From: Clostridia bacterium
GTDB taxonomy: Bacteria; Bacillota; Clostridia; Oscillospirales; Acutalibacteraceae
DNA: 64,000 bases
Direction of reading: 5' to 3'
Assembly: GCA_017517665.1 (NCBI GenBank)
Contig: JAFWYP010000001.1
Coordinates: 173,577-237,576, forward strand
Positions 1 to 64,000 of this stretch are shown here, piece after piece; positions within the stretch are counted from its first letter, which is position 1, and each line of letters opens with the position of its first letter. Under the pieces are notes generated by a model. It did no database searches, was not told where the DNA came from, and saw only the letters and a program-made list of their open reading frames with translations. The position numbers and the translations under genes are program-made.

Positions 1-1232
1 TTGTGAATTTTATGGATGTGTGCCATAAATACGGAATGTATGTTTTTATTGATATGCATCAGGATTTGTACGGACCCGTCGGCGGTTCGGACGGTGCACC
101 TGAATGGGCTTCTCTTACTGACGGCGCAAAGTTAAAAAAGAACAAGCTTGTATGGGCAACGGGATATTTCTGGGGCAAGGTTGTTCACAATTGTTTTGAC
201 AACTTCTGGGCAAACAAAGAGGTAAACGGAGTCGGTTTGCAGACATATTTTATCAATATGTGGAAGCATGTTGCAGAAAGAGTCAAAGACCATCCTGCTC
301 TTTTCGGATTTGACCTTTTCAACGAGCCTTTCCCCGGAAGCGACGGCGGCAAGATGTTCAGAACGCTTATTATGAGTCTTGCCAAAACGATAATTACGGA
401 TAAGCGCTGCCCAAAAATGAAAATGCTCAAGCATTTGCTGAAAAAAGATATGCCGGCTGTTCTTGAGCCATTTGAAGATCCCGACCTTTTCAGGAAGGTC
501 ACAAGAGCAGGCCTTCCGCTTGAAAAGAAGTTCGACGAGGGCGTTTATTACGATTTCATCAACAAACTTTCAAAAGGAATAAGAGAAGTTACCGATAACG
601 GCGTTATAATCGTTGAAAGCTGCTATTATACCAACATCAGCATTCCGTTCAGTATGCCTGCCGTAAACTATGACGGCAAGCGTGAAGAAAAGCTTTGCTA
701 TTCTCCTCACGGATATGACCTTATGGTTGATACTCCCGCATATGATTTCCCGAGCGATGCGAGAGTGCAGACAATTTTTGATGAAAAGAAAAACACTCAG
801 GAAGCATGGAATGTTCCGATTCTTGTTGGTGAATGGGGCGCTATTTCGAATAGTGAGAATTATTTTAAACATATTGATTTTCTGCTTGATTATTTTGACA
901 AAAATCAATGGAGTCAGGCATTTTATACATTTTTTATGGATATGTTTATATTTGACATGCCGTTTTTCAAGCATCTCACAAGACCGTTCCCCGTTGCTGT
1001 TTGCGGCGATATCGTAAAATACCGTCACGACAGAGAGAACAACAGTTTTATGCTTGAATTCAATCAGGATAAAGAATATGATGTTCCTACTGTTGTTTTT
1101 GCTCATAAAGAGATTGAAAGCATTGAAACCGACGGTGAATATAAGTTAATTCCTCTCGGAGAAACAGGCAGAAGCCATATCGAAATCAAAACAGGCACAG
1201 GTAACCATAAAATCACAGTGAAATTCAAGTGA
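1..1232 (+). CDS. GH5-family glycosidase (endoglycosylceramidase-like), 5' truncated by window edge
   Basis: About 409 residues are visible. A GTG at position 3 is in frame, but the protein already starts inside the TIM barrel, so the true start lies left of the window. The motif MHQDLYG near residue 18 is typical of the endoglycoceramidase branch of GH5. NEP near residue 107 supplies the acid/base Glu108, YSPHG contributes His236, and VGEWG supplies the nucleophile Glu277. The C-terminal 80 residues look like a beta-sandwich. The family cleaves beta-glycosidic bonds, including glycolipid head groups. No signal peptide can be assessed because the N-terminus is missing. GH5 class is well supported; the glycolipid substrate is inferred. 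Confidence 0.8.
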   Translation, partial: VNFMDVCHKYGMYVFIDMHQDLYGPVGGSDGAPEWASLTDGAKLKKNKLVWATGYFWGKVVHNCFDNFWANKEVNGVGLQTYFINMWKHVAERVKDHPALFGFDLFNEPFPGSDGGKMFRTLIMSLAKTIITDKRCPKMKMLKHLLKKDMPAVLEPFEDPDLFRKVTRAGLPLEKKFDEGVYYDFINKLSKGIREVTDNGVIIVESCYYTNISIPFSMPAVNYDGKREEKLCYSPHGYDLMVDTPAYDFPSDARVQTIFDEKKNTQEAWNVPILVGEWGAISNSENYFKHIDFLLDYFDKNQWSQAFYTFFMDMFIFDMPFFKHLTRPFPVAVCGDIVKYRHDRENNSFMLEFNQDKEYDVPTVVFAHKEIESIETDGEYKLIPLGETGRSHIEIKTGTGNHKITVKFK

Positions 1233-1243
1233 AAGATTTAATC

Positions 1244-1284
1244 GGGGCTGCTTCTTGTTTGGAGCAGCTCCTTTGTTATTTCTT
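1244..1284 (+). terminator. Rho-independent terminator after the GH5 gene
   Basis: An 11-bp stem pairs 1244-1254 with 1261-1271 (two G-U pairs) around a 6-nt loop and is followed by a T-rich tract from 1272. Confidence 0.75.
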
Positions 1285-1297
1285 ATAATGAAAAACA

Positions 1298-1326
1298 TTG
1301 CTTTTGATTATCATATCTTGTAAAAT
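1298..1326 (+). promoter_or_regulatory. Candidate sigma-A promoter for the sigma-factor gene
   Basis: TTGCTT (1298-1303), a 17-nt spacer and TAAAAT (1321-1326) lie about 90 nt before the start codon. Confidence 0.45.
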
Positions 1327-1413
1327 ATATTCAGAAAAGTTTTTATATTTTTTCCAACCTTTTTTCAAACTGTATCACTATATATTCGAAAACGCTCAGA
1401 GAGGATGCGTAAA

Positions 1414-3027
1414 ATGGAAAAATCAAGAGCCGACAAAATTATCACCGAATATTACAAAAAGCTTTACGGCTTTGCTCTTTCGAAAATGACAGACATTGAT
1501 AAAGCAGAGGAGCTTGCTTCGAGAATAACGCTTGAGGTTTATTCCTCACTGCTGAAAGCGGATGAGATAGCAAACGTTAACGGCTATATTTACCGCATTG
1601 CCTGCAACGTTTTTGCAAGATATATCGGCGAACGCAAGGAGAGTGCACACCTTGCAATTGATTCGGTGTTTCTGCCTGACAGCGTTGATTATGAAAAGAA
1701 TTTAATCGATGCAGAAGAAGCGAAAAATCTCAGACGTGAGATTGCTTATCTTTCGGAAACTCAGCGCAGAATCGTTGTCATGCATTATTATGATAATCTG
1801 AAGCTCGGCGATATTGCGGAAAAGCTTTCCATCCCTCTCGGAACGGTCAAATGGCATCTTTATGAAGCAAAAAACAGCTTGAAAGAAGGAATCGAAATGA
1901 AAAGAACTCCCGGCACACTCGGAATTAATCCCGTTAAATTTATAAACATGGGTCACAGCGGATTTGTAGGCAGCAAGGGTGACACATCAGATTTTCTTCG
2001 CAACAGCCTTACCCAGAATATTGCCTATGCGGCATATCATTCCCCCAAAACCGTCAATGAAATTGCACAAGAGCTCGGTGTTTCACCGATATTCATTGAA
2101 GATGAAGTACGCAATCTTGAAGAATACGGCTTTATGGACAGACTCGGCGGCGGAAAATACAGAACAAATATCTATATCACCGAAACCACGGATGAAATCG
2201 ACAGGAAAAAGCAGCTTCTCAACGAAGAATACGCAAGAATTCTCTGTGAAGAATATATTCCTTCTGTTTTTGAAGCGGTTAAAAAGCTTGATATGAGCAA
2301 AATCTACATTCCCGATAACGACATCAATCTTCTTCTGTGGACTGCGGTTATTCTTGCCGTCGGCAAAAAATCAATGGATATCGAAATATGGAAAGAATTT
2401 AATAAATACAGCGTAAAAAGAAAAGACGGCGGAGATTTTGTTGCCGTTGCCGAGGTTGAGCCTGATTTCGACCTGAGCCGTAACCGGCATTACAACACTT
2501 GCGGAGACATGACGAGGACGAATGAGAAATACTCAACCGGTGCATGGCAGTTTGATACATATTATGACAGCCGTACAGGCGGATGGCGTGACAGTCTTGA
2601 AAGCGATTTTGACAGTCTGTATGAACACATTTCAGGCAGAATAAGCAAGAATGACGTGTCTCTTGAAAAATATCAGCGACTTTATGAAAAAGGTTATCTT
2701 GTTAATGACGGCGGCAAGGATAAGGTCACGATGATAGTTTCCACTTACGGCGGTGATGAATTTATGAGTCTTATTCCCGACCCCGACGAAAAGCTTGAAA
2801 AGAAGCTTGAAAAATACTGCAAAGAATATTATGAACTCACAAAAGACTGCGTTGCAGGACATATGCTTCCGCTTCATAAAACAGCCTGCAAAGCAAAGTG
2901 GACAAACGGCAGAATGAGAATGACCGTTATTGAGCAGCTTCTCAAGTCGGAAGTGCTCGCTCTCCCGACCGAAGAACAAAAGGCGGCACTCACAACAATG
3001 CTTTTCTGCGATAAACTTCCCGAATAA
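1414..3027 (+). CDS. ECF-type RNA polymerase sigma factor with a large C-terminal extension
   Basis: 537 residues from ATG 1414. An ATG at 1405 is only 1 nt from the GAGAGG ribosome site, while 1414 has normal 9-10 nt spacing. Residues 1-75 resemble sigma region 2 (YGFALSKMTD, NGYIYRIACNVF). Residues about 105-155 are region 4 with its helix-turn-helix (LSETQRRIVVMHYY, LSIPLGTVKWHLYEAK). After residue about 190 there is a second winged-helix-like segment (SPKTVNEIAQELGVSP, EDEVRNLEEYGF). About 280 further residues have no recognised family. ECF factors are normally near 170-200 residues, so about two thirds of this protein is extra and may sense a signal. A small membrane protein follows. Confidence 0.8.
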   Translation: MEKSRADKIITEYYKKLYGFALSKMTDIDKAEELASRITLEVYSSLLKADEIANVNGYIYRIACNVFARYIGERKESAHLAIDSVFLPDSVDYEKNLIDAEEAKNLRREIAYLSETQRRIVVMHYYDNLKLGDIAEKLSIPLGTVKWHLYEAKNSLKEGIEMKRTPGTLGINPVKFINMGHSGFVGSKGDTSDFLRNSLTQNIAYAAYHSPKTVNEIAQELGVSPIFIEDEVRNLEEYGFMDRLGGGKYRTNIYITETTDEIDRKKQLLNEEYARILCEEYIPSVFEAVKKLDMSKIYIPDNDINLLLWTAVILAVGKKSMDIEIWKEFNKYSVKRKDGGDFVAVAEVEPDFDLSRNRHYNTCGDMTRTNEKYSTGAWQFDTYYDSRTGGWRDSLESDFDSLYEHISGRISKNDVSLEKYQRLYEKGYLVNDGGKDKVTMIVSTYGGDEFMSLIPDPDEKLEKKLEKYCKEYYELTKDCVAGHMLPLHKTACKAKWTNGRMRMTVIEQLLKSEVLALPTEEQKAALTTMLFCDKLPE

Positions 3028-3089
3028 AAAACATTATAAAAAAGCAGACCAACCCCATTTATTATTCGTCTTGTAAGTGAAAGGGTAAG

Positions 3090-3335
3090 GTGAATGATGT
3101 GGAGCAAAATAAAAAACAATTTATATTAAATGTTTTCTGCTGTGTTCTGCATTTTATAAATTTCGTAATAATGACCTATATTGTGGTTTCATCGAAAAAT
3201 TATATTTATCTTCTTCCTGCTGCTCTGTTTTTGCTGTGTTTTGTTTTATACATATTGAATACCGTGAAAAGCTATAAGAAAATCAGGGCGCAAAACGCCA
3301 AAAAGCTCGGGAAAGAGCAGTCAACCAACGGTTGA
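3090..3335 (+). CDS. Small two-helix membrane protein
   Basis: 81 residues from GTG 3090; GTG 3099 is an alternative with better spacing to AAGG at 3087-3090. Two hydrophobic segments (about residues 10-33 and 38-58) are followed by a basic tail (KSYKKIRAQNAKK), predicting a small inner-membrane protein with a cytoplasmic C-terminus. No family is recognised. It lies 62 nt after the sigma-factor gene on the same strand with no clear terminator between, so it may be co-transcribed. An anti-sigma or signal-input role is possible by context only. Confidence 0.55.
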   Translation: MNDVEQNKKQFILNVFCCVLHFINFVIMTYIVVSSKNYIYLLPAALFLLCFVLYILNTVKSYKKIRAQNAKKLGKEQSTNG

Positions 3336-3457
3336 TACCCCGAAAACAACCATTAGTTTATCGGCTTCAACGTTTCGTTTGTTGACTCAACCGAAGGGAT
3401 TTGCAACAATGAAATCGGCGAAAGCAAGCCGAATCAAAATTTGAAGGAGAATGAATC

Positions 3458-3958
3458 ATGAATCTCGGAAACAATATTTCAGAAAAAAGAAAAGCAAAAG
3501 GAATGACTCAGGAGGAACTTGCAGCGAACCTTGGAGTATCACCTCAGGCTGTATCGAAATGGGAAAATAATTTATCCTGCCCCGATATTTCACTTTTGCC
3601 CGCAATTGCAAAGATTTTCGGAATGAGCGTTGATGAATTGCTCGGCGCCGCTTCCGCAACCGAAAATGTTGGAGAGGAAAAAACATTTGCCGAACCCGAA
3701 ACTGCATATGAGGAACCTGTTTTTACCGGCAAGAAGGCAACAACCTTGCTTATCACAACCGATAAAAACGGTAAAGTTTCAAACGTCAGAATACCGCTTA
3801 CCGTTATGCGTTTCGGTCTGAATTTAGGCAGTGCATTCGGCGGCATTACAGGCGCTCAGGCAAACACAATCGAAAACGCTGTCAAAACGGGGCTTTCAGG
3901 AGAAATCCTTTCCGTTGACGGCGAAAACGGAGAAAAGGTTACAATCAGTCTTGTGTAA
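3458..3958 (+). CDS. XRE-family transcriptional regulator
   Basis: 166 residues, ATG preceded by AAGGAGAATGAATC. Residues 1-60 are a Cro/C1-type helix-turn-helix (MTQEELAANLGVSPQAVSKWE), then a linker of about 35 acidic residues. The C-terminal part (about 90-166) has a beta-strand pattern and a glycine-rich stretch (GLNLGSAFGGITGAQ). It begins the group XRE, alpha/beta hydrolase, phosphotransferase, with only 31 nt to the next gene. It could autoregulate this group, which is inference. The DNA-binding class is clear; the ligand is unknown. Confidence 0.85.
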   Translation: MNLGNNISEKRKAKGMTQEELAANLGVSPQAVSKWENNLSCPDISLLPAIAKIFGMSVDELLGAASATENVGEEKTFAEPETAYEEPVFTGKKATTLLITTDKNGKVSNVRIPLTVMRFGLNLGSAFGGITGAQANTIENAVKTGLSGEILSVDGENGEKVTISLV

Positions 3959-3989
3959 CATATGAAGATTTGACAATACGGGTGATATT

Positions 3990-4919
3990 ATGCAATCTCT
4001 GATTTCAAAAATATTTATGTCAACCTTGCGCTTGATTTTTCATTCGCCGTTGTCCGACAGTTCAAAGCTGTCCGACAATGCGGCAAAGCTGACGAAAGAT
4101 AAAAAATCAAAATACAAGCCCTCAAAAAACTTTATCCATTCAAAACATACAACCGACGATGTGAAATATGAAAAGCTCATAAACCGTAATTGCAAAACAG
4201 AAAAAGTTATACTTATGATTCACGGCGGTGGATTTAAAATCGAACTGAATGATTTTTACCGCAGGCTCGCCGAAAAATACAGCAAAATGTTTTGCGGTGC
4301 AACGGTTATAAATGTTGATTACGGAAGATTCCCCGAACATCAGCTCCCGTCGCAGATGCACGATGTTGTAAAGATTTATCTTCATCTGCTTGATGAAGGT
4401 GTCAAAAATTCCGATATTGTTTTTATCGGCGACAGCGCAGGTGCAACCCTTGCAATGACATCATCTTTGTGGCTTCGTGATAACGGCTATCCCATGCCGA
4501 ATCACATCGTCTGTTTTTCGCTGTGGGCGGATGCAACATCAAGCGGTGATTCAAGAATCACAAATGCATACACAGACCCGTTTTACGGAATTGCAAAACA
4601 TAAAAAGATTGAAGATAGTCTTCACTTGCTCAGAAGAATATCAAAGTATGTTCTGAATGTTGACAGAACCGATCCGTATATCTCACCGTTGTTCGGAAGT
4701 TTTGAAAAATTTCCGAAAGTCACTCTGATATGCGGAACTGCGGAGCTTGATGAAAGCGACAGCGACAGAGTTTATAAAAAACTGAAAACCGTTGGCGTTG
4801 ATGCCGAGCTTCATAAATTTGAGGGTATGTGCCATTGCTTCCAACTGTTTTCGTTTTTACCCGAAAGCAAAACGGCATATAACCTTGTCAAAAGCAGAAT
4901 TATGGAGGAACAGCGATGA
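3990..4919 (+). CDS. Alpha/beta hydrolase, HSL-type esterase
   Basis: 309 residues. The oxyanion-hole motif HGGG is at 78-81, the nucleophile elbow GDSAG at 147-151 (Ser149), an acidic residue in GTAELDES near 254, and His282 in GMCHCF. This is the order of the hormone-sensitive-lipase family, which hydrolyses short-chain carboxyl esters. No convincing signal peptide is seen, although the first 20 residues are hydrophobic. The stop overlaps the next ATG by 4 nt (ATGA), so it is translationally coupled to the phosphotransferase. Substrate unknown. Confidence 0.85.
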   Translation: MQSLISKIFMSTLRLIFHSPLSDSSKLSDNAAKLTKDKKSKYKPSKNFIHSKHTTDDVKYEKLINRNCKTEKVILMIHGGGFKIELNDFYRRLAEKYSKMFCGATVINVDYGRFPEHQLPSQMHDVVKIYLHLLDEGVKNSDIVFIGDSAGATLAMTSSLWLRDNGYPMPNHIVCFSLWADATSSGDSRITNAYTDPFYGIAKHKKIEDSLHLLRRISKYVLNVDRTDPYISPLFGSFEKFPKVTLICGTAELDESDSDRVYKKLKTVGVDAELHKFEGMCHCFQLFSFLPESKTAYNLVKSRIMEEQR

Positions 4920-5848
4920 AAATTCTTGATAACAGCGATAAATATTTAATGCCCGTTTTACTTCAGATTATTTCTAAAAAGCTTGATAAGAAAGCGGATA
5001 ATATAAAATTCATCGGCGGCGGCAGCTTCGGCAGAGTTTATAAAACAGTCCTTTCAGACGGCAAAACAATTGCCGTTAAAGCATACAGAGTTCAGGGCTC
5101 GCAGTATGAAGAAGCAGAGCAGCTCAATCTTCTTTCCGCAAACACAAGCGTAAAAATGCCGAAGGTACTTTTTACTCATGAAGATAATGAAACGGCAATA
5201 ATGGCTATGACTTTTGTTGAAGGACAGAATGTGCTAAACCCTGCATTTTTATTAAAAAGCAAAAGTCAGAAACAGAAATTTGCCGACGATGTTATTTCGG
5301 GCATGCTTGAGTGGCACAGTGTTACTAATGATAAATTCGGTTCATTGTCAGATCCCGTTTATGACACTTGGCTTGAATACTATAAAAAAGAAAAGCAGGA
5401 GCCTTGGCTCGCTGCTCTGAAAGAATTATCCGAAAACGGAAAGTTCAGCAAGAAAAAGCTGAAGCTGCTTTATGATGCAACAGAACTTTTTAACTCTCTC
5501 CCCGAAGAAAAAACAAATCCCGTACTCATACACGGCGACCTCAATATAATGAACATAATAGCTAACCCCAAAACTTTGGAACTCACAGCTTTTATTGACC
5601 CTTGCGGCAGTCTTTGGTCAGACAGAGAATATGATTTGTTTCAGCTTCGCAATATGTGGGGCGATGCTTACGGTCTGTATGAAACCTACAAACAGAAATG
5701 CAAATTATCCGAATATGCGGATTTCAGAGTTGCTTATTACGCTTCCATGCACGAAGCTGCAATGAGACTAAAAGGCGGTTTGATTATGCCGCTGTGGGAA
5801 GATTTGAATAATGCCCGACTGAAAAAAGAAATGAAATTGTTAAAGTGA
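4916..5848 (+). CDS. Aminoglycoside-phosphotransferase (APH) family small-molecule kinase
   Basis: 310 residues with a kinase-like fold. A Gly-rich loop (IGGGSFGRVY, about 33-42) and Lys55 in IAVKAY bind ATP. HGDLNIMN at 206-213 gives catalytic Asp208, and IDP at about 227-229 gives the metal-binding Asp. APH-fold enzymes phosphorylate aminoglycosides, choline, homoserine or ketosamines, so the fold does not fix the substrate. Its coupling to an esterase by ATGA overlap suggests a joint detoxification or salvage role, which is inference. Resistance should not be assumed. Confidence 0.85.
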   Translation: MKILDNSDKYLMPVLLQIISKKLDKKADNIKFIGGGSFGRVYKTVLSDGKTIAVKAYRVQGSQYEEAEQLNLLSANTSVKMPKVLFTHEDNETAIMAMTFVEGQNVLNPAFLLKSKSQKQKFADDVISGMLEWHSVTNDKFGSLSDPVYDTWLEYYKKEKQEPWLAALKELSENGKFSKKKLKLLYDATELFNSLPEEKTNPVLIHGDLNIMNIIANPKTLELTAFIDPCGSLWSDREYDLFQLRNMWGDAYGLYETYKQKCKLSEYADFRVAYYASMHEAAMRLKGGLIMPLWEDLNNARLKKEMKLLK

Positions 5849-5898
5849 TATTATTTTTAATTGCAATGATACTTAAAAACTTGAAGATTTCATGCAAA

Positions 5899-5941
5899 AA
5901 CCACCTGATAATTCGTATTTCCAGCGAAAAAACAGGTGGTT
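5899..5941. repeat. Inverted repeat downstream of the APH-type gene
   Basis: AACCACCTG (5899-5907) pairs with CAGGTGGTT (5933-5941) across a 25-nt loop. On the minus strand a short T-run follows. It may act as a weak transcription stop, but the loop is long. Confidence 0.4.
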
Positions 5942-5974
5942 CATCCATTTTGTGCATACCGTTAAAATAAAATG

Positions 5975-6003
5975 TTGACAACTTTTTGTAGCTACACTTT
6001 AAT
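5975..6003 (+). promoter_or_regulatory. Candidate upstream promoter for the GH99-like gene
   Basis: TTGACA (5975-5980), a 17-nt spacer and TTTAAT (5998-6003). It lies about 90 nt upstream of a better promoter, so the gene may have tandem promoters. The rest of the 5849-6134 gap shows nothing else beyond the inverted repeat. Confidence 0.4.
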
Positions 6004-6068
6004 GTTCAGTTGATTTTTGGTTTGTGAATGATATTATAAATCAAAATAATTATGAGTCTGACCTGAAA

Positions 6069-6097
6069 TTGACAAATATGAACAGTTAAATTATAAT
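6069..6097 (+). promoter_or_regulatory. Consensus sigma-A promoter for the GH99-like gene
   Basis: Perfect TTGACA (6069-6074) and perfect TATAAT (6092-6097) with the ideal 17-nt spacer, 37 nt before the start codon. Confidence 0.75.
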
Positions 6098-6134
6098 ACT
6101 GGTAACACTTGATTTTCTGGTGGGAGGTTTTGCT

Positions 6135-8009
6135 ATGTCAACAGTGTTAAAGGCGATAATTTCTGTGTTCACAACAATTTTTATGTTGCCATCGATGATA
6201 GGTATCGGCCTTTTCGGTACTGATAATATAAATGAAAATTACTATGGAGAAGTGCGCCCTGACACTTGGGTGGCTGTTGACGGTCTCGGCAGAAGTCTGC
6301 CAACATATGAGGAAGTCGGGGAACGCGATGGTGAAAAGTTTGTAGGTCTTTTTTATTGGATATGGCATACGAATTTTGCTTCCGGCTTTGAGGCTGAAAA
6401 TGCAACCGAAATTCTTTCTGAAAATCCCGAAGCTCTCAACGATTATAACCATCCTGCGTGGGGAGAGAGACCGGACGGCAAGCCGTATTACTGGAACGAG
6501 CCGCTTTACGGTTATTATCAGAACCTTGACGAATATGTGGTCAGAAAACACGCTGAAATGATTGCTGATGCAGGTGTTGATGTAATTATCTTTGACTGTA
6601 CTAACGGCACGGATACATGGGATTCGGCTTATGAAGCACTTTTCAGAGTTTTTGACGAGGCAATCAAAGACGGTGTTAATGTTCCGCAGATTGCGTTTAT
6701 GCTGCCTTTCGGCACGGATGACAATTCAAGAATATCTCTCCATAATCTCTATGAGAGAATATATTCAAAAGGCAGATACAAGCACCTTTGGTTTATGTGG
6801 GACGATAAGCCTCTTATAATGGCACACAAGGATTCGCTTGATAAGATTGATGATTATGACAAGGAAATTCTTGACTTCTTCACCTTCAGAAAAAACAAAC
6901 CGACGTATTTTGATGGCAACTATCCGATAACTGACAAAACATGGGGATGGTGCAGTGACTATGCTCAGACAAAGTTCGGCACGTCACTTTTCGGCGGTGT
7001 TGAGCAGATGTGTGTTTCTGTTGCACAGAATGCTGCAGACGGTGAGCTTGTTGCGATGAACAGCGGTAAAAACGTTCAGGGAAGAAGCTTTACTCACGGT
7101 GATTATTCATACAGTTTTAAAAAAGGCGATGAAATTATAACTGTAGATTCTTCAACAGAGAACTGTATGCTCTACGGTCTTAATTTCCAACAGCAGTGGG
7201 ATTATGCAATTGAATGTGACCCCGATTTTATATTTGTAACAGGTTGGAATGAATGGATTGCCGGCAGATGGAAAGAGTGGGAGGGAACAAAAAATGCCTT
7301 TCCCGATCAGTTCAGCGATGAATACAGCCGTGACATTGAACCTGCGGCGGGTATACTCAAGGATCATTATTATTATCAGCTCTGTGCAAATATCCGCAGA
7401 TTCAAGGGTGTTACAGAGCCGATGAAAACCGAAGGCGGTCAGACGATAAACATATTTGGTTCGGACACACAGTGGCAGGGTGTAAAGAATGAATATGTTC
7501 ACTATACCGGTAGTACAAAGAAACGCGATGCAGACGGTTGGATAGGACTTCACTATGAAAGCGATACGATGCGTAATGATTTCAGAAGTGTAAAGGTGAC
7601 GTACGACCGTCAGAATATCTACTTCAGGATTGAAACGGTTGATGCAATTACTTCTTACGATGATCCGTCGTGGATGAGAATTCTCATGGATACGGACTCC
7701 ACCGGTAAAACAGAAAATTGGGAAGGCTTTGAGTACATAATCAACCGTGACAGCGCAACTGAAAATACGGTGAGTGTTGAGCGTTCAACCGGTGGGTGGA
7801 GTTTTGAAAATACAGGGACAGCGCAGTACATCGTTGACGGAAATGTTATGAAGATATCTGTGCCGAGAGAGGCACTCGGACTCGGAAAAGGAACGGAAAT
7901 TCATTTTAATTTCAAGCTTTCCGACAATATGCAGATCGACGGAGATATTATGGATTTTTATAAATACGGAGACGTTGCTCCCGGCGGAAGATTTATGTTT
8001 GCTTTCTGA
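6135..8009 (+). CDS. Exported GH99/GH71/WbsX-like glycan-acting protein with CBM9-like C-terminus
   Basis: 624 residues from ATG 6135, chosen because GGGAGG (6122-6127) sits 7 nt upstream; an in-frame GTG at 6120 precedes that site. The N-terminus has a hydrophobic segment (about residues 3-28), so the protein is exported or anchored. A TIM-barrel-like region follows (VGLFYWIWH, ADAGVDVIIFDCTNG, VTGWNEWIAGRW). The WNEW motif is shared by WbsX and GH99-type proteins. Residues from about 440 form a beta-rich region (VTYDRQNIYFRI, WMRILMDTD) like CBM9/DOMON carbohydrate-binding domains. Acts outside the cell on an unknown polysaccharide. The family call rests on motifs only. Confidence 0.65.
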   Translation: MSTVLKAIISVFTTIFMLPSMIGIGLFGTDNINENYYGEVRPDTWVAVDGLGRSLPTYEEVGERDGEKFVGLFYWIWHTNFASGFEAENATEILSENPEALNDYNHPAWGERPDGKPYYWNEPLYGYYQNLDEYVVRKHAEMIADAGVDVIIFDCTNGTDTWDSAYEALFRVFDEAIKDGVNVPQIAFMLPFGTDDNSRISLHNLYERIYSKGRYKHLWFMWDDKPLIMAHKDSLDKIDDYDKEILDFFTFRKNKPTYFDGNYPITDKTWGWCSDYAQTKFGTSLFGGVEQMCVSVAQNAADGELVAMNSGKNVQGRSFTHGDYSYSFKKGDEIITVDSSTENCMLYGLNFQQQWDYAIECDPDFIFVTGWNEWIAGRWKEWEGTKNAFPDQFSDEYSRDIEPAAGILKDHYYYQLCANIRRFKGVTEPMKTEGGQTINIFGSDTQWQGVKNEYVHYTGSTKKRDADGWIGLHYESDTMRNDFRSVKVTYDRQNIYFRIETVDAITSYDDPSWMRILMDTDSTGKTENWEGFEYIINRDSATENTVSVERSTGGWSFENTGTAQYIVDGNVMKISVPREALGLGKGTEIHFNFKLSDNMQIDGDIMDFYKYGDVAPGGRFMFAF

Positions 8010-8061
8010 TAATCGGACTGTTACCGTAATCTGACAAATCCATACAAGATAAATGAAAAAA

Positions 8062-8084
8062 GTCTCCATGCATTGGAGGCTTTT
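8062..8084 (+). terminator. Rho-independent terminator after the GH99-like gene
   Basis: Stem 8062-8068 with 8074-8080 (GTCTCCA/TGGAGGC), 5-nt loop and TTTT after. An A-run before it may let it stop minus-strand transcripts too. Confidence 0.75.
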
Positions 8085-8094
8085 GATATATTAC

Positions 8095-8135
8095 AAAAAG
8101 AAAAATCACAGACCATCTGACGATGACCTGTGATT
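8095..8135 (-). terminator. Terminator of the tRNA-fMet transcript
   Basis: On the minus strand CTGTGATT-type arms (8128-8135 and 8104-8111) form an 8-bp hairpin followed by a run of T (complement of the A-runs at 8095-8105). Confidence 0.65.
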
Positions 8136-8137
8136 AT

Positions 8138-8213
8138 TGGTTGCGGAGAGAGGACTTGAACCTCTGGCCTCCGGGTTATGAGCCCGACGAGCTACCAACT
8201 GCTCTACTCCGCG
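8138..8213 (-). tRNA. Initiator tRNA-fMet (CAT), CCA encoded
   Basis: A full cloverleaf reads on the minus strand with a 7-nt acceptor stem, D arm, anticodon loop CTCATAA and T arm with TTCAAGT. The anticodon is CAT. Two hallmarks of the initiator are visible: a C1-A72 mismatch at the end of the acceptor stem, and three consecutive G-C pairs at the base of the anticodon stem (GGG/CCC). CCA is encoded at 8140-8138. It stands alone, opposite to both flanking protein genes, with its own promoter and terminator. Confidence 0.96.
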
Positions 8214-8238
8214 ATATCTGTTTTTGAAGTGCTTTATA

Positions 8239-8266
8239 ATTATACACGAATCTGTCAGAATGTCAA
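8239..8266 (-). promoter_or_regulatory. Promoter of tRNA-fMet
   Basis: On the minus strand, perfect TTGACA (8266-8261) and TATAAT (8244-8239) are separated by 16 nt, 25 nt upstream of the tRNA. With the tRNA and terminators this accounts for most of the 8010-8451 gap. Confidence 0.8.
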
Positions 8267-8372
8267 TACTTTTTTTAAAAAATTTTTAAAACAATATTAT
8301 TATACTGCATTTTGCATAAAAATATTAGTTCGTTTTTGTAAGTAATTGAAATCATTTTTACATTGATTGACT

Positions 8373-8401
8373 TTGACAAAATTTATATGTTATTATTTAA
8401 T
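8373..8401 (+). promoter_or_regulatory. Candidate promoter for the symporter operon
   Basis: TTGACA (8373-8378), a 17-nt spacer and TTTAAT (8396-8401), about 50 nt before the symporter start. Confidence 0.45.
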
Positions 8402-8451
8402 AAGAATATATATTACTTGGTTAAATAATATCAGGAAAGAGAGATGATTTG

Positions 8452-9963
8452 ATGTCGCACGAAACAAATACTGCTCAGATTATTGAAGAGCAGGCTTTGA
8501 ATCGCGAAGAGAAAAAATATGTCCGACCGAGGGAAATTGCTGCTTTTGCTCTGACTTCGTACGGACTGAATAACCTGACAAGCTTTATCGGTTCAACAAA
8601 ACAGTATTTTATGATGAGCTTTCTCGGTCTTACAGGTAAACAGTTTGGTTTGCTCGGAACTGTTTCAACCATCTGGGATGCTCTTGACGATCCGATTTCG
8701 GGAATTGTTATCGACCGATGCAGGACGAGATGGGGCAGACTCCGTCCGTTTCTGATTTTTCCCATGCCGTTCTGGGCAATTTCATCAATTCTTTTCTATA
8801 TGGTACCCGGTGATTTTTCGGGTACGCAGAAATTCATTTATGCTCTTGTCACAACTATTATTTACGGTATCGGTTTTTCATATCTCAGCGGCTGGGAATT
8901 GTTGCTTTATAACATAACTCCGAACACGAATGAACGAGGCACGCTCATTGCAACGCAGAAGTTTGTCAATCTTTTTACGTGGCTTCCGTCACTTGTGCCT
9001 GTTTTTGTTGACTTTGTGCCGGGTGTAACAAAAAATGCAGTAACACAGCCGGAGGTTTATTCGGGATTTTCGGTTTTCTTTGTCCTTGTTGCTGTTGCAG
9101 GCGCACTTTTCGGATTTTTTGTTATGCGAGAAAGAGTTTCCATTGCAACAAAAGAAGAAATGCAGAACTCAGGCATTCTTAAATCGCTCAAATCAATTCT
9201 GACCTGCAGACCGCTTGCTGTTTTGCTCCTTTCAGGATTTTTCGGAGGTATCAAGAGCGTTGGCGGCGCATCCGAGGACTTCTTCTGGCTTAACTGCACG
9301 GGCAAGCTTTCCAACAGACTTCTCTGCAGCCTTTTTACGGGTATTCCGAACTATGTAATCACTCCCGTTGCCCCTTCAATTATTAAAAAATTCGGACTCA
9401 GAACAACTGCTGTTTCCGCAGGTGTATTCAGCGGCGTTGCTTATACACTTCTCTATTTTATAGGATACAAACCCACGGGCAATTATTGGCTTGATTTTGT
9501 TATTGTTACCGTAGGACTCACCGTTGCAGGACTTCCCAATCATATTATGGGTGTTTGTGATCCTCTTCTTAAAGGTGATATGTATGACTATCTTGAATGG
9601 AAAACGGGCATACGCAACGAAGGCATCGTAAATGCGGCGATGGGTTACGTAAACAAGCTTTCTTCAAGCATTCATGCTCTTCTTTCGGGTGTTGTTTTTG
9701 ACTGGATTAAGTTCACTCCGCAGAAGGATATTTATGGTAATATCGTTCCTCATAAAGACCCGAAAGTGCTTCAGGGTATCTGGGGCATCTTCTGTCTTGC
9801 GCCTGCCGCGGCAAGATTCGGCTACGGTTTGTCGCTTCTTCTTTTCAATGTTCACGGCAAAACAAAAGACAGAATGCTTGTTGAACTTGAACAGCACAGA
9901 AACTCAAGGTCTGAAGCGAAAAAACAGGAATTGATTGCAGATACGGAGAATAACAATGATTGA
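8452..9963 (+). CDS. GPH-type sugar:cation symporter (MFS superfamily)
   Basis: 503 residues from ATG 8452; the TTG three codons-worth upstream at 8449 is closer to the AGGAAAGAGAG site and less likely. About 12 hydrophobic segments. The sequence after helix 2 (LTGKQFGLLGTVSTIWDALDDP, then IDRCRTRWGRLRPF) carries the GPH signature D-P-hydrophobic-G and R-x-G-x-x-R-P. The family imports oligosaccharides, glucuronides and pentosides with Na+ or H+. Its last 8 nt overlap the following glycosidase gene, which strongly suggests the enzyme processes the imported sugar in the cytoplasm. Confidence 0.9.
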   Translation: MSHETNTAQIIEEQALNREEKKYVRPREIAAFALTSYGLNNLTSFIGSTKQYFMMSFLGLTGKQFGLLGTVSTIWDALDDPISGIVIDRCRTRWGRLRPFLIFPMPFWAISSILFYMVPGDFSGTQKFIYALVTTIIYGIGFSYLSGWELLLYNITPNTNERGTLIATQKFVNLFTWLPSLVPVFVDFVPGVTKNAVTQPEVYSGFSVFFVLVAVAGALFGFFVMRERVSIATKEEMQNSGILKSLKSILTCRPLAVLLLSGFFGGIKSVGGASEDFFWLNCTGKLSNRLLCSLFTGIPNYVITPVAPSIIKKFGLRTTAVSAGVFSGVAYTLLYFIGYKPTGNYWLDFVIVTVGLTVAGLPNHIMGVCDPLLKGDMYDYLEWKTGIRNEGIVNAAMGYVNKLSSSIHALLSGVVFDWIKFTPQKDIYGNIVPHKDPKVLQGIWGIFCLAPAAARFGYGLSLLLFNVHGKTKDRMLVELEQHRNSRSEAKKQELIADTENNND

Positions 9964-12172
9964 TTTCAAGAAGATAAATATTTATCCTGATACAGCCGAG
10001 GCGCATAAGGCGGCAGAGCTCTTTTCGGAAGAAATAAGAATAAGAACAAATGAAGTTCCTGATATTGTTACCGAAAAAGACTCAGCGAATTTCAGACTTC
10101 TGACAGATTCTGAAATTCACAGAGACGGCTTTGATATCGTTGTTGACAATACTGCAGTTACCGTTTGTGCAAGCGGTATCAGAGGCTTTATTTACGGCTT
10201 CGGAATGTTCCTGCGCAAGCTTGTTCCGGTTTGCGGAGTTCCGACCCTTGCGGAGGATATTACGGGAAAATACCGCGCAGACAAGCTCATAAGAGGTCAT
10301 CAGGTAGGCTACAGAACAACTCCCAACACCTATGACGCATGGACATATGACGATTACCGCAGATATTATCTTGATATGATGTTTTTCGGTTCGAATACCG
10401 TTGAACACATCCCTTATGAAAAGGGTGTTTCAAGGAGAAACAGACTCATGAAGTATGACGAGGAGGAGTTTCTTGTCAAAGCAACGGAAATGGCGGATGA
10501 ATTCGACCTTGATGTTTCTCTCTGGCATCCGAATAATGACGGTGAAACCGTGGCAGAAGCGGCTGAAAGAAGGGGAAGGCTTTATGAAACAGTCCCCAGA
10601 CTTGATGTTGTTTTTCCGCCCGGAGGCGACCCCGGTGAATTTTATCCCGATGAATTCATCAAGAGATGTAAGGCGATATCCAAGGCACTCAAAAAATCTC
10701 ACCCGAACGCTCAGATGTGGCCCTCTGCACAGCAGCCACATTCGATTCCGACATGGGGTGAAGAATTTATTGAAGAAATGGAAAAGTTACCCGAGGAGAT
10801 TGACGGCGTAATCCACGGTCCGAATCATGCGTTTGACCTTGAAACCCTCCGCCGCAGACTTCCTTCAAAGTATCCGATAAGACTTTACCCCGATATCACT
10901 CATAATGTCAGATGTGAATATCCCGTGCATTTTGACAGGGATGACTGGCATTTTGCTTTAACAACGGGACTCAGCCGTGAATGCACAAATCCCAGACCCC
11001 GCGAATACCGTCAGATTCACCGTCTTACACGCAGATATGTGGTGGGTTCTGTCAGCTATTCCGAGGGTATAACGGATGATGTGAACAAAGCCGTGTGGGC
11101 AGATATGGACTATAATCCCGATTGTGATTTGCGAACAACTCTGCTTGACTACGGCAGACTGTTTTTCTACGGTGCGGATGCCGAAAGAATTGCCGACGGT
11201 ATTTTTGCTCTTGAACTCAACTGGCAGTGTGACCCTGCCGAAAATCCGACCATCGACAGAACCCTCGAAACATTTGAGGAACTTTCTTCGGATTATCCTT
11301 TCCTCAATGAAAACTGGAGATTTCTCCAGCTTCTCATGCGTGCAAAATGCGATTGGGTTATCCGCAGAAGAAGAATTTTTGAGCTTGACCTCATTAAGCT
11401 TGCCGAAAAAGAAATCAATAACGGCAGACTTGATACCGCAAGGGTAATTCTTGAAACGGATTTTGATGCGGAATATAAAAAACAGCGTGATGATATAACT
11501 CTCCTTGCAAAGAAGCTGTTTGAGCTTATCGGCTTGCAGAGCGATATTGAAAATTACTGTGCCGATAACTGGGAGAGAGGCGCAATCCTTGAAACCATGG
11601 ATTTGCCCGTAACGGACAGAAAATGGCTTCTCGGAAGAATTGATTATGTGTCGGATAAGGAAAATCCCGAGGGAACAATGAAGGCTGTTATCAACCGCAA
11701 CAAGGTTCGCAGTGACGAATATTATTTCTCCGTTGCTTTGAACGGTCTTGATGAATGCGGAGTTGCCCAGACTGGTGAAATTTATATGAATTTTCAGGGC
11801 GACAGACCGAATGTGAACACGGGCGCGATGCCTACGGCTATGTTCAAGGTTTATGATAATCTTACCTTTAAGTGCAAGGTCGGCGGACTTGATTTTGACG
11901 ACGATTACAAACTGAAAATCAGTTTTATGAGCAAGAAAAATGCCGCGCTCAAAGGTCATAAGATAACAGCGAACGGTGCTGTTATTTATGAAGGTGCTCA
12001 GTTCGGAGGCAGAACAGACGAAGAATATGACCGTCTTATGCTTGCACCCGATTTTGAAACCGCAGAATATATTATTCCACGAGAGGTTATTCACAACGGT
12101 TGCGTTGACCTTGAATTCAGCGAACCGATTATGGGCGTTATGTTCTGCGAATTCTGGCTCACGCATGAATGA
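9956..12172 (+). CDS. Putative glycoside hydrolase with hexosaminidase/glucuronidase-type N-terminal domain, family unassigned
   Basis: 738 residues from ATG 9956 (GGAG at 9945-9948); a longer in-frame start at 9935 lies inside the symporter gene. Residues about 1-90 resemble the alpha/beta GH20b-like domain found before TIM barrels of GH20, GH67, GH84 and GH115 enzymes (IRGFIYGFGMFLRKL). Residues about 105-380 look like the barrel: HQVGYRTTPNTYDAW, DVSLWHPNND, VVFPPGGDPGEF, QMWPSAQQPH and VIHGPNHAF. A helical region and a beta-rich end follow. There is no signal peptide, so it is cytoplasmic. Overlap with the GPH symporter gene indicates hydrolysis of an imported oligosaccharide. I cannot place it in a numbered family. 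Confidence 0.6.
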   Translation: MIDFKKINIYPDTAEAHKAAELFSEEIRIRTNEVPDIVTEKDSANFRLLTDSEIHRDGFDIVVDNTAVTVCASGIRGFIYGFGMFLRKLVPVCGVPTLAEDITGKYRADKLIRGHQVGYRTTPNTYDAWTYDDYRRYYLDMMFFGSNTVEHIPYEKGVSRRNRLMKYDEEEFLVKATEMADEFDLDVSLWHPNNDGETVAEAAERRGRLYETVPRLDVVFPPGGDPGEFYPDEFIKRCKAISKALKKSHPNAQMWPSAQQPHSIPTWGEEFIEEMEKLPEEIDGVIHGPNHAFDLETLRRRLPSKYPIRLYPDITHNVRCEYPVHFDRDDWHFALTTGLSRECTNPRPREYRQIHRLTRRYVVGSVSYSEGITDDVNKAVWADMDYNPDCDLRTTLLDYGRLFFYGADAERIADGIFALELNWQCDPAENPTIDRTLETFEELSSDYPFLNENWRFLQLLMRAKCDWVIRRRRIFELDLIKLAEKEINNGRLDTARVILETDFDAEYKKQRDDITLLAKKLFELIGLQSDIENYCADNWERGAILETMDLPVTDRKWLLGRIDYVSDKENPEGTMKAVINRNKVRSDEYYFSVALNGLDECGVAQTGEIYMNFQGDRPNVNTGAMPTAMFKVYDNLTFKCKVGGLDFDDDYKLKISFMSKKNAALKGHKITANGAVIYEGAQFGGRTDEEYDRLMLAPDFETAEYIIPREVIHNGCVDLEFSEPIMGVMFCEFWLTHE

Positions 12173-12195
12173 TATAAAAGAAAGGATGATTTAAT

Positions 12196-13182
12196 ATGTG
12201 GTTAGCGATCAAATCAGTAATAACGCTTATTGTTTCCTTGCTTCTCACAGTATTCCCCAACAGCGAAATACTCAAAAGCATGGATATTCTTGAGCTTGCA
12301 ACGCAGAGAGAGGACTGCCTTCTTAATGCGTCGATACTTTCCGATATTCACATCGACGTGGAATGGCCCATCGGCGAGTGGATATGGGCAAACGGTCTTA
12401 ATGATATTGAGCGCTCGGTTGATACCGTTGATGCTCTGATTGTGTCGGGTGACCTCACTAACTACGGTGACAGTGCTTCAATGACAAGCTTTTTTGAAAT
12501 CATGGCTGACAGCGACGGCGCCGAAAACTGGGTTATCGCAATGGGCAACCACGATGTAGGTCATGTTGAAGATATCACTCAGGAAGAAGCAAGACAGCAT
12601 TTCATCAAGACCTTCAATGAGCTTAATCCCAACGGAGAAACGATTGAGAAAGCTTATTATAAAACCGATATCAACGGTTACAGATTCGTTGTTCTCTGCG
12701 ATGACGGCGACGATACATGGGATTGTCCCGATATGACTCCCGAGCAGATTCAGTTTCTTGACGATTCTCTTGCGGAAGCAGCCGACAGAGGTCTCCCGAT
12801 GTTTGTTATCTGCCATGTACCCGTTGAAGGTGTGAACGGTCAGAGTATTATCTATCCCGACGGCGGACTTGATGACAACAGCGATGCTGTTCAGGCTATC
12901 CTTGAAAAATATGAAAACGTGTTCTTCATCAGCGGTCATGTTCATACGGGTATCAACGGACCTCTTGTTGAAAATGTTTTCGGCTTCTCATGCGTTGAAA
13001 CGCATAACGGCGTTAATTATATCAATCTTCCCACTTATATGATTATCAACCGTTACGGTGTGCCCTGGGGCGGTATGGGCTTCCAGATGGAAGTTTATGA
13101 GGATGAAGTTCTTTTCAGAGCAAGAAACTACGGTTCATCAAAGTGGTATCCCGTATATGACCACTCTGTTCCTTTGGTGTAA
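12196..13182 (+). CDS. Membrane-anchored or exported calcineurin-like metallophosphoesterase
   Basis: 328 residues, ATG after GAAAGGATGATTTAAT. A hydrophobic N-terminus (about residues 4-22) suggests export or anchoring. The metal-site motifs occur in order: SDIHID, GDLTNYG, GNHD, CHVP and GHVHTG. The family hydrolyses phosphomonoesters or diesters at a two-metal centre. It follows the glycosidase by 23 nt and probably belongs to the same transcript, so a sugar phosphate or phosphorylated glycan substrate is possible. Substrate not determinable from sequence. Confidence 0.85.
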   Translation: MWLAIKSVITLIVSLLLTVFPNSEILKSMDILELATQREDCLLNASILSDIHIDVEWPIGEWIWANGLNDIERSVDTVDALIVSGDLTNYGDSASMTSFFEIMADSDGAENWVIAMGNHDVGHVEDITQEEARQHFIKTFNELNPNGETIEKAYYKTDINGYRFVVLCDDGDDTWDCPDMTPEQIQFLDDSLAEAADRGLPMFVICHVPVEGVNGQSIIYPDGGLDDNSDAVQAILEKYENVFFISGHVHTGINGPLVENVFGFSCVETHNGVNYINLPTYMIINRYGVPWGGMGFQMEVYEDEVLFRARNYGSSKWYPVYDHSVPLV

Positions 13183-13184
13183 TT

Positions 13185-13484
13185 ATGAGTGAGCTTCCGA
13201 TTACCAAAGATTTTTATAACCGTTCCGAAAGATGCACTTATTTTTTGAAGGAATTAAAAAGCTTTTTTGAATCGAACGACAATATAACCGATATTCATTT
13301 TATTCCCGTAATAAAGGGCTATGAGGTTGAATATATAAATGGCGGTATATCGGAAAAGCTTTGCATAAACATAAGAAACAAATTTTATGACGGTATGATA
13401 ATCAAAAAGTATGTTGACGGTAAGTTTAAAAAGATTTACTGTACTAAAGAAAATTTCGCAGAAACGGTGAACAGAATATTTTAA
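13185..13484 (+). CDS. Small protein of unknown function
   Basis: 99 residues starting 2 nt after the phosphoesterase stop, so probably co-transcribed. It is mixed charged and aromatic, with no signal peptide or membrane segment, and probably alpha/beta (HFIPVIKGYEVEYINGG, KKYVDGKFKKIYCTKENF). No family is recognised. A strong terminator follows directly. Confidence 0.6.
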   Translation: MSELPITKDFYNRSERCTYFLKELKSFFESNDNITDIHFIPVIKGYEVEYINGGISEKLCINIRNKFYDGMIIKKYVDGKFKKIYCTKENFAETVNRIF

Positions 13485-13492
13485 AAATAATA

Positions 13493-13531
13493 AGAAGGAG
13501 TTGCCTCAATAAAGAGGTAACTCCTTCTTTT
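13493..13531. terminator. Strong bidirectional terminator between convergent genes
   Basis: A 15-bp stem pairs 13493-13507 with 13514-13528 around a 6-nt loop, with T-runs on both strands. It serves the plus-strand operon ending at 13484 and the minus-strand MBL gene ending at 13543. Confidence 0.9.
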
Positions 13532-13542
13532 GATGTGTATAT

Positions 13543-14814
13543 TTATTTTTTGCTTCTTTCCAAAAATTCATTATAAAGCTTTTCTTTGTATTCGTCGGTA
13601 TATTCATAGCTCCAGAGATTAAAAATTCCGTTGAAATCTTCAAATGTTTCATCGGGCAAACCCTTTGTCTGTCCGTAAATATAGGGCAGGGGAATTTCAA
13701 CCGTGCCGTTTGATGCGATATGATATTCTTTTGCAATATCCATTGCAACTCTGTTTGATTCCTGCCTCGGTAATTCTTCGTAGAATTTGATTTCCGTTAT
13801 AGGGAATAAAACGCATTCCGCATCGGCAAGGCGGTAGAATTCGGGAGAGGTGCCCGAATGACCGTGGTGCGACATCTGAACAACATCGCATTTCAGATAA
13901 TCGCCGTATCTGCCAACAAGAACTTTGTCGCTTTCTGCAGAGCAGTCACCTGGGAATAAAACCTTGCTTCCTTCTGCAAACATCATAATAGCCGTCGAGG
14001 AATTGTTGAAATCTCTGAACGAATTTGGGTAAACATCCTCATGGGTGCAAAGAGTGACAAATTCAAGGTTGCGCACAAAGAAACGCTGACCCGTGTGAAG
14101 ATTAATCTTCTTTATGTCAGGATTTTCGTTCATAACTCTTTCAAAGCGCAGTGCCATTCCGAGGTTGCATTCGCCCCAGAATTTATAATCTCTGTGGTAG
14201 GCATCAGGGAAGTTATAATAAACCGTTTCAATGTCGATTTCTTTTTTGTGATATTCGATAACATCAAGGAATTTTGCGATATGGTCTTCGTGAGCGTGGG
14301 ATAAATACCAGCCTGCAACAACAGGTTTTTTACCGCCGTTTATTTTTGTGAGAAATTCAATGATTCTTATATCATCATTGACGGAATACATGTGCGCACT
14401 GTCGATAACAAAGAAACTGCCGTCTGAGCATCTGACAATATAACACATACCGCAGTCGATAAGTGCGTGGTCAACCTCAAACTGCCAGAGAGTTGTTTTG
14501 CAGAAATCACCCTTGTTTTCGGGTGCGGTGTTGTAACGTTCTTTTGTCGGGTCTGCAACAATGCGCAACTTTTTCTCGTTTTCGCAGAAATAGATATGAA
14601 GCATCTTATCCTTGAAAAAGGTTTTGTGGTAATTTTCTTTGATATCAAAGCTGTCAAAGAGTGAAAAACCGCATTTTTCTGCTTCTGCACATTCTTTTTC
14701 ATATTCCTCTTTTGTGCAGTTGTCATAAATAAGCATATATGCGCCTCTTGCGCAGTAATATTCAATGGGGTTTTCTTTTTCGGGAAGGGGAATGCCATCA
14801 AAAATCTCGTTCAC
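13543..14814 (-). CDS. MBL-fold metallo-hydrolase
   Basis: 423 residues from GTG 14814, chosen because GGGAG lies 8 nt upstream; the in-frame TTG at 14820 is only 2-3 nt from it. The metal-binding motif HAHEDH is at about 173-178, with FPGDCS and MSHHGHSG further on. This is the beta-lactamase fold of the ComEC/Rec2-like branch. An unusual N-terminal region of about 110 residues precedes the fold. There is no signal peptide, so a cytoplasmic hydrolase is expected. Substrate unknown; it stands alone on its strand. Confidence 0.8.
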   Translation of the reverse strand: MNEIFDGIPLPEKENPIEYYCARGAYMLIYDNCTKEEYEKECAEAEKCGFSLFDSFDIKENYHKTFFKDKMLHIYFCENEKKLRIVADPTKERYNTAPENKGDFCKTTLWQFEVDHALIDCGMCYIVRCSDGSFFVIDSAHMYSVNDDIRIIEFLTKINGGKKPVVAGWYLSHAHEDHIAKFLDVIEYHKKEIDIETVYYNFPDAYHRDYKFWGECNLGMALRFERVMNENPDIKKINLHTGQRFFVRNLEFVTLCTHEDVYPNSFRDFNNSSTAIMMFAEGSKVLFPGDCSAESDKVLVGRYGDYLKCDVVQMSHHGHSGTSPEFYRLADAECVLFPITEIKFYEELPRQESNRVAMDIAKEYHIASNGTVEIPLPYIYGQTKGLPDETFEDFNGIFNLWSYEYTDEYKEKLYNEFLERSKK

Positions 14815-14908
14815 AAACAAAACTCCCTTCGGAGATTAATTATATAAAAAGAATACTACATATTTTTGGATAAAACAATATATTAAATGAAAATTTAAAA
14901 ATTATTTA

Positions 14909-14937
14909 TTGAAACATAATTTTGTGTGTGATAAAAT
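14909..14937 (+). promoter_or_regulatory. Promoter of the secreted lipase gene
   Basis: TTGAAA (14909-14914), a 17-nt spacer and TAAAAT (14932-14937), 25 nt before the start codon. Confidence 0.6.
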
Positions 14938-14962
14938 TTAATCAGAGAAAGGGGATGAATAT

Positions 14963-16843
14963 ATGAAAAAAATAATTGCTTTTGTTTTGAGCATCGTGAT
15001 ATCTGTTTCGTTTTTTTGGGGAGTTGCTTATGCTTCAGAAAAGAACGATGATCCGATTGTTCTTATTTCAGGTTTCATGTGTTCACCGCTTTATTATGAA
15101 TACGGCACGGAAAATGAAGAAAAACTCTGGATCCCCGAAGCCGATAAAATTTTAGACACAATAAAAGACGATTTGCCAAGGTTTCTCAAAACTCTTGCAG
15201 GTACATTTATTGGCAAAACCGATGAATTCGGTGAAACGGTAGGTGACGGTGCAAGCGTTATTTTTGAAAAACTCCGCATGAATCCCGACGGCACTTCGGT
15301 TTATAATGTTTCGCATTATCCCAATAATCCCGAAACCTCAAATATTGCTTATATGCTTGAAAATGGCTTTGAAGAATATATGTATGAGGTGAAATTCTGC
15401 AAATATCTTGCAGAGAATTATGACCCTTCGGAAATATTCATGTTTCAGTATGATTCGCGTCTTGATGCAATAACCAATGCGCACAGGCTCAACGATTTTA
15501 TTGAGGATATCAAAGCGTATACAAATTCGGATAAAGTAAGGATTTTTTCGCTGAGTTTCGGCGGTCTGATTTCTTCAACATATATTTATCTTTACGGCGA
15601 TTCTTCCGTGAGCAAATATATAACAAGCGTTCCTGCAATCGGAGGCACGGATATTCCCGATAAGATTCTGAGAGGCAACATTGATTTTCCGATAGGCGAT
15701 ATAGCAATGTTTTTTGAAACCGTGCTTTCGGGTGAGGGTGATGTTGCAAGATGGTTTGAGAATGCGGAGTTCGATAAGATTAATGCAATATTCTGCAGCG
15801 CAAGCGACGGAATGATGAGTGCATTGAAATATTGGGGAAGTATATGGTCACTTTGTTCGGCAGATTTGTATGACGAACTCAAAGTGGATTTCCTTGATCC
15901 GGTTGAAAGCGCGGCACTCATAGAAAAAACCGATAGAATTCACTATGAAATCAGACCTGCAATTCCCCGGATGTTCAGGGATATGCAGAAAAACGGTGTT
16001 GACGTTGCAATCCTTTGCTCAACGGGCAGTGAGCTTGCACTCGGCGGCAAACATAACGGCGATGTTGTTCTTCCTGCTTATACAGTAAGCGGTGCAACCT
16101 GCGCACCTCTCGGAATGAGATTTGCTGACGGCTATACGGGGGTTAAAACAACCTGCTCGAATCCTGAACATAATCATATTTCGCCGTCAATGGAAATTGA
16201 TGCTTCAAGTGCGTATCTTCCCGAAAACACATGGTTTGTTGACGGTCAGTATCACGGACAGTATTACTATGAAGAATATACCCGTTCGCTTGTTACAAAG
16301 CTTTTGCTTACCGATGAGATAACAGATATATACTCGAATCCCGATTATCCGCAGTTTGAATATTCAAACCACGCTTCAAGAAGCGTCCATGTGAAATTTG
16401 ATAACAACAAAACAGGCTATCTTTCATCTGCGGATAAGAAACTCATTATTGAAAACATAACATCCGACAGAAGCATAAAAATATTTGCAGTGAATTCCGA
16501 CGGTGTGAATTTGAAGTTTGATGTTTCGGACGCAGGAACAATAAAAGCGGGAGAGTCAGTTGAAATTCCGTTCAGCGGCGAGGTTCCGAGGGTAAGCACC
16601 GCAGCGGCACGCATAACGGTGAGCTATATTGAATTCGGAAGCCTTAATCCTTTCTGTGTTTCGGAATTTGATATCATGATAAATAACGGTGATGCAAGCG
16701 GTGCAAAGGGTTTTATTGAAAAAGGCTTTGAAAGCAGATTTGAAAACAACTTGCCCGATTGGCTTTATAAAATATTATCAAAACCGTTTTTCAGACAGAC
16801 GGCAGAATTCGTTTATAACACCGTATCTGTTCTTTTTGATTAA
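14963..16843 (+). CDS. Secreted LCAT-like lipase/esterase
   Basis: 626 residues, ATG after AAAGGGGATGAATAT. A signal peptide is clear (KK, hydrophobic stretch, AYA-S near residue 24). The mature start PIVLISGFMCSPLY resembles lecithin:cholesterol-acyltransferase-type lipases. The nucleophile elbow reads SLSFGG (Ser198), so the usual first Gly of GxSxG is Ser. A C-terminal beta-sandwich (about 480-590, YLSSADKKLIIENI) precedes an amphipathic tail. Expected to act outside the cell on lipid or ester-linked substrates. It has its own promoter. The acyl substrate is unknown. Confidence 0.7.
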   Translation: MKKIIAFVLSIVISVSFFWGVAYASEKNDDPIVLISGFMCSPLYYEYGTENEEKLWIPEADKILDTIKDDLPRFLKTLAGTFIGKTDEFGETVGDGASVIFEKLRMNPDGTSVYNVSHYPNNPETSNIAYMLENGFEEYMYEVKFCKYLAENYDPSEIFMFQYDSRLDAITNAHRLNDFIEDIKAYTNSDKVRIFSLSFGGLISSTYIYLYGDSSVSKYITSVPAIGGTDIPDKILRGNIDFPIGDIAMFFETVLSGEGDVARWFENAEFDKINAIFCSASDGMMSALKYWGSIWSLCSADLYDELKVDFLDPVESAALIEKTDRIHYEIRPAIPRMFRDMQKNGVDVAILCSTGSELALGGKHNGDVVLPAYTVSGATCAPLGMRFADGYTGVKTTCSNPEHNHISPSMEIDASSAYLPENTWFVDGQYHGQYYYEEYTRSLVTKLLLTDEITDIYSNPDYPQFEYSNHASRSVHVKFDNNKTGYLSSADKKLIIENITSDRSIKIFAVNSDGVNLKFDVSDAGTIKAGESVEIPFSGEVPRVSTAAARITVSYIEFGSLNPFCVSEFDIMINNGDASGAKGFIEKGFESRFENNLPDWLYKILSKPFFRQTAEFVYNTVSVLFD

Positions 16844-16887
16844 ATTATGTATAAATTGTAAAATTCATTTTGCGATATCGGAAACTA

Positions 16888-16916
16888 TTGTGTTTTAAAA
16901 TAAAAAGTGATAAAAT
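16888..16916 (+). promoter_or_regulatory. Candidate promoter for the NfeD/SPFH pair
   Basis: TTGTGT (16888-16893), a 17-nt spacer and TAAAAT (16911-16916). Confidence 0.35.
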
Positions 16917-16963
16917 ATATTCAAGCTCAGATATCTGAGCAATACTATAGAGGAGGAGAATTT

Positions 16964-17401
16964 ATGGAATATGCAATGATGATTTTCTGGATTGTTCTGC
17001 TCGTAGTGCTTATCATCGTAGAGGCGGTAACCGCCCAGCTTGTAACAATATGGTTTGCCGCAGGTGCGGCGGCAGCGTTGATTGCAGAGCTTTGCGGTTT
17101 ACAGCAATGGCTGCAGTGGGTGATTTTTATTGCCGTTTCAGCTGTTGCCCTTATTGCAACCCGTCCTCTCGTGCGAAAGGTTACGAACAAAACCGTTCAG
17201 CCGACCAATGCTGACCGATGTATCGGGCAGACAGCTGTTGTCACAGAGGATATTGACAACGTTGAGGGCAAAGGTCAGGTGCACGTCAACGGTGTTACGT
17301 GGACAGCACGTTCATCGGACGGCTCGGTATTCAGAAAAGATGAACGCGTTACCGTTGAAAAAATCGAAGGCGTAAAGCTCATTGTAAAAGCGCAGAATTA
17401 A
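16964..17401 (+). CDS. NfeD-like membrane protein
   Basis: 145 residues from ATG 16964, set by AGGAGGAG 4 nt upstream; a longer ORF from 16907 has no ribosome site. Two or three hydrophobic segments fill residues 3-68, then an OB-fold domain (about 80-145: IGQTAVVTEDIDNVEGKGQV). NfeD proteins partner with SPFH proteins in membrane microdomains. The SPFH gene starts 34 nt downstream, the classical arrangement. The partner function is known only for the family. Confidence 0.88.
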   Translation: MEYAMMIFWIVLLVVLIIVEAVTAQLVTIWFAAGAAAALIAELCGLQQWLQWVIFIAVSAVALIATRPLVRKVTNKTVQPTNADRCIGQTAVVTEDIDNVEGKGQVHVNGVTWTARSSDGSVFRKDERVTVEKIEGVKLIVKAQN

Positions 17402-17435
17402 CTCAAAATAAATAAGAATTCAGGAGGATTTGATT

Positions 17436-18362
17436 ATGGAATTTTTAGGCGGCTTCATTTTGATTTTACTCGCACTTTTCATTATTCTGATTGTTGTTTT
17501 AAACATCAAAATCGTTCCGCAGTCAAAGGCGTATGTTATCGAAAGACTCGGAACATACAGAACAACCTGGCAGACGGGTCTTCATATCAAAATTCCTTTT
17601 ATCGAAAGAATTGCAAAGCAGGTTTCACTCAAGGAACAGATTGTTGATTTCCCGCCCCAGCCCGTTATCACAAAGGATAACGTAACAATGCAGATTGATA
17701 CCGTTGTTTTCTTCCAGATAACAGACCCAAAGCTTTTTGCATACGGTGTTGAAAGACCTCTTTCAGCTATTGAAAATCTCACAGCAACAACTCTTCGTAA
17801 CATCATCGGTGAGATGGAACTTGACCATACTCTCACCTCAAGAGATGTTATCAATGCAAAAATCAGAGGCATTCTTGACGAAGCAACAGACCCCTGGGGT
17901 ATCAAGGTTAACAGAGTTGAACTCAAAAACATCCTTCCTCCCAAGGAAATTCAGGATGCTATGGAAAAGCAGATGAAAGCAGAGCGTCAGCGCCGTGAAT
18001 CTATCCTTACCGCAGAAGGCGAAAAGGCAAGCAAAATCCTTGTTGCCGAAGGTCAGAAGGAAAGCAAGATTCTTGCTGCGGAAGCTGAAAAGCAGAGTGC
18101 AATTCTTGCTGCGGAAGCTATCAAGGAAGCAAAAATCAGAGAAGCCGAAGGTGAAGCGGAAGCTATCCTTAAGGTTGAGCAGGCAAGAGCACAGGCTATC
18201 GAGCTTATCAATCAGGCTGCACCCGGTCAGGGCTACCTCACAATCAAGAGCCTTGAAGCTTTTGAAGCCGCAGCAGACGGTCAGGCAACAAAGCTCATTA
18301 TTCCCAGCGATATTCAGGGTCTTGCAGGTCTTGCCGCAAGCGCAAAAGAAATTATCAAATAA
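17436..18362 (+). CDS. SPFH/band-7 domain protein (QmcA/stomatin-like)
   Basis: 308 residues from ATG 17436, 8 nt after AGGAGG; a TTG at 17430 is too close to that site. One N-terminal membrane helix (about 4-25) is followed by the SPFH domain (IVPQSKAYVIERLG, ITKDNVTMQIDTVVFFQ, NLTATTLRNIIGEMELD). A long Ala/Glu/Lys coiled coil (about 170-250) contains near-repeats such as EGEKASKILVAEG and AEAEKQSAILAAEA. Such proteins form large oligomers that scaffold membrane microdomains, in pair with NfeD upstream. A terminator follows. Confidence 0.93.
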   Translation: MEFLGGFILILLALFIILIVVLNIKIVPQSKAYVIERLGTYRTTWQTGLHIKIPFIERIAKQVSLKEQIVDFPPQPVITKDNVTMQIDTVVFFQITDPKLFAYGVERPLSAIENLTATTLRNIIGEMELDHTLTSRDVINAKIRGILDEATDPWGIKVNRVELKNILPPKEIQDAMEKQMKAERQRRESILTAEGEKASKILVAEGQKESKILAAEAEKQSAILAAEAIKEAKIREAEGEAEAILKVEQARAQAIELINQAAPGQGYLTIKSLEAFEAAADGQATKLIIPSDIQGLAGLAASAKEIIK

Positions 18363-18373
18363 AATAACCGTAG

Positions 18374-18399
18374 GGGTCGATGCTTGCATCGACCCTTTT
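18374..18399 (+). terminator. Rho-independent terminator after the SPFH gene
   Basis: A perfect 10-bp stem (18374-18383 with 18386-18395, GGGTCGATGC arms) is followed by TTTT. Confidence 0.85.
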
Positions 18400-18429
18400 G
18401 TTTATATGCAGACTGTTACATTTGTCACA

Positions 18430-18458
18430 TTGATATTTTCTTTTTTCTATGATAAAAT
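18430..18458 (+). promoter_or_regulatory. Promoter of the FAD oxidoreductase gene
   Basis: TTGATA (18430-18435), a 17-nt spacer and TAAAAT (18453-18458), 36 nt before the start codon. Confidence 0.55.
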
Positions 18459-18493
18459 ATTATATAATAATGCAAAGATGAGAGGAGATTAAT

Positions 18494-19813
18494 ATGGGCA
18501 AAAAAATAATTGTTGCAGGTCTGGGTCACGGCGGTATTGCGGTTGCTTCAATTCTTGCAAGAGCAGGATTTGATGTTACTGTTTATGAACAGAAAAAAGA
18601 GGGTACTCTCGGTTATGACTGGACCGATATTTTTGCACCCGATGCACTTGCGGTTGCAGGAATGCCCATGCCCCCCAAGGATAAATTTGAATATAAAGAG
18701 GATATGACTTTCTTCGGACCTTCAATGAAAACGGGTCTGCGTCAACATGTTCCCAAGGAAAAGCTCGAAATCAAGATGGAACGCAGAGATATCTATGCTC
18801 ATTTCATAAAGCATGCTATTGAATGCGGTGTTAAGATTGAATATGAACATAAGGTTCTCGGTCCGATAATTCTCGGCAACAGAGTTGTAGGTATCAAAGC
18901 CGAAAAAGGCGATATTTACGGCGACTTGATTATTGATTCGTGTGGCATGAATTCTCCCGTGAGAATGAATCTTCCCGAAGAATTCGGAATTGAAAAAGAA
19001 GTTGCAAGAAACGAAAAGATAACTATTTACAGAGCGTTTTTCAACAAAGCCTGCGATGATGAGGTTGAGGCAAAGTTCAAGGTTATGCTTTTTGCGGGCG
19101 GTGAGCTCGGAGTTAACTGGATTGCTTCCGAAGATGACCACACCGATCTTCTTATGGGTCGTTTTGAGGACTTTGATATCAAACATGTTGAGGAGTTTGC
19201 GGATTACCTGCGTGAAACCAATCCCAGACTCGGTAAAGAAATTATCCGAGGCGGTCAGTTTGTTGAAATTCCCGTGCGTCAGCCGCTTTCGGTTATGGTT
19301 GCTGACGGTTATGCGGCTATCGGTGACAGCGCATTCATGACCGTTCCTCTTATCGGTTCAGGTATTGCAAACTGTCTTAAGGCTTCAAGAGTTCTTGCCA
19401 ATGCTGTTATTGCCGATAAAAAGCAGGCATTCACTGCCGAAACACTCTGGAAATATCAGCAGGGATACTATAAAGAACTCGGTGCGGGTCTTGCACCGCT
19501 TGCCTGCGGAAAGCTTCTCCTTCTCAACCTTAAACCCGAAGAAGTTGATTACGTTATGGATAACGGCATTCTCAACGAAGATTTGATGACAATAGGCGCA
19601 GATTTTACCGGTCTCGGAAGTGTGAACATAGACCCGAGAGCACTTATCAATCAGGCAAAGCAGGTTTGCCAGGACCCCGAGCTTCTCAAAAAGATTATTG
19701 CCTGCGGTGTAAGAATGGGTAAGGCTGCTGCAGCCTGCGCAATGATGCCCAAGAAGTATAACGCAAAGAGAGTACGTTCGTGGGCAAAGGTCTACGAGTT
19801 CGTTTATAAATAA
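18494..19813 (+). CDS. FAD-dependent oxidoreductase, geranylgeranyl-reductase-like
   Basis: 439 residues, ATG after AGAGGAGATTAAT. The N-terminus has the Rossmann motif AGLGHGGIAVASILARAG with an acidic end of strand two (VYEQ). A second FAD motif, GDSAFMTVPLIGSGI, is near residue 277. This is the p-hydroxybenzoate-hydroxylase fold shared with geranylgeranyl reductases and flavin monooxygenases. Cytoplasmic or peripheral. It has its own promoter and terminator, so context does not indicate the substrate. The C-terminal 120 residues include Cys and Lys clusters of unknown role. Confidence 0.8.
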   Translation: MGKKIIVAGLGHGGIAVASILARAGFDVTVYEQKKEGTLGYDWTDIFAPDALAVAGMPMPPKDKFEYKEDMTFFGPSMKTGLRQHVPKEKLEIKMERRDIYAHFIKHAIECGVKIEYEHKVLGPIILGNRVVGIKAEKGDIYGDLIIDSCGMNSPVRMNLPEEFGIEKEVARNEKITIYRAFFNKACDDEVEAKFKVMLFAGGELGVNWIASEDDHTDLLMGRFEDFDIKHVEEFADYLRETNPRLGKEIIRGGQFVEIPVRQPLSVMVADGYAAIGDSAFMTVPLIGSGIANCLKASRVLANAVIADKKQAFTAETLWKYQQGYYKELGAGLAPLACGKLLLLNLKPEEVDYVMDNGILNEDLMTIGADFTGLGSVNIDPRALINQAKQVCQDPELLKKIIACGVRMGKAAAACAMMPKKYNAKRVRSWAKVYEFVYK

Positions 19814-19820
19814 AGAATTA

Positions 19821-19855
19821 CCGCCGAAGTTCAGATGAACCTCGGCGGATTTTTT
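19821..19855 (+). terminator. Rho-independent terminator after the FAD oxidoreductase gene
   Basis: CCGCCGA (19821-19827) pairs with TCGGCGG (19842-19848), with an inner TTCA/TGAA pairing, then ATTTTTT. The convergent alpha-mannosidase gene ends at 19859. Confidence 0.85.
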
Positions 19856-19858
19856 CTG

Positions 19859-22800
19859 TTAAATTACACGGAATGTTTTGACTTCAAAGGGCTTGAGCAT
19901 GAATTCAAATGAGTTATCTGTGACGGAAATTTCTTCCTTATCCTCTTCAATCATGTTGCATTCATAAACCTTCTCAACGTTAAATCCGAGTTTGATTGAG
20001 CGAAGACCTCTTCTCTGTTCTTCTTCAACAATGCGGATGATATAGCCTCTGCCGTCCTGAGCCTTCTTTACGCAGTCGATAGCGGCATTGTCATCAAGGT
20101 CAAGAATAAATCTCTTTTCGCCGTCAATAACGCCCTCGTTTGTTTCTGCATTGTAAACAGCAACGGGAGGAACATTGAATGCGATAGCCTGCTGAACGGT
20201 GTCGTATCTCCAGTCCTCTGCATGGGGATGGAAAGCATATTTGAATGTGTTGATACCGTGATCGCCTGTTCTGTCAGGACAGGTGGGTGCGCGCATGAGA
20301 GTGATTCTCATGTGGCTGTTGTGGATGTCATAGCCGTATTTGCAGTCGTTGATGATACTGCAGCCGTAGCCGCCTTCGGAAAGGTCAGCCCATTTGTGTG
20401 CGGCAACCTCGAATCTTGTGAGGTCATAAAGAGTGTTCCAATGAGTGGGTCTCTTTGTTGCACCGTGAGCGATATCGTATGTTGCATCGGTATCAATAAC
20501 GGAAACATCGAAGCCTGCCTTGAGTACCTTGTCGCTCTCATGCCAGTCAACCGTTGTATCAAATACAACGCTTTCGCCGTTCTGATAAAGGATAACGTTC
20601 TGAGTGATGGTTGATTTATTGAAAGTATAAGTAACTCTGATAACGCCTCTGACAGCGTTGCTTTCGATAACTTCAATCTTGTCAGCCTTGAGCTCCCACA
20701 TTTTCTTCTGATAGTTGAGCTCAAGATTCCATGCGGTTTCGTGAACACACTTGTCAAGTGAAATGGTGAGGATATTGCCTCTGCCGTCAAGGCTTTCACG
20801 GTCATTGAGTTTATCAAAAATGCTTGTGATAATTCCGCTTTCGTCAAGTTCAACACGGAGAACCGCATTTTCGAGAAGATTTGTCTGAACTTCGACGGGT
20901 GAATAGATGCATTCACCTTCTTTAAGAACGAAGGTCTTGCAGCTCATGGGTTCAAGTTCGTCAGGAAGGAAAATGAACTTGCCGTCAACATATGTGCAAG
21001 GAAGCGAAAGACCGTCTTTTGTTGCGGCATACATACCTTCGGGAACGCCCTCAACCTCAATAGCTTCATAGCTTCTCGCATTGGTAAGATTCCATACTGT
21101 GATGCTGTTTTTATCTGCAGTAACAGCGCCTGAAAGAGCCTTGAGCGCACCGTTATAGATGTCTTCGCCGATTTTATTCATAACGGCATAATCTCTGCGG
21201 CAATCCTCAAATACTTCGTGAATTGAAGAACCGGGAAGAATGTCATGGAACTGGTTGGTCATAAGGATTCTCCAGCCCTTTTCGAGCTCTTCCTTCGGAT
21301 ATTCCTTGCCCAGGAATTTTTCGGCAAATACGGAAAGCATTTCGCCTCTTGTGAAGAGGTATTCGCCCTTGCGGTTGTTCTTCTTAACGAATGCCTGGCT
21401 TGTGAATGTTCCTCTGTGGTTTTCATAGAACATTTCGCCGTTCCATACGGGAAGCTCATCTTCATGACCTTTATATGTTTCAAAGAAGTCATCAACATGA
21501 CCGATTTCCGTTTTGGGAAGACCGGGGAAATTCTGAAGGCGTCTGCCTCTTTCAAGCATGTTTCTTGTCGGACCGCCGCCGCCGTCACCGTAACCGTACA
21601 TGCTCATGGCGGTGTTCAGTTCGTTCTTATTGTTGCATTCCTTGTCAACAGTCATGATTTCTTCAACATTATAATGGCAGTTATATGCGGGACGCATGAG
21701 ATGGGCATAAACTTTGTCGCCGTTGTTTCCCTGCCACATGAACATGCTGTAGGGGAATTTTGTTGTGTCGTTATATGAAAGCTTCGATGTGATGAAATTC
21801 TGCATTCCGCAGCCGTTGATAATCTGGGGAAGAGCCCATGTGAAGCCGAAGCAGTCGGGGAGCCAGTATGTCTTTGATACCTTGCCGAATTCCTTTTTGA
21901 AGAATTCCGTACCGTAAAGCACCTGTCTGATAAGTGCTTCGCCCGAAGCGAGGTTTGTATCAGCTTCAACCCATACGTTACCGCAGATATCCCACTGACC
22001 CGCTGCAACCTTTTCCTTGATCTTTTCATAGATTTCGGGATAATGGTCCTTCATCATCTGATAAAGAACCGCTTGGCTCTGACCGAAAGTCATTTCGGGA
22101 TAAACGTCCATGAGTGAGGTGACGTTCATGAATGTTCTTGCGCTCTTTCTGATGCTTTCCTGAATTCTCCAGAGCCATGCAACATCGATATGGCTGTGAC
22201 CGGTGAGAATAACCTTGCTCTGTGCCGACCAGTCGATGGAAGCTATCTTTGAAAGATAATATTTTCTTGCGGCATGGATTGACTCTCTGACTCTTGCTTC
22301 GTCAAAGTCATAGTCAACCATGTGCATGCTGTCATCAACAGCGGCGTAAACCTTTGCGTGAATGTGTTCGTCTTTAATATAGTCAAGAGCCTGGAATGCA
22401 ACCTGAAGGTCAATATAATAACCCTCGCATTCCTTGTCAACAACGAAAATGCAGGTTTCGCCGAAACGGCATTCCGCATATTTTGCACCGTCCATTGCGG
22501 CATCACAGAAGCTCATGGAGTCAACCGTTGCTTCGATTTCAAATTCAAGAACTTCTCCCGCCTTATGAATGCCGAGAGCAACCTCTGTTCTGTCGGGTAT
22601 TGAGTCTCTTGAAGCACAGCCCGAAATATAATGACCGTTGCATTTGACGAGAGCTTCACCGCCGACGGCAAATTTTGCGCGCAGCTCAAGTCCGTCCATT
22701 TCTTCGGGAACGGTTATACTTGCCTTGAAAAAATGAGCTGAATCATATCCGGCATACCAGATATCGCCGCTTTTGATTTTACCCTTGAAATCTTCCATTT

Positions 22801-22930
22801 CATAGCTGTCGCCGAGGAACATTCCGCGGGTATATTCCCACACGGGAATATCTTTTTTATAAAGGATGCAGTAATTCTTGAGCTGAAAATACATATCATC
22901 CTTGAGAATATGAGGTTTTATGGTATGCAT
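19859..22930 (-). CDS. Alpha-mannosidase, glycoside hydrolase family 38
   Basis: 1023 residues, start after GAAAGGGG with 7-nt spacing on the minus strand. The GH38 zinc-site motif GHSHIDVAWLWR is near residue 245. The nucleophile segment is WVEADTNLASGEALIRQ, and PDCFGFTWALPQI is also characteristic. Length matches bacterial GH38. No signal peptide, so it is cytoplasmic and would trim mannose from imported N-glycan or mannan fragments. The N-terminal 240 residues are a beta-rich domain (WYAGYDSAHFFKA). It is transcribed alone. Confidence 0.95.
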   Translation of the reverse strand: MHTIKPHILKDDMYFQLKNYCILYKKDIPVWEYTRGMFLGDSYEMEDFKGKIKSGDIWYAGYDSAHFFKASITVPEEMDGLELRAKFAVGGEALVKCNGHYISGCASRDSIPDRTEVALGIHKAGEVLEFEIEATVDSMSFCDAAMDGAKYAECRFGETCIFVVDKECEGYYIDLQVAFQALDYIKDEHIHAKVYAAVDDSMHMVDYDFDEARVRESIHAARKYYLSKIASIDWSAQSKVILTGHSHIDVAWLWRIQESIRKSARTFMNVTSLMDVYPEMTFGQSQAVLYQMMKDHYPEIYEKIKEKVAAGQWDICGNVWVEADTNLASGEALIRQVLYGTEFFKKEFGKVSKTYWLPDCFGFTWALPQIINGCGMQNFITSKLSYNDTTKFPYSMFMWQGNNGDKVYAHLMRPAYNCHYNVEEIMTVDKECNNKNELNTAMSMYGYGDGGGGPTRNMLERGRRLQNFPGLPKTEIGHVDDFFETYKGHEDELPVWNGEMFYENHRGTFTSQAFVKKNNRKGEYLFTRGEMLSVFAEKFLGKEYPKEELEKGWRILMTNQFHDILPGSSIHEVFEDCRRDYAVMNKIGEDIYNGALKALSGAVTADKNSITVWNLTNARSYEAIEVEGVPEGMYAATKDGLSLPCTYVDGKFIFLPDELEPMSCKTFVLKEGECIYSPVEVQTNLLENAVLRVELDESGIITSIFDKLNDRESLDGRGNILTISLDKCVHETAWNLELNYQKKMWELKADKIEVIESNAVRGVIRVTYTFNKSTITQNVILYQNGESVVFDTTVDWHESDKVLKAGFDVSVIDTDATYDIAHGATKRPTHWNTLYDLTRFEVAAHKWADLSEGGYGCSIINDCKYGYDIHNSHMRITLMRAPTCPDRTGDHGINTFKYAFHPHAEDWRYDTVQQAIAFNVPPVAVYNAETNEGVIDGEKRFILDLDDNAAIDCVKKAQDGRGYIIRIVEEEQRRGLRSIKLGFNVEKVYECNMIEEDKEEISVTDNSFEFMLKPFEVKTFRVI

Positions 22931-22966
22931 AAAAACGCCCCTTTCACCTATTAAATTATTAAAATA

Positions 22967-22996
22967 ATAATATCATAAACATATAACAGAATTCAA
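22967..22996 (-). promoter_or_regulatory. Candidate promoter for the alpha-mannosidase gene
   Basis: On the minus strand, TTGAAT (22996-22991), an 18-nt spacer and TATTAT (22972-22967), 37 nt from the start codon. Confidence 0.35.
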
Positions 22997-22998
22997 TA

Positions 22999-23024
22999 AA
23001 AAAACCGCCGAAAAAATCGGCGGT
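22999..23024 (-). terminator. Terminator of the M28 peptidase gene
   Basis: ACCGCCGA (23004-23011) pairs with TCGGCGGT (23017-23024), 5-nt loop; on the minus strand a T-run follows. A T-run on the plus strand makes it potentially bidirectional. Confidence 0.85.
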
Positions 23025-23037
23025 TTTTTGGTTATAT

Positions 23038-24291
23038 TTACTTTGTGGGAAGTCCTTCCTTGTCATACATGCATGCAGCTTCAAGCATGATTTCGATACC
23101 TGCTTCGATTGCTTCGGGAACAAGGTTGTCAGCGTTGTCAAGTCTTGTATGATAATAACGGGGAGGAGTGGGGTCCATAGCGGCAAAGCCTGTTGCGGGG
23201 ATGCCCTTCTGTGTGAATGCGGCTGCATCGCAAGCACCAATGTAAATTGATTCAAACTTAAGGTCATAGCCGCAGTTTTTGCCTGCGTTCTGAACAAGGT
23301 GCTTTGCACCCCAATGATGCTGGAGAGTACCGCTGAGGTCTCTGTCATAAACAGCCATTGTTTCAAGGTCGCGGAATGTGTCTGCGCCGATAACGCAGGT
23401 TTCAACATCCTTGAGTTCTTTTTCGTGAGCCTTTACATATGCTTTTGCGCCTCTGAGACCTGCTTCTTCGGAACCCGAGCAGATAACAACAAGCTCTGTG
23501 TTTTCAAGTCTTGTGTCTGTGTCTGCCATTGCTTTTGCAACTGCCATACCAACGTAGCAGCCTGTGAGGTTGTCGTTTGCGCCGGGAACGCTCTTTATGG
23601 GATTCTGGAAGAAAAGGAAACCGAGCTGGAAGGGAATGAATACGCAGCCAACAACGAAGCCGAGAATCATGAGCCAACGAGGTTCGGCTGCTTCAAGTGC
23701 ACCGTTTGTACCTGCGCAGATGATGCCGATGATTGCAATGATGAGGTCTGCAACAAGACCTACAACGGCAGGGATAAGAACAAGCTTCATACCTACACCG
23801 CCGAGGAGATAGTTGAGAGTCCATTCAAACTGACTGTCTGCATGACCGACGATAATAAAACGCTTTTTGAGTTCACCCTTGGGTTCTCTTTTTGCAATAA
23901 CATTGTGGCTGGGATGACCTTTGAAAAGAGGGTCAACAAACTGCTTATACATAACGAATTCAAGCAGAAGAGGAATGAATCCGAGAATAACGAGAATAAG
24001 AGAAATAATCGGGGTTGCAAATGCATATGTAAAAACGCTTGCGACTGCGCAGGCTACAGTGAAGGGAATGAATCCCATGAATGCCTGACGGTGAACGGTA
24101 AATTCTTCAATCCGGACATCGTCGCAATAATTTTCAAGATCTTTTGCCATAAGCTTCTGAGCTTTGAGTTCTTCGGGAGAACCGGGTTTGCGGGGTCCGA
24201 TTTCGTTGCAGATTCGTGTGATGTTCTTTACTGCGTATTTGCCGAGCTTTTTGATATCAAAACTGCTGCTGTATTCGAGTGCTGTTTTCAT
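23038..24291 (-). CDS. Membrane M28-family zinc peptidase with an inserted transmembrane block
   Basis: 417 residues, minus-strand start after AGGAGGGATATC. The M28 ligands are visible in order: GHADSQ (about 158), GANDNLTG (about 245), SGSEEAGLRG (about 270) and YHTRLDNADN near the C-terminus. Two hydrophobic helices at about 70-112 precede the catalytic part. Two or three more at about 170-235 sit between the first and second ligand motifs. So the membrane helices are inserted within the catalytic domain. M28 members are aminopeptidases or carboxypeptidases. The substrate and the side of the membrane carrying the active site are not determined. Confidence 0.85.
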   Translation of the reverse strand: MKTALEYSSSFDIKKLGKYAVKNITRICNEIGPRKPGSPEELKAQKLMAKDLENYCDDVRIEEFTVHRQAFMGFIPFTVACAVASVFTYAFATPIISLILVILGFIPLLLEFVMYKQFVDPLFKGHPSHNVIAKREPKGELKKRFIIVGHADSQFEWTLNYLLGGVGMKLVLIPAVVGLVADLIIAIIGIICAGTNGALEAAEPRWLMILGFVVGCVFIPFQLGFLFFQNPIKSVPGANDNLTGCYVGMAVAKAMADTDTRLENTELVVICSGSEEAGLRGAKAYVKAHEKELKDVETCVIGADTFRDLETMAVYDRDLSGTLQHHWGAKHLVQNAGKNCGYDLKFESIYIGACDAAAFTQKGIPATGFAAMDPTPPRYYHTRLDNADNLVPEAIEAGIEIMLEAACMYDKEGLPTK

Positions 24292-24322
24292 GATATCCCT
24301 CCTATGTTAATCTTTCTTTAAT

Positions 24323-24351
24323 ATGATATCACGCTAAATTTGAAAAATCAA
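24323..24351 (-). promoter_or_regulatory. Candidate promoter for the M28 peptidase gene
   Basis: On the minus strand, TTGATT (24351-24346), a 17-nt spacer and TATCAT (24328-24323), about 30 nt from the start codon. Confidence 0.45.
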
Positions 24352-24383
24352 TATTTTTTTGCAACTGTTACATTTGTAACGGC

Positions 24384-24414
24384 ACAAAAAAATACCTGCA
24401 CATCCGTGCAGGTA
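24384..24414 (-). terminator. Terminator of the propeller-like gene
   Basis: TACCTGCAC (24393-24401) pairs with GTGCAGGTA (24406-24414) with a 4-nt loop; on the minus strand a run of seven T follows. Confidence 0.9.
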
Positions 24415-24418
24415 AAAA

Positions 24419-25090
24419 TCATAAACAGTAAACTCCCGAACGCATAACGGCATATTCAACGTCTTTAACTCTGAAATATTTTGAAACGGGTTCATTGAAA
24501 ATGCAGTAATCTGCAACATTATAGTTATTGAAATCAATGGTTCTGATTTTATAGGAGTTTGCGTTGCAGATAAACAGTTTATTATCGTAAACTGAAACAT
24601 CAACAGGATGGAAAAATGCCTTTTCCTTGGGGCTTCCAATGCGGAATTCGATTCTGTCATGCTTTACGGAATAGTTGATAATCGCGTTTGAATCGGGAAC
24701 GGCAAACCATAAATCCATGCCGTTTGCGGCGGGCGAGCAAGCGGGATTTCCGAGATATTCAACCTTGTTTTCTCCGGTTATTTCTCCGTTGCCGTCAACG
24801 ATTCTCAATGTGCCGTCGGAATAAGAAGCGGCTATGGTATTACCTGCAAGATTTATGATATTGCAGGTAACAAAATCCCCGAGTGCGCGCGCAATTACAG
24901 CACCGTTTTCACCGAGCTTTGCATTTATGTAAGTCAGTACGGGTATTTTTTCAAATATATCAATTTCTTGATTGTATATATAAAAAGCAACTGCGTCCTC
25001 GCCTTCGGGAGACTTTTCTCTGCAGGCATAAACGAAGCCTCTTTCAACGGGTATTATATCAAGCAAATCAGCGTTAAAAAGCTTCTGCAC
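24419..25090 (-). CDS. Beta-propeller-like protein of unknown function
   Basis: 223 residues from GTG 25090, 8 nt after GGAGG. It shows repeated short beta-strand units (SYSDGTLRIVDGNGEI, DVSVYDNKLFICNANS, DLWFAVPDSNAIINYS), resembling WD40/NHL-type blades, but it is short for a complete propeller. There is no signal peptide or membrane segment. No catalytic motif is visible. It has its own terminator. The region upstream of its start contains the hairpin repeats described separately. Confidence 0.5.
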   Translation of the reverse strand: MQKLFNADLLDIIPVERGFVYACREKSPEGEDAVAFYIYNQEIDIFEKIPVLTYINAKLGENGAVIARALGDFVTCNIINLAGNTIAASYSDGTLRIVDGNGEITGENKVEYLGNPACSPAANGMDLWFAVPDSNAIINYSVKHDRIEFRIGSPKEKAFFHPVDVSVYDNKLFICNANSYKIRTIDFNNYNVADYCIFNEPVSKYFRVKDVEYAVMRSGVYCL

Positions 25091-25160
25091 CTCTGATTCC
25101 TCCGGGTATATTCTGAATTGTATTTTTACATAAATATCCCCGCCAAGCCGAATGCAGCCG

Positions 25161-25270
25161 ATTGTAACCTGCTCTTATAGCAGGTGGGTGCCGCCCAATG
25201 CTTTCACGCTCCCTTCGTCCGCTTTAAAAAGCGGGAGGTCTGCAATCCGCCATCGGAGCAAGGCTCCCTA
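25161..25270. repeat. Cluster of perfect palindromes
   Basis: Three perfect inverted repeats in about 110 nt: ACCTGCT/AGCAGGT (25167-25173 with 25179-25185), CCGCTTT/AAAGCGG (25219-25225 with 25228-25234, extended by CTCCC/GGGAG outside) and GGAGC/GCTCC (25255-25259 with 25263-25267, 3-nt loop). Two short open frames overlap it but neither has a plausible start or product. It precedes the regular hairpin array. Confidence 0.6.
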
Positions 25271-25330
25271 TTATTGTGTGTTGGGTTACATATTGACTGC
25301 AAATTACCGCACAAGGCAGGGTGTTTATAT

Positions 25331-25427
25331 TTTTGCTTTGCAAAAGTGAAATATGCCTTCGGCATGTAAATTTTTGTGTTACAAAATGAAATCCAGACGT
25401 TGTCTGAGTGAAATTCGCTTTCGGCGA
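25331..25427. repeat. Array of five triloop hairpins with a conserved GTGAAAT-type linker, about 21-nt period
   Basis: Stems: TTTTGC/GCAAAA (25331-25345), ATGCC/GGCAT (25353-25365), TTTTGT/ACAAAA (25372-25386), CAGAC/GTCTG (25394-25406) and TCGCT/GGCGA (25415-25427). Each has a 3-nt loop of TTT, TTC or GTT. Linkers read GTGAAAT, GTAAATT, TGAAAT and AGTGAAAT. Loop centres are spaced 21, 20, 21 and 21 nt. Stem sequences differ while pairing is kept. The array ends 12 nt from the stop codon of the DUF1292 gene, so it lies in that gene's 3' region on the minus strand. Confidence 0.85.
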
Positions 25428-25439
25428 GTGGGAATTATA

Positions 25440-25739
25440 TTATTCTTCTTCAAAGTCAAACATTTCGGAAAGTCTTTCTTCAAATGCCTGACCTACTTCG
25501 TTGAATTCTTCGTCATCTTCGATGGGGCAAAGATATGTTTCGTCTTTTTCTTCCATAACCTTGAGAATGATGAGTTCGTTATCGTCTTCGGTTATTTTGT
25601 CGGGAGTTTCGGGAAGGGGAAGAAGAGCAACGTATCTGCCTTTATCGGTTTCGATTCTGTCAAGTTCTTCAAAAATATGCTCTTTTCCGTCCTCGTCAAC
25701 TATGCTTACTATATCGGGTGTGTATTCTTCGTTATTCAT
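25440..25739 (-). CDS. DUF1292 family protein
   Basis: 99 residues, very acidic. The pattern IVSIVDEDGKEHIFEELDRIETDKGRYVAL is typical of DUF1292 (YrzB-like) proteins, small conserved Firmicute proteins of unknown function. In many Firmicutes relatives lie near ruvX/alaS-type genes; none of those is in this window. It has its own minus-strand promoter and no strong terminator other than the hairpin array just downstream. Confidence 0.85.
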   Translation of the reverse strand: MNNEEYTPDIVSIVDEDGKEHIFEELDRIETDKGRYVALLPLPETPDKITEDDNELIILKVMEEKDETYLCPIEDDEEFNEVGQAFEERLSEMFDFEEE

Positions 25740-25771
25740 TGAAACTATGTCCTTTCTGTTTCATTGTCTAT

Positions 25772-25800
25772 ATTTTAACCTCATTTGCGGCTTTAGTCAA
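25772..25800 (-). promoter_or_regulatory. Promoter of the DUF1292 gene
   Basis: On the minus strand, TTGACT (25800-25795), a 17-nt spacer and TAAAAT (25777-25772), about 33 nt from the start codon. Confidence 0.6.
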
Positions 25801-25859
25801 TAGGAAATAACGATAAGTGAAAAATATATAAAAGTTATCAACTTTTTATGAAAATTATA

Positions 25860-25888
25860 TTGACAACTGCCAAAAAATGTGCTATATT
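25860..25888 (+). promoter_or_regulatory. Strong promoter of the candidate structured RNA
   Basis: Perfect TTGACA (25860-25865), a 17-nt spacer and TATATT (25883-25888). Transcription should start near 25895. No protein gene begins within the next 400 nt. Confidence 0.75.
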
Positions 25889-25894
25889 ATAGGC

Positions 25895-26296
25895 GAGGAA
25901 AGAAACAAGAGAAAATCAAAAAAGGCTTGAATTCCCCGAAGAATTTTTAGTGAATTAATGTGAAAATGCATGGAATTCAGATGCTTTTATCTCTTGGAAT
26001 CCCTCTTGACCATATATTGTAAGTCACAGGTCAAAAAATTGTCAAAGTGAATAATAGAAAGGCGGCGATACCCGATGTACCTTGCAGAACATCAGCTCGC
26101 AGCCGTTGAATCCGACAGATGATTTAAGCAGTTTTTGAAAGCAGAATCAGATTGAATAAATTGATTTTTTCTGCAAAGAGCTTGTCAAACTGCAATTAAA
26201 GCAAATTATGCATATGATTGTCGGCAAGCGGCTGTGGGCGGAAAAGTAAAATTGAATATGAAATAGAGCGACCGTACCGTGTGGTGCGGTCTTTTT
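25895..26296 (+). ncRNA. Candidate structured non-coding RNA, about 400 nt, family not recognised
   Basis: The stretch from a strong promoter to a strong terminator contains no open frame longer than about 15 codons but many nested pairings. They are TTGAATTCC/GGAATTCAG (25927-25935 with 25972-25980), TTGACC/GGTCAA (26006-26011 with 26029-26034) and GGCGGC/GCCGTT (26061-26066 with 26102-26107) enclosing GATGT/ACATC (26074-26078 with 26089-26093). CCGACA/TGTCGG (26112-26117 with 26219-26224) encloses GCAGTTT/AAACTGC (26128-26134 with 26187-26193), which encloses GCAGAA/TTCTGC (26141-26146 with 26169-26174). I saw no RNase P, tmRNA, SRP or T-box signature. A 15-codon frame at 26075-26122 is a possible leader peptide. 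Confidence 0.6.
26270..26296 (+). terminator. Rho-independent terminator of the candidate RNA
   Basis: GACCGTACC (26270-26278) pairs with GGTGCGGTC (26283-26291) with one G-U pair and a 4-nt loop, then TTTTT. Confidence 0.9.
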
Positions 26297-26299
26297 GTG

Positions 26300-26327
26300 T
26301 TGACAAACGCTCAGGAATATTTATAAT
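26300..26327 (+). promoter_or_regulatory. Consensus promoter of the CE15-like esterase gene
   Basis: Perfect TTGACA (26300-26305) and TATAAT (26322-26327) with a 16-nt spacer, starting 4 nt after the terminator T-run. So the esterase is transcribed separately from the RNA upstream. Confidence 0.8.
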
Positions 26328-26349
26328 CTAACTATGGAGTGTGATACTA

Positions 26350-27444
26350 ATGTTAGCAGATATAAAAGAAAAGCTTGAAAAACTCGCTGTTCCTTCGGCG
26401 CTTGAATTTTGCGGAAAAAGGGCGGAAACCGTTGAAGAATGGGAAAATATCGTTCGTCCCCAAGTTGAAAAAGCAATGCTTGAATGTGAATACGGCTATC
26501 TTCCCGAAGCACCCGAATCGGTTGAATTTGAAATTAAAAATATTGATGACAGATTTTGTGCGGGTAAGGCTGTTCATATTGAACTTGCAATTTCGTGCAT
26601 CGTTTACGGCGAAAAATTTACATTCCCCGTGAATTATGTTTATCCGTCAAATACCCGTAATCTCAAAGCCTTTGTACATATAAATTTCAGACCCCATATG
26701 CCGGATAAATATATGCCGTCGGAGGAAATTGCCGATAACGGTTTTGCCTGTGCATCTTTCTGCTATCAGGATGTCACGAGTGATGACAGCGATTTCACAA
26801 ACGGTCTTGCAGGCTTGATATATAAGGATTCGGAACGCTCGGAAACATCGCCGGGTAAGATTGCCATGTGGGCATGGGCGGCGATGAGAGTTATGGATTT
26901 TCTTCAGACAAGAGATGAAATTGACAAAGAAAATATCTGTGTCTGCGGACATTCAAGACTCGGAAAAACGGCACTTTTAACAGGTGCGCTTGACAAACGT
27001 TTTGCTGTTGTACACACAAATTGTTCGGGCTGCAGCGGCGATTCTTTAAACAGAGGTAAGCATCCGAAAAGTGAAAAAATCGGTGATATTCTTGACAGAT
27101 TTGAATTCTGGTTTTGCAAGAATTATGAGAATTTCAGAGATAAGGATAATGAAACTCCGTTTGAACAGCATTTTCTTCATGCTCTGATTGCACCGCGAAG
27201 GGTTCATATCGCTTCTGCGGAAAACGATATCTGGGCAGGTCCAGAAAGTCAGTTTCTCTGCACTGCGGCGGCATCGGAGGTTTATGAGCTTTACGGTAAA
27301 AAAGGCTTTGTTTACGGCGACGGAGATTTTCTGAATCCCGATAAATATCTCAATGACGGAAATTTAGGCTTCTGCTATCGCAGAGGAAACCACTATTTCA
27401 GCCGTGATGACTGGCACGGTCTGTTTGATTTCATGAACAAGTAA
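26350..27444 (+). CDS. CE15-like esterase (glucuronoyl-esterase family)
   Basis: 364 residues from ATG 26350 (GGAG 10 nt upstream); a GTG at 26341 is only 1 nt from that site. The CE15 nucleophile motif appears as GHSRLGK with Ser202 (family form GxSRxGK). IASAENDIWAGPESQ and the histidine segment GNHYFSRDDW complete the expected site. CE15 enzymes cleave ester bonds between lignin and glucuronoyl groups of xylan. No signal peptide is seen, whereas many CE15 enzymes are secreted, so this one probably acts inside the cell on imported fragments. Confidence 0.75.
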   Translation: MLADIKEKLEKLAVPSALEFCGKRAETVEEWENIVRPQVEKAMLECEYGYLPEAPESVEFEIKNIDDRFCAGKAVHIELAISCIVYGEKFTFPVNYVYPSNTRNLKAFVHINFRPHMPDKYMPSEEIADNGFACASFCYQDVTSDDSDFTNGLAGLIYKDSERSETSPGKIAMWAWAAMRVMDFLQTRDEIDKENICVCGHSRLGKTALLTGALDKRFAVVHTNCSGCSGDSLNRGKHPKSEKIGDILDRFEFWFCKNYENFRDKDNETPFEQHFLHALIAPRRVHIASAENDIWAGPESQFLCTAAASEVYELYGKKGFVYGDGDFLNPDKYLNDGNLGFCYRRGNHYFSRDDWHGLFDFMNK

Positions 27445-27450
27445 TCTCGG

Positions 27451-27477
27451 AAGCACTTGCGTATTGCAGGTGCTTTT
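27451..27477 (+). terminator. Rho-independent terminator after the esterase gene
   Basis: AAGCACTTGC (27451-27460) pairs with GCAGGTGCTT (27466-27475) with one G-U pair, then TTTT. Confidence 0.75.
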
Positions 27478-27492
27478 ATTTATAAAAATATC

Positions 27493-27521
27493 TTGCATAA
27501 TTTATATATAACTGCTATAAT
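27493..27521 (+). promoter_or_regulatory. Promoter of the recJ operon
   Basis: TTGCAT (27493-27498), a 17-nt spacer and TATAAT (27516-27521). Confidence 0.55.
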
Positions 27522-27559
27522 AATCAGATATTGAGATATTTTAAAAGGATGATTAGATT

Positions 27560-29596
27560 TTGAAACGTAAGAAGTGGATAGTTTCAAAGACCGATAAGGA
27601 CTTTGCGGCGCAGATTGCTCAGGATCTTAATATTGACCCGTTTGCCGCATTGCTTGTTACCTCAAGAGGCTTTGATAACATAGATGAAATAAATGATTTT
27701 CTTGATTATGAAGCACCGCTTACTCTTTCGCCGCTTTCGATTGCGGACATGAGCAAGGCGGCCGAAAGAATAAACAGGGCGATAGATAATTTTGAGCTTA
27801 TATGCGTTTTCGGTGATTACGATGCAGACGGCGTTACCGCAACGGCACTTCTCTATTCTTATCTTGAAACAAGAGGTGCAAATGCCATCCGATATATTCC
27901 CGACAGACTCACCGAGGGCTACGGCCTTAACATAGGTGCAGTCGAAGAACTTGCCGACAGGGGAGTTAAACTCATTGTTACGGTTGATAACGGCGTTTCG
28001 GCGATTGAAGAAGCAAAGAGAGCGAAAGAACTCGGCATTGACCTTGTTGTTACAGACCATCATAAAGTCGGAGACGTTCTTCCCGATGCATATGCTGTTG
28101 TTGACCCGCACAGACCCGATTGTCCCAGCACATTCAAAGAGATGTCGGGTGTAGGTGTTGCGTTTAAACTTGTCTGTGCGCTTGAAGGCGACTACGGTGA
28201 TATCCTTATCGAAGAGTACGGTGACCTTGTTGCTCTCGGTACAATCGGCGATGTTGTTACTCTCACGGGTGAAAACCGCGCTATGGTGCGCAGAGGACTC
28301 AGAATTCTCAACGATTATCCCCGTGCGGGCATAAATGCTCTTATGGAATCCGCAAGTGTTTCCGATAAGCTTTTCACCGCTTCAACGGCGGCGTTTATGG
28401 TGTGCCCCAGAATCAATGCGGCGGGAAGAATGGGTTCTGCAAACAAAGCGCTTGAGCTTCTTTTATGCGATGATGATAAGATTTCAGAGCTTGTTGCATA
28501 TGAAATACAGAAGATGAACGCAGAGAGGCAGGCAACGGAAACAGAGGTTTTCCGTTCCGCAGAACGTAAAATGTCTGAGTCTGATATAATAAATGACAAG
28601 ATTATTGTTGTTGACGGTGAAGACTGGCATCAGGGCGTTATAGGTATTGTTGCCGCAAGAATAACCGAAAAATACGGCAGACCGAGCATTGTTATTTCCC
28701 GTGACGGCGAAAACGCTAAAGGCTCTTGCCGCAGCATAGAAGGATTTTCGATTTACGATGCAATTGAATATGCTTCCGATACACTTGACCATTTCGGAGG
28801 ACATACTCTTGCAGCGGGAATAGGTCTTAAATCATCCGATATAGAAGCTTTCAGAAAGAAAATAAATGAATATGCCAAGGATAAGGAAATGCCGTTTGCC
28901 GTTCAGAAAATCGACTGCAAGCTGCTTCCAAGCTCAATCAGTCTTGATATCCTCGATTCGATGAATCTTCTTGAGCCCTTCGGTGCAGGCAATCCTCAGC
29001 CCTGCTTCGGTCTTTTCGGAGTCCGTATTGAAGATATCGTGTCCGTTTCCGAAGGTAAGCACATAAGAATGGTTGTTTCCAAAAACGGAACAAGAACGGG
29101 TGTTGTTTATTTCGGAATGCGTGAACAGCTGTTTCCGTTTGACAGAGGCGACGTGGTTGACCTTGCCGTTAATCTTGACAAAAATATTTATAACGGTGAC
29201 ACAAGAATATCCGTTATCGTGAGAGGTATAAAGCATTCGGAAACAAATGAAGAAAAGGTTCTTGATTCATTTAGACTTTTTGATAAATTTTCACGCAAAG
29301 AAACGCTTTCAGCGGAAGAAGCCGCAAAGCTTCTTCCCGACAGACAGCTTCAGGTTGAAGTTTACAAATCAATAAAGCAAAAACCGCTTAAGGATAAATA
29401 CTGCGAGGCCGTTTGCGTGCGCATCGGAGACGACGGCGGAAACCTTGCAAAAATATGTGCGGTTATTGAGATAATGCTTGAAATGGGAATACTTGAAACG
29501 GACAGCTACGGAACGGTCCGTGTTCCCGAAAATCCTCCGAAGGTTAATCTTGAGGATTCCGCAATAATGAAGAGGATAAGAAGTTTCCTGAGTTGA
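27560..29596 (+). CDS. recJ: Single-stranded-DNA-specific exonuclease RecJ
   Basis: 678 residues from TTG 27560, following AAAGG; an ATG at 27548 runs into a stop after four codons. DHH-phosphoesterase motifs are present: VFGDYDADGVTATALLY (about 83-99), TVDNGVSAIEEA, VTDHHKVGDVLPDA and PHRPDCPS. The DHHA1 motif is FGGHTLAAGIGL (about 412). A C-terminal OB-like region follows. RecJ degrades 5' ends of single-stranded DNA in recombination and mismatch repair. It starts the group recJ, relA, dtd, MBL hydrolase, hemZ. The apt gene found between recJ and relA in Bacillus is absent here. Confidence 0.97.
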   Translation: MKRKKWIVSKTDKDFAAQIAQDLNIDPFAALLVTSRGFDNIDEINDFLDYEAPLTLSPLSIADMSKAAERINRAIDNFELICVFGDYDADGVTATALLYSYLETRGANAIRYIPDRLTEGYGLNIGAVEELADRGVKLIVTVDNGVSAIEEAKRAKELGIDLVVTDHHKVGDVLPDAYAVVDPHRPDCPSTFKEMSGVGVAFKLVCALEGDYGDILIEEYGDLVALGTIGDVVTLTGENRAMVRRGLRILNDYPRAGINALMESASVSDKLFTASTAAFMVCPRINAAGRMGSANKALELLLCDDDKISELVAYEIQKMNAERQATETEVFRSAERKMSESDIINDKIIVVDGEDWHQGVIGIVAARITEKYGRPSIVISRDGENAKGSCRSIEGFSIYDAIEYASDTLDHFGGHTLAAGIGLKSSDIEAFRKKINEYAKDKEMPFAVQKIDCKLLPSSISLDILDSMNLLEPFGAGNPQPCFGLFGVRIEDIVSVSEGKHIRMVVSKNGTRTGVVYFGMREQLFPFDRGDVVDLAVNLDKNIYNGDTRISVIVRGIKHSETNEEKVLDSFRLFDKFSRKETLSAEEAAKLLPDRQLQVEVYKSIKQKPLKDKYCEAVCVRIGDDGGNLAKICAVIEIMLEMGILETDSYGTVRVPENPPKVNLEDSAIMKRIRSFLS

Positions 29597-29608
29597 TGAG
29601 GGGTTTTT

Positions 29609-31861
29609 ATGAAAGAAATTTTAAAGTCGACAAACAGAACATTTGAAACTCCCGATGAGTGTATGCAGGAGATACTCAAGCTCGTTAAAAGCGAGTGTAC
29701 GGATGATGAAATATGCCACATCCGCAAAGCTTATCGGATGGCGGCGCAGGCTCACAAGGACCAGAAGCGTCTTTCGGGCGAGCCTTATATAATTCATCCT
29801 CTCAGCGTTGCGCTGATACTTGCAAGTCTCGGTATGGATGAGGCTTCCATTGTTGCGGCAATTCTTCACGATACGGTTGAAGATACCGATATGACAAAGG
29901 AGGATGTTGCAAGAGAATTCGGCGATACGGTTGCGGAGCTTGTTGAGGGAGTTACGAAAATCGGCAGAGTTCAGATTCAGACAAAAAATGATGACGGCGA
30001 AAATGTCCGCATTCAGCTTCCTACAAAGGAAGAACAGCAGGCGGAAAATATCCGCAAGATGCTTATTGCAATGTCGAGGGATATCCGCGTTATCATCATA
30101 AAGCTTGCGGACCGTCTTCATAACATGAGAACTCTTATGTTCAAACCCGAGCAAAGGCGCAGGGAAATCGCAAGAGAAACAAGCGAAATTTATGCACCTA
30201 TTGCTCACAGACTCGGTATCCGTCCCATAAAGGAAGAACTTGAAGACCTTGCAATCAGCTATCTTGACCCTGTTGCCTATAATGAAATCGGCGAATCTCT
30301 CGAAAAGCAGAGCAAAACGCGCAATGAATTCCTTGCCGATATTCAGGCAAGAATTGAAGAGAGAGTCAGAACCGTTGTTCCGAATGCGCAGGTCAGCGGA
30401 CGCCTTAAATCTGTTCACGGTATTTACCGTAAGATGTATATGGGTAATAAGAACTTTGACCAGATTTATGATATCTACGCAGTCAGAATAATTGTTGATT
30501 CGGTAATTGACTGTTATAACTGCCTCGGTATTATTCATGATATGTTCAATTCCATACCGGGCAGATTCAAGGACTATATTTCAACCCCCAAACCCAATAT
30601 GTATCAGTCGCTTCATACCACCGTTCTCGGCAAAGAGGGTATTCCTTTTGAAGTTCAGATAAGAACATGGGATATGCACCATACTGCGGAATACGGTATT
30701 GCGGCGCACTGGAAATATAAACTCGGCATTAACGGAACGGATAAGTTTGAAGAGCGTCTTGCATGGATAAGACAGCTTCTTGAAAGTCAGAGCGATACCG
30801 AGGATGTTGAGGATATCGTAACAACAATCAAGAGTGACCTTGTTCCCGAAGAGGTGTTTGTATTCACTCCTAAAGGCGATGTTTTCAGCCTGCCCTCGGG
30901 TGCTACGGTTATCGACTTTGCATATGCCATTCATTCCGCAGTCGGCAATAAAATGGTCGGTGCAAAGGTTGACGGCAGAATTGTTTCGCTTGATTATAAA
31001 GTAAAAACAGGCGAAATTGTTGAAATTATGACTTCTTCCCAGCAGGGTAAGGGTCCCAGCCGTGACTGGCTCAATATTGTCAAAACAAGTCAGGCAAGAA
31101 GCAAAATCAGACAGTGGTTCAAAAAAGAACGCAGAGAAGAAAATATTGTTGAGGGCAGAAATCAGGTTGAACGCGAATTCAAGCGCAACTTCATCCGTCT
31201 TTCCGAGGCTGATTACAATGAGTTTATAATGAAAATTGCCGAAAGACAGCATTGCAAGAGTGTTGAGGATTTCTATGCCGCAATCGGCTACGGCGGTATT
31301 TCGCTTATGCGCCTTATGCCGAAAATCCGCGAAGATTACAGCAAGCTCAATAAAACGGAAGAACCCGTTATTACCGTTGCTCCCGTCAAGAAAAAGACGA
31401 AGAGCAAGGAAGGTGTTATTGTTGAGGGAATTGATAACTGTCTTATCAAATTCTCGCGCTGCTGCAATCCGCTTCCGGGTGATAACATCATCGGCTTTAT
31501 AACAAGAGGACACGGTGTTTCGATTCACACAAGAAACTGCTCGAACGTGCCTGAAAATATAAGCGAATCGGCAGAGCCCGAAAGATGGATAACCGCTTAT
31601 TGGGACAGCTCAGTGCGCGAGGACTTCAAGTGCACTCTTCAGCTTTATTGCCTTAACAGAATCGGTCTTCTTGCCGATGTTTCAAGCCTGCTTGCAAATA
31701 TGAGAATCATGATTAACGATATCAGCACAAGAAACATGAAAGACGGCAGAGCTGTTGTTATGGTAACCGTTTCAGTAAACGGTGTTGAACATCTCAATTC
31801 TCTTGTTTCAAAAATTGAAAAAATCGACGGTGTGCTGAGCATTGAAAGAAGTGGTGTATAA
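29609..31861 (+). CDS. relA: Bifunctional (p)ppGpp synthetase/hydrolase RelA/SpoT (Rel)
   Basis: 750 residues, long Rel type. The HD hydrolase domain is at about 50-200 ([29 protein letters not shown]). The synthetase domain is at about 235-390 ([28 protein letters not shown]). The TGS domain is at about 412-475 ([17 protein letters not shown]). A zinc-finger-like segment (RCCNPLPGD) and a C-terminal ACT domain (about 675-750) complete it. Both active sites look intact. It makes and degrades the stringent-response alarmone. Its stop overlaps the dtd start by 1 nt. Confidence 0.98.
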
Positions 31862-32322
31862 TGAGAGCTGTTATTCAGCGAGTAAACAAATCATCCGTCA
31901 GCGTTGACGGTGAAATTAAAGGATTCGTCGGAAAAGGCTTCAATGTTCTTCTCGGAGTTATGGACGGCGATACCGAGTTGCAGGCGGAATTGCTTGCGGG
32001 AAAGGTTGCAAGACTCCGCGTTTTTGAAGACGAAAACGAAAAAATGAATTTAAGCGTTACGGATATAAACGGCGAAATTCTCGTTATTTCGCAGTTTACC
32101 CTTTGCGCAGACATAAAAAAAGGCAACCGTCCTTCGTTCACCGATTCCGCACCTCCCGCAGAAGCAAACAGACTTTATGAATATTTTTGTGAAAAGCTTC
32201 GTGAAAACGGTGTATCGAAGGTTGCGACAGGTGTTTTTGCCGCCGACATGAAGGTTGAAATCGAAAACGACGGACCCGTAACAATCGTTATGGATACGGA
32301 TATCTGGGATAAGAAGGGATAA
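31861..32322 (+). CDS. dtd: D-aminoacyl-tRNA deacylase
   Basis: 153 residues, full family length. The signature [17 protein letters not shown] and the C-terminal VTIVMDTD block are present, as is the N-terminal [15 protein letters not shown]. The enzyme removes D-amino acids mischarged on tRNA. It overlaps the relA stop by 1 nt and lies 2 nt before the next gene, consistent with the conserved relA-dtd pairing in Firmicutes. Confidence 0.97.
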
Positions 32323-32324
32323 AA

Positions 32325-32966
32325 ATGAAAATTCTTCAGATTCAGCTTGAGCATGAAATATTTGCAAATTGTTATATGATTATTGATGAAGCAACTAACA
32401 ATGCCGCAATTATCGACCCGGGTTGGTACGGCGATATAATCAAAAACACACTCGCAAAAGAAGATGTGAATCTCAAATATGTGCTTCTGACTCACGGACA
32501 TTTTGACCATGTCAGCGGCGTTTACGGTCTGCAGCATGAAGAGGGCGCAAAGGTCGTTATTCACGGTAAAGACAAAGAGCATCTGCTTGACCCCGAGAAG
32601 AGTCTTGCAAAAGGCAATTTCCCCGAGCCTCATCAGCCTGTCTGCGCCGATATCATTGTTAAAAACGGCGATATAATAATGCTCGGAGATTCCCCAATAA
32701 AGGTTATGCATACTCCCGGTCATACCAACGGAAGCGTATGCTATATTCTTGAAGATGACAGAGTTATTTTCAGCGGAGATACTCTTTTCTGCATGACTGC
32801 GGGAAGAACTGATTTTTGGGACGGCAGCGATGAAAAAATGATTGAATCTCTCAAAAAGCTTATCGCACTTGAGGGTGATTATAAAGTTTATCCCGGTCAC
32901 AACAGAGAAACCACTCTTGAAAGAGAAAGAACACGCAATTGGTATATCAGAAGGATGGTCAGATAA
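32325..32966 (+). CDS. MBL-fold hydrolase, glyoxalase-II-like (YcbL type)
   Basis: 213 residues. The metal motif THGHFDH is near residue 57, with MHTPGHTNGS (about 127), FSGDTLF and PGHNRETT. This is a compact glyoxalase-II-like protein. It lies tightly between dtd and hemZ (2 nt and 0 nt gaps), an arrangement common in Clostridia. Function in this operon is not established; thioester hydrolysis is the family expectation. Confidence 0.9.
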   Translation: MKILQIQLEHEIFANCYMIIDEATNNAAIIDPGWYGDIIKNTLAKEDVNLKYVLLTHGHFDHVSGVYGLQHEEGAKVVIHGKDKEHLLDPEKSLAKGNFPEPHQPVCADIIVKNGDIIMLGDSPIKVMHTPGHTNGSVCYILEDDRVIFSGDTLFCMTAGRTDFWDGSDEKMIESLKKLIALEGDYKVYPGHNRETTLERERTRNWYIRRMVR

Positions 32967-34436
32967 GTGATACTGAGAATTTTCGGGCACGATTTCCATT
33001 ATGAATGCGAAAATCTGTGCAGGGTGTATTTCCCGAACGAAAAAATTAATATAGTTTACGGCGATGACGGCGAAGATGAAAAAACGGTTGTCACGAAATG
33101 CAGTCCCGTTGACGGCGGAAATCTTATCGAGGTTGAAGCGCATATAGACGGTGTTTCAAAATCGGAAAAAGCCGAGGTTGTCGCTTCGGAGGATGAACTC
33201 CGTGATAAAAGTGAGCTTAAAACGGCACAGCTTATTTTTGCCCTGCTTTCCGATATAACGGGCTATACTCCTCCGTGGGGAGTGCTCACGGGTGTCCGTC
33301 CTTCAAAGCTTATGCTTCGTCTTACCGAGCAGATGGGCGCAGAGGGTGCGATGGAATATTTTACCCGTGATTTGCTCGTCAGCGAAGAAAAAGCAAATCT
33401 TGCGCAGACCGTTGCGGCTGCAGAAGAAAAGATAGTGGCTCTTTCGGAAAACAACTCGTTCAGTCTTTATGTTTCCATTCCGTTTTGTCCCACGAGATGC
33501 AGCTATTGCTCGTTCGTTTCCCATTCCATAGCAAATGCAAACGCGCGAAAGCTTCTGCCCGAGTATCTCGAAAAGCTTGCGGATGAAATAAAAATAACGG
33601 GAGAAATCGCAAAAGAGCTTGGTCTGAAGCTTGAAAGCATCTATTTCGGCGGAGGCACTCCCGGAGTGCTTGAAGCTCCGCAAATGGACAGACTTCTCGG
33701 TGCAATTGAGAAATCCTTTGACCTTTCATATTTGCGTGAATATACGGTCGAGGTTGGCAGACCCGATACCGTAACCCCCGAAAAGCTCCGTATACTGAAG
33801 CTTCACAATGTTGAAAGAATAAGCATAAATCCCCAGACCTTCAATCAGAAAACGCTGGAGTTAATCGGCAGAAATCACAGCGTTGAGCAGGCGGTGAAAT
33901 CATATCAGCTTGCAAAGGCTTACGGCTTTGACAGCATAAATATGGATTTGATTGCAGGTCTGCCTGATGAAACATTTGAGGATTTCTGCTCAAGCGTTGA
34001 TACGGCGATATCTCTTTCACCCGAAAATATAACGGTACATACCCTTGCGTTAAAACGCTCCTCCGAGCTTAATGCATCGGGAGCAGGTGTTTCAGGGGGC
34101 AACGAAGCGAAAAAAATGCTTGAATATGCGTCCGAAAGACTTACGGCAAGCGGATATGCACCTTATTATATGTACAGGCAGAGCAAGTGTGTCGGAAATC
34201 TTGAAAACGTAGGTTGGTGCAAGGTCGGCAAAGAATGTCTTTATAATGTTTTCATGATGGAAGAATGCCATACGGTGCTTGCAGTCGGTGCAGGCGGAGT
34301 TACGAAACTCTGCAATCAGGAAACAAATAATGTTGAAAGAATTTTTAATTATAAATATCCGTATGAATATATTTCCGGTTTTGACAAAATAAGCGAACGC
34401 AAAAACGGAATAAAGAGTTTTTATTTGTCATACTAA
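32967..34436 (+). CDS. hemZ: Radical SAM coproporphyrinogen III oxidase-like protein HemZ
   Basis: 489 residues from GTG 32967 directly after the preceding stop. The radical SAM cluster motif reads CPTRCSYC (about 174-181), followed by YFGGGTPGVLEAPQMDRLL. An N-terminal extension of about 160 residues is characteristic of the HemZ branch. The family is annotated as oxygen-independent coproporphyrinogen dehydrogenase, but HemN-like proteins include other enzymes. No other heme genes are in this window, so the assignment is by family. Confidence 0.88.
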   Translation: MILRIFGHDFHYECENLCRVYFPNEKINIVYGDDGEDEKTVVTKCSPVDGGNLIEVEAHIDGVSKSEKAEVVASEDELRDKSELKTAQLIFALLSDITGYTPPWGVLTGVRPSKLMLRLTEQMGAEGAMEYFTRDLLVSEEKANLAQTVAAAEEKIVALSENNSFSLYVSIPFCPTRCSYCSFVSHSIANANARKLLPEYLEKLADEIKITGEIAKELGLKLESIYFGGGTPGVLEAPQMDRLLGAIEKSFDLSYLREYTVEVGRPDTVTPEKLRILKLHNVERISINPQTFNQKTLELIGRNHSVEQAVKSYQLAKAYGFDSINMDLIAGLPDETFEDFCSSVDTAISLSPENITVHTLALKRSSELNASGAGVSGGNEAKKMLEYASERLTASGYAPYYMYRQSKCVGNLENVGWCKVGKECLYNVFMMEECHTVLAVGAGGVTKLCNQETNNVERIFNYKYPYEYISGFDKISERKNGIKSFYLSY

Positions 34437-34455
34437 ATCTTATAGGGTGATTAAT

Positions 34456-35391
34456 ATGATTGGTATGAAGTCAGTAAATAAAATCTATACTTTTAATGAA
34501 ATAAACAGACTTGCTCTTGAACCGCGTAAATTTCTTTCTGACTGTTCGGCGGATTACCATGCAAGGGTGTCTGAAACGGCAGAAATTATTTTAAGCGATG
34601 AGAGCAGAAAATTAGTTATGCTTGCGGGTCCGAGCTCATCGGGAAAAACAACAACCGCAAGGCTTCTCTCGGAAAAGCTTGTTCGTATGGGTGCGGCTGC
34701 ATATACGGTTTCTCTTGATGATTTTTATCATCCGAGGTCGGTCGGATATCCGCTTGACGAAAACGGAAAACCCGATTACGAGTGTGTAGAGGCTCTTGAT
34801 ATTGAGCTTATGCATGAATGCTTCGGCAATCTTCTGAAAAACGGCAGGGCGGAGTTTCCCGTGTTTGATTTTCATTCGGGCGAAAGAATAAATAACGCAA
34901 AAAAGGTTGAACTTTCGGAAAAAGGTGTTATAATCGTCGAAGGGCTTCACGCTCTTAATCCTGTTATTACCGAAACTCTTGATGAAAAAAGCCTTTACAG
35001 AATCTATGTCAGCGTATCGTCGAGGGTATATGATGAAAACGGAGATGTGCTTTTTTCAAAGCGTGATTTGCGTTTTGTCAGACGTATGGTGAGGGATTAT
35101 TCATTCCGTTCAACCTCGGTTGACAGAACCTTTGAAATCTGGCAGAGCGTTATGCGCGGCGAGGATAAATATCTCTTTCCGTATGAACGAAATGCGGATA
35201 TAAAACTTAATTCCTTCCATCCGTGTGAGCCTTGCGTTCTTTCCGAAAAAGCGATAAGGCTTCTCAGAACCGCGACAGACGGAGAACACAGAGAAAAAGC
35301 GGAGCTTATGATTGACAAATTAGGTCTTTTCAGAAATACAGATTACTCAATTCTTCCCGAGAATTCGCTTCTTCGCGAATTTACCGGATGA
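34456..35391 (+). CDS. Uridine-kinase-like P-loop nucleoside kinase
   Basis: 311 residues from ATG 34456, 8 nt after AGGG; a GTG at 34447 overlaps that site. Walker A is AGPSSSGKTTTARLL (about 55-69). Further uridine-kinase/PRK features are SLDDFYHPRSVGYP, EFPVFDFHSGER, VIIVEGLHALNP and RFVRRMVRDY. The protein is longer than standard Udk, and in Clostridia this branch lies near hemZ or mazG. It phosphorylates an uncertain nucleoside or related substrate. Confidence 0.8.
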   Translation: MIGMKSVNKIYTFNEINRLALEPRKFLSDCSADYHARVSETAEIILSDESRKLVMLAGPSSSGKTTTARLLSEKLVRMGAAAYTVSLDDFYHPRSVGYPLDENGKPDYECVEALDIELMHECFGNLLKNGRAEFPVFDFHSGERINNAKKVELSEKGVIIVEGLHALNPVITETLDEKSLYRIYVSVSSRVYDENGDVLFSKRDLRFVRRMVRDYSFRSTSVDRTFEIWQSVMRGEDKYLFPYERNADIKLNSFHPCEPCVLSEKAIRLLRTATDGEHREKAELMIDKLGLFRNTDYSILPENSLLREFTG

Positions 35392-35430
35392 AACTATATG
35401 TAATATAAAAGAAAAAGGAGAGTGAGCCGA

Positions 35431-37254
35431 TTGGCTACAGAAAAGAAACAGTCGGTGCTTAACGGCGCAATGATGCTCATGTTTGCCGTTTTGCTCGTTA
35501 AGGTTATCGGTCTTTTGTTCAAGATTCCGCTGACCGATATGATTGGTGCGGCAGGCAGAGGTTACTTCAATTCCGCATACGAAATCTATACCCCGATTTT
35601 TGCAATCTCAATGGCAGGTCTGCCCGTTGCGGTTTCAAGAATGGTTGCGGAAAATATAGCTCTCGGCAATTACAGAGAGCCGAGAATGATTCGCAAGGTT
35701 TCACAGCGTCTGTTCATTATTGTCGGTGTTACGGGAACTCTCATTCTTCTTGCAGCGGCATATCCCTATGCACGTTTCGTTGCCAATATCCGCAGTCTTC
35801 CCGCTGTTCTCTGCGTTGCTCCTTCAATATTCTTCTGCTGTTATATGTCAACATACAGAGGATACTATGAGGGTCTGAGAAATATGACTCCCACAGCAAT
35901 TTCACAGGTCGTTGAAGCACTCGGAAAGCTTGTTGTCGGTCTTATTCTCGCAAAGCTCGTTACGCAGACGGGCATGAGCCAGTATGAAAGCGGAATGCTC
36001 GCTTCAGGCAACATTTCCGCAACTGTTTTCGGAAACGAGGTAACGAGTCTTGCGGAAGCAAACGGCGTCATAACTCCCTGGGCGGCAGCAGGTGCCGTCA
36101 TGGGTGTTACAATAGGCTCTGTTGCTGCGGCTGTATTCCTTACGATTTACTATAAAATCAAAGGTGACGGCATAACAAGAACTCAGCTTGTCAATTCCGA
36201 AAAATCATCTCCTTCGGATGTCCTTGCGAAAGAGATGATAAAAATCGCTGTTCCCATGGTTGTCAGCGCTCTTATTCTAAACATAACAAACCTTGTTGAC
36301 ACCGTAACAATCCAGTCAAGACTCACATCCGCAATCGAAGCGGATTCTGCGTCGGTATTGCAGATGCATTCCGCGGCTATAAACGAAGCTGTAAGACTTT
36401 CAAGAATCAATATCAGCGATTCCGCAGAGATAGTAAAATATCTCTGGGGTTCATACGGAATGGCTCTTGACTTCAGAAATCTTATCCCTAACCTCACTCT
36501 TCAGCTCGGTATCAGTGCACTTCCAGCACTTGCCGCCGCATGGGCAGTCAAGGATAAGAAAGGAACAAAGTCAACAATTGAGCTTGTTCTGAGAATCTGT
36601 ATGCTTATCGGACTTCCTGCGGGCTTCGGTATGGCAGCTCTTGCCACACCGCTTCTTACGCTTATCTACGGCAGAGGTTCAAGCTCCGATGCCATTCCCG
36701 TCGTTGCACCCATCATGGTAGCTTACGGTATTGCAACGGCTCTTATGGCTGTTTCAACGCCAATCACAAATATGCTGCAGGCAATCGGCAGAACAGATAT
36801 TCCCGTCAAATCCGTTGTTGTAGGTGCAATTTGCAAGATTACCTGCAATTTTGTTCTTGTAGGAAATCCCAAAATCAACGTTTACGGTGCGGTGGTCGGC
36901 ACAATACTTTTCTATGTTGTTATTGTTGCATGTAACCTCACATCGCTTCTGCGCATTTCAAAGGTAAAGGTAAACTGGACATCAATTCTCGTTAAGCCTC
37001 TTATATGTGCCGCGCTCTGCGGTGTTACGGCATTTGCTGCATACGGACTTCTTTCAAAGATTTTCCCCGTTACCAACACCGAAAGCATCCTCAATATGGG
37101 TACGGTTTCAACCGTTATTTCCGTAGGACTTGCGGTTATTGTATATGCAATTTCACTTCTTCTCCTCAAAGGAGTTGCCCGTGAAGACATTTCTGTTTTG
37201 CCAAAAGGAGAAAAAATTGCAAAAACCCTTGAAAAATACGGACTTTTAGGTTAA
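35431..37254 (+). CDS. SpoVB/YabM-like polysaccharide flippase (MOP/MATE superfamily)
   Basis: 607 residues from TTG 35431, chosen because GGAG (35417-35420) is 10 nt upstream; the GTG at 35422 is only 1 nt from it. About 14 hydrophobic segments. Motifs GLLFKIPLTDMIGAAGRGYF and YEIYTPIFAISMAGLPVAVSRMV are typical of SpoVB/MurJ-type lipid-linked oligosaccharide flippases. It starts the block mazG, HU, S4, yabP, yabQ, divIC, S1. That matches the Bacillus yabM-yabR order with HU inserted. Probably moves a cell-wall or spore-cortex precursor. Confidence 0.9.
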   Translation: MATEKKQSVLNGAMMLMFAVLLVKVIGLLFKIPLTDMIGAAGRGYFNSAYEIYTPIFAISMAGLPVAVSRMVAENIALGNYREPRMIRKVSQRLFIIVGVTGTLILLAAAYPYARFVANIRSLPAVLCVAPSIFFCCYMSTYRGYYEGLRNMTPTAISQVVEALGKLVVGLILAKLVTQTGMSQYESGMLASGNISATVFGNEVTSLAEANGVITPWAAAGAVMGVTIGSVAAAVFLTIYYKIKGDGITRTQLVNSEKSSPSDVLAKEMIKIAVPMVVSALILNITNLVDTVTIQSRLTSAIEADSASVLQMHSAAINEAVRLSRINISDSAEIVKYLWGSYGMALDFRNLIPNLTLQLGISALPALAAAWAVKDKKGTKSTIELVLRICMLIGLPAGFGMAALATPLLTLIYGRGSSSDAIPVVAPIMVAYGIATALMAVSTPITNMLQAIGRTDIPVKSVVVGAICKITCNFVLVGNPKINVYGAVVGTILFYVVIVACNLTSLLRISKVKVNWTSILVKPLICAALCGVTAFAAYGLLSKIFPVTNTESILNMGTVSTVISVGLAVIVYAISLLLLKGVAREDISVLPKGEKIAKTLEKYGLLG

Positions 37255-37287
37255 AATAGGTTTTGCACATATTTGGGAGTGAGAAAA

Positions 37288-38085
37288 ATGGTTGATTTTG
37301 AACGCAAGGAAAGATATAATATTGATGACCTTGTCGAGATAATGAAATTACTCCGTGCCCCAGGCGGATGTCCGTGGGATGCAGAGCAGACTCACGAAAG
37401 CATCAAAAAGAATCTTATTGAAGAAGCTTACGAGGTTATCGAAGCAATCAATAAGCAGGACAATGAGCTTCTTTGTGAAGAACTCGGCGATTTGCTTATG
37501 CAGGTTATTTTCCACTCATGCATGGAAGACGAAAAAGGTGTTTTCAATTTCGTTGATGTGTGTGACGGCATCTGCAAAAAGCTTATTGAACGCCATCCCC
37601 ATGTTTTCGGAGAAACAAAGATTTCCGGTGTTGAAGATGTTCTGACCAATTGGGACGATATCAAAAGAAAAACCAAGGGTCAGAAAACAACAACTCAGTC
37701 AATGCTCAGCGTTCCGAGAGAGCTTCCCGCTCTCATGCGTGCAACGAAGCTTCAGAAAAAAGCGGCAGATGTCGGCTTTGACTGGAGTGATGTATCGGGT
37801 GCTCTTGATAAGCTTCAGGAAGAAATTGATGAGCTCCGTCAGGCTGTTGAAAATAACGACAGAGAAAATATGACCGAAGAACTCGGAGATGTTCTTTTCT
37901 CTGCCGTTAATGTTTCAAGATTTATAAAATCCGACGCGGAAGAATCTCTTACCGCTGCAAGTGATAAATTCCTTGCAAGATTCACAAAGGTTGAAAAGCT
38001 TGCTGAAGAGCGCGGAATTGATATGAAGTCTTCAACTCTCGAAGAGCTTGATAAGCTCTGGGATGAAGCAAAAATCATAAATTGA
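37288..38085 (+). CDS. mazG: Nucleoside triphosphate pyrophosphohydrolase MazG
   Basis: 265 residues from ATG 37288 (GGGAG 8 nt upstream); a TTG at 37273 lies ahead of that site. Two MazG repeats: LLRAPGGCPWDAEQTH with EEAYEVIEAI and EELGDLLMQVIFHS, then KLQEEIDELRQAV with EELGDVLFSAVN. The E-x-x-E and E-L-G-D metal ligands are intact in both. The enzyme hydrolyses NTPs to NMP and pyrophosphate, acting in nucleotide-pool cleaning. The homologue in Bacillus (YabN) has an extra methylase domain, which is lacking here. Confidence 0.95.
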   Translation: MVDFERKERYNIDDLVEIMKLLRAPGGCPWDAEQTHESIKKNLIEEAYEVIEAINKQDNELLCEELGDLLMQVIFHSCMEDEKGVFNFVDVCDGICKKLIERHPHVFGETKISGVEDVLTNWDDIKRKTKGQKTTTQSMLSVPRELPALMRATKLQKKAADVGFDWSDVSGALDKLQEEIDELRQAVENNDRENMTEELGDVLFSAVNVSRFIKSDAEESLTAASDKFLARFTKVEKLAEERGIDMKSSTLEELDKLWDEAKIIN

Positions 38086-38142
38086 ATATGAATACTTAAT
38101 TGTATTTATAAAATAGAAAACCAAAAGATTGGAGTAAGAAAA

Positions 38143-38418
38143 ATGAATAAGACAGAACTCGTAAACGCAATCGCAAAGAACGAAGGAATTGAAAAGAAGT
38201 GCGCTGAAAAGGCAGTTAACGCTGTATTTGCAGCAGTTGCTGATGCTCTTGCAGCAGGTGAAAAGGTTCAGCTTATCGGCTTTGGTACTTTTGAAGTTCG
38301 CGAACGTGCAGAAAAGACAGCTCGCAACCCCAGAACAGGCGAAACAATTACTGTTCCCGCAACAAAGGCTCCCGCTTTCAAGGCTGGCGCAGCTCTCAAG
38401 GCAAAGATTGCGAAATAA
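38143..38418 (+). CDS. HU-family DNA-binding protein
   Basis: 91 residues, ATG after GGAGTAAGAAAA. Standard HU length with the signature GFGTFEVRERAEKTARNPRTG and the end KAPAFKAGAALK. It binds DNA as a dimer and compacts the nucleoid. Codon use is strongly biased to frequent codons, as expected for a highly expressed gene. A terminator follows, so it can be made in excess of its neighbours. Confidence 0.97.
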   Translation: MNKTELVNAIAKNEGIEKKCAEKAVNAVFAAVADALAAGEKVQLIGFGTFEVRERAEKTARNPRTGETITVPATKAPAFKAGAALKAKIAK

Positions 38419-38432
38419 TTTTACTGAAAACG

Positions 38433-38457
38433 GGGCTGCTTAACTGCAGCCCTTTTT
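38433..38457 (+). terminator. Rho-independent terminator after HU
   Basis: GGGCTGC (38433-38439) pairs with GCAGCCC (38446-38452), then TTTTT. Confidence 0.9.
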
Positions 38458-38486
38458 CATATCCTGATTTATTACGGAGTGGTAAT

Positions 38487-38726
38487 ATGCGTCTTGATAA
38501 ATATCTTAAAGTATCAAGAATAATCAAAAGAAGAACCGTTGCAAACGATGCCTGCGATGCAAAGCATGTGACGGTAAACGGCAAGGTTGCAAGAGCTTCC
38601 TATGATGTGAAGGTCGGAGATATAATTGAGATTACCTTTGGTGCAAACACCAATAAGTTCGAGGTGCTCAGCGTTTCCGAACACGCTACAAAAGAAACAG
38701 CCGCAACCATGTTCAAACCGTTATAA
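38487..38726 (+). CDS. S4-domain RNA-binding protein (RqcP/YabO-like)
   Basis: 79 residues, ATG after GGAGTGGTAAT. A full S4 domain (MRLDKYLKVSRIIKRRTVAN, then VTVNGKVARASYDVKVGD) makes up the protein. YabO relatives, named RqcP in Bacillus, bind 50S-peptidyl-tRNA and help add C-terminal tails in ribosome rescue. The position between mazG/HU and yabP is the conserved one. Confidence 0.93.
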   Translation: MRLDKYLKVSRIIKRRTVANDACDAKHVTVNGKVARASYDVKVGDIIEITFGANTNKFEVLSVSEHATKETAATMFKPL

Positions 38727-38731
38727 AAAAT

Positions 38732-38779
38732 CCTCCCGAAGCATATTATTTATAAATATGCAAAATCGGGAGGTTTTTT
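38732..38779 (+). terminator. Terminator-like hairpin that contains the yabP ribosome site
   Basis: CCTCCCGA (38732-38739) pairs with TCGGGAGG (38766-38773). Inside, GCATATT (38741-38747) pairs with AATATGC (38755-38761). TTTTTT follows at 38774. The 3' arm contains GGGAGG, the Shine-Dalgarno sequence of yabP 8 nt before its ATG. So the same arm is both terminator stem and ribosome site. Confidence 0.8.
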
Positions 38780-38781
38780 AT

Positions 38782-39063
38782 ATGGCAGAAGAAAAAAGAA
38801 TTCAGTCAATGCCGCACAATCTTGTTCTTGAAGACAGAAAACTGCTCACGGTTTCAGGTGTGTCCGATGTGGACAGCTTTGATGAGCAGACAGTAATAAT
38901 TTTTACCGATATGGGTGAACTGACTGTCAGAGGCAGCAATCTGCATATCAACAGGCTCAGTGTTGAGGTCGGAGAGCTAACGGTGGAGGGAAATATAGCG
39001 GCTCTTATCTATTCCGATGAGGCACCGAAGAACAGCGGATTTTTCAGCAGGGTTTTCAGATAA
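38782..39063 (+). CDS. yabP: Sporulation protein YabP
   Basis: 93 residues from ATG 38782; a longer in-frame start at 38626 lies inside the S4 gene. The YabP domain is clear: MPHNLVLEDRKLLTVSGVSDV, then FTDMGELTVRGSNLHINRLS and VEGNIAALIY. YabP is needed for spore formation in Bacillus and is a marker of endospore formers. Its stop directly precedes the yabQ start. Its ribosome site lies within the preceding terminator-like hairpin. Confidence 0.95.
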   Translation: MAEEKRIQSMPHNLVLEDRKLLTVSGVSDVDSFDEQTVIIFTDMGELTVRGSNLHINRLSVEVGELTVEGNIAALIYSDEAPKNSGFFSRVFR

Positions 39064-39585
39064 ATGGATTATATTCAGGGACTTTCGGTCCAGACGGAAA
39101 TATTTCTTCTTGCGCTCGGATTCGGTTTTATTCTCGGAATTCTGTACGATGTTTTTCGTACAGTCAGAATGATAATTTCAGATTCTCCGATGTTTACATT
39201 TTCTATGGATGTAATGTATTTTTTGGTTTGCGCTTTTCTTTTCTTTTCCTTTAATCTTGTGGTTGACAGCGGAAAAATCAGACTATATGTTATACTTGGA
39301 GAAGCGCTCGGCTGGTTAATATATTACTTTTCTTTAGGAGAAATATCATTAAGAATCAGTAACGCGACAGTTTCGTTTGCAAGGAGGGCATTAACTGCAA
39401 TTTTTAAACCTTTTTTGAGGCTTTTTAACCTGTTGAATAGTAAATTCAAAAAAATTGCTTTATTTTCCCGAAAAATAATAAGAAAATTTAAGAAAAAAGC
39501 AAAATATGACTTGCAAAAACATAAAGGTATGGTGTATAATCTTAACGGTTATATAGAAAATATTATTTCTGATAAGGATAAATAA
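39064..39585 (+). CDS. yabQ: Spore cortex biosynthesis protein YabQ
   Basis: 173 residues, starting immediately after yabP. Four hydrophobic segments in the first 105 residues with the typical opening FGFILGILYDVFRTVR, followed by a very basic tail (about 115-160). YabQ is a membrane protein required for spore cortex formation in Bacillus. It is followed by divIC after 3 nt. Confidence 0.92.
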   Translation: MDYIQGLSVQTEIFLLALGFGFILGILYDVFRTVRMIISDSPMFTFSMDVMYFLVCAFLFFSFNLVVDSGKIRLYVILGEALGWLIYYFSLGEISLRISNATVSFARRALTAIFKPFLRLFNLLNSKFKKIALFSRKIIRKFKKKAKYDLQKHKGMVYNLNGYIENIISDKDK

Positions 39586-39588
39586 TAA

Positions 39589-39885
39589 ATGGCTGTTAAG
39601 AATAATCAAAAAAGAAAACACAGTGTCATACTTTGGGCATGTTTTTTTGTCCTTGTGTGCTACTTTGTTGCAACTATATTCAGCCTTCAGATGCAGGTGC
39701 GTGCACAGGAAAATACACGCGATGACCTTGAAGCTCAATATAATCAGCAGGTAGAAGATAACAAAGAGCTTGAGCGTCTTATTGAAGAAGGCAACGAGTC
39801 GGATTATATTGAAAAAATCGCAAGAGAACAGTATGGCTATGCAAAGCCTGACGAAAGAGTTTATTACGATTCATCTGTATATTAA
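39589..39885 (+). CDS. divIC: Septum formation initiator DivIC/FtsB-like
   Basis: 98 residues: a basic N-terminus, one membrane helix (about 12-33), a coiled coil (about 38-68) and the conserved end IEKIAREQYGYAKPDERVYY. DivIC/FtsB links the divisome across the membrane with FtsL and DivIB. The position after yabQ is the conserved Firmicute order. Confidence 0.93.
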   Translation: MAVKNNQKRKHSVILWACFFVLVCYFVATIFSLQMQVRAQENTRDDLEAQYNQQVEDNKELERLIEEGNESDYIEKIAREQYGYAKPDERVYYDSSVY

Positions 39886-39942
39886 ACTGTTATTCAGTTT
39901 GTTTATAAAAATCACTTTATTTATGGAAGGATTCTACACTGT

Positions 39943-40419
39943 ATGCAATTTGAAGAAGGTGCAATCGTAAGCGGAAAAATCACGGGGCTTACCGATTTCG
40001 GAGCTTTTGTTGAGCTTGAAGGCGGAAAAACGGGTATGATACATATTTCCGAAGTTGCCCCAAATTATGTCAAGGATATCAGAGAGCACGTTTCCGTCGG
40101 TCAGGAAGTAAAGGCGAAGATTATTTCCGTTTCGCCCGAAGGAAAAATCAGTCTTTCAATCAGAAAACTGTCAGAGCAGCCCAAGGAAAAGGAACAGCGT
40201 CCTCAGAGACCTCCCCAGAAGCCCAGAGGCGAAAGACGTTCGGCTCCCAATGTATGGAACGGTCAGAAGAGCACAGCTCCTCCTGCAGGTGAAAAGCAGT
40301 CTTTTGAAGATATGATGGCAAGATTCAAGGCTGTAAGCGATGAAAAAATGACCGATCTCAAGAGAGCAAGTGACTCAAAAAGAGGCAGTGCAGGTTATTC
40401 CCGCAGAGGCGCAAAGTAA
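39943..40419 (+). CDS. S1 RNA-binding domain protein (YabR-like)
   Basis: 158 residues. Residues 1-72 are one S1 domain (GAIVSGKITGLTDFGAFVELEGGKTGMIHISEV, split here by me as a motif run over positions 5-37). A basic, proline-rich tail (about 80-110) and a short C-terminal segment follow. It is the last gene of the yabM-to-yabR block and is followed by a terminator. Function is likely RNA binding in translation or decay; the exact role is unknown. Confidence 0.92.
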   Translation: MQFEEGAIVSGKITGLTDFGAFVELEGGKTGMIHISEVAPNYVKDIREHVSVGQEVKAKIISVSPEGKISLSIRKLSEQPKEKEQRPQRPPQKPRGERRSAPNVWNGQKSTAPPAGEKQSFEDMMARFKAVSDEKMTDLKRASDSKRGSAGYSRRGAK

Positions 40420-40425
40420 TTATCA

Positions 40426-40450
40426 AACGGGGGCAGTGCCTCCGTTTTTT
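40426..40450 (+). terminator. Rho-independent terminator after the S1-domain gene
   Basis: AACGGGGGC (40426-40434) pairs with GCCTCCGTT (40438-40446) with one G-U pair and a 3-nt loop, then T-run. Confidence 0.85.
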
Positions 40451-40484
40451 GATATTCACGCAGTTTTTGTTGAGAGGTGATGGA

Positions 40485-41327
40485 ATGCGTGAGATAGAAG
40501 CGGCAGTAATTGAGCAGGCGATACGCGATATGTGTATTCTTGCCAACAAACAGCTTCCGCATGACCTTGAAGAAAGAATTGAATACTGTGCAGGCTGTGA
40601 ATGCGATGAATTGCCTGCAAGTATCATGAAAACACTTACCGATAATCTTACCGCGGCAAAGGAGCTTGATATTCCCATTTGTCAGGATACGGGAATGGCG
40701 GTTGTGTTTGCCGAAATCGGTCAGGATGTTCATATTGTCGGTGGCAGCTTTGAAGAAGCAGTCAACAAAGGGGTGTCCAGAGGATACACCGAAGGCTATC
40801 TGCGCTGCTCGGTTGTAAAAGATCCCTTGAGAAGAGTCAATACGGGTGATAATACCCCCGCAGTTATTCATACACGCATTGTTGACGGCGATAAAATCAG
40901 GCTTACCGTTGCCCCAAAAGGTTTTGGAAGCGAGAATATGAGCTGCCTTAAGATGTTCACACCCTCGGCAACAAGAGAGGATATAATCAATTATGTTGTA
41001 GAGTCGGTTAAAACGGCAGGAAGCAATCCTTGTCCTCCGATGGTGTTGGGCATAGGAATAGGCGGCACGTTTGAACAGTGTGCACTGCTTGCCAAAACCG
41101 CACTTTGCAGAAATGTCAGCGAAAGCAATTCCGATGAGTTTTATTCATCAATGGAGGCGGAAATTCTTGAAAGGGTCAATGCTCTTGATATAGGACCGCA
41201 AGGATTCGGCGGTAAAACTACTGCACTCAGCGTTGCCATAGAAGCAAAGCCCACTCATATCGCAGGTTTGCCCGTTGCAATCAATGTCGGATGCCATGTT
41301 ACCCGCCATAAAAGCATGGTTATCTGA
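40485..41327 (+). CDS. Fe-S fumarate hydratase/tartrate dehydratase alpha subunit
   Basis: 280 residues from ATG 40485, after GAGGTGATGGA; a longer in-frame start at 40449 lies in the terminator region. Class I fumarase alpha features: ICQDTGMAVVFAEIG, APKGFGSENMSCLKMF, LGIGIGGTFEQCALLAKTAL and the end GCHVTRHK. The conserved Cys residues for the 4Fe-4S cluster are visible. In the two-subunit enzyme the beta subunit normally follows directly, but here the next gene is hpf with its own promoter. Either beta is elsewhere or the protein has another role. Confidence 0.9.
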   Translation: MREIEAAVIEQAIRDMCILANKQLPHDLEERIEYCAGCECDELPASIMKTLTDNLTAAKELDIPICQDTGMAVVFAEIGQDVHIVGGSFEEAVNKGVSRGYTEGYLRCSVVKDPLRRVNTGDNTPAVIHTRIVDGDKIRLTVAPKGFGSENMSCLKMFTPSATREDIINYVVESVKTAGSNPCPPMVLGIGIGGTFEQCALLAKTALCRNVSESNSDEFYSSMEAEILERVNALDIGPQGFGGKTTALSVAIEAKPTHIAGLPVAINVGCHVTRHKSMVI

Positions 41328-41377
41328 ACAAATTGTTAATTAGATTTATACAAAATAATAAAAATCCCAAAAACCCC

Positions 41378-41407
41378 TTTACAATTTTTGTGCATATGTG
41401 CTATAAT
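41378..41407 (+). promoter_or_regulatory. Promoter of hpf
   Basis: TTTACA (41378-41383), an 18-nt spacer and TATAAT (41402-41407). The transcript leader contains a perfect hairpin GAAGTC/GACTTC at 41413-41427 before the AAGGGG ribosome site. Confidence 0.65.
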
Positions 41408-41453
41408 GTAGATGAAGTCAAAGACTTCAATAGCTACAAAAGGGGATGACTAT

Positions 41454-41981
41454 ATGAAAATCACAATTACAGGTCGCAAGTGCTCACCCAGAGAATCTTT
41501 CAAAGAACATGCAGAAAAGAAGCTCGCCAAAATTGAGCGCTTTTTCGGCTCCGATGCGGAGGCGAAAGTTACGGTAACTGTTGAGAAGTCATCACAGTCG
41601 GTTGAAATCACCGTAAAGAACAACGGTATGATTTTCAGAGCTCAGGAGAGAGCAGAAAACATGAACGAAGCTCTCGACAAATGTGTTGACACCCTTATCA
41701 GGCAAATAAGAAAGAACAAGACCAGAATTGAAAAGAAACTCCGTGCAGGAAACTTTGATGCTTTTGCAGACGAAGCGGAGGTTGCGGAAGAACTTGATTT
41801 TGAGCTTGTCAGAAAGAAAACCGTAAACCTTAAGCCCCAGTCCGTTGACGAAGCAATTCTCCAGATGAATCTCGTAGACCATAATTTCTATGTGTTTATT
41901 GAAGAATCAATCGGAGAAGTCTGCGTGGTTTATAAGAGAAATGACGGAGGCTACGGTCTTATCACACCTGAGATTGAGTAA
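41454..41981 (+). CDS. hpf: Ribosome hibernation-promoting factor, long form
   Basis: 175 residues from ATG 41454, after AAGGGGATGACTAT. The N-terminal S30AE/RaiA domain (about 1-95: MKITITGRKCSPRESF, FFGSDAEAKVTVTVE) joins a C-terminal dimerisation domain (about 115-175: KPQSVDEAILQMNLVDHNFYVF, NDGGYGLITPE). The long form ties two 70S ribosomes into 100S dimers during stationary phase. Single-gene transcript with promoter and terminator. Confidence 0.96.
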   Translation: MKITITGRKCSPRESFKEHAEKKLAKIERFFGSDAEAKVTVTVEKSSQSVEITVKNNGMIFRAQERAENMNEALDKCVDTLIRQIRKNKTRIEKKLRAGNFDAFADEAEVAEELDFELVRKKTVNLKPQSVDEAILQMNLVDHNFYVFIEESIGEVCVVYKRNDGGYGLITPEIE

Positions 41982-42012
41982 TCATATACCGGAATTATGA
42001 TTGATTGAATAT

Positions 42013-42045
42013 TGGCGGGAATCAGAAGGGTTCCCGCCATTTTTT
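42013..42045 (+). terminator. Rho-independent terminator after hpf
   Basis: TGGCGGGAA (42013-42021) pairs with TTCCCGCCA (42031-42039), then six T. Confidence 0.9.
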
Positions 42046-42064
42046 GAGAATTAGGAGAACTTTG

Positions 42065-43180
42065 ATGAGAATTGATTTTGTAATACCGTGTCTTTTAGGT
42101 ATGGAATCCCTTATCGCGGGAGAGCTTAAAGAATTCGGTGCGGATAATGTCAATGCCGAAAACGGCAGAGTGCTTTTCAGCGGCGATGAAAATATACTTG
42201 CAAGAGTCAATATCTGTTCGCGTTTTGCGGAAAGAGTACAGATTCTTGTCGGCTCATTTGAAGCGAGGAGCTTTGAAGAGCTTTTTCAGGGAACAAAAAA
42301 ACTTCCTTGGGAAGAATGGATTGGTGCTCTTGATGCATTCCCCGTTAAGGGCTACTCAATCAATTCCGGTCTTTTCAGTACCCGTGACTGTCAGGCAATA
42401 ATCAAAAAAGCGGTTGTTGAAAGACTGAAATCAAAATATAAAATTGAATGGTTTGAAGAAACGGGTCCCGTTCATCAGATTCAGTTCTCCATTATGAAGG
42501 ACAAGGTATCCCTTCTTATTGATACCTCGGGCTATGGACTTCATAAAAGAGGCTACCGTCTTGATGCAAACGATGCGCCGATTAAAGAAACACTCGCAGC
42601 AGCTCTTTGCAGTCTGTCTCATTTAAGACCGTATCATAAGCTTTATGACCCTATGTGCGGCTCGGGAACAATTCTTATTGAGGGTGCAATGATGGCGGCG
42701 AATATCGCACCGGGCATAAACAGAAGCTTTTCGGCGGAGAGATTCGGCGTTATCCCGAGAAATGTCTGGGATGAAGAAAGAGAAAGAGCGAGAAGCCTTG
42801 TAAGACCCTGCGATGATTTCATGGCATACGGCTCCGACCTTGATGCAAAAGCGATTGAAATTGCAAAGGTTAATGCTCAGAGGGCAGGCGTTGCGGATAA
42901 GATTACCTTCAAGGTTGCCGATGTGGCGAAGTTTGCACCTGAGTCTGACAGAGGTACGGTTATTTGCAATCCACCCTACGGCGAAAGACTTCTCGATATC
43001 ACCGAATGCGAAGCAATATATAAATCCATGGGTAAGGTTTTTGAACAGAAAAAGGGCTGGTCTTACAGTATCATAAGCCCCGATGAGGAGTTTGAAAAGG
43101 CTTTCGGAAGAAAAGCCGATAAGAGAAGAAAACTGTATAACGGCATGATAAAATGCCAGTTATTTATGTATTTCAAGTAA
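42065..43180 (+). CDS. THUMP-domain class I SAM-dependent RNA methyltransferase (RlmL/YpsC-like)
   Basis: 371 residues from ATG 42065 (AGGAGA 7 nt upstream); the longer ORF from 42005 overlaps the terminator. An N-terminal ferredoxin-like/THUMP region (about 1-155) precedes the methyltransferase (LYDPMCGSGTILIEGAMMA at about 196, AYGSDLDAKAIEIAKVNA, CNPPYGERL). The NPPY motif marks N-methylation of adenine or guanine. Family members modify 23S rRNA (m2G). Exact target not provable here. Confidence 0.92.
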   Translation: MRIDFVIPCLLGMESLIAGELKEFGADNVNAENGRVLFSGDENILARVNICSRFAERVQILVGSFEARSFEELFQGTKKLPWEEWIGALDAFPVKGYSINSGLFSTRDCQAIIKKAVVERLKSKYKIEWFEETGPVHQIQFSIMKDKVSLLIDTSGYGLHKRGYRLDANDAPIKETLAAALCSLSHLRPYHKLYDPMCGSGTILIEGAMMAANIAPGINRSFSAERFGVIPRNVWDEERERARSLVRPCDDFMAYGSDLDAKAIEIAKVNAQRAGVADKITFKVADVAKFAPESDRGTVICNPPYGERLLDITECEAIYKSMGKVFEQKKGWSYSIISPDEEFEKAFGRKADKRRKLYNGMIKCQLFMYFK

Positions 43181-43200
43181 TTTTGGGAGGAAGATTTAAA

Positions 43201-44139
43201 ATGAAACACATTTTTGTTATCAACCCTGCGGCAGGTCAGGGAAAATCACTTGATTTCATTAAAGCAAAAATTGAAGCTGTTGCAAAAAAATATGACCTTG
43301 ACTATGAAATGTACATCACCGAGAAGAAGGGCGACGGCATCGAATATGTTGAAGAAAGGGCAAAAAGCGGCGAAGAGATTCGTTTCTATGCCTGCGGCGG
43401 TGACGGTACTCTCTATGATGTTGTAAACGGTGCATACGGCTATAAGAATGTTCAGGTAGCCGTTGTTCCCCTCGGCTCGGGTAACGATTTTATCCGTCTT
43501 TTCGGTACTCAGGAGGAATTCCTTGAGCTTGAAGACCAGATTGAAGGTGTTCCCGTTGAGCTTGACCTTATCAAGTGCGGCAATGAAATTGCAATCAACC
43601 AGTGCTCCATGGGTATGGATGCCGAGGTTTGTGCAATGCAGGGCAAAATCAAAAAATTTCCTCTTGTAACGGGTGAGGGTGCATATTATATCGGCTGCAT
43701 TTATGCGATTATGAGAAAGTTCCACAATAAATTCACAATCACAATTGACGATGATGAGTTTGTTTCAAAGGACTGTCTTTTCTGCTTCTGCGGAAATTCA
43801 AGATGGTACGGCGGCGGATTTATGGCTGCACCTCTTGCACAGCCCGATGACGGACTTCTTGATTTTGTTATTGTTGAAGCGAGTGTAAGCAGAGCAAAGC
43901 TTGTGACTCTCCTCAATAAATATAAGAGAGGCGAGCATCTTGACTGGGATATCACAACCTTCAAGAGAGGCAAGAAGCTTACCATTCACAGCGATTCACC
44001 TGCAGCGGTAAACGTCGACGGCGAATGCAAATTCATAACCGATACTTCGTTTGAGCTTATTGAAAAGGGCATGACATTTGTTGTTCCCAGAAAATCAAAG
44101 TTCCTTGTTGAAAGAGAAGAACGCCTTGCAGGCAAATAA
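43201..44139 (+). CDS. Diacylglycerol/lipid kinase family protein (YegS/DgkB-like)
   Basis: 312 residues from ATG 43201, after GGGAGGAAGATTTAAA; the longer ORF from 43153 begins inside the methyltransferase gene. Catalytic-domain motifs: INPAAGQGKS (about 7), CGGDGTLYDVVNG (about 65) and PLGSGNDFIRLFG. The C-terminal beta-sandwich contains PDDGLLDFVIV. The family transfers phosphate from ATP to a lipid such as diacylglycerol. Peripheral membrane enzyme. Confidence 0.9.
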   Translation: MKHIFVINPAAGQGKSLDFIKAKIEAVAKKYDLDYEMYITEKKGDGIEYVEERAKSGEEIRFYACGGDGTLYDVVNGAYGYKNVQVAVVPLGSGNDFIRLFGTQEEFLELEDQIEGVPVELDLIKCGNEIAINQCSMGMDAEVCAMQGKIKKFPLVTGEGAYYIGCIYAIMRKFHNKFTITIDDDEFVSKDCLFCFCGNSRWYGGGFMAAPLAQPDDGLLDFVIVEASVSRAKLVTLLNKYKRGEHLDWDITTFKRGKKLTIHSDSPAAVNVDGECKFITDTSFELIEKGMTFVVPRKSKFLVEREERLAGK

Positions 44140-44148
44140 GAGGTTTTT

Positions 44149-45285
44149 ATGAAAAATACCAATGCAGTAAAATTCAATTCATCGGGAAAGCTTATCATCA
44201 TGCAGGTCAGCGATACGCAGGATATGAAATATGTCCGCAAAGCGATGGTTAAAATGCTTGATAATGCCTATGATTTGTTAAAACCCGACCTTGTTCTGTT
44301 TACGGGCGATAATATCCTCGGAAATCATCTGCTTGATGCCCGTTTCGGAAACCGTCAGATTGCAAGCGGCAAGGTGGCAACATTGCAGATTATGAAGGAA
44401 TCCATTCATCATATCTGTGCACCTCTTGAAAAAAGAAAAATTCCGTTTGCGATGATTTACGGCAACCACGACGATATGAATGTTGTTTCAAAGGATGAAC
44501 AGGCGGATATTTACAGAAGCTATTCAATGTGTCTGCCGATGAATACACGTAATGGCAAGGTTGACTGCGACACATACAATATTCCCGTTTATTCAAGTGA
44601 TGGCGAAAAGGTAAAGTTCAATCTGTGGATGCTTGACAGTGCATGGCATGACAAATTTGAAGATAAATGCTATACCGCAATAAAGCCCGAAACCGTTGAA
44701 TGGTATAAGGAAACATCTGCAAAGCTTAAGGAAGAAAACGGTGGAAATCCTGTTCCATCTCTTATGTTTGCGCATATTCCTCTTCCTGAAATTACAAATC
44801 TTATTGAGCAGTGCGGACCTGATGATACGGGTGCTGTTCTGACCCATAAAAAAGGCTGGTGCAGACTCAGACCTGATATTGCCAGAGGAACGATGCTCGA
44901 ATATCCGAGTATTCTTGAGGAGTCGGCAGGCCTTTTTGATGCCGCTCTTGAATGCGGAGATGTAAAAGGCATTGTTTCGGGTCATGACCATGTAAACTGT
45001 TTTGAGGGTAAATATAAAGGTATAGATTTTATTCAGACTTCATGTGCTTCTTTCCGCTGCTACGGCGGAACAATGCGCGGAGTCAGAATCTTTGAAATTG
45101 ATGAAAGAGACCCCGAAAATTACATGACTTATTTCTTTAACTACGCAGATCTTTGCGGCAGAGGAATCGGCGCAAAAATGAGATATTTCTGGGATGCTGA
45201 TGAGCTTGAAAAAACAAAATCGGCAGTTCTTGCGGGCACAGCCGTTGCGGCTGGTATTGCAGGCGCTGTAATAAAAAAGAAATGA
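44149..45285 (+). CDS. Calcineurin-like metallophosphoesterase
   Basis: 378 residues. Motifs in order: QVSDTQD, LFTGDNILG, YGNHDD, FAHIPLPE and VSGHDHVN, i.e. the full two-metal set with GDNxxG in place of GDLxxxG. The C-terminal end (about 355-375, AGTAVAAGIAGAVIKKK) is a hydrophobic stretch with a positive tail, suggesting a membrane anchor or hairpin. It resembles the purple-acid-phosphatase-like group; substrate unknown. It starts 9 nt after the lipid kinase. Confidence 0.88.
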   Translation: MKNTNAVKFNSSGKLIIMQVSDTQDMKYVRKAMVKMLDNAYDLLKPDLVLFTGDNILGNHLLDARFGNRQIASGKVATLQIMKESIHHICAPLEKRKIPFAMIYGNHDDMNVVSKDEQADIYRSYSMCLPMNTRNGKVDCDTYNIPVYSSDGEKVKFNLWMLDSAWHDKFEDKCYTAIKPETVEWYKETSAKLKEENGGNPVPSLMFAHIPLPEITNLIEQCGPDDTGAVLTHKKGWCRLRPDIARGTMLEYPSILEESAGLFDAALECGDVKGIVSGHDHVNCFEGKYKGIDFIQTSCASFRCYGGTMRGVRIFEIDERDPENYMTYFFNYADLCGRGIGAKMRYFWDADELEKTKSAVLAGTAVAAGIAGAVIKKK

Positions 45286-45294
45286 TGTGATAAA

Positions 45295-46011
45295 ATGAAA
45301 AAAATTATTGCTGTTTTAATGGCAATTGCCATTGTTTTTACCGTTCCTTCCGTTGCGTTTGCGGCTGAAGAATTTGAACAGACAACGGCAGTTATTGAAG
45401 AAAATAACCCGACTCAAGAAGAAGCTTTTTTTGATGAAACAGAAACGCAAGAAGCTGTCAATGACGAAACCGTTGCAACTCTTTCGATTTGCAGCGCTAT
45501 ATATGTATGGCCGATTTCGGGACACACATGGATTTATGTCCATAATTATTCCGATGAACCTATTCAGGTAGGTCATTATGAAGTGCCCGTCGGTGAAGGT
45601 GTTTCCGTCGGCGTGTTTTCATTCTCCGTTAATGACGGATGGGGAATATACTATAATATAGAGGCTTACAAAGAAAACACCAAAAACCGCATGGATAAGG
45701 TTTGGTCAAAATCCACCGAGCTTGATGCCGATGAGCTTGACACACTTCATAACAGACTCCTCAGCTATCCGAACTACTGGGGCTTCGGCGGAAACTGCGC
45801 AACATTCGCTTTCTCAATGTGGAACAGCGTTACACATGAAGGATATTTCTCGCTTCTCATTCCCGCAATCACGCAGTTTATGCTCATGGTAAGCGGTGCT
45901 GAAAAGGGAACTCTTGAAATGTTCTGCCCTCCCAGAGAGCATGTTTACAGACTTAAAGGCTCAGGTGACAGCGCACATCTTGAATTGGCAAGCGATTACT
46001 CCGTAGGATGA
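45295..46011 (+). CDS. Secreted LRAT-like (permuted NlpC/P60-like) putative cysteine enzyme
   Basis: 238 residues with a clear signal peptide (MKKIIAVLMAIAIVF, cleavage near AFA at 23) and an acidic, Thr/Glu-rich linker to about 62. The domain that follows has a histidine motif SGHTWIYVHN (His77) and, about 90 residues later, GGNCATFAFSMW (Cys168). A His-first, Cys-later order with NCxxF is the pattern of circularly permuted papain-like folds such as LRAT. So a secreted hydrolase or acyltransferase is plausible. No family is proven. A 59-residue gene follows after 9 nt. Confidence 0.55.
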   Translation: MKKIIAVLMAIAIVFTVPSVAFAAEEFEQTTAVIEENNPTQEEAFFDETETQEAVNDETVATLSICSAIYVWPISGHTWIYVHNYSDEPIQVGHYEVPVGEGVSVGVFSFSVNDGWGIYYNIEAYKENTKNRMDKVWSKSTELDADELDTLHNRLLSYPNYWGFGGNCATFAFSMWNSVTHEGYFSLLIPAITQFMLMVSGAEKGTLEMFCPPREHVYRLKGSGDSAHLELASDYSVG

Positions 46012-46020
46012 GGTGCGATT

Positions 46021-46200
46021 ATGGCTAAAGAGAAAAGATTTGAAAAGGTTTATTCTCAGGATTTAGGCGGAGCGATGATATATGTTGACAAAGAAACAGG
46101 AGTTAATTATCTCTTCGTTGCCAACGGTTATGCAGGCGGTCTTACTCCCTTGCTTGACCGCGAAGGTAAGCCCGTGATAACACCGATAATCAATAAATAA
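46021..46200 (+). CDS. DUF6440-like small protein
   Basis: 59 residues, ATG 46021 after GAGGTGCGATT, ending TAA at 46200. The sequence includes GAMIYVDKETGVNYLFVANG and GGLTPLLDREGKPVI, a compact beta-rich protein matching my recollection of the DUF6440 family. There is no signal peptide, although its upstream partner is secreted. It follows the LRAT-like gene by 9 nt and precedes a terminator, so the two are likely co-expressed. Function unknown. Confidence 0.8.
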   Translation: MAKEKRFEKVYSQDLGGAMIYVDKETGVNYLFVANGYAGGLTPLLDREGKPVITPIINK

Positions 46201-46206
46201 TAATCA

Positions 46207-46242
46207 CTCAACTCTCGGGATTTCTCGGGAGTTGAGTTTTTT
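46207..46242 (+). terminator. Rho-independent terminator after the DUF6440-like gene
   Basis: CTCAACTC (46207-46214) pairs with GAGTTGAG (46229-46236) and extends inward by a few pairs, then six T. Confidence 0.9.
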
Positions 46243-46279
46243 GTTACACAAATGTAATAATAGTGTAATTATTTGTAAT

Positions 46280-46309
46280 TTGACAGTTTGAATTTCTTTG
46301 CTTTATAAT
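46280..46309 (+). promoter_or_regulatory. Promoter of the AT-rich exported-protein gene
   Basis: Perfect TTGACA (46280-46285) and TATAAT (46304-46309) with an 18-nt spacer. Confidence 0.65.
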
Positions 46310-46338
46310 TAAATTAAAGAAAAAACGGAGGTGTAAAT

Positions 46339-47502
46339 ATGAAAAGAATAATTGCTGTTTTGTGTATCTTTTGTTTCTTTTTTGGAGTTTTGAATTGCTG
46401 TGCAAAAGACATTTCAAATGAAGGTGAGACAACAACCGTTTTTGAAAATGCATCTGAAACAATAACCGATGCTTTAATCGAAGAAACTGAAAATTTAACA
46501 GAAGAAATAACAACTACACAGCCTGTGACTCATGCAAAGGCCAGCGAGATAATAATTGATGACGGAGAATACAGATACAAAATCAATAAAACCGATTTCG
46601 AGAAAAAATTTGATGAAGAATTGCTTTTAAAATTATCAGATATAATTCCGATGGAATTCGGTTATGAAGATTATGATAAATGGGATTCTTCTGCAAATGT
46701 AATTTTAAACGATGTGCTTCTCGGTAATGAATCGAGAATCGGATATTGGATAGAACGATATGATTTTGAAAGCAAACAAGCTAAAAAAGCTCAGGCAGAA
46801 ATGATGAGTTATAGCGAAGAGAATAAATTTCATGAGTATTTTGTTACAGATATTTCTAAAATAAATGAGTATCTGATTAAGCTTTTCGGACCGAATGCAG
46901 GGGTAATAGACAAGGGCGATTTTGAGGAGTATAGCGTAATTGCTAACAGTGAAAAACATCCGTTTGCAGATTTTGATTATAAATATAATTACAGATTTTG
47001 TTATTTGCCCGAAAGTAAATTAGTTGTGTGCGGTGTTAATGAGTTTGGTGGCGAAGAGACGAGAATGCCTTATATGTGTGATGTTAAGGAAAAAGACGGT
47101 TTATATATTGTCAGGGCTGTTTCGGGATCATTTGGATGTTATATGGGTAATTATAATTTTTTGACCAAACAAAATGATTGCCTTGAAAATCTTCACTGGT
47201 ATACTAAAGGCTATCTTGAAGAATGGATATATACAATTGCTATAGATGATAACGGTAATATGTATATGAAGAGTACCGAGATATCATATATTTTGCCTGA
47301 AAACGCAGAAAAAAACTATTATGCTGTTTCGGATGCTGAAATAAAAAACAATAGATATTCTTCGGATGAATTTACAGTTATCGGTACATTGTCAAAGAAT
47401 GAAAAGTTTTATTCTCCGATACGGGATTTTGAAGGGAGAAAGGTTGTTACCGAGAACTATATCGGTTTTGTTGATGAAGATTTGGTGGAAGAAATAAAAT
47501 GA
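46339..47502 (+). CDS. Exported protein of unknown function, possible lipoprotein
   Basis: 387 residues, ATG after AACGGAGGTGTAAAT. The N-terminus (MKRIIAVLCIFCFFFGVLNCC) is a signal sequence with two Cys near residue 20, so it may be a lipoprotein, though the lipobox is not canonical. A Thr/Glu-rich linker (about 28-70) separates it from a soluble domain. No domain is recognised. Base composition is more AT-rich than neighbours, with many AAA, ATA and GAA codons, which may indicate acquisition. It has its own promoter and terminator. Confidence 0.6.
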   Translation: MKRIIAVLCIFCFFFGVLNCCAKDISNEGETTTVFENASETITDALIEETENLTEEITTTQPVTHAKASEIIIDDGEYRYKINKTDFEKKFDEELLLKLSDIIPMEFGYEDYDKWDSSANVILNDVLLGNESRIGYWIERYDFESKQAKKAQAEMMSYSEENKFHEYFVTDISKINEYLIKLFGPNAGVIDKGDFEEYSVIANSEKHPFADFDYKYNYRFCYLPESKLVVCGVNEFGGEETRMPYMCDVKEKDGLYIVRAVSGSFGCYMGNYNFLTKQNDCLENLHWYTKGYLEEWIYTIAIDDNGNMYMKSTEISYILPENAEKNYYAVSDAEIKNNRYSSDEFTVIGTLSKNEKFYSPIRDFEGRKVVTENYIGFVDEDLVEEIK

Positions 47503-47507
47503 AAATT

Positions 47508-47548
47508 ATCCCCGAAAAGGTCTTGAGCCTTCTCGGGGATTTGTATTT
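47508..47548. terminator. Terminator between convergent genes
   Basis: ATCCCCGA (47508-47515) pairs with TCGGGGAT (47533-47540) plus inner AAGG/CCTT; a T-rich tract follows on the plus strand. Also positioned for the minus-strand IDH gene ending at 47560. Confidence 0.75.
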
Positions 47549-47559
47549 GTGTGTTTAAA

Positions 47560-48723
47560 TTAAAGAGTTGTGAGAGTTTCCATAACGTAGTTGCCGAAGT
47601 CTTCGCAGGTTGCGCCGTCGGCTCTGCCCGTAATCTTGAGTTTCTTTTCTTCGTACATACAGATGTCAAGTGCTCTTTCAAGCTTGTCTGCTTCAGCCTG
47701 CTTGCCGATGTGTGAAAGAAGCATAACGGCTGCTCTGAGCATTGAGCAGGGATCTGCATACTGTCCTCTGCCTTCTCTCATCATTCTGGGTGCAGAGCCG
47801 TGGATAGCTTCAAACATAGCGTATTTCTTGCCGATGTTTGCGCTGCCTGCTGTGCCTACGCCGCCCTGGAATTCAGCAGCCTCGTCTGTGATGATATCGC
47901 CGTAAAGATTGGGAAGAACGAATACCTTGAAGTCTGTTCTTCTTTTCTTGTCGATAAGCTTTGCGGTTGTGATATCGATATACCATTCATCGGTTGTGAT
48001 TTCGGGATATTCCTTGCCGATTTCCTTGCAGAGGTTGAGAAATTTACCGTCTGTTGTTTTGATAACGTTAGCCTTCTGAATGATTGAAACTCTGTCCTTC
48101 TTGTTTCTTCTTGCGTAGTCATATGCAAGTCTTGCAATTCTCTGTGTGCCCTCTGTTGTTGTAACAACAAAGTCCATTGCAAGGTCATCTGTTATGTTAA
48201 CACCCTTTGAACCGACTGCGTATGCACCTTCTGTGTTTTCACGGAAGAATGTCCAGTCAATGCCTTCTTCGGGAACCTTAACGGGACGGAGATTTGCAAA
48301 AAGGTCGAGTGCCTTTCTCATTGCAACATTAGCCGATTCGATGTTGGGCCAGGGATCGCCTGCCTGGGGAGTTGTTGTGGGTCCTTTGAGAATAACGGGG
48401 CATTTTTTGAGTTCTTCAAGAACGTCATCGGGAATTGCCTTGTTAACGGCAACGCGGTTTTCGATTGTAAGACCGTCGATTGTCTTGAACTCGATTTTGC
48501 CTGCTTCAACATCCTCTTTGAGGAGGAATTCAAGAACTCTTGCAGCTTCGTTTGTGATGATGGGGCCGATGCCGTCGCCGCCGCAAACGCCGATTGTGAG
48601 CTTATCAAGAGTTGAATAGTCGATGAAATCGCCCTGCTGTTTTATAGCTTCGCTTCTTGCGTCCTGTTCTCTGATAAGAGCTTCAAACTTTTCAAGAGCA
48701 GCCTTAATCTGTACTTCAGTCAT
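47560..48723 (-). CDS. Isocitrate/isopropylmalate dehydrogenase family, probable NAD-type isocitrate dehydrogenase
   Basis: 387 residues, minus strand. Family motifs: GVCGGDGIGP (about 45), FRENTEGAYAVGSKG, the metal-binding LPNLYGDIITDEAAEFQGGVG, and EAIHGSAPR. It sits 13 nt after the aconitase gene on the same strand, so isocitrate is the likely substrate and the product is 2-oxoglutarate for glutamate synthesis. Isopropylmalate or homoisocitrate activity cannot be excluded, but no leu genes are nearby. Confidence 0.88.
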   Translation of the reverse strand: MTEVQIKAALEKFEALIREQDARSEAIKQQGDFIDYSTLDKLTIGVCGGDGIGPIITNEAARVLEFLLKEDVEAGKIEFKTIDGLTIENRVAVNKAIPDDVLEELKKCPVILKGPTTTPQAGDPWPNIESANVAMRKALDLFANLRPVKVPEEGIDWTFFRENTEGAYAVGSKGVNITDDLAMDFVVTTTEGTQRIARLAYDYARRNKKDRVSIIQKANVIKTTDGKFLNLCKEIGKEYPEITTDEWYIDITTAKLIDKKRRTDFKVFVLPNLYGDIITDEAAEFQGGVGTAGSANIGKKYAMFEAIHGSAPRMMREGRGQYADPCSMLRAAVMLLSHIGKQAEADKLERALDICMYEEKKLKITGRADGATCEDFGNYVMETLTTL

Positions 48724-48735
48724 TTTTATGTCTCC

Positions 48736-50670
48736 TTATTTGCCGATATTCTTTGTGTAGTTGAGAAGTCCGCCGTCAAGAATCATTGCTGTCTGTCTGT
48801 CGGAATAATCATATGAAAGCTCATATTTTTCGCCCTTGGTTACGTTTTCAAGAACAACCTTTGCACCGTTCTTGATGTTTTCTCTGATATTATTAAGTGC
48901 GAGAATATCATCGGTGTCAATCTTGTCGTAATCATCGGGATTTGCAAATGTGAAAGGCATAATACCTGCATTTATGAGGTTTGCGCAATGGATTCTTGCG
49001 AATGATTTTGCGATAACAGCCTTGATTCCGAGATAGAGGGGAACAAGTGCAGCGTGTTCTCTCGATGAACCCTGACCGTAGTTTGCGCCGCCGATGATAA
49101 AACCTTTTCCTGCAGCCTTGCAGCGTTCTGCAAAATGCTCGTCACACTGCTTGAAGCAGAAGTTTGAAAGGAAAGGAATATTTGAACGGTAGGGGAGAAT
49201 CTTTGCGCCTGCAGGCATAATGTGGTCTGTTGTGATGTTGTCACCGACCTTGAGAATAGCGGGTGCTTCGATGCTTTCGGGAAGCTCAACGCTTGTGGGG
49301 AAGGGCTTGATGTTGGGGCCGTACTTAATTTCAACGCTGTCAGCCTCTTCAACACTTGCAGGAAGTTCAATCATGTTATCATTGATGATGAAACGCTCGG
49401 GCATTGTGATTTCGGGCATCTCGCCGAGTGTTCTCGGGTCAGTAAGATAACCTGTGATAGCCGATGCTGCCGCAACCTCGGGGCTTACAAGATAAATGCC
49501 TGCATCCGCTGTGCCGGAACGACCTTCAAAGTTTCTGTTGAAGGTGCGGAGTGAAACACCCTTTGACTGGGGTGACTGACCCATACCGATGCAGGGACCG
49601 CATGAACATTCAAGAAGTCTTGCGCCTGCGCAGAGGATATCGGAAAGCGCACCGTTGAGTGAAAGCATATTGAGAACCTGCATTGAACCCGGTGAAATGG
49701 TGAGGCTTACGTTTGGAGCAACCTTCTTGCCCTTGAGTATAGCCGCAACCTTGAGAAGGTCAAGCAGAGATGAGTTTGTGCATGAACCGATGCATACCTG
49801 GCTGATTTCAATGTTGCCGATTTCCTCAACGGTTTTTACGTTGTCGGGCATATGAGGCATAGCTGCCATGGGTGCAAGCTTGCAAAGGTCGATATCTATG
49901 ATTTCGTCGTATTCCGCATCAGCGTCGGGGAGAAGCTCTGTCCAGTCTTCTTCTCTGCCCTGAGCCTTGAGGAATGCCTTTGTGATTTCGTCTGAGGGAA
50001 AAACAGAGGTTGTTGCGCCGAGCTCTGCGCCCATATTTGTGATAGTTGCTCTTTCGGGAACAGAAAGAGTCTTTACACCCTCGCCGCCGTATTCGATGAT
50101 TTTACCTACGCCGCCCTTAACGCTCATGATGCGGAGAACTTCAAGGATGATGTCCTTTGCACCAACCCAGGGTGAAAGCTTGCCCGAAAGGCGTACAAGT
50201 GTCATTTTCGGCATTGTTGTGTAGTATGTACCGCCGCCCATTGCAACTGCAACGTCAAGACCGCCTGCACCGATAGCAAGCATACCGATACCGCCGCCTG
50301 TGGGTGTGTGGCTGTCCGAGCCGATAAGCGTTTTGCCGGGCTTGCCGAAGCGTTCAAGATGAAGCTGGTGGCAGATACCGTTGCCGGGCTTTGAGAAGAG
50401 AAGACCTCTTTTCTTTGCAACGCTCTGAATAAATCTGTGGTCATCCGCGTTTTCAAAGCCGTTCTGAAGAGTGTTGTGGTCGATATATGAAACGGAAAGC
50501 TCTGTGCGTACCCTTTCAACGCCCATTGCTTCAAATTCAAGATATGCCATTGTACCCGTAGCATCCTGAGTTAGTGTCTGGTCAATCCTGAGACCGATTT
50601 CGGTGCCGGGTATCATTTCGCCGCTGACAAGATGGCTCTTAATCAGCTTCTGACCTATTGTCATTCCCAT
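48736..50670 (-). CDS. Aconitate hydratase
   Basis: 644 residues, minus-strand start 7 nt after AGGAGG. Cluster motifs CIGSCTNSS and CSCGPCIGMG carry the Cys ligands of the 4Fe-4S centre. The N-terminal dehydratase region (GSDSHTPTGGGIGMLAIGAGG) and C-terminal swivel domain (YGQGSSREHAALVPLYLG) are in one chain. Length fits the shorter bacterial aconitase group. It forms an operon with the downstream IDH gene, giving citrate to 2-oxoglutarate. Citrate synthase is not visible here. Confidence 0.93.
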   Translation of the reverse strand: MGMTIGQKLIKSHLVSGEMIPGTEIGLRIDQTLTQDATGTMAYLEFEAMGVERVRTELSVSYIDHNTLQNGFENADDHRFIQSVAKKRGLLFSKPGNGICHQLHLERFGKPGKTLIGSDSHTPTGGGIGMLAIGAGGLDVAVAMGGGTYYTTMPKMTLVRLSGKLSPWVGAKDIILEVLRIMSVKGGVGKIIEYGGEGVKTLSVPERATITNMGAELGATTSVFPSDEITKAFLKAQGREEDWTELLPDADAEYDEIIDIDLCKLAPMAAMPHMPDNVKTVEEIGNIEISQVCIGSCTNSSLLDLLKVAAILKGKKVAPNVSLTISPGSMQVLNMLSLNGALSDILCAGARLLECSCGPCIGMGQSPQSKGVSLRTFNRNFEGRSGTADAGIYLVSPEVAAASAITGYLTDPRTLGEMPEITMPERFIINDNMIELPASVEEADSVEIKYGPNIKPFPTSVELPESIEAPAILKVGDNITTDHIMPAGAKILPYRSNIPFLSNFCFKQCDEHFAERCKAAGKGFIIGGANYGQGSSREHAALVPLYLGIKAVIAKSFARIHCANLINAGIMPFTFANPDDYDKIDTDDILALNNIRENIKNGAKVVLENVTKGEKYELSYDYSDRQTAMILDGGLLNYTKNIGK

Positions 50671-50707
50671 AATCCATCCTCCTGTTTATTAAAAACAATA
50701 ATATATA

Positions 50708-50736
50708 ATTTTATGTCAACAATCGCCGTTTGTCAA
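50708..50736 (-). promoter_or_regulatory. Promoter of the aconitase-IDH operon
   Basis: On the minus strand, TTGACA (50736-50731), a 17-nt spacer and TAAAAT (50713-50708), 38 nt from the aconitase start. Confidence 0.65.
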
Positions 50737-50769
50737 GTAAAAACTATACTTTATTTTTTGTTATAGATG

Positions 50770-50798
50770 TTGACTTTTTTTATTGATATTGTTATACT
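50770..50798 (+). promoter_or_regulatory. Promoter of the pyr operon
   Basis: TTGACT (50770-50775), a 17-nt spacer and TATACT (50793-50798), only 29 nt before pyrC. There is no room for a PyrR-type attenuator leader. Confidence 0.6.
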
Positions 50799-50827
50799 TA
50801 TTAGAGTATTGATGAAAGGAAAAGACT

Positions 50828-52069
50828 ATGAGTTTTACTGTTAAAGGATGCAAAAAATACGGTAAGGATATGCCCGTAGATATTTCTGTTTCAGGCGGCG
50901 TTTTCGGCGGTGCTTCGGGTACTGTTTTTCAATTTGATAATTGTGCTGTTTTTCCCGGCTTTATTGATGTTCATGTTCATCTCAGAGAGCCGGGATTTTC
51001 TTATAAAGAAACGGTTTCAACGGGAACAAAAGCGTGTGCAAGAGGCGGTTACACAACCGTTTGCTCAATGCCTAATCTCAATCCCGTTCCCGACAACAAA
51101 GGGAATCTTGATGCTCAGCTTGAGCTTGTAAATAACAATGCCGTAATTAACGTTAAACCCTACGGTTCAATAACCGTCGGTCAGAACGGACAGGCTCTTT
51201 CCGATATGGATGCGATGCTTGAAAATGTTTGTGCTTTTTCCGATGACGGAAAGGGTGTTCAGAGTGAAGAAATGATGAGACAGGCAATGCTTAAGGCAAA
51301 GTCGCTTGGTAGAATGATAGTTGCTCATTGCGAGGATAACTCTCTTCTTGAAGGCGGATATATCCACAAGGGCAAGTATGCCGAAAAACACGGACACAGA
51401 GGAATCTGCTCCGAAAGCGAATGGAAACCCATTGAGCGCGATTTGAAGCTTGCAAAGGAAACGGGCTGTGCATACCATGTCTGCCATATCTCAACAAAAG
51501 AAAGCGTTGAGCTTATCAGAAAAGCAAAGGCAGATGGTGTTGATGTAACTTGCGAAACCGCACCGCATTATCTTATTCTCAGCGATAAGGATTTGCAGGA
51601 GCATGGCAGATTCAAAATGAATCCTCCGCTTCGTGACGAAAGCGACAGACTTGCACTTATTGAAGGCATCTGTGACGGCACAATAGATATGATTGCAACA
51701 GACCATGCACCTCATTCTGCAGAAGAAAAGGGCAGAGGTCTTGAAAAGAGCGCAATGGGTATTGTCGGAATAGAAACCGCATTTCCGCTGCTATATACAT
51801 ATCTCGTTAAGGAAAACATCATAACATTAGATAAATTAATTGAGCTTATGAGCATAAATCCTGCAAAAAGATTCAGCTTTAACAGCTCACTCGAAAACGG
51901 TATGCCCGCTGATTTTACCGTGTTTGATTTGGACAAAAAATATATAATTAATCCCGATGATTTTCTTTCAAAAGGCAGAGCAACTCCGTTTGAAGGATAT
52001 GAAGTATACGGCGAATGCCTTATGACTGTATGTAACGGAAAAATCGCATGGAAAAAGGAGGATAAATAA
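50828..52069 (+). CDS. pyrC: Dihydroorotase
   Basis: 413 residues, class I type. The metal motif DVHVHLREPG is near residue 46. AHCEDNSLLEGG, VCHISTKESVELI, CETAPHYLIL, the active-site ATDHAPHSAEEK and the end GRATPFEGYEVYG are present. It interconverts carbamoyl-aspartate and dihydroorotate in UMP synthesis. First gene of pyrC-K-D-F-E-B-I; its stop overlaps the pyrK start by 1 nt. Confidence 0.97.
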   Translation: MSFTVKGCKKYGKDMPVDISVSGGVFGGASGTVFQFDNCAVFPGFIDVHVHLREPGFSYKETVSTGTKACARGGYTTVCSMPNLNPVPDNKGNLDAQLELVNNNAVINVKPYGSITVGQNGQALSDMDAMLENVCAFSDDGKGVQSEEMMRQAMLKAKSLGRMIVAHCEDNSLLEGGYIHKGKYAEKHGHRGICSESEWKPIERDLKLAKETGCAYHVCHISTKESVELIRKAKADGVDVTCETAPHYLILSDKDLQEHGRFKMNPPLRDESDRLALIEGICDGTIDMIATDHAPHSAEEKGRGLEKSAMGIVGIETAFPLLYTYLVKENIITLDKLIELMSINPAKRFSFNSSLENGMPADFTVFDLDKKYIINPDDFLSKGRATPFEGYEVYGECLMTVCNGKIAWKKEDK

Positions 52070-52800
52070 TGAACAGAGGTGTATATAAAATCCTCAGCAA
52101 CAAGCCTTTGACCAAGGACATATATGAAATGAAACTTGAAGGCGAAACTTCTCATATTACCGCGCCCGGACAGTTCCTCAATATTCTTCTTGACGGCTTT
52201 TATCTCCGCAGACCCATTTCAATCTGTGATTATGATGATGAAACAATAACCATTATTTATAAGGTTGTCGGTCACGGTACAGAGGCTATGGCAAAGCTTG
52301 AAGAAGGCAAAAGCCTCGATATTCTCTGCGGTCTCGGCAACGGTTTTGATACCTCAAAAAGCGGAAAAAAACCGGTGCTTATCGGTGGCGGCGTAGGAGT
52401 ACCCCCGATGTATAATCTTTGCAAAAAGCTTCTTTCCGAGGGCAAGGATGTAACAGTCATCCTCGGTTTTAACACAAAAGATGAAATATTCTATGAGGAA
52501 GAATTCAAGGCACTCGGTGCAAAAGTATGCGTTTCAACCGTTGACGGTTCTTACGGCACAAAGGGTTTTGTAACCGATATACTCAAAGACCTTGAATATG
52601 ATTATTTCTTCACCTGCGGACCCATGCCCATGTTCAGAGCAATTGAAAAAATTGCCGCAACAAGCGGACAGTACAGTTTTGAAGAAAGAATGGGCTGCGG
52701 TTTCGGCGCATGCATGGGCTGCTCATGCAAAACGAAGTACGGCTACAAGAGAATATGCAGGGACGGTCCCGTGCTTGAAAGGGAGGAAATAATATGGTAA
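52069..52800 (+). CDS. pyrK: Dihydroorotate dehydrogenase electron-transfer subunit
   Basis: 243 residues. An FAD-binding domain (FYLRRPISICDYDD, VVGHGTEAM), an NAD domain (LIGGGVGVPPMYNL) and a C-terminal 2Fe-2S cluster segment with four Cys (GCGFGACMGCSCK, then ICRDGPV). It passes electrons from PyrD to NAD+. It overlaps pyrD by 7 nt. Confidence 0.96.
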   Translation: MNRGVYKILSNKPLTKDIYEMKLEGETSHITAPGQFLNILLDGFYLRRPISICDYDDETITIIYKVVGHGTEAMAKLEEGKSLDILCGLGNGFDTSKSGKKPVLIGGGVGVPPMYNLCKKLLSEGKDVTVILGFNTKDEIFYEEEFKALGAKVCVSTVDGSYGTKGFVTDILKDLEYDYFFTCGPMPMFRAIEKIAATSGQYSFEERMGCGFGACMGCSCKTKYGYKRICRDGPVLEREEIIW

Positions 52801-53711
52801 ATACAAAGGTTAATCTTTGCGGAATTGAGCTTGATAATCCGGTTATTCCCGCTTCGGGCACGTTTGGCTTCGGCTATGAATTCGCAGAGCTTTACGATAT
52901 TAACTGCCTCGGTACATTCTCGTTCAAGGGCACAACAAAAGATCCCCGTTTCGGAAATCCCACACCTCGTATCGCCGAGTGCGACAGCGGCATGATTAAC
53001 GCCGTAGGACTTCAGAATCCGGGTGTAGAAAAGGTTATCAGTGAGGAACTTCCGAAGCTTGCTGAATGTTTTTCAAAACCCGTTATGGCAAATGTCAGCG
53101 GTTTTTCGCTTGAAGAATATGCTTACACTTGCGAAAAAATTGATAAGCAGGAGCAGGTCGGCTGGCTTGAAGTTAACATCAGCTGTCCCAATGTTCACGG
53201 CGGCGGAATGAGCTTCGGAACTTCTCCCGAGGCTGCGGCAGAGGTAACAAAAGCTGTTAAGGCGGTAACAACAAAGCCTGTAATCATCAAGCTTTCACCG
53301 AATGTTACCGATATAGTTTCAATCGCAAAGGCTTGCGAGGAAGCAGGTGCAGACGGTATAAGCCTTATAAATACACTTCTCGGAATGAGAATAGACCTTA
53401 AAACCAAGAAACCCGTTATCGCTAATAAAATGGGCGGTTTTTCGGGTGCGGCAATAAAACCTGTCGGCATCAGAATGGTTTATCAGGTCAGTCAGGCAGT
53501 TAAAGTGCCCGTCATCGGTATGGGCGGTGTTTCAAATGCGGAAGATGTTATCGAATACATCATGGCAGGCGCAACAGCCGTTGAAGTCGGTGCGGCAAAT
53601 CTTGTCAATCCTTATGTTTGCAAGGAAATCATAGATGAGCTTCCTGAAGTCATGGCAAAATACGGTATTAAAAATTTAAATGATATAAAAGGATGTGCAC
53701 ACAATGGGTAA
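52794..53711 (+). CDS. pyrD: Dihydroorotate dehydrogenase B (NAD+), catalytic subunit
   Basis: 305 residues, ATG after GGGAGGAAATA. Class 1B motifs: [40 protein letters not shown], the catalytic-Cys segment [12 protein letters not shown], and [20 protein letters not shown]. It works as a complex with PyrK and FMN. It overlaps pyrF by 8 nt. Confidence 0.97.
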
Positions 53712-54402
53712 AGATGTAATCATTGCTTGCGATTTCAGCAGCAAGCAGGCAGTAATGGATTTTCTTGATAAGTTCACGGAAGAAAAGCCTTATGTTAAAA
53801 TCGGCATGGAACTTTTCTATGCTGAAGGACCTTCAATCGTAAAAGAAATCAAAGAGAGAGGACACAAGATTTTCCTTGACCTCAAGCTCTGCGATATTCC
53901 CAACACGGTTAAGAAGGCTATGAGTGTTCTCAGTAACCTCGATGTTGATATGACAAATCTTCACGCAAGCGGCACAATAGAAATGATGCAGGCTGCAATC
54001 GAAGGTCTCACAAAGCCCGACGGCACAAGACCTCTTCTTATCGCCGTTACACAGCTTACCTCCACAAGCGAGGAAAGAATGAGAGAGCAGCTTCTTATTG
54101 ATAAGCCTCTTGATGAGGTTGTTATGCACTATGCATCAAATGCTGAAAAAGCAGGTCTTGATGGCGTTGTATGTTCACCCCTTGAAGCCGGCAAGGTTCA
54201 TGACCGCTGCGGTGCAAAGTTCCTGACGGTTACTCCCGGTGTACGCTTTGCAGACGGCGATGTCGGTGACCAGGTAAGAGTTACAACTCCCGCAAAGGCA
54301 AAGGAACTCGGTTCGGATTATATTGTAGTCAGCAGACCCATCACAGCAGCAGAAGACCCCGTAGCGGCTTACAGAAGATGCGTTGCCGAATTTGTTGGTT
54401 AA
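53704..54402 (+). CDS. pyrF: Orotidine 5'-phosphate decarboxylase
   Basis: 232 residues from ATG 53704; a GTG at 53695 is an alternative. The catalytic motif [11 protein letters not shown] is near residue 57, with [14 protein letters not shown] and DYIVVSRPI at the phosphate site. It decarboxylates OMP to UMP, the last step of the pathway. Standard length for the short-form enzyme. Confidence 0.96.
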
Positions 54403-54426
54403 TAATTTCTCAGGAGGATTTATAAT

Positions 54427-55065
54427 ATGGAAAAGATTATTGCAAAAGATTTACTTTCAATCGGTGCTGTTTTTCTTCGTCCCGAAGAACCCTTCACATG
54501 GGCAAGCGGCATCAAAAGCCCCATTTACTGTGACAACAGACTGACTCTTACTGCACCCGAAGTACGTACAGACGTTGAAAAGGGTCTCGCAGAAACAGTT
54601 AAAAAGTATTATCCCGAAGCAGAGGTGCTTATGGGCACTTCAACCGCAGGCATCGCTCATGCAGCTATCACAGCTCATATGCTCGATATGCCCATGGGTT
54701 ATGTACGTTCAGGCGCAAAGGACCACGGCAGAGGCAATCAGATTGAAGGTAAGCTTGAAAAGGGTCAGAAGGTTGTAGTTATCGAAGACCTTATTTCAAC
54801 AGGCGGCAGCGTTATTGAAGTTGTAGAAGCTCTCCGTGAAGCAGGTGCAGAAGTTCTCGGTATCGCAAGCATCTTCACCTACGGCATGAAGAAGGGTCTT
54901 GACAGACTCGAAGCCGCAAATGTTAAAAATGTAAGCCTTACAAATCTTGATGTTATTGCTGAAGTTGCAGCAGAAATCGGTTATATCAAGCCCGAAGATG
55001 TTGCACGCCTTATAGCTTTCAGAAACAACCCCTCCGACGAAAGCTGGATTGGGGGAGCAAAATGA
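54427..55065 (+). CDS. pyrE: Orotate phosphoribosyltransferase
   Basis: 212 residues, ATG after AGGAGGATTTATAAT. The PRPP-binding motif is [17 protein letters not shown] (about 118-134), with the flexible loop [11 protein letters not shown] before it. It joins orotate to PRPP. It overlaps pyrB by 4 nt (ATGA). Confidence 0.97.
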
Positions 55066-55976
55066 GAAGTCTTATAGACATTCTTTCGCTCTCACTTGAC
55101 GAAATAGACGAGCTTATTGCCGTTGCAGAGGATATCATTACAAATCCCGTTAAATACAGGGATAAGTGCAGATATAAAAAGCTTGCAACTCTTTTCTTCG
55201 AGCCCTCAACAAGAACCCGTCTGAGCTTTGAGGCTGCCATGTATGAACTCGGCGGTCAGGTGCTCGGATTTTCCGAGGCTAATTCATCCTCTGCTGCGAA
55301 GGGTGAAAGCGTTGCCGATACCGCAAGAACGGTAAGCTGTTATGCGGATATAATTGCAATGCGCCATCCCAAGGAAGGTGCGCCCCTTGTTGCATCAATG
55401 GCATCAAGCGTTCCCATTATCAATGCAGGTGACGGCGGACACAATCATCCTACCCAGACCCTTACCGACCTTCTCACCATTAAGCGTGAAAAGGGCAGGC
55501 TTGATAATATGACAGTCGGCTTCTGCGGCGACCTCAAATTTGGCAGAACCGTTCATTCTCTTATTGAAGCTCTTTCAAGATACACAGGCATTGAATTTGT
55601 GCTTATTTCGCCCGAGGAACTTACTCTTCCCGGTTATCTTAAAAAGGGCATTCTTTCACATGAGGGTATGAAATATACCGAAACAACCAATCTTGAAGAG
55701 GTTATGCCGAAGCTTGATATCCTCTATATGACTCGTGTTCAGCGCGAACGCTTCTTCAACGAAGAGGATTATTTAAGACTTAAGGACAGCTATATTCTTA
55801 CCCCCGAAAAGCTTCAGAATGCAAAGCCTGACCTTGCAATTCTCCATCCGCTTCCGAGAGTCAATGAAATTCACACTTCTGTTGACTCCGACCCCAGAGC
55901 GTGCTATTTCAGACAGGTGCTTAACGGCAAATTCATCCGCATGGCTCTCATTCTCAAACTTCTGGAGGTGGAATAA
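55062..55976 (+). CDS. pyrB: Aspartate carbamoyltransferase catalytic subunit
   Basis: 304 residues. Carbamoyl-phosphate motif [16 protein letters not shown] (about 47-62), with [15 protein letters not shown] and the aspartate-binding [17 protein letters not shown]. It makes carbamoyl aspartate. It overlaps pyrI by 1 nt, so the catalytic and regulatory subunits are coupled. No carAB genes are in the window. Confidence 0.97.
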
Positions 55977-56392
55977 TGCATATTGATTCAATCAAAAACG
56001 GTGTTGTTATCGACCATATCAAAGCGGGCAACAGCATGGAGATTTATTATCACCTTGAGCTTGATAAGCTTGACTGTACAGTTGCAATCATAAAGAATGT
56101 CCACAGCAAGAAAATGGGTTCAAAGGATATTATCAAAATTGACTCGGATATGCAGGTTGACCTTGATGTTCTCGGTTATATTGATTCGGATATCACCGTC
56201 AATATCATTAAAGACGGCATTCTTTGCGAAAAGAAAAAGCTTACTCTTCCCGAGCAGATTAAAGATGTTATCAAGTGCAAGAATCCTCGATGCATAACAA
56301 CAACGGAGCAGGATTTGCCCCATATTTTCAAGCTTACGGATTCCGAAACCAAAACCTACCGCTGCATTTATTGCGAAGCAAAAGCAAAATAA
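55976..56392 (+). CDS. pyrI: Aspartate carbamoyltransferase regulatory subunit
   Basis: 138 residues. The N-terminal nucleotide-binding domain (NGVVIDHIKAGNSMEIYYHL) and the C-terminal zinc domain with four Cys (CKNPRCIT, then CIYCEA) are intact. PyrI makes the transcarbamoylase sensitive to CTP and ATP. This provides allosteric feedback in an operon without visible PyrR. Bacillus lacks this subunit, whereas many Clostridia have it. Confidence 0.96.
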   Translation: MHIDSIKNGVVIDHIKAGNSMEIYYHLELDKLDCTVAIIKNVHSKKMGSKDIIKIDSDMQVDLDVLGYIDSDITVNIIKDGILCEKKKLTLPEQIKDVIKCKNPRCITTTEQDLPHIFKLTDSETKTYRCIYCEAKAK

Positions 56393-56404
56393 AAATGATG
56401 CTGA

Positions 56405-56430
56405 AACTCCCGTTAATTCGGGAGTTTTTT
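56405..56430 (+). terminator. Rho-independent terminator of the pyr operon
   Basis: AACTCCCG (56405-56412) pairs with CGGGAGTT (56419-56426), then T-run. Confidence 0.9.
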
Positions 56431-56431
56431 G

Positions 56432-56460
56432 TTGATATATATAAAGTAATGTGTTATAAT
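56432..56460 (+). promoter_or_regulatory. Promoter of the Dabb/GH43/GH3 gene group
   Basis: TTGATA (56432-56437), a 17-nt spacer and perfect TATAAT (56455-56460), immediately after the pyr terminator. Confidence 0.65.
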
Positions 56461-56497
56461 TAGAATGTAAAAATTTGACTTCAGGGAGAATGAAAGC

Positions 56498-56788
56498 ATG
56501 ATTAAACACATTGTATGTTTCAAACTCAAGGATAACAGCCTTGCTGAATGCAAAAAGGCAAAGGAAGTTCTTCTTTCAATGCAGGGTAACGTTCCCCAGC
56601 TTCGCGGCATAACCGTAGGTATTGACTTTCTTCATTCGGAACGCTCTTATGACCTCATTCTTGAGGTGCTTCTTGATGATGAGGCGGCGCTTGAAAGCTA
56701 TCAGAATGACCCCTATCATTGTTCTGTTGTGAAGACTCATATGCACGCAGTAAGAGAATCAAGCGTTGCTGTGGACTATGTAGTTTAA
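56498..56788 (+). CDS. Dabb (stress-responsive alpha/beta-barrel) domain protein
   Basis: 96 residues, ATG after AGGGAGAATGAAAGC. The Dabb fold is indicated by MIKHIVCFKLKD at the start, GIDFLHSERSYDLILEVLLDDEAALESYQNDP and the end HMHAVRESSVAVDYVV (each a separate segment). Dimeric ferredoxin-like fold; family functions vary and are mostly unknown. It starts a probable operon with GH43 and GH3 (10 and 19 nt gaps). Confidence 0.88.
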   Translation: MIKHIVCFKLKDNSLAECKKAKEVLLSMQGNVPQLRGITVGIDFLHSERSYDLILEVLLDDEAALESYQNDPYHCSVVKTHMHAVRESSVAVDYVV

Positions 56789-56798
56789 GAGGTGCATT

Positions 56799-57746
56799 AT
56801 GCAGTTACTTGAAATAAACAAAGAAAAGTATATCGGTCAGGCAGACCCTTTCATTCTTGAGTCAAACGGTAAATTCTATATTTATACAACGGGAAAAGAC
56901 GGGATTTATGCATACTCATCCGATAAGCTTGCAGAAGGCTGGAAGTTTGAAGGCAGGGTTTTTGAATACACAAAATCATATGTCTATGATTACTGGGCAC
57001 CTTCTGTTATAGAAATTGACGGCACATTTTATATGTATTGCTCATTTGAATTTGATGAAGATACACCCGATGAGGGCGGACATCATCAGGCGATGCATGT
57101 TTCATCGAGCAAAAATCCTCTCGGACCTTTTGAGAATCCGAAACAGCTTCTTCATCCTTTCTCCATAGATTCCCATGTTGTGAAGAATGAAAACGGATTG
57201 TTTATCTTCTATTCAACAAATGTTTTTGATGCGGAAAGACCGGGTACAATTATCGTCGTTGACCGCCTTCTTGACCCCGAAACTCCCGAGGGAAAGCCTG
57301 TTCCCGTTGTTGTTCCTTCGATTGATGAGGAAATCTTCTGCAGAGACAGGTATAAAAAGGGAACTCATTGGCACACAATCGAGGGTGCGTTCTATTTCAA
57401 AGAGGGCGATTGGCAGTATGTTATGTACAGCGGCTCATGCTATGAAAACGAAACATATTTTATCGGCTATGCAAGAGCAAAAACCGATGAACCGGACCTC
57501 ACAAAGATAAAATTTGAGAAATATCCCGACGATAAAACATATACTCCCGTTCTCAGAAGCAACGAATGGGAGGAAGGTACTGGACACCATTCAATGATAA
57601 AGCATGAAGGTCATTGGTATGCAATCTATCATGCAAGAAACGCAGAGGCAGACGGACTCAGCGGTGACAGAAGAAATGCAAGAATCTGCCGCCTTAATGT
57701 TAATGACGGAATAATAACAGCGGACAGAAAACAGTTCGAATTATAA
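56799..57746 (+). CDS. Glycoside hydrolase family 43
   Basis: 315 residues, five-bladed propeller pattern. The three GH43 acids are visible: Asp16 in GQADPFIL, Asp124 in FSIDSHVV, and Glu195 in HTIEGAFYF. SMIKHEGHWYAIYHAR near the end is typical. Members cleave arabinose or xylose from plant polysaccharides. No signal peptide, so it is cytoplasmic and acts on imported oligosaccharides, probably together with the GH3 enzyme that follows. Confidence 0.9.
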   Translation: MQLLEINKEKYIGQADPFILESNGKFYIYTTGKDGIYAYSSDKLAEGWKFEGRVFEYTKSYVYDYWAPSVIEIDGTFYMYCSFEFDEDTPDEGGHHQAMHVSSSKNPLGPFENPKQLLHPFSIDSHVVKNENGLFIFYSTNVFDAERPGTIIVVDRLLDPETPEGKPVPVVVPSIDEEIFCRDRYKKGTHWHTIEGAFYFKEGDWQYVMYSGSCYENETYFIGYARAKTDEPDLTKIKFEKYPDDKTYTPVLRSNEWEEGTGHHSMIKHEGHWYAIYHARNAEADGLSGDRRNARICRLNVNDGIITADRKQFEL

Positions 57747-57765
57747 TTTTTTTCGGGGTGATGAA

Positions 57766-60186
57766 ATGAGTAAACTTAAGAAAAAGATATTCAGAACGGT
57801 GGGTAAGGTTGTGAACTTTGTTACCGCCGCAACATCTCAGGGTACCTCCGACGGCTCACTCGGCAAGGATTTCGTTCCCGACAAGAAAATAATTGAGCTT
57901 TGCCGCGAAACGGGTGCAGAGGGCATTGTAATGCTCAAAAACAAGGACGGTGTTCTTCCCATAACAGAGGACAGAGTTGTTTCCGTTTTCGGCAGAGTGC
58001 AGAACGATTATTTCTATGTCGGCTACGGCTCGGGCGGCGATGTTAAAGTGCCTTATAAAGTCAGTCTTATGAAAGGTCTGCGAAATAACGGCAAAATCAA
58101 AATCAACGAGCTTCTTGCAACAACGTATGAAAAATGGAGCGAGGCAAATCCCGTTGATGACGGTTTCTGGGGCAACTGGCCCATGTGCTATGACGAAATG
58201 CCCGTTGATTTTTCAATGGCAAGAACAGCCGCTTCAATGTCCGATACCGCAATTGTTGTTATCGGCAGGTCGGCAGGCGAGGACAGAGAAAACAAGCTTG
58301 AAAAGGGCAGCTATTATCTTACCGATATAGAAAAACAGCTTCTTGATTCAGTTACCTCGGAATTCAATAAGGTTGTTCTTCTTCTCAACTGCGGCGGAAT
58401 TATGGATATGGCTGAAATCAATGCTTACGGCGATAAAATTTCCTCAATTCTTTATGTATGGCAGTCCGGTATGGAAAGCGGCAATGCAATTGCAGATGTT
58501 CTTTCGGGTGAAGTTTCGCCCTGCGGAAAGCTGACAGATACAATAGCCAAAAGCTTTGACGATTACCCTTCAAGCAAGGATTTCGGCGATAAGAAATTCA
58601 ATAACTATACCGAAGATGTCTATGTCGGCTACAGAGGTCTTGAAACCTTTGCAAAGGACAAGGTTCTTTATCCCTTCGGATTCGGTCTCGGATATACAGA
58701 GTTTTCTGTTGAAAACATTGAATGCAAGTGTGACGGATTCAATCTCTCGGTAAGTGCTGATGTTAAAAATATCGGCGGTTATTCGGGCAAGGAAGTTCTC
58801 CAGCTTTATTATGAAGCACCCTGCGGCAGGCTCGGCAAGCCTTCAAGAGAGCTTGTAAGATTTGCAAAAACGAAGAATCTTATGCCCGGTGAAAGTGAAA
58901 AAATTATCCTTTCTTTTGCTGTTGAAGATATGGCATCGTATGATGATGAACTCGAATATGCTTATATTCTTGAAAAGGGTACATATAAAATCTATCTCGG
59001 CACGGATGTGCGTTCAGCATCTCTCTGCTGTGAATATGAGCAGGAAAAGAGTCAGATTGTAAAAAGATATAAGCAGGTTTGCGCACCTGCAGAAAGTTTT
59101 GACAGAATCAAGTTTATTAACGGTGCGGTTCAGAAAGTTCCCGTCAATACCGCGAAATATGACCTCAAACAGATTATTCTCGATAATCTTCCCGAAACAC
59201 TTTTGCAGACGGGTGACAGAGGACATAAGCTTGCAGATGTTAAAAACGGTAAAATTACCATGCAGCAGTTTGTTGCACAGCTTGATTTTGATGAGCTTGA
59301 AGCAATCAGCAGAGGCGACTACGTCATGAACAGTCCTCTCGGTGCGGCAGGCAATGCAGGCACATTCGGCGGTGTTCTTCCCTCGCTTCGAGAAAAGGGT
59401 ATCCCCGCCGTTACAACAACCGACGGACCCTCGGGTATCAGAATAAACTCGGGTGCATCTCTTCTTCCCAACGCAACGGAGCTTGCCTGCACATGGAATC
59501 CCGGACTTGTTGAAAAGCTTTATGCCGAGGTTGGTAAGGAAATGCTCAGAGTCGGCTCTGATGTGCTTCTTGCACCGGGTGTGAATATTCACCGCAGTCC
59601 TCTCTGCGGCAGAAATTTTGAATATTTCTCCGAAGACCCCTATGTAACAGGTGTTATGGCATCGGCATTTGTAAAAGGCGTTCAGTCTGCGGGAGTTTCG
59701 GCTTGTCCCAAACACTTTGCCTGCAACAATCAGGAAACCAACAGAATTTATAACGATTCAAGAGTTTCCGAAAGAGCGCTGCGTGAAATTTATCTCAAAG
59801 GCTTTGAAATATGCGTTAAAACCGCAAATCCGCAGAATATAATGACATCCTATAATAAGATTAACGGCGTGTGGGGTCATTATAACTATGAACTTTGTAT
59901 CCGTATTCTCCGTGAAGAATGGGGATATACAGGCAGCATCATGACCGATTGGTGGATGCGTTCATCAAAGTCACCCGAATTTCCCGAAATCAAGGACCAA
60001 GCTTACAGAGTCCGTGCAGGCGTAAATGTTCTTATGCCGGGCGGTAACAGAGCAGGTGTCCGAAAGCCCGACGGAACAATCAAAAAGGGTGTTGCCGCCG
60101 AAAACGGTATAACCGTAGGCGAGCTTCAGCAGAATGCAATGCACATTCTTAACTATGTTATGAACAGCAGTGCAATGAACAGATAA
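57766..60186 (+). CDS. Circularly permuted glycoside hydrolase family 3 (beta-glucosidase-like)
   Basis: 806 residues, ATG after GGGGTGATGAA. The domain order is reversed relative to standard GH3. The alpha/beta sandwich comes first (about 35-290: GAEGIVMLKNKDGVLPI, VFGRVQNDYFYVGYGSGG). A fibronectin-III-like domain follows (about 300-435, YPFGFGLGYTEFSVEN). The TIM barrel is last (about 530-800) with TTDGPSGIRI, HRSPLCGRNFEYFSEDP and the nucleophile Asp728 in MTDWWM. This permutation is known from Ruminococcus and Butyrivibrio enzymes. No signal peptide; intracellular beta-glycosidase. Confidence 0.93.
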   Translation: MSKLKKKIFRTVGKVVNFVTAATSQGTSDGSLGKDFVPDKKIIELCRETGAEGIVMLKNKDGVLPITEDRVVSVFGRVQNDYFYVGYGSGGDVKVPYKVSLMKGLRNNGKIKINELLATTYEKWSEANPVDDGFWGNWPMCYDEMPVDFSMARTAASMSDTAIVVIGRSAGEDRENKLEKGSYYLTDIEKQLLDSVTSEFNKVVLLLNCGGIMDMAEINAYGDKISSILYVWQSGMESGNAIADVLSGEVSPCGKLTDTIAKSFDDYPSSKDFGDKKFNNYTEDVYVGYRGLETFAKDKVLYPFGFGLGYTEFSVENIECKCDGFNLSVSADVKNIGGYSGKEVLQLYYEAPCGRLGKPSRELVRFAKTKNLMPGESEKIILSFAVEDMASYDDELEYAYILEKGTYKIYLGTDVRSASLCCEYEQEKSQIVKRYKQVCAPAESFDRIKFINGAVQKVPVNTAKYDLKQIILDNLPETLLQTGDRGHKLADVKNGKITMQQFVAQLDFDELEAISRGDYVMNSPLGAAGNAGTFGGVLPSLREKGIPAVTTTDGPSGIRINSGASLLPNATELACTWNPGLVEKLYAEVGKEMLRVGSDVLLAPGVNIHRSPLCGRNFEYFSEDPYVTGVMASAFVKGVQSAGVSACPKHFACNNQETNRIYNDSRVSERALREIYLKGFEICVKTANPQNIMTSYNKINGVWGHYNYELCIRILREEWGYTGSIMTDWWMRSSKSPEFPEIKDQAYRVRAGVNVLMPGGNRAGVRKPDGTIKKGVAAENGITVGELQQNAMHILNYVMNSSAMNR

Positions 60187-60207
60187 TAAATATAAAGGAG
60201 ATAAATC

Positions 60208-60741
60208 ATGGCTTACTTACCTATGACAGAGTATGAAGGTGCAAGCGAAGAAGTCAGAAGAGAATATGAAGACCAGATTGCAAAGCACGGCAGAATAACC
60301 AACATGAAGCGCACTCTTCTTCATAACGTTCCCGCTTTCAAAGCGTATATGGAATGGTATACTCTTTATGATCAGCTTGTACCCGTAATCGGAGAAAGAG
60401 CAATTTCAATCTTTTCTCTTGCAATTTCAACGGGAAACGATTGCCTCATCTGCTCAACATTTTTCAGAAAAATTCTTGTTGATTCGGGCGATGACCCCGA
60501 TAATCCCACACTCACCGAAACAGAAAAGCTTTTAACAAAATTCGGTGCGGCTATAACATCTGATCCTCACCATATTTCCAAAGAAATATATATAGCTCTT
60601 GCCGAAAGATTTTCGGTTGAAGAAATCGTGCTTCTTATTTCATTTGCGGGAATTATGTATGCAACCAACCTTTTCAATACCGTTGCAAGAGTTCCCCTTG
60701 ATGAAGTTCTTATAAACTATCAGAAAAAAGGAGATAATTAA
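60208..60741 (+). CDS. AhpD-like/carboxymuconolactone-decarboxylase-family protein
   Basis: 177 residues, ATG after AAAGGAGATAAATC. All-alpha AhpD-like fold with a CxxC pair (DCLICSTFF, about 76-84). The His normally found after the pair in peroxidase-type members is Phe here. It lies 21 nt after the GH3 gene and 1 nt before the SDR gene, so it is likely co-transcribed. A redox or small-ring-opening role is uncertain. Confidence 0.7.
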   Translation: MAYLPMTEYEGASEEVRREYEDQIAKHGRITNMKRTLLHNVPAFKAYMEWYTLYDQLVPVIGERAISIFSLAISTGNDCLICSTFFRKILVDSGDDPDNPTLTETEKLLTKFGAAITSDPHHISKEIYIALAERFSVEEIVLLISFAGIMYATNLFNTVARVPLDEVLINYQKKGDN

Positions 60742-60742
60742 A

Positions 60743-61546
60743 ATGGGTGATTTTGATAACAAGGTTGCGTTTATAACAGGCGCGGCACACGGACAGGGCA
60801 GAGCTGTTGCTCTTTCACTTGCGGCAAAGGGTGCGGATATCGTTGCATTTGACGTTGCAAAGAAGATTGAATATCCCGCATATTCATTCGGCACAAGCGA
60901 TGAGCTTATCAGCCTCAAGGCTGAAATTGAAGCTCTCGGCAGAAAAGCAGTTATCGCAACAGGCGACGTAAGAGACGATGCTTCCGTAACAGCAGCTGTT
61001 GACGAAGCAATCAAGACCTTCGGCAAGATTGATATTCTTTTCAATAACGCAGGTATCTGTGCATATGCTCCTATAACTGAAATGACCGATGAAGAATGGG
61101 ATGCAATGATTGATATCAACCTCAAAGGACCTTTCAATGTAACACGCAGAGTTGCACCTCATATGATCAAGGCAAAGAGCGGCGTTATTATCAATAACTC
61201 CTCTGTTATGGGCCTCAGAGGCGGCAACAGACTTTCACATTATACCGCTTCAAAATGGGGTCTCACAGGTCTCACAAAGGCGTGGGCAATCGAACTTGCA
61301 CCCCATAACATCCGCGTTGTCAGTATTCATCCCACAGGTGTCAATACTCCGATGAATGACGGTCTTGCAGAGCTTGAAGGCTCAACACCCCTTGAAATTG
61401 CAGAACGTTCTGCAGGCAACCTTCTTCCTGTTCCCTGGATCGAACCCGAAGACGTTGCACACCTTGTTGACTATATCGCAAGTGATAAGGCTCGCTATGC
61501 AACTGGCTCGCAGTTTGTTCTTGACGCAGGTTTGCTGTCTGTATAA
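60743..61546 (+). CDS. Short-chain dehydrogenase/reductase
   Basis: 267 residues. NAD(P)-binding motif TGAAHGQGRAVALSL (about 12-26), LFNNAGICAY, catalytic Ser in NNSSVMG and YTASKWG with Tyr and Lys, and HPTGVNTPM. The opening resembles the group of SDRs annotated as mycofactocin-coupled, but no mycofactocin genes are here. Substrate unknown. It is the last gene before a convergent terminator. Confidence 0.92.
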   Translation: MGDFDNKVAFITGAAHGQGRAVALSLAAKGADIVAFDVAKKIEYPAYSFGTSDELISLKAEIEALGRKAVIATGDVRDDASVTAAVDEAIKTFGKIDILFNNAGICAYAPITEMTDEEWDAMIDINLKGPFNVTRRVAPHMIKAKSGVIINNSSVMGLRGGNRLSHYTASKWGLTGLTKAWAIELAPHNIRVVSIHPTGVNTPMNDGLAELEGSTPLEIAERSAGNLLPVPWIEPEDVAHLVDYIASDKARYATGSQFVLDAGLLSV

Positions 61547-61554
61547 AAATGATA

Positions 61555-61588
61555 AAAGGATGTACCGCAGAATGGTACATCCTTTGTT
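61555..61588. terminator. Bidirectional terminator between SDR and pflA
   Basis: AAAGGATGTACC (61555-61566) pairs perfectly with GGTACATCCTTT (61574-61585), 7-nt loop. Confidence 0.9.
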
Positions 61589-61590
61589 GT

Positions 61591-62289
61591 TTATAAAATC
61601 TCTTCAAGAGTTTCCATAGTTTCCTTTGACGGTTCAGGGATATCGGCAAACGGGAATTTTATTCCCATGTTGTCATATTTTATCTGACAAAGCTTCCTGA
61701 ACGGCAGAAGCTCGGTTTTATCAATGCATTCATATTTATCTGCAATTCCCTTGAGTTTTTTAACATTGTCCTCGTTATCATTGAGTGTCGGAATTATAAC
61801 CTGACGGAGTGTAACGGGGATTTTTTCTTTGTTCAGATAAGCGAGAAATTCAATTGCTTTTTCCATCTCACAGCCGACGTGTTTTTTGTATAATTCACCG
61901 TCGGTATATTTTATGTCAAGCAGAACTCTGTCGGTATGCTTCAGAAGATTTTTGATGTCATCGTTCATAATACATCCCGAAGTGTCAAGGCAGGTGTTGA
62001 TGCCTTCTTTATGGGAAAGCTCAAAAATTTCTCTGACAAAATCTGCTTGCATCAGAGGTTCGCCGCCCGAAACGGTAATTCCGCCCTTGTTGCCGAAATA
62101 GCTCTTATATCTTGAAGCTTTTTGTATGATTTCTTCTGCGGAGTATTCTTTTCCGCCGCCGAAATCCCATGTGTCGGGGTTATGGCAGCAGCCGCATCGC
62201 AGGGGACAGCCCTGCATAAAAACCGCAAAACGCAGCCCCGGACCGTCCGAGGCTGCAAGGCTTTGTATCGAGTGTATTCTTCCCGTCAT
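61591..62289 (-). CDS. pflA: Pyruvate formate-lyase activating enzyme
   Basis: 232 residues, minus strand. The radical SAM motif CPLRCGCC lies near residue 30 in the PflA form, followed by [18 protein letters not shown] and [16 protein letters not shown] are present. It makes the glycyl radical on PflB using SAM. Its ATG overlaps the pflB stop (ATGA), so the two are co-translated. Confidence 0.96.
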
Positions 62290-64000
62290 ACCGCTTCGTG
62301 GAATGTTCTGCTGATAACTTCTCTCTGCTGTTCGCGTGAAAGCTTGTTGAAGTTAACTGCATAGCCTGAAACACGGATTGTGAGGTTGGGATAATCCTCG
62401 GGATTTTCGTATGCCTTCATGAGTGTTTCACGGTTAAGAACATTAACATTGATATGATGAGCCATTTTTGAGAAATAACCGTCAAGAATTGAAACGAGAT
62501 TGTCAACTCTTTCTTCGTCTGTTCTTCCGAGTGCTTCGGGAGTGATTGAGAAAGTATTTGAAACGCCGTCACGGCAGTCGTCATAGCTTATTTTTGCAAC
62601 GGAGTTGAGCGATGCGAGAGCACCGTTTTCTTCTCTGTTGTGCATGGGATTTGCACCGGGTGCAAAGGGTGCGGATGCCTTTCTGCCGTCAGGCGTTGCA
62701 CCTGTATTCTTGCCGTACATAACATTTGATGTGATTGTGAGAACGGAAAGAGTATGGATTGCGTGGCGATAGGTGGGAGTTTTGCGAAGCTCGGTAATCA
62801 TGCGGTGAGCCATGTCTTTTGCAATAAGGTCAACGCGGTCATCGTCATTGCCGTATTTCGGGAAATCGCCCTCTGTCTTGAATTCGGAAATAAATCCCTT
62901 TGAATCCTTAACGGGAATAACATTTGCAAATTTGATTGCACTCAGTGAGTCGGCAACAACAGAAAGGCCTGCGATACCGAATGCCATGAAACGCTCAACC
63001 TGAGTGTCGTGAAGAGCCATCTGGGTCTTTTCGTAGGCATATTTATCGTGCATATAATGGATGATGTTCATGGTGTTGACATAGAGATTGCTGAGCCACT
63101 TGATATAGATATCAAATCTTTCCATAACCTCGTCATAATCGAGCTTGTCACCGCTTAAAACGGGCATCTGAGGACCGATATGAATACCGCTTGTTGTATC
63201 GTAACCGCCGTTAATAGCGATAAGAAGAAGCTTTGCAAGGTTACATCTTGCGCCGAAGAACTGCATCTGCTTGCCGACCTTCATTGCGGAAACGCAGCAG
63301 GCAATTGCGTAGTCATCACCGTATATGGGACGCATAAGGTCATCGTTTTCATACTGGATTGAGTCTGTATCCTTTGAAACCTTTGCGCAAAATTTCTTGA
63401 ATCCGTCGGGGAGTGATGTTGACCAGAGAACGGTGAGATTGGGTTCGGGAGATGAACCGAGGGTATAAAGCGTGTTGAGCATACGGTAGCTGTTCTTTGT
63501 GACAAGAGTTCTTCCGTCTTCACCCATGCCGCCTACTGCTTCTGTTATCCACATCGGGTCGCCGCCGAAAAGCTCGTTGTATTCGGGTGTGCGAAGATGG
63601 CGTGCAATACGAAGCTTCATAACAAAATCGTCCATAAGCTCCTGTGCACCTTCTTCGGTAAGAATTCCGTTTTCGATATCTCTTTCGATATAAATATCAA
63701 AGAATGTGCTGACTCTGCCGAGTGACATAGCTGCGCCGTTCTGCTCTTTGATTGCGCCGAGATATGCAAAATATGTCCACTGGATTGCCTCGCGTGCATT
63801 TGATGCGGGCTGACTGATATCGAAGCCGTACATAGCCGCCATTTCCTTGAGATAACCGAGGAAGGTTATCTGCTGGAAGAGCTCTTCATCAAGACGGATT
63901 TGCTCCGTATTAAAAGCGTGATTTGTAAGGGCATTTTTATCTTTTTTCTTTTCTTCAATAAGCTTGTCAATGCCGTAGAGGGCAACTCTGCGGTAGTCAC
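62286..64000 (-). CDS. pflB: Formate C-acetyltransferase (pyruvate formate-lyase), 5' truncated by window edge
   Basis: Minus strand; an internal ATG begins at 63842, but the frame stays open to 64000 with conserved sequence ([17 protein letters not shown]), so the real start is outside the window. The catalytic Cys pair is in AIACCVSAM. The glycyl-radical loop RVSGYAVNF lies 30 residues from the C-terminus. It cleaves pyruvate with CoA to acetyl-CoA and formate. Its presence with PflA marks anaerobic mixed-acid-type fermentation. Confidence 0.97.

Follow-up and report, generated by a model that had tools for sequence, protein, structure and literature searches.

A stand-alone structured RNA gene of Clostridia with an internal reading frame of fixed size, and its possible engagement with ribosomes

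The transcription unit and its neighbours

The window analyzed here is a stretch of 64,000 nucleotides from a Clostridia bacterium of the family Acutalibacteraceae (contig JAFWYP010000001.1). On its forward strand we found a promoter, TTGACA-17-TATATT (25860-25888, +), which matches the consensus at 11 of 12 positions and has a TG preceding the −10 element. The putative transcript extends from an inferred start at 25895 (GAGGAAAG), deduced from the position of the −10 element and similar to the 5′ ends of the homologs, to the last T of the terminator run at 26296 (+). The terminator is a 9-bp stem-loop (GACCGTACC/GGTGCGGTC) followed by TTTTT (26270-26291, +), and 3′ of it lies the promoter of the next gene, TTGACA-16-TATAAT, with 12 of 12 consensus positions (26300-26327, +). 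A preliminary description of this DNA had proposed a unit of about 400 nt bounded by a perfect −35 and a near-perfect −10 element with 17-nt spacing and by a 9-bp terminator with TTTTT, and followed by a gene with its own consensus promoter, and each of these elements is indeed there. Scanning positions 25000-26500 returned nine promoter-like sites, compared with a mean of 3.3 in shuffled sequences, and eight terminator-like sites, compared with 1.5. The folding energy of 25896-26300 is −105.9 kcal/mol (z −2.46), a value as low as this being reached by two of 100 shuffles.

The RNA gene is divergent from a gene for a DUF1292 protein, and in the same neighbourhood we identified a 6S RNA gene (RF00013, 54.5 bits, E 4.5e-8) at 25133-25325 (−), between DUF1292 and an unassigned gene. 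A gene for a 223-aa protein without a Pfam match (24419-25090, −) adjoins the 6S gene and is found near DUF1292 in loci of the genus. Between the RNA and recJ there is a glucuronyl-esterase-like gene (PF22244; 26341-27444, +), which is present in three of the 18 strong loci described below.

When searched against Rfam 15, the candidate RNA stretch gave no family above its gathering threshold, in agreement with the earlier suggestion of an undescribed family, and the relatives of the RNA that we scanned had no Rfam family match either. Sub-threshold matches to SNORD65, SNORA25, CbSR4, and rliH in a relaxed scan (E 0.11-3.7) were taken as chance. It had also been suggested that this could be a divergent 6S-type RNA. 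That idea was abandoned, as RF00013 is unmatched in the stretch and the true 6S gene, which scores above the gathering threshold, sits outside it at 25133-25325 (−). The candidate resembles 6S RNA in being stand-alone, in having its own promoter and a similar size class, and in the location of its gene, but it does not match the 6S model and the window holds a separate 6S gene. RNase P RNA was rejected in the same way (its model is unmatched in the stretch and RF00010 has a match elsewhere in the genome, G000:C60), as was tmRNA, for which neither RF00023 nor ARAGORN gave a match in the stretch, ARAGORN found none over the window, and a true tmRNA lies elsewhere (G000:C44). Among the matches listed in the open-licence literature, none describes such an RNA. 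These results support the conclusion that the RNA belongs to a new family, unlisted in Rfam 15.

Homologs, helices and a short frame of fixed size

A blastn search of 60 genomes matched 24, in several cases over a short length. Sixteen aligned blastn loci have in common the promoter, a 5′ end that reads GAGGAAAGG, or GAGCTAAGG in the case of one locus, and a core around AAAGGCGGYGAU..CCGAUGUAC. A model of 105 positions, R1, was built from 14 of these 16 loci (L006 and L007 were left out) and, at E<=0.01, found a match in 26 of the 45 genomes of the genus. After reading the matches we kept 25 homologs, 18 strong ones at E<=2.4e-19 and seven weaker ones (L050-L054, L056, and L057), and set aside L055 and L058, a second match in G024, as chance. 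The 20 genus genomes in which no RNA copy was recognized may owe this to incompleteness, loss, or divergence; our evidence comes from genome sequence throughout, with metagenome assemblies as the source of the named relatives. A promoter is found upstream of all 25 homologs when a loose pattern is used and of 19 of the 25 with a stricter one. DUF1292 adjoins the RNA gene in 17 of the 18 strong loci and also in L050; the exception, L043, lies on a contig that extends only 472 nt upstream of the match, and in the six other homologs DUF1292 was absent from the fetched stretch. What follows the RNA in the 18 strong loci is recJ in nine, an esterase gene in three, and neither within the fetched stretch in six, and in four of the six homologs lacking this synteny (L051, L053, L054, and L056) a long frame on the opposite strand lies downstream. 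Because promoters recur, because the helices show two-sided changes (see below), and because the downstream gene varies, the proposal of a stand-alone RNA with its own promoter and terminator is borne out. We regard both the existence of this RNA and its structure as well supported, while any function is proposed from sequence.

The structure begins with helix P0, whose 5′ strand (25895-25898 and 25906-25912, +) pairs with 25990-25996 and 26002-26005 (+) and whose outer part hardly varies. Next to it lies the putative hairpin P1 (26006-26034, +), in which TTGACC (26006-26011) would pair with GGTCAA (26029-26034); it is nearly invariant. Helix P2 joins 26095-26107 (+) to 26227-26239 (+) and encloses P2b, CCGACA (26112-26117, +) with TGTCGG (26219-26224, +), as well as the less well supported P3 (26128-26134 with 26187-26193, +), which in turn surrounds P4 (26148-26151 with 26170-26173, +). 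The 3′ side of P2 is followed by a tail, AAAATTGAATAT (26248-26259, +), that is similar across homologs, although the rows were cut at this tail by a pattern that includes its variants, which partly accounts for its being present in every one of them. Three nested pairs, CCGACA/TGTCGG, GCAGTTT/AAACTGC, and GCAGAA/TTCTGC, had been noticed before and are present in the sequence, whereas P0 at the 5′ end and P2, the strongest helix, had been missed.

We assessed these helices on alignments of the homologs, with structures drawn on the sequence of the window, which favours them. In 25 sequences the 11 pairs of P2 are formed in 97.1% of cells, and six of them show two-sided changes, compared with 1.3 in shuffles; none of 500 shuffles and no slid register scored as high, and the number of pair types was matched by one shuffle in 500. 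Duplexes between the two P2 strands of the same RNA average −35.9 kcal/mol, against −29.5 kcal/mol when strands are swapped between RNAs, a difference reached in none of 5000 permutations. The same comparison gave −13.3 against −10.5 kcal/mol for P0 (0/5000), whose inner strand, misplaced by MAFFT in the 14-sequence alignment, was judged by this test alone. Nearly no P0 duplex was found in L054, L056, and L057, where both strands fell within one sequence window; by eye, these three have other 5′ hairpins. Further counts were made in an alignment of 14 of the 18 strong loci (L042, L043, L044, and L049 were left out). There, P2b has two-sided changes in five of six pairs, P3 (GCAGTTT/AAACTGC) in two of seven, with 78.3% of cells paired, and CAGA/TCTG, the register counted in place of the overlapping GCAGAA/TTCTGC, in one of four, with 92.9% of cells paired. 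Taken as a whole, the structure of 40 pairs is formed in 92.8% of cells of these 14 of 18 subtype-I RNAs, with two-sided changes in nine pairs and 25 cells, compared with 4.5 and 6.3 in shuffles (0/500 for each); the number of pair types was matched by 26 of 500 shuffles.

The unit had been described as having no convincing open reading frame, and this part of the description does not hold. A frame of 15 codons plus stop, ORF1 (MYLAEHQLAAVESDR; 26075-26122, +), is preceded by a Shine-Dalgarno (SD) region of its own, AAAGGCGGCGAT (26058-26069, +), whose predicted pairing with the 3′ end of 16S rRNA has an energy of −10.8 kcal/mol. In all 25 homologs the frame has 11-16 codons (mean 14.8, sd 1.0), while the other two frames average 28.3 (sd 16.0) and 12.5 (sd 8.4) codons. 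The start codon is ATG in 24 homologs and TTG in one, a conservation that is partly by construction, because the pattern used to locate the frame includes the start (an alternative pattern in the case of L057); the stop positions lie outside that pattern. The 5′ strand of P2 falls within ORF1, and its element CGCAG, or a variant of it, is found at +24 in 24 of the 25 homologs and at +25 in one, the +24 of L052 having been read by hand. We saw no sign of selection on the peptide in the 18 subtype-I ORFs, whose codon positions differ 632, 592, and 521 times, without an excess at the third. A motif M[YF]xA...LAA recurs among the genus peptides, and its kept LAA falls on the P2 strand. Since the length of the frame and its spacing to P2 are fixed and the peptide drifts, it is the limits and geometry that are kept, not the peptide. 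A conserved reading frame had been held to speak against an RNA. A frame of 48 nt is indeed kept in its boundaries and position, but it bears no sign of peptide selection, so we read it as part of the design of the RNA. The preliminary observation was partly confirmed, and its interpretation is partly supported.

The 5′ strand of P2 has a second possible partner. Positions 26097-26104 can pair with the SD region in an alternative hairpin (26061-26063 and 26065-26068 with 26097-26100 and 26102-26104, +), so P2 and this SD-hiding hairpin are mutually exclusive. The hairpin is formed in 95.4% of cells without any two-sided change, and its own duplexes average −14.1 kcal/mol, against −13.2 kcal/mol for swapped strands (1/5000 permutations). 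Just 5′ of the terminator there is also an AUG AAA UAG (26258-26266, +), without a good SD and missing in some homologs; it is possible, on weak grounds, that this is a remnant of the start-X-stop element that characterizes the wider family described next.

Presumed relatives beyond the genus

To look further afield, we scanned one genome per species (84,980 species) for the core pattern and obtained 26 exact matches. Seventeen are copies of the genus, which carry the label Clostridia or Oscillospiraceae and come mainly from the guts of herbivores; eight are chance matches in coding DNA, and one, L098, is a more distant copy, to which both DUF1292 (tblastn 1.3e-22) and 6S are adjacent. After the RNA promoter of L098 (reverse strand, about 900-2800) we observed some 2 kb without a long frame, reaching to a ruvC-like gene (identified by eye) and containing further GTGAGTCC-type motifs; this is an unusually long version of the unit. 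Motifs of the GTGATTCC type with short frames are also present in the genus copies L051-L054, L056, and L057, which links them to the wider family.

DUF1292 was present in 41 of 45 genomes of the family, and we fetched 29 of the 40 other DUF1292 loci. In 14 of these 29, each from a different genus, we recognized by eye a promoter that points away from DUF1292 and, after it, a stretch that looks like a transcript and bears an SD motif; in L124 a protein gene occupies the position of the RNA. These units carry repeated GUGAGUCC motifs, often followed by a start codon, one further codon, and a stop (start-X-stop). We counted motifs in 13 of the 14 RNAs, which a simple script delimited and which total 8,836 nt. 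Their RNA strand has 17 occurrences of GTGAGTCC and their antisense strand none; the remainder of these loci, 67,952 nt over both strands, has none either. A wider form of the motif has 24 copies in the 13 RNAs and three in the remainder of the loci. A start codon follows 14 copies of the wider motif, in nine of the 13 RNAs. Four of these copies head frames of 16-30 codons and ten head tiny ones, eight of which are exactly start-X-stop; L143 alone contributes five of the ten tiny frames and four of the eight. In eight of the 24 wider-motif copies AAG or AAA replaces AUG, so the motif may serve more than initiation. The hypothesis that such startless copies encode a conserved peptide in another frame (ESKxQF...) was rejected by eye, as several of them stop after four codons. 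Counting all SD-led starts gave 166, against 41 on the antisense strand, a comparison in which the purine-rich RNA inflates the SD counts. Frames of exactly 15 codons are found in L132, L137, L144, L146, L156, and L157, and those of other members have 8-30 codons; no longer frame was found in L133, L143, and L162. Several of the family ORFs have a Glu near positions 4-5. A 6S RNA was found in ten of the 12 family DUF1292 loci scanned and, among eight further loci scanned, beside L156 and L163, the latter having DUF1292 as well.

When run over 31 loci, R1 gave seven hits at E<=1, six of which lie within the RNA region on the right strand: L098 (1.4e-7), L120 (0.0074), L132 (0.012), L143 (0.19), L128 (0.23), and L149 (0.29). 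The loci L098 and L120 had been chosen by the core pattern, the other four had not, and the seventh hit, L126 (0.79), does not lie within the RNA region on the right strand. Thus four of the 14 family loci have a weak R1 hit, and the other ten are tied to the RNA by position, layout, and motif.

Pattern searches were run alongside reversed controls. The start-X-stop pattern had ten places in nine of 120 family genomes, compared with one for the control, and seven of the ten read as RNA loci (L153-L158 and L162, L154 being the same locus as L148). Two more of the ten, L159 (at 1500) and L160 (reverse strand, at 349), are doubtful, being single copies of GTGAGTCC-AUG-X-stop in non-coding DNA of two family genomes, and the last, L161, sits in open frames. 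For the core pattern we obtained seven places against five in the control in 300 family genomes, and five against ten in 394 genomes of the order; of 12 places outside the genus, 11 (including L109) read as chance and L120 was kept as a possible cousin, which may also be chance, because beyond the genus the pattern is at the background level of the reversed control. The L120 unit (reverse strand, about 1450-2260) stands after a uvrB-like gene (by eye) and consists of a consensus promoter, an SD, AUG UUC UAA, and about 700 nt up to a terminator-like hairpin. The startless motif, with one mismatch allowed, had three places in two of 295 order genomes against two in the control, and L163 and L164 were kept because of their surroundings, not the match count. 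In L164 (about 1400-1850), from another family of the order, three tandem units each contain an SD, a frame of 14-32 codons, and a startless motif. With ten candidates scored per genome, the only strong R1 match in 394 order genomes was the RNA's own copy, and when read, none of the five other matches stood out from chance. Further candidates were dropped as chance (L065, L067, L071, L073, L083, L085, L087, L088, L094, L100, L102, and L104), and phage, plasmid, and viral collections yielded no copy of the RNA at the sensitivities used.

A possible role in sensing translation

Several known systems share part of this layout. The RNA resembles tmRNA (RF00023) in its length of about 400 nt, its short internal frame, and an LAA in the encoded peptide, but its ORF has an SD and an AUG. 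Small ORFs are also found in dual-function sRNAs such as SgrS/SgrT, RNAIII, and SR1, which are likewise stand-alone. Here, in contrast, it is the length and geometry of the ORF that are kept and not the peptide, and the presumed relatives have repeated start-X-stop frames. The raiA motif RNA, ModT, is not known to have a 15-codon ORF or start-X-stop frames. What that RNA has in common with ours is that it is a stand-alone structured RNA of Bacillota, where it is widespread (PMC11706538), and it differs in that no Rfam hit is obtained here. It is the architecture of the RNA that we regard as new; if the genus RNA alone stands, then it is a new RNA family of an ordinary kind.

The reading we prefer is that of a stand-alone structured regulatory RNA, of a family outside Rfam, that would bind ribosomes and respond to the state of translation, a tentative proposal for which we see the balance falling just short of even. 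It builds on a recurring promoter, on P0, P2, and P2b being kept by compensatory change, and on an SD-led ORF of about 15 codons. According to this proposal, 30S subunits would bind the strong SD of ORF1. The leading edge of an initiating ribosome usually lies at about +16, and P2 starts at +21, about 20 nt past the A of the AUG, which is just beyond that footprint, so initiation and P2 can coexist. Translating ORF1, on the other hand, would have to open P2 and P2b, and the P2 5′ strand could instead hide the SD. The RNA would thereby switch its fold according to the initiation and elongation of ribosomes on it, and may then act in trans, with the ribosome or some other molecule as its partner.

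Of the competing explanations, the one that survives best, though we consider it rather unlikely, is a plain structured RNA acting in trans, in which a protein or another RNA would bind the SD-like motif and the short frames would have no significance of their own. The helices with compensatory changes fit it, as do the motif copies in which AUG is replaced by AAG or AAA. It does not account for ORF1 stops that fall within 11-16 codons in every one of the 25 homologs, with the other frames varying, nor for the eight of ten tiny frames that end after exactly two codons. A particular form of it, a sponge for CsrA of the CsrB type, is made unlikely by the distribution of CsrA (PF02599), which was found in none of ten carrier genomes and in three of 14 controls. 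An mRNA that encodes a micro-peptide of some 15 residues and has a structured UTR would explain why SD, start, and stop are kept and why M[YF]xA...LAA recurs in the genus, and the Glu that several family ORFs have around positions 4-5 points the same way. We nevertheless regard it as improbable, in view of the absence of a third-codon-position excess, the coincidence of the kept LAA with a P2 strand, the very different peptides across the family (five of which were tested and had no NCBIfam model match), and the roughly 350 nt of structured RNA that it leaves unexplained.

A further explanation is that the unit controls the gene after it, recJ or another, as its attenuator or leader. Alternative pairings, a short ORF, and a terminator make up the layout of translation-coupled attenuators, the window RNA has all three, and recJ is downstream in half of the strong loci. 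Leader peptides are also a feature of erm-type translational attenuators. Those attenuators and the odc1 uORF motif (PMC8632094) share with our RNA a short ORF of fixed length with structure around its SD, but the unit in the window ends in a terminator and we saw no regulated downstream gene; in addition, the odc1 uORF peptide is described in that source as conserved, unlike that of ORF1 (PMC8632094). A cis-acting attenuator is disfavoured, and to our mind very unlikely, because what follows the unit varies among the strong loci, a long frame of the opposite strand follows it in four of the six non-syntenic ones, and in the window the next gene has a full-consensus promoter past the terminator. 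Finally, decayed protein-coding repeats or pseudogene remnants, which the three similar tandem units of L164 with their frames of 14-32 codons might bring to mind, are hardly credible given the recurring promoter, the compensatory changes, the fixed geometry of the ORF, and the five peptides without an NCBIfam match.

Returning to an RNA that responds to translation, its extension to the whole family would be bolder. The presumed relatives have additional SD motifs ahead of start-X-stop frames, and ribosomes would bind at such frames while making nearly no peptide. Strong SDs leading into a 15-codon frame that abuts a helix, and into start-one codon-stop minigenes, could together define non-coding RNAs that capture ribosomes, binding and cycling them without making protein, as a sensor of the state of translation or as a ribosome reservoir. 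We consider this possible but somewhat unlikely; the RNA of the window lacks both GTGAGTCC and a tandem array of start-X-stop frames, so this boldest reading rests on the presumed relatives.

A tiny, strictly sized frame within a folded RNA suggests an RNA that may work through engagement of the ribosome and not through a protein. 6S RNA binds RNA polymerase, and if our proposal is true, the gene of that RNA would have near it the gene of a regulatory RNA whose partner is the initiating ribosome. It would also offer a natural and testable case of start-X-stop minigenes as parts of an RNA, and would add a new RNA gene to the annotation of gut Clostridia, in which this stretch passes for intergenic DNA.
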